Assembly: GCA_029784825.1 (NCBI GenBank)
Contig: JAFMAU010000079.1
Span: 1 to 8,084, forward strand
Direction of reading: 5' to 3'
DNA: 8,084 bases
Source: Nitrososphaerota archaeon
GTDB taxonomy: Archaea > Thermoproteota > Nitrososphaeria > Nitrososphaerales > UBA183
Within the stretch, counting starts at the first letter, position 1. Each line of letters begins with the position of its first letter. Shown here piece after piece: positions 1-8,084 of this stretch. The position numbers and the translations under genes are program-made. Below the pieces are notes generated by a model, which had not been told where the DNA came from, made no database searches, and saw nothing but the letters and a program-made list of their open reading frames with translations.

Positions 1-1799
1 AGTGGTTCGTCGGCGGCAAACTGAACGCGTCATACAACTGCGTGGACAGGCACCTTGACAAGTACGGCAACAAGGCCGCCCTAATCTGGGTCCCGGAGCC
101 CGAAGATGAAGCGCAGCAGGTGATCACCTACCGGGAGCTCTACAGGCGGGTCAACGAGTTCGCCCTGGTCCTGAAGGAGTTCGCCGGGCTGAAGACCGGC
201 GACAGGGTGACCTTCCACCTTCCCATGGTCCCGGAGCTCCCGATATCCATGCTTGCGCCGGCGAGGCTAGGGATAATCCACAACCAGGTGTTCGGGGGTT
301 TCAGCGCGAAGGCGTGCGCGGAGCGAATGGAAGACTCCAAGAGCACCGTGCTGGTGACCATCGACGGCTACTATCGGAACGGGGGCCTGATAGACAAGAA
401 GAAGGAGGCAGACATCACGGTTGAGGAAGCGAAGAAGCTGGGCGTCGACGTCAAGAAGGTCCTCGTCTGGAGGCGGCACCCTGGCAGATACCTCTCCCAG
501 TCCCCGATGGTCGAAGGCAGAGACTTCTTCGTCGACGAGGTGGTGAAGCCCTTCCGCAGCAAGACCATCGCCCCGGTGTCGATGGACGCAGAGTCCCCTC
601 TCTTCCTGATGTACACGAGCGGCTCCACCGGGAGGCCGAAAGGAGCACAACATAGAACGGGCGGGTACCTCGCCTACGTCGCCGGGACTTCGAAGTTCGT
701 CCAGGACATCCATCCGGAGGACGTCTACTGGTGCTTCGCGGACATCGGTTGGATCACTGGTCACTCTTACATCGTGTACGGCCCACTGGCTCTGGCAGCC
801 ACCTCCGTGATGTACGAGGGGGTCCCGCTTTACCCCGACGCAGGGCGCCCCTGGAGGATCGCCGAGAGGCTTGGCGTCAACATCTTCCACACGGCCCCCA
901 CCACCATCCGCATGCTCAGGAAGGCGGGCGCGGACGAACCTTCGAAGTATGACATCCATTTCAAAGCGATGACCACCGTAGGTGAGCCCATAGAGCCCGA
1001 AGCGTGGAGGTGGTACTACGACGCAGTCGGGAAGAAGCAGGCGGTCATCACAGACACCTGGTGGCAGACTGAGACCGGCGGGTTCCTTTGCACAACCATT
1101 CCCGCCCTGGCAGCCATGAAGGCAGGCAGCGCCGGCCCGGGCATGCCTGGTATCTATCCCATAATCTATGACGAGAACGGGGTCGAGGTCCCCGCTGGCC
1201 AGAACAAGGCAGGGAACATCTGCATCAGGAACCCCTGGCCTGGGATAATGCAGACGATCTGGGGCGACCCGGACCGGTTCGTCAAGGTGTACTACTCGAA
1301 GTACAACAGGAACAAGGACAGCAAGGACTGGCACGACTGGCCTTACTTCGCCGGAGACGGCGCGGTGCTGGCCGCTGACGGCTACTTCAGGATCCTCGGC
1401 AGGGTCGACGACGTGATCAAGGTAGCCGGGCACAGGCTGGGGACCAAGGAGTTGGAGAACGCGGTACTCACGACCCCTGAAGTTGCCGAAGCAGCTGCCA
1501 TAGCGATGGTGGACGAGCTCAGAGGGCACGTGCCCGTGGTCTACGTCGCCCTGAAGCCTGGGAACGTCGCATCAAAAGAGCTGGAGGAGAAGGTCAAGGC
1601 CAACGTCGCGCTGGCGCTGGGCCCCATAGCCAGGCCGAGGTTCGTCTACATCGTCCCCGACCTCCCCAAGACCAGGTCAGGCAAGATAATGAGACGGGTC
1701 CTGGCGTCCATCTCTGACAGGAAGGACTACGGAGACGTCACGACGCTCGCCAACCCAGACGTGGTCGAGACCATCCGCAAGCAGGTACAGGCAGCCTAG
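1..1799 (+). CDS. acsA: Acetyl-CoA synthetase, AMP-forming (5' end cut by window)
   Basis: Activates acetate to acetyl-CoA through acetyl-AMP in the cytoplasm, using ATP and CoA. The reading frame is open from base 3 (W-F-V-G-G-K-L-N-A-S-Y-N-C) and runs off the left edge. The GTG at 42 is internal, because the upstream codons already encode the conserved Acs N-terminal block. 598 residues are visible against about 630-660 usual, so roughly 40-60 are missing. Visible motifs are the P-loop YTSGSTGRPKG (612-644), the DTWWQTETGG block (1053-1082) whose tandem Trp closes the small acetate/propionate pocket in known Acs enzymes, the hinge GRVDDVIKVAGHRLGT, and the C-terminal PKTRSGKIMRR with the adenylation lysine at 1683-1685. 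That lysine is the one acetylated in bacterial Acs. The genes downstream (acetyltransferase, deacetylase, acetate carrier) fit acetate as substrate; propionate is also possible. Confidence 0.96.
   Translation, partial: WFVGGKLNASYNCVDRHLDKYGNKAALIWVPEPEDEAQQVITYRELYRRVNEFALVLKEFAGLKTGDRVTFHLPMVPELPISMLAPARLGIIHNQVFGGFSAKACAERMEDSKSTVLVTIDGYYRNGGLIDKKKEADITVEEAKKLGVDVKKVLVWRRHPGRYLSQSPMVEGRDFFVDEVVKPFRSKTIAPVSMDAESPLFLMYTSGSTGRPKGAQHRTGGYLAYVAGTSKFVQDIHPEDVYWCFADIGWITGHSYIVYGPLALAATSVMYEGVPLYPDAGRPWRIAERLGVNIFHTAPTTIRMLRKAGADEPSKYDIHFKAMTTVGEPIEPEAWRWYYDAVGKKQAVITDTWWQTETGGFLCTTIPALAAMKAGSAGPGMPGIYPIIYDENGVEVPAGQNKAGNICIRNPWPGIMQTIWGDPDRFVKVYYSKYNRNKDSKDWHDWPYFAGDGAVLAADGYFRILGRVDDVIKVAGHRLGTKELENAVLTTPEVAEAAAIAMVDELRGHVPVVYVALKPGNVASKELEEKVKANVALALGPIARPRFVYIVPDLPKTRSGKIMRRVLASISDRKDYGDVTTLANPDVVETIRKQVQAA
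1683..1685 (+). other. Codon of the Acs catalytic / regulatory lysine
   Basis: The AAG codon in PKTRSGK-IMRR corresponds to the A10-motif lysine (Lys609 in Salmonella Acs). In that enzyme it is needed for adenylate formation and is switched off by acetylation. The surrounding residues match the form recognised by Pat/AcuA-type acetyltransferases. That it is modified here is inferred from motif identity and from the two downstream genes. Confidence 0.6.
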
Positions 1800-1840
1800 G
1801 CGCCGCCGTCGGTCTTGGTCCTGAGAATCGTATTCGCGCC

Positions 1841-1846
1841 TTAAAG
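1841..1846 (+). promoter_or_regulatory. TATA-like box upstream of the GNAT gene
   Basis: TTAAAG is the only clear A/T-rich hexamer in the GC-rich 79-base gap after acsA. A start of transcription about 26-27 bases beyond its centre would fall near 1870, giving a leader of about 9 bases before the GTG at 1879. This supports that start over the in-frame GTG at 1909 or ATG at 1927. The box is short, so confidence is limited, and read-through from acsA is also possible. Confidence 0.4.
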
Positions 1847-1878
1847 CCAGGGGCGGTTCCGTTTGCGCCTGAAGGCAA

Positions 1879-2445
1879 GTGCCGAGCTTCCGGTCGCAGC
1901 GGGACGCGGTGACGGCGGACCTCGAGATGAGGGATGGCACCAGCGTCCAGATCAGGGTCCTCCGGGAAAGCGACATCGCAGAGCTCGGGAGGTTCGTCGA
2001 TGGGCTGTCTGAGGACTCGGTCTACTACCGGTTCCTCACTTCAGGGATGTCCAGAGAGGCGCTCCTGCGCGAAGTCTCTCCCAAGCCTGGGTGCGTTTCG
2101 CTCGTCGCAGCCGTCAAGGGGAGGATCGTTGGGCTGTCGTCCTACTGCCGCTCCGGGTCTGGGACCGCAGAGGTCGGCCTCCTGATCATCGACGAGTACC
2201 AGGGCAGGGGGTTGGGCGCGGGGCTGACGGAGCGGATTGCGAGAGCGGCCAACCAGGACGGCATCGCGATGTTTGAAGCGATCATCGACTGGAACAATAC
2301 ACGGATGATAGAGCTCGTCAGGAACCTGGGGTTCCCCACCTCTGAGAAGGTGGAACCTGAGCTGATCAGAATCAGGTTCCCGACGTCCATAGACGCAGTC
2401 ACCCTGGCCGAGTTCCAGGACAGGTGGGTGTTCAGGGCGGGCTGA
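1879..2445 (+). CDS. GNAT N-acetyltransferase, Pat/AcuA-like (probable protein lysine acetyltransferase)
   Basis: A 188-residue single-domain GNAT. The N-terminal stretch LEMRDGTSVQIRVLRESD (about 15-32) resembles the 'LRDGT-v-iRpirpeD' opening of the acetyltransferase domain of Pat/PatZ, enzymes that acetylate acyl-CoA synthetases. Acetyl-CoA binding motif A is QGRGLGAG (108-115) after the beta-strand VGLLIIDEY. Motif B follows as NNTRMIELVRNLGF (139-152). Pat-type proteins are often fused to an NDP-forming synthetase-like or cyclic-nucleotide domain; here the domain stands alone, as in Bacillus AcuA. Its place between acsA and an HDAC-family gene suggests it acetylates Acs. In-frame alternative starts are GTG 1909 and ATG 1927. 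The ATG would leave little before the conserved RDGT motif, and the upstream TATA-like box favours GTG 1879. The GNAT call is firm; the protein target is inferred, and a small-molecule substrate cannot be excluded. Confidence 0.85.
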   Translation: MPSFRSQRDAVTADLEMRDGTSVQIRVLRESDIAELGRFVDGLSEDSVYYRFLTSGMSREALLREVSPKPGCVSLVAAVKGRIVGLSSYCRSGSGTAEVGLLIIDEYQGRGLGAGLTERIARAANQDGIAMFEAIIDWNNTRMIELVRNLGFPTSEKVEPELIRIRFPTSIDAVTLAEFQDRWVFRAG

Positions 2446-2450
2446 TTGCT

Positions 2451-2456
2451 CAATAA
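2451..2456 (+). promoter_or_regulatory. Weak TATA-like box for the HDAC-family gene
   Basis: CAATAA is the A/T-richest hexamer in the 34-base gap after the GNAT gene. Its centre lies 26.5 bases before the GTG at 2480, the spacing expected if that GTG is the first base of a leaderless transcript. The match to an archaeal TATA box is poor, so co-transcription with the GNAT gene is an equal alternative. Confidence 0.3.
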
Positions 2457-2479
2457 CCTGCCCGACGGCGGTAGGCGAC

Positions 2480-3448
2480 GTGAGAGGGTGTAGGCTCGGA
2501 GTCACCTTCGGCCAGCAGTCGTTCCTCTATTCGTTCCCTGCAGGGAACCCGATGAACTCGTCGCGCCTCTCTGCCTTTGCGGAGTATGTCAACGGCAGCC
2601 AGAAGTCCAAGCCAGGATTCACCCTGCTCGCGCCGGTCTCAGCCAGCGAGCGAGACCTTCTCGTCTTCCACACACAGGAGTACATCGACCGCGTCAGAGA
2701 TGTCTCGGTCACAGGCAGGGGGGAACTTGGGAGCGAAGACACGCCGGCATTCCAGGGGGTTTACGAAGCGTCCCTGTTCCCAGTCGGGAGCACCCTCAAG
2801 GGCCTCGAACTCGTGATGGAAGGGGAGTTCGACCATTTCTTCAACCCGGTCGGTGGGCTGCACCACTCTGCGCGCGCGGAGGCCAGGGGTTTCTGTGTCT
2901 TCAACGACGGCGTCATCGCGATGTCAAGGGCGCTCAACGAGTACAAGCTCAGGAGCGTGGCCTACGTCGACATCGACGCGCACCACGGGGACGGGGTCTA
3001 CTACGAGTTCGAGCCTGACCCCAGGGTCATCATCGGAGACATCCATGAGCACGGCAGGTTCCTGTATCCGGGGACCGGCGACGACACAGAGACGGGGAAG
3101 GGGTTCGCCACGGGGACGAAGCTGAACATCGGGCTCCCCCCGGGCTCCGGGGACAGGGAGTTCTTCCAGGCATTCGACAGGGTCGAGGAGTTCGTGCGAA
3201 AGGCCAGGCCGGAGATGATCTTCTTCCAGTGCGGTGCGGACGGCCTCGCGGGAGACCCCATCACTGACCTGAACTACACCGGAGCCGCCCACGCCTACGC
3301 CACCAAGAAACTGCACAGGCTAGCGCACGAAGTCTGCGAAGGGAGGATACTGGCCATGGGAGGGGGCGGGTACTCACCCGTGAACATAGCGGCAGCCTGG
3401 AAGGAGGTCCTGCTCGAGCTCGCGACGCCGATCCAGGGAGAATCCTGA
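2480..3448 (+). CDS. Zinc-dependent deacetylase, class I HDAC / AcuC family
   Basis: A 322-residue arginase-fold deacetylase that should remove acetyl groups from lysines or small amides using one Zn. The catalytic set is complete by comparison with HDAC8: the His-His dyad in GGLHHS (H128, H129), GFCVFND (137-143), zinc ligands D166 and H168 in DIDAHHGDG, third ligand D254 in CGADGLAGDP, and the transition-state tyrosine Y298 in GGGGYS. The loop YPGTGDD (196-202) is also class I-like. The N-terminal GHPERPxR element of most family members is replaced by GNPMNSSR. The GTG start is 34 bases after the GNAT stop and has no Shine-Dalgarno sequence. The order acsA, acetyltransferase, HDAC suggests an AcuC-like role in reactivating acetylated Acs. 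Chromatin or polyamine substrates remain possible. Confidence 0.92.
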   Translation: MRGCRLGVTFGQQSFLYSFPAGNPMNSSRLSAFAEYVNGSQKSKPGFTLLAPVSASERDLLVFHTQEYIDRVRDVSVTGRGELGSEDTPAFQGVYEASLFPVGSTLKGLELVMEGEFDHFFNPVGGLHHSARAEARGFCVFNDGVIAMSRALNEYKLRSVAYVDIDAHHGDGVYYEFEPDPRVIIGDIHEHGRFLYPGTGDDTETGKGFATGTKLNIGLPPGSGDREFFQAFDRVEEFVRKARPEMIFFQCGADGLAGDPITDLNYTGAAHAYATKKLHRLAHEVCEGRILAMGGGGYSPVNIAAAWKEVLLELATPIQGES

Positions 3449-3477
3449 ATACTGTTCGAGTTATAGCGCCTCAGCCT

Positions 3478-3483
3478 TATATA
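3478..3483 (+). promoter_or_regulatory. TATA box of the acetate transporter gene
   Basis: TATATA within CTTATATAGAAAG is the best archaeal TATA box in the window. Its centre is about 31 bases before the TTG at 3512, and the A/T run extends to 3487, so transcription should start between about 3507 and 3512. That gives a leaderless or nearly leaderless mRNA. A second, weaker A/T element (GTTATAG, 3460-3466) lies just upstream. Confidence 0.7.
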
Positions 3484-3511
3484 GAAAGTTGGGTTCACGG
3501 GTGCGAACATA

Positions 3512-4117
3512 TTGAGCCAAAGCCAGCCGGTAAAGGCTGACGTGGTTCTCGCAAATCCAGCTCCGTTGGGACTCTTCGGATTCGGCATGACTACAATCCT
3601 CCTCAACCTCGCCAATGCAAACGTGTACGCGCTCGGCTCCACAGTCCTCGCAATGGGCGTATTCTTCGGTGGCTTCGCCCAGATCGTGGCAGGACTCCTA
3701 GAATACAGGAAGGGGAACACATTCGGAATGACCGCGTTCCTCGCCTACGGGTTCTTCTGGGAAACATTCGTCTTCATCTTCATCCTTCCAGGCATATCGG
3801 GCCTGTCAGCGTTCGCACCCACTAGCACAGCCCTTGGATACTATCTCTTCTTCTGGGGCGTGTTCACACTCCTGATGTTCATAGGGACACTTCGCATTAA
3901 TGGCGCACTCATGGCGGTGTTCGGCACTCTGTGGATCCTGTTCTTCCTACTGGCTATAGGATTCTTGACAGGCGCCGCACCCACAAGCGGCCTGAGTATT
4001 GCCACTGGTTACGAAGGCGTCCTGTGTGGCCTATTAGCAATGTACACAGCGATTGCGAACGTCCTCAACGAAGTCTACGGGAAAAGCGTACTTCCACTCT
4101 GGCCAAGAAAGGCCTAG
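3512..4117 (+). CDS. Acetate transporter, AceTr (GPR1/FUN34/YaaH, SatP) family
   Basis: A 201-residue inner-membrane protein with six predicted helices (about 19-36, 42-63, 70-92, 107-126, 131-152 and 165-186). The family signature NPAPLGL is at residues 15-21, followed by FGFGMTTILLN. YGFFWETF in helix 3 and the short charged ends are typical, and length matches the usual 190-210. Members move acetate (and succinate or CO2-related acids in some) across the membrane, often with protons. The TTG start is chosen because it is the first in-frame start after the TATA box and places a short soluble leader before the signature. The gene completes an acetate uptake, activation and control set with the three genes before it. 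Its GC is visibly lower than its neighbours (28, 30 and 35 GC in three 60-base rows counted), partly from its hydrophobic codons. Confidence 0.93.
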   Translation: MSQSQPVKADVVLANPAPLGLFGFGMTTILLNLANANVYALGSTVLAMGVFFGGFAQIVAGLLEYRKGNTFGMTAFLAYGFFWETFVFIFILPGISGLSAFAPTSTALGYYLFFWGVFTLLMFIGTLRINGALMAVFGTLWILFFLLAIGFLTGAAPTSGLSIATGYEGVLCGLLAMYTAIANVLNEVYGKSVLPLWPRKA

Positions 4118-4140
4118 GAACATTCACTAGGATGATGGGC

Positions 4141-4159
4141 GCCGCGCGAGAAGCGCGGC
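4141..4159 (+). terminator. GC-rich hairpin in the convergent spacer
   Basis: GCCGCGC (4141-4147) pairs perfectly with GCGCGGC (4153-4159) around a five-base loop GAGAA. It lies 24 bases after the transporter stop and is followed by CTCCTTCCCATTTT, a pyrimidine run ending in four Ts. It may help end or stabilise the transporter mRNA. Archaeal termination depends mainly on T-runs, so the hairpin's role is uncertain. The remainder of the spacer (4118-4234) shows no gene that I can recognise. Confidence 0.4.
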
Positions 4160-4234
4160 TCCTTCCCATTTTGGGGCTGAAATCCGGAGAGTTACGCGCC
4201 CGGAGGTGAATACGGCTGTGCGCTGGGCCCCGGA

Positions 4235-4855
4235 TTAGGCCCTTGCGGGATCGTCCAAAGCCATCATGTGTCCCCCGAAGCCTACTGACCAGACCAGCGC
4301 AGGATATACGACCATCCGCTCCATGCCTCCTGCCCCCAGACCCAGATATTCCCCCCCAATGTAGAGGACCAGCGCCCCGAGAGTGAATAGGCCCAGTATT
4401 ATCGAGAAGTAGAACATGGGCTTCTTCTGGAACCTGGCGGTCACCAGGGCAGCCAGCCCCGCGAACAGGAACACGATCAGACTGAAGATGCTGTGCCATA
4501 TCCCTGTGGTCTCAGGGAAGAGGCCCACCCCCATGGCGCCGAGCCCGGCAAGGGCGATCATCGCCGTGGCGGGTTTGTCGTGGAAGCTCCGCTGAAGGAA
4601 GAGCGCTCCAATGATGATCAGCAGCCCGAGAAGGACTATCGATGTGTTAAAGATCATCGAAGTCGGCTGGTTGATTATGCACCCGGTGGTGGAAGACCCA
4701 GGACAGGTCGCCCCGAGGTCGCTCACGAAGTTCGTCGACACATTATACCCCGGGTAGTATATCTCCGCCAGAATCAGCGCGAGGCTGAACTGAGCCGCGC
4801 CAACGAAGATGGCTACGCCCGCTTTGGACGCGTTCGAAAGTGCCAACGCGTGCAT
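4235..4855 (-). CDS. DUF998-family six-helix membrane protein
   Basis: A 206-residue integral membrane protein with about six helices (about 11-34, 67-89, 96-113, 119-141, 147-170, 180-199). Family-like features are YPGYNVSTNFVSDLG just after helix 1 (34-48), FPETTGIWHSIF between helices 3 and 4, and GGMERMVVYP before helix 6. These agree with DUF998 (PF06197), whose function is not established. Two cysteines (C51, C59) in the first loop could form a disulfide. Start choice is open: ATG at 4855, or TTG at 4846, which sits closer to the expected distance from the only A/T box upstream. The gene is transcribed toward the transporter and away from the dehydrogenase, so it is a separate unit with no clear role in acetate metabolism. 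Confidence 0.8.
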   Translation of the reverse strand: MHALALSNASKAGVAIFVGAAQFSLALILAEIYYPGYNVSTNFVSDLGATCPGSSTTGCIINQPTSMIFNTSIVLLGLLIIIGALFLQRSFHDKPATAMIALAGLGAMGVGLFPETTGIWHSIFSLIVFLFAGLAALVTARFQKKPMFYFSIILGLFTLGALVLYIGGEYLGLGAGGMERMVVYPALVWSVGFGGHMMALDDPARA

Positions 4856-4869
4856 TCGGCCGGGGTCAA

Positions 4870-4878
4870 CCTAAAAGG
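4870..4878 (-). promoter_or_regulatory. TATA-like box of the DUF998 gene
   Basis: Read on the minus strand this is CCTTTTAGG. Its A/T centre is about 19 bases before the ATG at 4855 but 28 bases before the in-frame TTG at 4846. The latter is closer to the leaderless spacing used elsewhere in the window. It closely resembles the CCTTTTTAGG element before the M20 gene at 7586-7595. Confidence 0.4.
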
Positions 4879-4914
4879 ATGAGCCTTGTCGAGACGGGTC
4901 TTGGTTCAGAACCG

Positions 4915-4920
4915 TTAAAA
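4915..4920 (+). promoter_or_regulatory. TATA box of the dehydrogenase / ThDP enzyme operon
   Basis: TTAAAA is preceded by a purine-containing CAGAACCG that may act as a BRE. Its centre is 26.5 bases before the GTG at 4944, placing the transcription start on the start codon itself. No Shine-Dalgarno role is needed, although AAGGGGG lies close upstream of the GTG. It drives the two-gene operon 4944-7576. Confidence 0.65.
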
Positions 4921-4943
4921 TCGGCCTGAGGCCCGAAGGGGGC

Positions 4944-5933
4944 GTGCTGAAGGTCCTAGTCCTCTCGCCGATGCCAGAGGGACTGATACGCCTCTTCTTC
5001 GCCGAGAGCCTGGAGAAGTATTCTCTGGAGGCCGACTTCAAGACGGTGAATGAGCAAGGTCCGGCCCTCGACAGCGCCCTGGAAGACGCGGACATCATCA
5101 TCGGAGACTACACGTTCAAGATCCCGATAACCGAAGACATGGTCGCCAAGATGGGCAGGACGAAGTTCATCGCCCAGCCCTCCACGGGATACGACCACAT
5201 CGACCTGGACGCCTGCAAGAAGAAAGGGATCCCGGTATCGAACATCGGAGGGGCGAATGCGATTTCAGTGGCCGAGCACACGCTGACGGTGGCCCTGATG
5301 CTCATGAAGAGGATCGGATACGCGAACCGGAGGATGGTCGAAGGCGCCTGGGTGCAGGAAGAGCTGCTCAACTTGGCAGCGGAAGTCCATGGGAAAACAT
5401 GGGGAGTGATAGGGCTGGGAAGGATCGGCAGGGAGGTCGCCTGGAGGGCGAGGGCCATGGGTGCGAACGTGGTCTACACCGACCTGGTCAGGCTGCCCGA
5501 GCCGGAAGAGCAGAAGCTCGGCGTCTCCTACCTCTCCCTCGAGCGCGTCCTGGCTGAAAGCGACGTGGTGAGCATCCATGTGCCTCTTACGGAGAAGACC
5601 AGGAAGATGATGGGAGAGAAGCAGTTTCGCCTGATGAAGTCCTACGCCGTGTTCGTCAACGTCTCTCGCGGAGAGCTCAACGACGAGGCGGCCCTGGCCA
5701 GGGCAGTGACGCAGGGTTGGATTGGAGGGGCCAGCGTCGACGTGTACAGCTCGGAACCTCCAGGGATGGAGAACCCCCTCGTCACAGCCGCAAGGGACGG
5801 TGCGAACATCGTCCTGACGCCACACATCGCGGGAGCGACCAACGACGCGAGGCTCAGGATAATCCAGACGACTGTAGAGAACGTGACTCGCGTAGCCCTC
5901 GGCCAGCACCCGCTCAATGTCGTGAATCCATGA
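4944..5933 (+). CDS. D-isomer-specific 2-hydroxyacid dehydrogenase
   Basis: A 329-residue cytoplasmic NAD(H) enzyme that interconverts a D-2-hydroxyacid and a 2-oxoacid. The substrate-binding domain is split (about 1-105 and 300-329) around the Rossmann domain. Visible features are the cofactor loop GLGRIG (157-162), the acidic D180 at the end of beta-2 (YTD) favouring NAD over NADP, and the catalytic triad R242 (NVSRGE), E271 (YSSEPP) and H294 (TPHIAGAT). Length is normal for the family (310-340). The GTG start is set by the TATA box 26.5 bases upstream. Its TGA stop overlaps the ATG of the ThDP enzyme (ATGA at 5930-5933), so the two products probably act on a shared 2-oxoacid. Family members include glyoxylate/hydroxypyruvate reductases, phosphoglycerate dehydrogenase and lactate dehydrogenases; sequence alone does not choose among these. 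The lack of an ACT domain argues against a long-form SerA. Confidence 0.93.
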   Translation: MLKVLVLSPMPEGLIRLFFAESLEKYSLEADFKTVNEQGPALDSALEDADIIIGDYTFKIPITEDMVAKMGRTKFIAQPSTGYDHIDLDACKKKGIPVSNIGGANAISVAEHTLTVALMLMKRIGYANRRMVEGAWVQEELLNLAAEVHGKTWGVIGLGRIGREVAWRARAMGANVVYTDLVRLPEPEEQKLGVSYLSLERVLAESDVVSIHVPLTEKTRKMMGEKQFRLMKSYAVFVNVSRGELNDEAALARAVTQGWIGGASVDVYSSEPPGMENPLVTAARDGANIVLTPHIAGATNDARLRIIQTTVENVTRVALGQHPLNVVNP

Positions 5934-7576
5934 AGGTCTCCGAAGTCCTGGTAAGGTCTCTTGAGAGCTACGGCGTGAAGAGGGCCTACGGCCTAGTGGG
6001 GACATCGGTCCTGGAGCTCATGGACGCGCTCACTACCAGTCAGATCAGATACGTCTCGACGAGACATGAACAGGTAGCGGTAAGCATGGCAGACGCCGAA
6101 GGGCGGGTCACGGGCCGTCCGGGGGTGGCCTTTGTCCATGGGGGGCCGGGCTTCCTCAACTCTATCGTGAGCGTCACTAACGCATGGAAGGACGGGTCGC
6201 CTATGCTGCTGGTCGCCGGGGCGGTGAAGAAGCGTATGGTGGGGATGGACTCCTGGCTGGAGGTCCCGCAGTCGGCGATGATTTCGAGCGTCGTGAAGAA
6301 GGCGTGGCGAGTCGAGAGGGGGCAGGACGCCGCCCGGGTGTTCTCTGAAGCATACTCGCTGGCGATGTCCCCGCCCTTCGGCCCGGTCTTCGTCGAGGTG
6401 CCCGAGGATGTCTGGGGGCAGGAGGCTGGGAGAGACACGGTCCCGCCTTCGGCTTCGCCTGCCAGGAGGGCAGGGCAGGATGAAGTGCAAAGGGTCGCTG
6501 ACGCGCTCGCGAAGGCGGCCATGCCACTGGTCGTCGCGGGGGGAGGGATCAACAGCCCGTCGGGAGCGGCTGCGCTCGCCTCCCTGCTGAAGAGGTACAA
6601 GGTCCCGGTGGTCGTGACTGGGAACGGGCGCGGGGCGGTCCCGGACGACGACCCCCTCGTGCTGGGGAGGATAGGATTCGGGGGTGGGAACACCGTGGCG
6701 GATGGGGCGCTCGCGAAGGCGGACGTCGTCCTCTGCCTGGGGTGCGGCCTTTCTGACGTCTCCACCTATGGTTTCAACCTGACCCCAAGAGGCGAAGTGT
6801 ACGTGGTAGACCTGGACCCTCTATGGGACAGGAAACCTGCGCCGTGCTCCATGCATGTGGGGTGCGACGCGCCTGACTTCGCTGCGAGGCTGGCCCCCAT
6901 CCTGCCGCAGAGGCCGCTCGGAGGCGCGTGGGAGGCACAGATCGAGGAGTGGAGGAGGGCCTGGGGGGCGATGTTGGATGCTGGGTCTCGGACAAGTTCG
7001 GGCTTCGTGAGCGCAGGCAAGTTCCTCACGGCCCTCGACGGCGCCCTTCCTGCGGATTCGGTCCTGGCTGCCGGGCAGGGGCTGCATGTCCTGTACGCCT
7101 ACGCCTTCATGAGAGTGAGGTCGAGCCGCTCATTCCTCGCAGCGACCAACATGGGGTCGATGGGGTTCGTCTTCCCTGCGGCGCTGGGTGCGAAGATGAC
7201 CTTCCCCGAGCGGGAGGTGGTCGCGGTACTGGGAGACGGGGAGTTCCTGATGACTCTCCAGGACTTGGAAACCGCGGTGAGGGAGAGGGTCGGGGTCAAG
7301 CTCGTCATCGTCAACGACAACTCGTACAGGGTGCTGCTCATGAGGCAGAAGATCCAGAAGATGGGAAGGGTGTTCGGCACCACTCATTCGAACCCGGACT
7401 TTGTTGGGATGGCGGAAGCCTTCGGAGCTCGGGGCATCTCGGTTGGCTCGGACCAGGATATTGAGGGCGCGGTGAGGTTCATTACGGAGAAGTCTGACGT
7501 GCCGCTGATAGTCGACCTGAGAATCGACCCCGAGGACCTCCCTCCCCTGAACATACAGGGTTCCCTGATGTTCTAG
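5930..7576 (+). CDS. Thiamine-diphosphate enzyme, acetolactate synthase/2-oxoacid decarboxylase superfamily
   Basis: A 548-residue enzyme with the Pyr, central and PP domains in order (about 1-165, 185-325, 360-530). The activating glutamate is E47 in TRHEQ. The ThDP/Mg motif is GDG (435-437) with 24 residues to N462-D-N464. GSMGFVFPAALGA (409-421) precedes it, as in this superfamily. Several residues associated with true acetohydroxyacid synthase differ: the F-Q of 'GTDAFQE' is W109-L110, the H-Q of 'GQHQ' is G-L, and the pocket Trp after the NDN motif aligns with R472. It is therefore more likely a 2-oxoacid decarboxylase or carboligase of unknown substrate than a biosynthetic AHAS. The frame is open upstream to about 5717, but ATG 5930 is chosen because conserved sequence (MKVSEVLVRSLESYGV) begins there and it overlaps the dehydrogenase stop by four bases. 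Confidence 0.9.
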   Translation: MKVSEVLVRSLESYGVKRAYGLVGTSVLELMDALTTSQIRYVSTRHEQVAVSMADAEGRVTGRPGVAFVHGGPGFLNSIVSVTNAWKDGSPMLLVAGAVKKRMVGMDSWLEVPQSAMISSVVKKAWRVERGQDAARVFSEAYSLAMSPPFGPVFVEVPEDVWGQEAGRDTVPPSASPARRAGQDEVQRVADALAKAAMPLVVAGGGINSPSGAAALASLLKRYKVPVVVTGNGRGAVPDDDPLVLGRIGFGGGNTVADGALAKADVVLCLGCGLSDVSTYGFNLTPRGEVYVVDLDPLWDRKPAPCSMHVGCDAPDFAARLAPILPQRPLGGAWEAQIEEWRRAWGAMLDAGSRTSSGFVSAGKFLTALDGALPADSVLAAGQGLHVLYAYAFMRVRSSRSFLAATNMGSMGFVFPAALGAKMTFPEREVVAVLGDGEFLMTLQDLETAVRERVGVKLVIVNDNSYRVLLMRQKIQKMGRVFGTTHSNPDFVGMAEAFGARGISVGSDQDIEGAVRFITEKSDVPLIVDLRIDPEDLPPLNIQGSLMF

Positions 7577-7587
7577 TGGTTGAGACC

Positions 7588-7593
7588 TTTTTA
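7588..7593 (+). promoter_or_regulatory. TATA-like box of the M20 gene, also a T-run after the ThDP gene
   Basis: TTTTTA within CCTTTTTAGG is centred 26.5 bases before the ATG at 7617, consistent with a leaderless transcript beginning at that ATG. It starts 12 bases after the ThDP enzyme stop, and its five Ts could also end that operon's transcript. Overlapping terminator and promoter use is an inference. Confidence 0.55.
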
Positions 7594-7616
7594 GGAGCAG
7601 AGCCGTGGCCAGGGCC

Positions 7617-8084
7617 ATGGATTTCCTCTCCGAAGCTGAGCGGATAGAGCCCGAGATTGTAAAGACGAGGAGGGCATTTCACCTTCACCCGGAACTGGCC
7701 TACCATGAGCAGGCGACTGCGAAGCTGGTCGCGGAGAAGCTCGAGGCGATGGGGATTGAGACGAAGAGGGGCGTCGGAGGGACGGGGGTCCTGGGGATAC
7801 TGAAGGGGGCGAAGAAGGGGCGCGTGGTCGCCCTCAGGGCCGACATGGACGGCCTTCCAGTCCAGGAGATGGCCGACGTTGAATTCAGGTCAAAGTCGGA
7901 TGGTGTCATGCACGCCTGCGGGCACGACAGCCACATCGCAATGCTCCTCGGAGCTGCCAGGATTCTGGCGGACCACAGAGCAGAGCTCAAGGGAACGGTG
8001 AAGTTCATCTTCCAACCAGCCGAAGAAGCAGCCGAGGCCGGCGGCGGGGCGAGACCCATGATCGAAGCCGGGGTTCTGCAGAAG
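7617..8084 (+). CDS. M20-family amidohydrolase / metallopeptidase (3' end cut by window)
   Basis: The first 156 residues of an M20D-type metal-dependent amidohydrolase; the family is usually 380-400 residues, so over half is missing. Visible are HLHPELAYHE (22-31), the VALRADMDGLP block (71-81; most members have RADMDALP), HACGHDSH (99-106) with metal ligands C101 and H103, and FQPAEE (132-137) where E136 is the likely catalytic base and E137 a ligand. Family members hydrolyse N-acyl amino acids (aminoacylase, hippurate hydrolase), N-acetyl-diaminopimelate, or auxin conjugates. A deacetylase of N-acetyl amino acids would release acetate, but substrate cannot be read from this fragment. ATG 7617 is preferred over the in-frame GTG 7605 because the TATA-like box is centred 26.5 bases before the ATG. 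The GTG is four codons upstream and would start before the expected mRNA 5' end. Confidence 0.93.
   Translation, partial: MDFLSEAERIEPEIVKTRRAFHLHPELAYHEQATAKLVAEKLEAMGIETKRGVGGTGVLGILKGAKKGRVVALRADMDGLPVQEMADVEFRSKSDGVMHACGHDSHIAMLLGAARILADHRAELKGTVKFIFQPAEEAAEAGGGARPMIEAGVLQK

What the first reader, a model, noticed from the sequence alone, without database searches (positions are those of the whole stretch)
1..4117. Archaeal acetate cluster with its own acetylation/deacetylation switch: acsA, Pat/AcuA-like GNAT, AcuC-like HDAC, SatP-like carrier
Four consecutive same-strand genes encode acetate uptake, activation, and both a writer and an eraser of lysine acetylation. In Bacillus, AcuA acetylates and AcuC deacetylates AcsA. 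In many other organisms the eraser is a sirtuin and the writer is a fused Pat. Here a stand-alone Pat-like GNAT is paired with a class I zinc HDAC in what reads as an archaeal genome, and the Acs target motif and every HDAC catalytic residue are intact. Archaeal HDAC-family proteins are mostly discussed without a known substrate, so the locus proposes one.
Basis: partly seen in the sequence, partly recalled or inferred. Interest (0 to 1): 0.72.

Follow-up and report, generated by a model that had tools for sequence, protein, structure and literature searches.

The report
Archaeal acetate enzyme acetylation switch
Some soil-type archaea carry, next to the gene for their acetate-activating enzyme, one gene that probably switches the enzyme off by acetylation and another that probably switches it back on, much like a known arrangement in Bacillus.

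Summary
The window carries acs (5'-truncated), a stand-alone GNAT, a zinc HDAC and an acetate carrier on one strand, from a Nitrososphaerales-type archaeon. acs-GNAT-HDAC recurs in three relatives (L001, L002, L004); G104 has the three genes rearranged. Of 77 GNAT hits, 34 share an exact contig length with a listed HDAC or Acs hit. The GNAT is Pat-like; AcuA identity is not shown. The best structural matches of its model are Pats, led by the S. lividans Pat domain crystallised with an Acs C-terminal domain. Its tree places it among N-terminal GNAT domains of Pat-type fusions, so it looks like a freed domain. Cassette HDACs form one clade (support 100) with intact catalytic residues. No sirtuin was found in the family's 46 genomes. 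GNAT and HDAC share a conserved promoter-like element of their own, so "one four-gene operon" is too strong, and the carrier is not a fixed member. Only 4 of 26 genomes with a close Acs show the arrangement. Most likely mechanism: the GNAT acetylates the Acs A10 lysine (off), the HDAC removes it (on). No biochemistry has been done. New variant of a known kind.

The parts
3..1799 (+). acs: AMP-forming acetate--CoA ligase, 5' end outside the window (598 aa held; most relatives about 678)
   Evidence: TIGR02188 734.0 bits (cut-off 724.95), PF00501/PF13193
1683..1685 (+). codon of the A10 lysine (last K of PKTRSGK), the predicted acetylation site
   Evidence: motif position; the homologous lysine is the acetylated K549 of B. 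subtilis AcsA (PMC11255334, passages)
1821..1846 (+). conserved promoter-like element CTGAGAATCGTA-N7-CTTAAAG in the acs-GNAT spacer
   Evidence: 12-mer with 0-1 mismatch in L001, L002, L004; a degenerate copy upstream of GNAT in G104 where acs is convergent
1879..2445 (+). stand-alone Pat-type GNAT acetyltransferase (putative writer)
   Evidence: PF00583, profile match to SlPat, MtPat and PatZ, fold matches, tree
2480..3448 (+). zinc-dependent HDAC-family deacetylase (putative eraser)
   Evidence: PF00850 252.4 bits; catalytic residues invariant in 29 of 29; model pLDDT 86.8
3477..3483 (+). TATA-like stretch upstream of satP (possible separate promoter)
   Evidence: read from the sequence; TTATATA in the window, TTAAATA in L001; no transcript data
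3512..4117 (+). SatP/AceTr acetate uptake transporter, a variable member of the neighbourhood
   Evidence: NF038013 224.9 bits (cut-off 50), PF01184; different paralogue on the other strand in L002 and L004

Best explanation
The locus encodes a reversible off/on switch for acetyl-CoA synthetase in a lineage of Nitrososphaerales-type archaea. When acetyl-CoA is plentiful the stand-alone Pat-type GNAT acetylates the catalytic A10 lysine of Acs and blocks the adenylation step, which saves ATP. The zinc HDAC removes the acetyl group and restores activity when acetate has to be used. The writer seems to be the freed N-terminal GNAT domain of a Pat-type fusion protein; the eraser is a lineage HDAC that became specialised. 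Shown here by sequence comparison: gene identity, intact active sites, linkage in a clade, one cassette HDAC clade, the writer's nearest relatives, and no sirtuin found in the family's genomes. Inferred: the substrate, the site, the direction of the effect and the physiological trigger.
Confidence: 0.7

Rival explanations
1. The GNAT and HDAC are a general or chromatin-directed writer and eraser (for example Alba, histones, translation factors or several metabolic enzymes) that sit beside acs because acetyl-CoA supply and global acetylation are linked.
For: HDAC matches occur in 93 of 201 order genomes; 0 of 24 loci L107-L130 have acs or GNAT in the flanks held, 1.5 kb or less. Sulfolobus PAT acetylates Alba, and H. 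volcanii hdaI is cotranscribed with a histone gene (PMC2946573, passages). Pat2 acetylates glycerol kinase (PMC12607858, abstract start, passages, section 25). In B. subtilis AcuC also deacetylates TufA (PMC8556138, passage).
Against: The acs-linked HDACs form their own clade and G104 keeps a separate unlinked HDAC. The GNAT's closest folds are SlPat, MtPat and PatZ, ahead of the Alba acetylase.
Confidence: 0.19
2. The HDAC is a small-molecule (acetylpolyamine) amidohydrolase and the GNAT a small-molecule acetyltransferase.
For: The gatekeeper motif is P-I-T (Ile in 26 of 29), like the PIS motif of bacterial polyamine deacetylases, which also act on lysine (PMC11532494, passages). SpeG-type polyamine acetyltransferases appear lower in the GNAT fold list.
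Against: Polyamine-type GNATs rank below the ten Pat entries. HDAC10's Glu gatekeeper is absent. No polyamine gene is recognised among the eight window genes.
Confidence: 0.06
3. Neighbourhood by inheritance only: the genes stayed together in one small lineage without a shared function.
For: The same-strand cases seen in genomes (G001, G002, G004) come from one family of 46 genomes; most close-Acs genomes lack the order.
Against: GNAT hits down to 47% identity still match an HDAC's contig length. The three genes are neighbours in another arrangement in G104, outside that family, and a related fused writer neighbours acs in G064.
Confidence: 0.05

Closest known systems
Bacillus acsA / acuABC (AcuA writer, AcuC eraser); S. 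aureus acu without acuB
   Same: Acs, a stand-alone GNAT writer and a zinc HDAC eraser encoded together; same predicted lysine and logic (PMC11255334, PMC13121692, passages). S. aureus has a similar organisation without acuB (PMC8556138, passage).
   Different: acs on the same strand instead of divergent; the GNAT is nearest to Pat, with no AcuA identity shown; archaeal host; no AcuB (CBS-ACT) among the eight window genes, as in S. aureus. PMC13121692 describes the acu operon as distributed in Firmicutes (figure legend).
Pat/PatZ, SlPat and MtPat protein acetyltransferases
   [quoted passage not shown] the eraser beside it is an HDAC, not a sirtuin.
N-terminal GNAT + acyl-CoA synthetase fusions of the same archaea (L066, L078-L082, L093)
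   Same: Closest GNAT domains in the tree, in one 38-row clade, support 99; one sits beside acs in G064.
   Different: Open frames of 733-927 aa; the four of seven scanned have CoA-binding, Succ_CoA_lig and ATP-grasp domains. The window gene has only the GNAT part.
Cluster 2d classical deacylases (AcuC-annotated gammaproteobacterial plus non-annotated archaeal proteins)
   Same: Archaeal, AcuC-named in databases, and in one tree region with gammaproteobacterial HDACs.
   Different: PMC11532494 (section 6) gives the archaeal proteins no annotation; placement in 2d was not tested with that paper's sequences.

Membership tests
acu-type Acs acetylation module | acs, GNAT writer and HDAC eraser in one neighbourhood | tested here: met
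   window, L001, L002, L004 same strand; G104 rearranged
acu-type Acs acetylation module | AcuB (CBS-ACT) in the operon (Bacillus form; absent in S. aureus, so not strictly defining) | tested here: not met
   no CBS or ACT domain among the eight window proteins; rest of the genome not searched
acu-type Acs acetylation module | writer belongs to the AcuA subfamily | tested here: inconclusive
   nearest models and structures are Pat; no AcuA sequence was compared
acu-type Acs acetylation module | writer acetylates and eraser deacetylates the Acs A10 lysine | not testable with these tools
   needs enzymes
Pat protein acetyltransferases | GNAT domain nearest to Pat, with the catalytic Glu | tested here: met
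   first ten Foldseek matches are Pats; E98 aligned with the Pat Glu and invariant in 31 of 31
Pat protein acetyltransferases | fusion to an NDP-forming acyl-CoA synthetase or to a cyclic-nucleotide domain | tested here: not met
   188-aa stand-alone ORF, GNAT domains only
Classical Zn2+ deacetylases (HDAC family) | Hist_deacetyl domain with His-His, Asp/His/Asp zinc ligands and catalytic Tyr | tested here: met
   PF00850 252.4 bits against 27.9; residues invariant in 29 of 29; residue roles by alignment to HDLP and partly recalled
Class I HDAC / AcuC side (cluster 2) | closer to class I than to class II | tested here: inconclusive
   sequence favours HDLP/class I per domain; fold ranks HdaH first, HDAC8 and HDAC6 nearly tied below
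Acetylpolyamine amidohydrolases | Glu gatekeeper (HDAC10) or PSL/L2 loop dimer (ApaH) | tested here: inconclusive
   no Glu gatekeeper, but Ile also occurs in bacterial polyamine deacetylases; L2 loop not measured
AcsA acetate--CoA ligase | equivalog score and A10 motif | tested here: met
   TIGR02188 734.0 against 724.95; PKTRSGK
SatP/AceTr acetate transporter | NF038013 above cut-off | tested here: met
   224.9 against 50 bits

The most novel reading that the evidence does not exclude
A sirtuin-free archaeal lineage built its own Acs acetylation switch by freeing the GNAT domain of a Pat-type fusion and pairing it with a dedicated HDAC, convergently with the bacterial acu systems. The pair is placed under a promoter element shared with pyruvate:ferredoxin oxidoreductase and malic enzyme, so that one regulon controls the acetyl-CoA node. 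This would give archaeal HDACs a first metabolic substrate.
Probability: 0.4. Interest if true: 0.75.

Novelty: new variant of a known kind. Interest (0 to 1): 0.6.

Why it matters
In the papers seen, no archaeal HDAC-family protein has a proven substrate: a 2024 survey calls the archaeal members of its cluster 2d non-annotated (PMC11532494, section 6); H. volcanii HdaI is essential and cotranscribed with a histone gene, but proof of histone acetylation was missing in 2010 (PMC2946573, passages); the Haloferax glycerol-kinase work tested Sir2 and has no mention of HDAC (PMC12853182, term search and passages). A conserved acs-writer-eraser cassette names a substrate, a site and a testable pair of purified proteins. 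It also suggests that the Acs acetylation switch was assembled more than once, from different GNAT branches. Searches listed no paper whose title or abstract start describes such an archaeal cassette; the library holds open-licence papers only, and many listed papers were not opened.

Tried and rejected
Four-gene operon: set aside, because GNAT-HDAC has its own conserved promoter-like element and satP varies. Taking the PKTRSGK motif as evidence for regulation: set aside, since it is needed for catalysis. Class by fold: inconclusive. 'HDAC6 is the best PDB match': an effect of summing two domains; per domain HDLP scores higher. AcuB elsewhere in the genome: not searched. Its absence as a special feature: dropped, since S. 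aureus lacks it too. Sir2-HDAC avoidance across the order (overlap 11, expected 31, Fisher p 9e-10) ignores phylogeny and MAG gaps and is offered only as context. The promoter element is not specific to the cassette: 7-10 matches in each of G001, G002 and G004, and in G104 it is not commoner than its reversed control (5 against 7).

The HDAC tree used 117 of 119 listed P rows: two shorter than 280 aa were dropped and the window's own row P0078 was left out; the 35 linked rows include duplicates of L002 and L106. Because the GNAT search starts from the window, the in-clade/out-clade contrast (30 of 81 against 1 of 36 P rows) is partly built in. The GNAT tree used 29 of the 77 hits, 36 locus domains and the window. 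Of 26 promoter-element matches in G001, G002 and G004, three are the cassette copies; 20 of the other 23 were looked at and 10 of those 20 ORFs scanned with Pfam. Both trees are quick searches with SH-aLRT support only. Confidence was lowered from 0.72 to 0.70 and rival 1 raised from 0.17 to 0.19 after (HdaI beside a histone gene; TufA as a second AcuC substrate).
Full report
What is there. The 8,084-base window carries, on the + strand, an AMP-forming acetate--CoA ligase (acs, open at the 5' end), a 188-aa GNAT, a 322-aa HDAC-family protein and a SatP/AceTr acetate carrier, then a DUF998 membrane protein on the other strand, a D-2-hydroxyacid dehydrogenase, a ThDP enzyme and the start of an M20 amidohydrolase. 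The closest named relative is a MAG called Thaumarchaeota archaeon REEA69 (L001: Acs 98%, GNAT 86%, HDAC 93%), and other close hits are called Nitrososphaerales.

Active sites. The HDAC has His-His (128-129), D164, D166, H168, D254 and Y298, invariant in 29 of 29 aligned sequences (roles by alignment to HDLP, and partly recalled). The GNAT has the acetyl-CoA loop YQGRGLG and E98, invariant in 31 of 31, which aligns with the catalytic Glu of the mycobacterial Pats (PDB 4onu is titled E234A mutant). Acs has PKTRSGK. This lysine is conserved in the enzyme family and mutation of it impairs adenylation (PMC11255334, passage), so its presence permits regulation without proving it.

Conservation of the neighbourhood. 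Of 51 HDAC loci from genome contigs, 3 (L001, L002, L004) hold acs and this GNAT next to the HDAC; L003 begins inside the HDAC, so its upstream side cannot be seen. L005 has the HDAC without them. In a sample of 201 genomes of the order, the stand-alone GNAT clade occurs in four: G001, G002, G004 and G104. In all four the HDAC is adjacent. In the first three acs is upstream on the same strand. In G104, outside the family of the other three, the order is acs> <HDAC <GNAT. In the protein database, 25 of 77 GNAT hits (the window's own included) share the exact longest-contig length with one of the 120 listed HDACs, 13 with one of the 120 listed Acs and 34 with either; with jittered lengths the means are 0.67 and 0.24. 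HDACs of lower identity (L107-L130, 52-63%) have no GNAT or acs match in the flanks held (1.5 kb or less), 0 of 24.

Results against. Twenty-six genomes of the sample have a close Acs (73% or more); only four of them have the HDAC beside it, and 14 have no HDAC match at E 1e-20. In G141 acs is followed directly by satP (79%) with nothing between. In L002 and L004 the satP beside the HDAC is another paralogue (37-41%) on the opposite strand. The GNAT of G004 lies in two frames. The module is therefore an optional, clade-limited addition to Acs.

Origin of the eraser. In a tree of 160 HDAC rows, 34 of 35 rows linked to GNAT or Acs fall into one clade of 88 (support 100); the exception is P0175, whose link rests on one contig length. 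G104 carries a second, unlinked HDAC outside that clade. Sirtuins (PF02146) are found in 67 of 201 order genomes, but in 0 of the 46 genomes of this family and 0 of the 26 with a close Acs. The same search rings in 10 of 14 control genomes, among them Haloferax and Sulfolobus. MAG gaps could hide single cases, hardly all 46.

Control of expression. The acs-GNAT spacer holds CTGAGAATCGTA-N7-CTTAAAG (1821-1846), kept in L001, L002 and L004, while most of the rest of the spacer differs in L002 and L004. A weaker copy lies about 40 bases before the GNAT in G104, where acs is convergent, so the element belongs to GNAT-HDAC and not to the end of acs. The pattern with up to 3 mismatches occurs 26 times in G001, G002 and G004 together (three are the cassette copies), against once for the reversed pattern; over 14 genomes 73 against 27, and in G104 5 against 7. 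Ten ORFs behind it in G001 and G002 are, by Pfam, a POR gamma-type subunit, a malic enzyme, a glutamate-synthase-like oxidoreductase, a GlmS-like protein, a COX2-like protein, Nramp, a P-type ATPase, an amino-acid kinase, a flavodoxin and an HTH_10 regulator. It may be a common promoter element of the lineage; the presence of POR and malic enzyme makes an acetyl-CoA regulon a fair guess, not a finding.

Mechanism. Most likely the GNAT acetylates the A10 lysine of Acs when acetyl-CoA is abundant, stopping the ATP-consuming adenylation, and the HDAC restores it. In Bacillus the same lysine (AcsA K549) is acetylated by AcuA and deacetylated by AcuC, and AcuB acts as energy sensor of that system (PMC11255334, PMC13121692, PMC11910552: passages). 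In B. subtilis a sirtuin (SrtN) can also reverse it (PMC11910552, passage); here none was found. No CBS or ACT protein is among the eight window genes, so control by energy charge, if any, must come from elsewhere. The substrate, site and direction are inferred.

Comparison. It works like the acu system, with a Pat-type writer in place of a shown AcuA. Lack of AcuB is not special: S. aureus has a similar organisation without acuB (PMC8556138, passage). It is not filed as an acu operon because the writer's subfamily is not shown to be AcuA and the gene order differs. The writer is not filed as a full Pat, because the fusion domain is absent. [quoted passage not shown] The searches listed no paper that describes this archaeal cassette (23, 34, 70, 71, 76, 84; titles and abstract starts, with passages of those opened). 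A genome paper on the soil lineage Gagatemarchaeaceae has no occurrence of acetylation, deacetylase, acetate or AcuC in its main text (PMC10640624, term search); whether the window belongs to that family was not tested.

Noticed in passing
L051:3624-8746: A deltaproteobacterial MAG has an ADP-forming-type acyl-CoA ligase, an acetyl-CoA hydrolase/transferase fused to a C-terminal GNAT, and an HDAC in a row: an apparently independent acyl-CoA enzyme + GNAT + HDAC set.
   Followed up: partly
window 1821-1846; also L181-L200: Promoter-like element CTGAGAATCGT-N8-YTTAAAG precedes the GNAT-HDAC pair and several central-metabolism genes (POR gamma, malic enzyme, glutamate-synthase-like, GlmS-like, Nramp, an HTH_10 regulator); 26 matches against 1 for the reversed pattern in G001+G002+G004.
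   Followed up: partly
L010, L033, L036, L038, L040, L041, L042: Gamma-, betaproteobacterial and spirochaete HDACs form one group (97) beside Aigarchaeota-type HDACs within the Nitrososphaeria part of the tree, which suggests transfer between domains (quick tree with long branches).
   Followed up: no
order sample of 201 genomes: HDAC and Sir2 families avoid each other (both in 11, expected 31); phylogeny and MAG gaps not corrected.
   Followed up: partly
L140:7584-7865 and G004:C66:199306-199843: The GNAT of G004 lies in two overlapping frames in an otherwise intact cassette: assembly error or pseudogene.
   Followed up: no
window 3512-4117: satP has lower GC (54.5%, GC3 65.8%) than acs, GNAT and HDAC (61.6-63.1%, GC3 83-84%).
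   Followed up: no
window 4944-7576: A D-2-hydroxyacid dehydrogenase and an acetolactate-synthase-like ThDP enzyme overlap by four bases (start of the second inferred), followed by a CpsA-like M20 amidohydrolase; the set is kept in L001 and L003.
   Followed up: no
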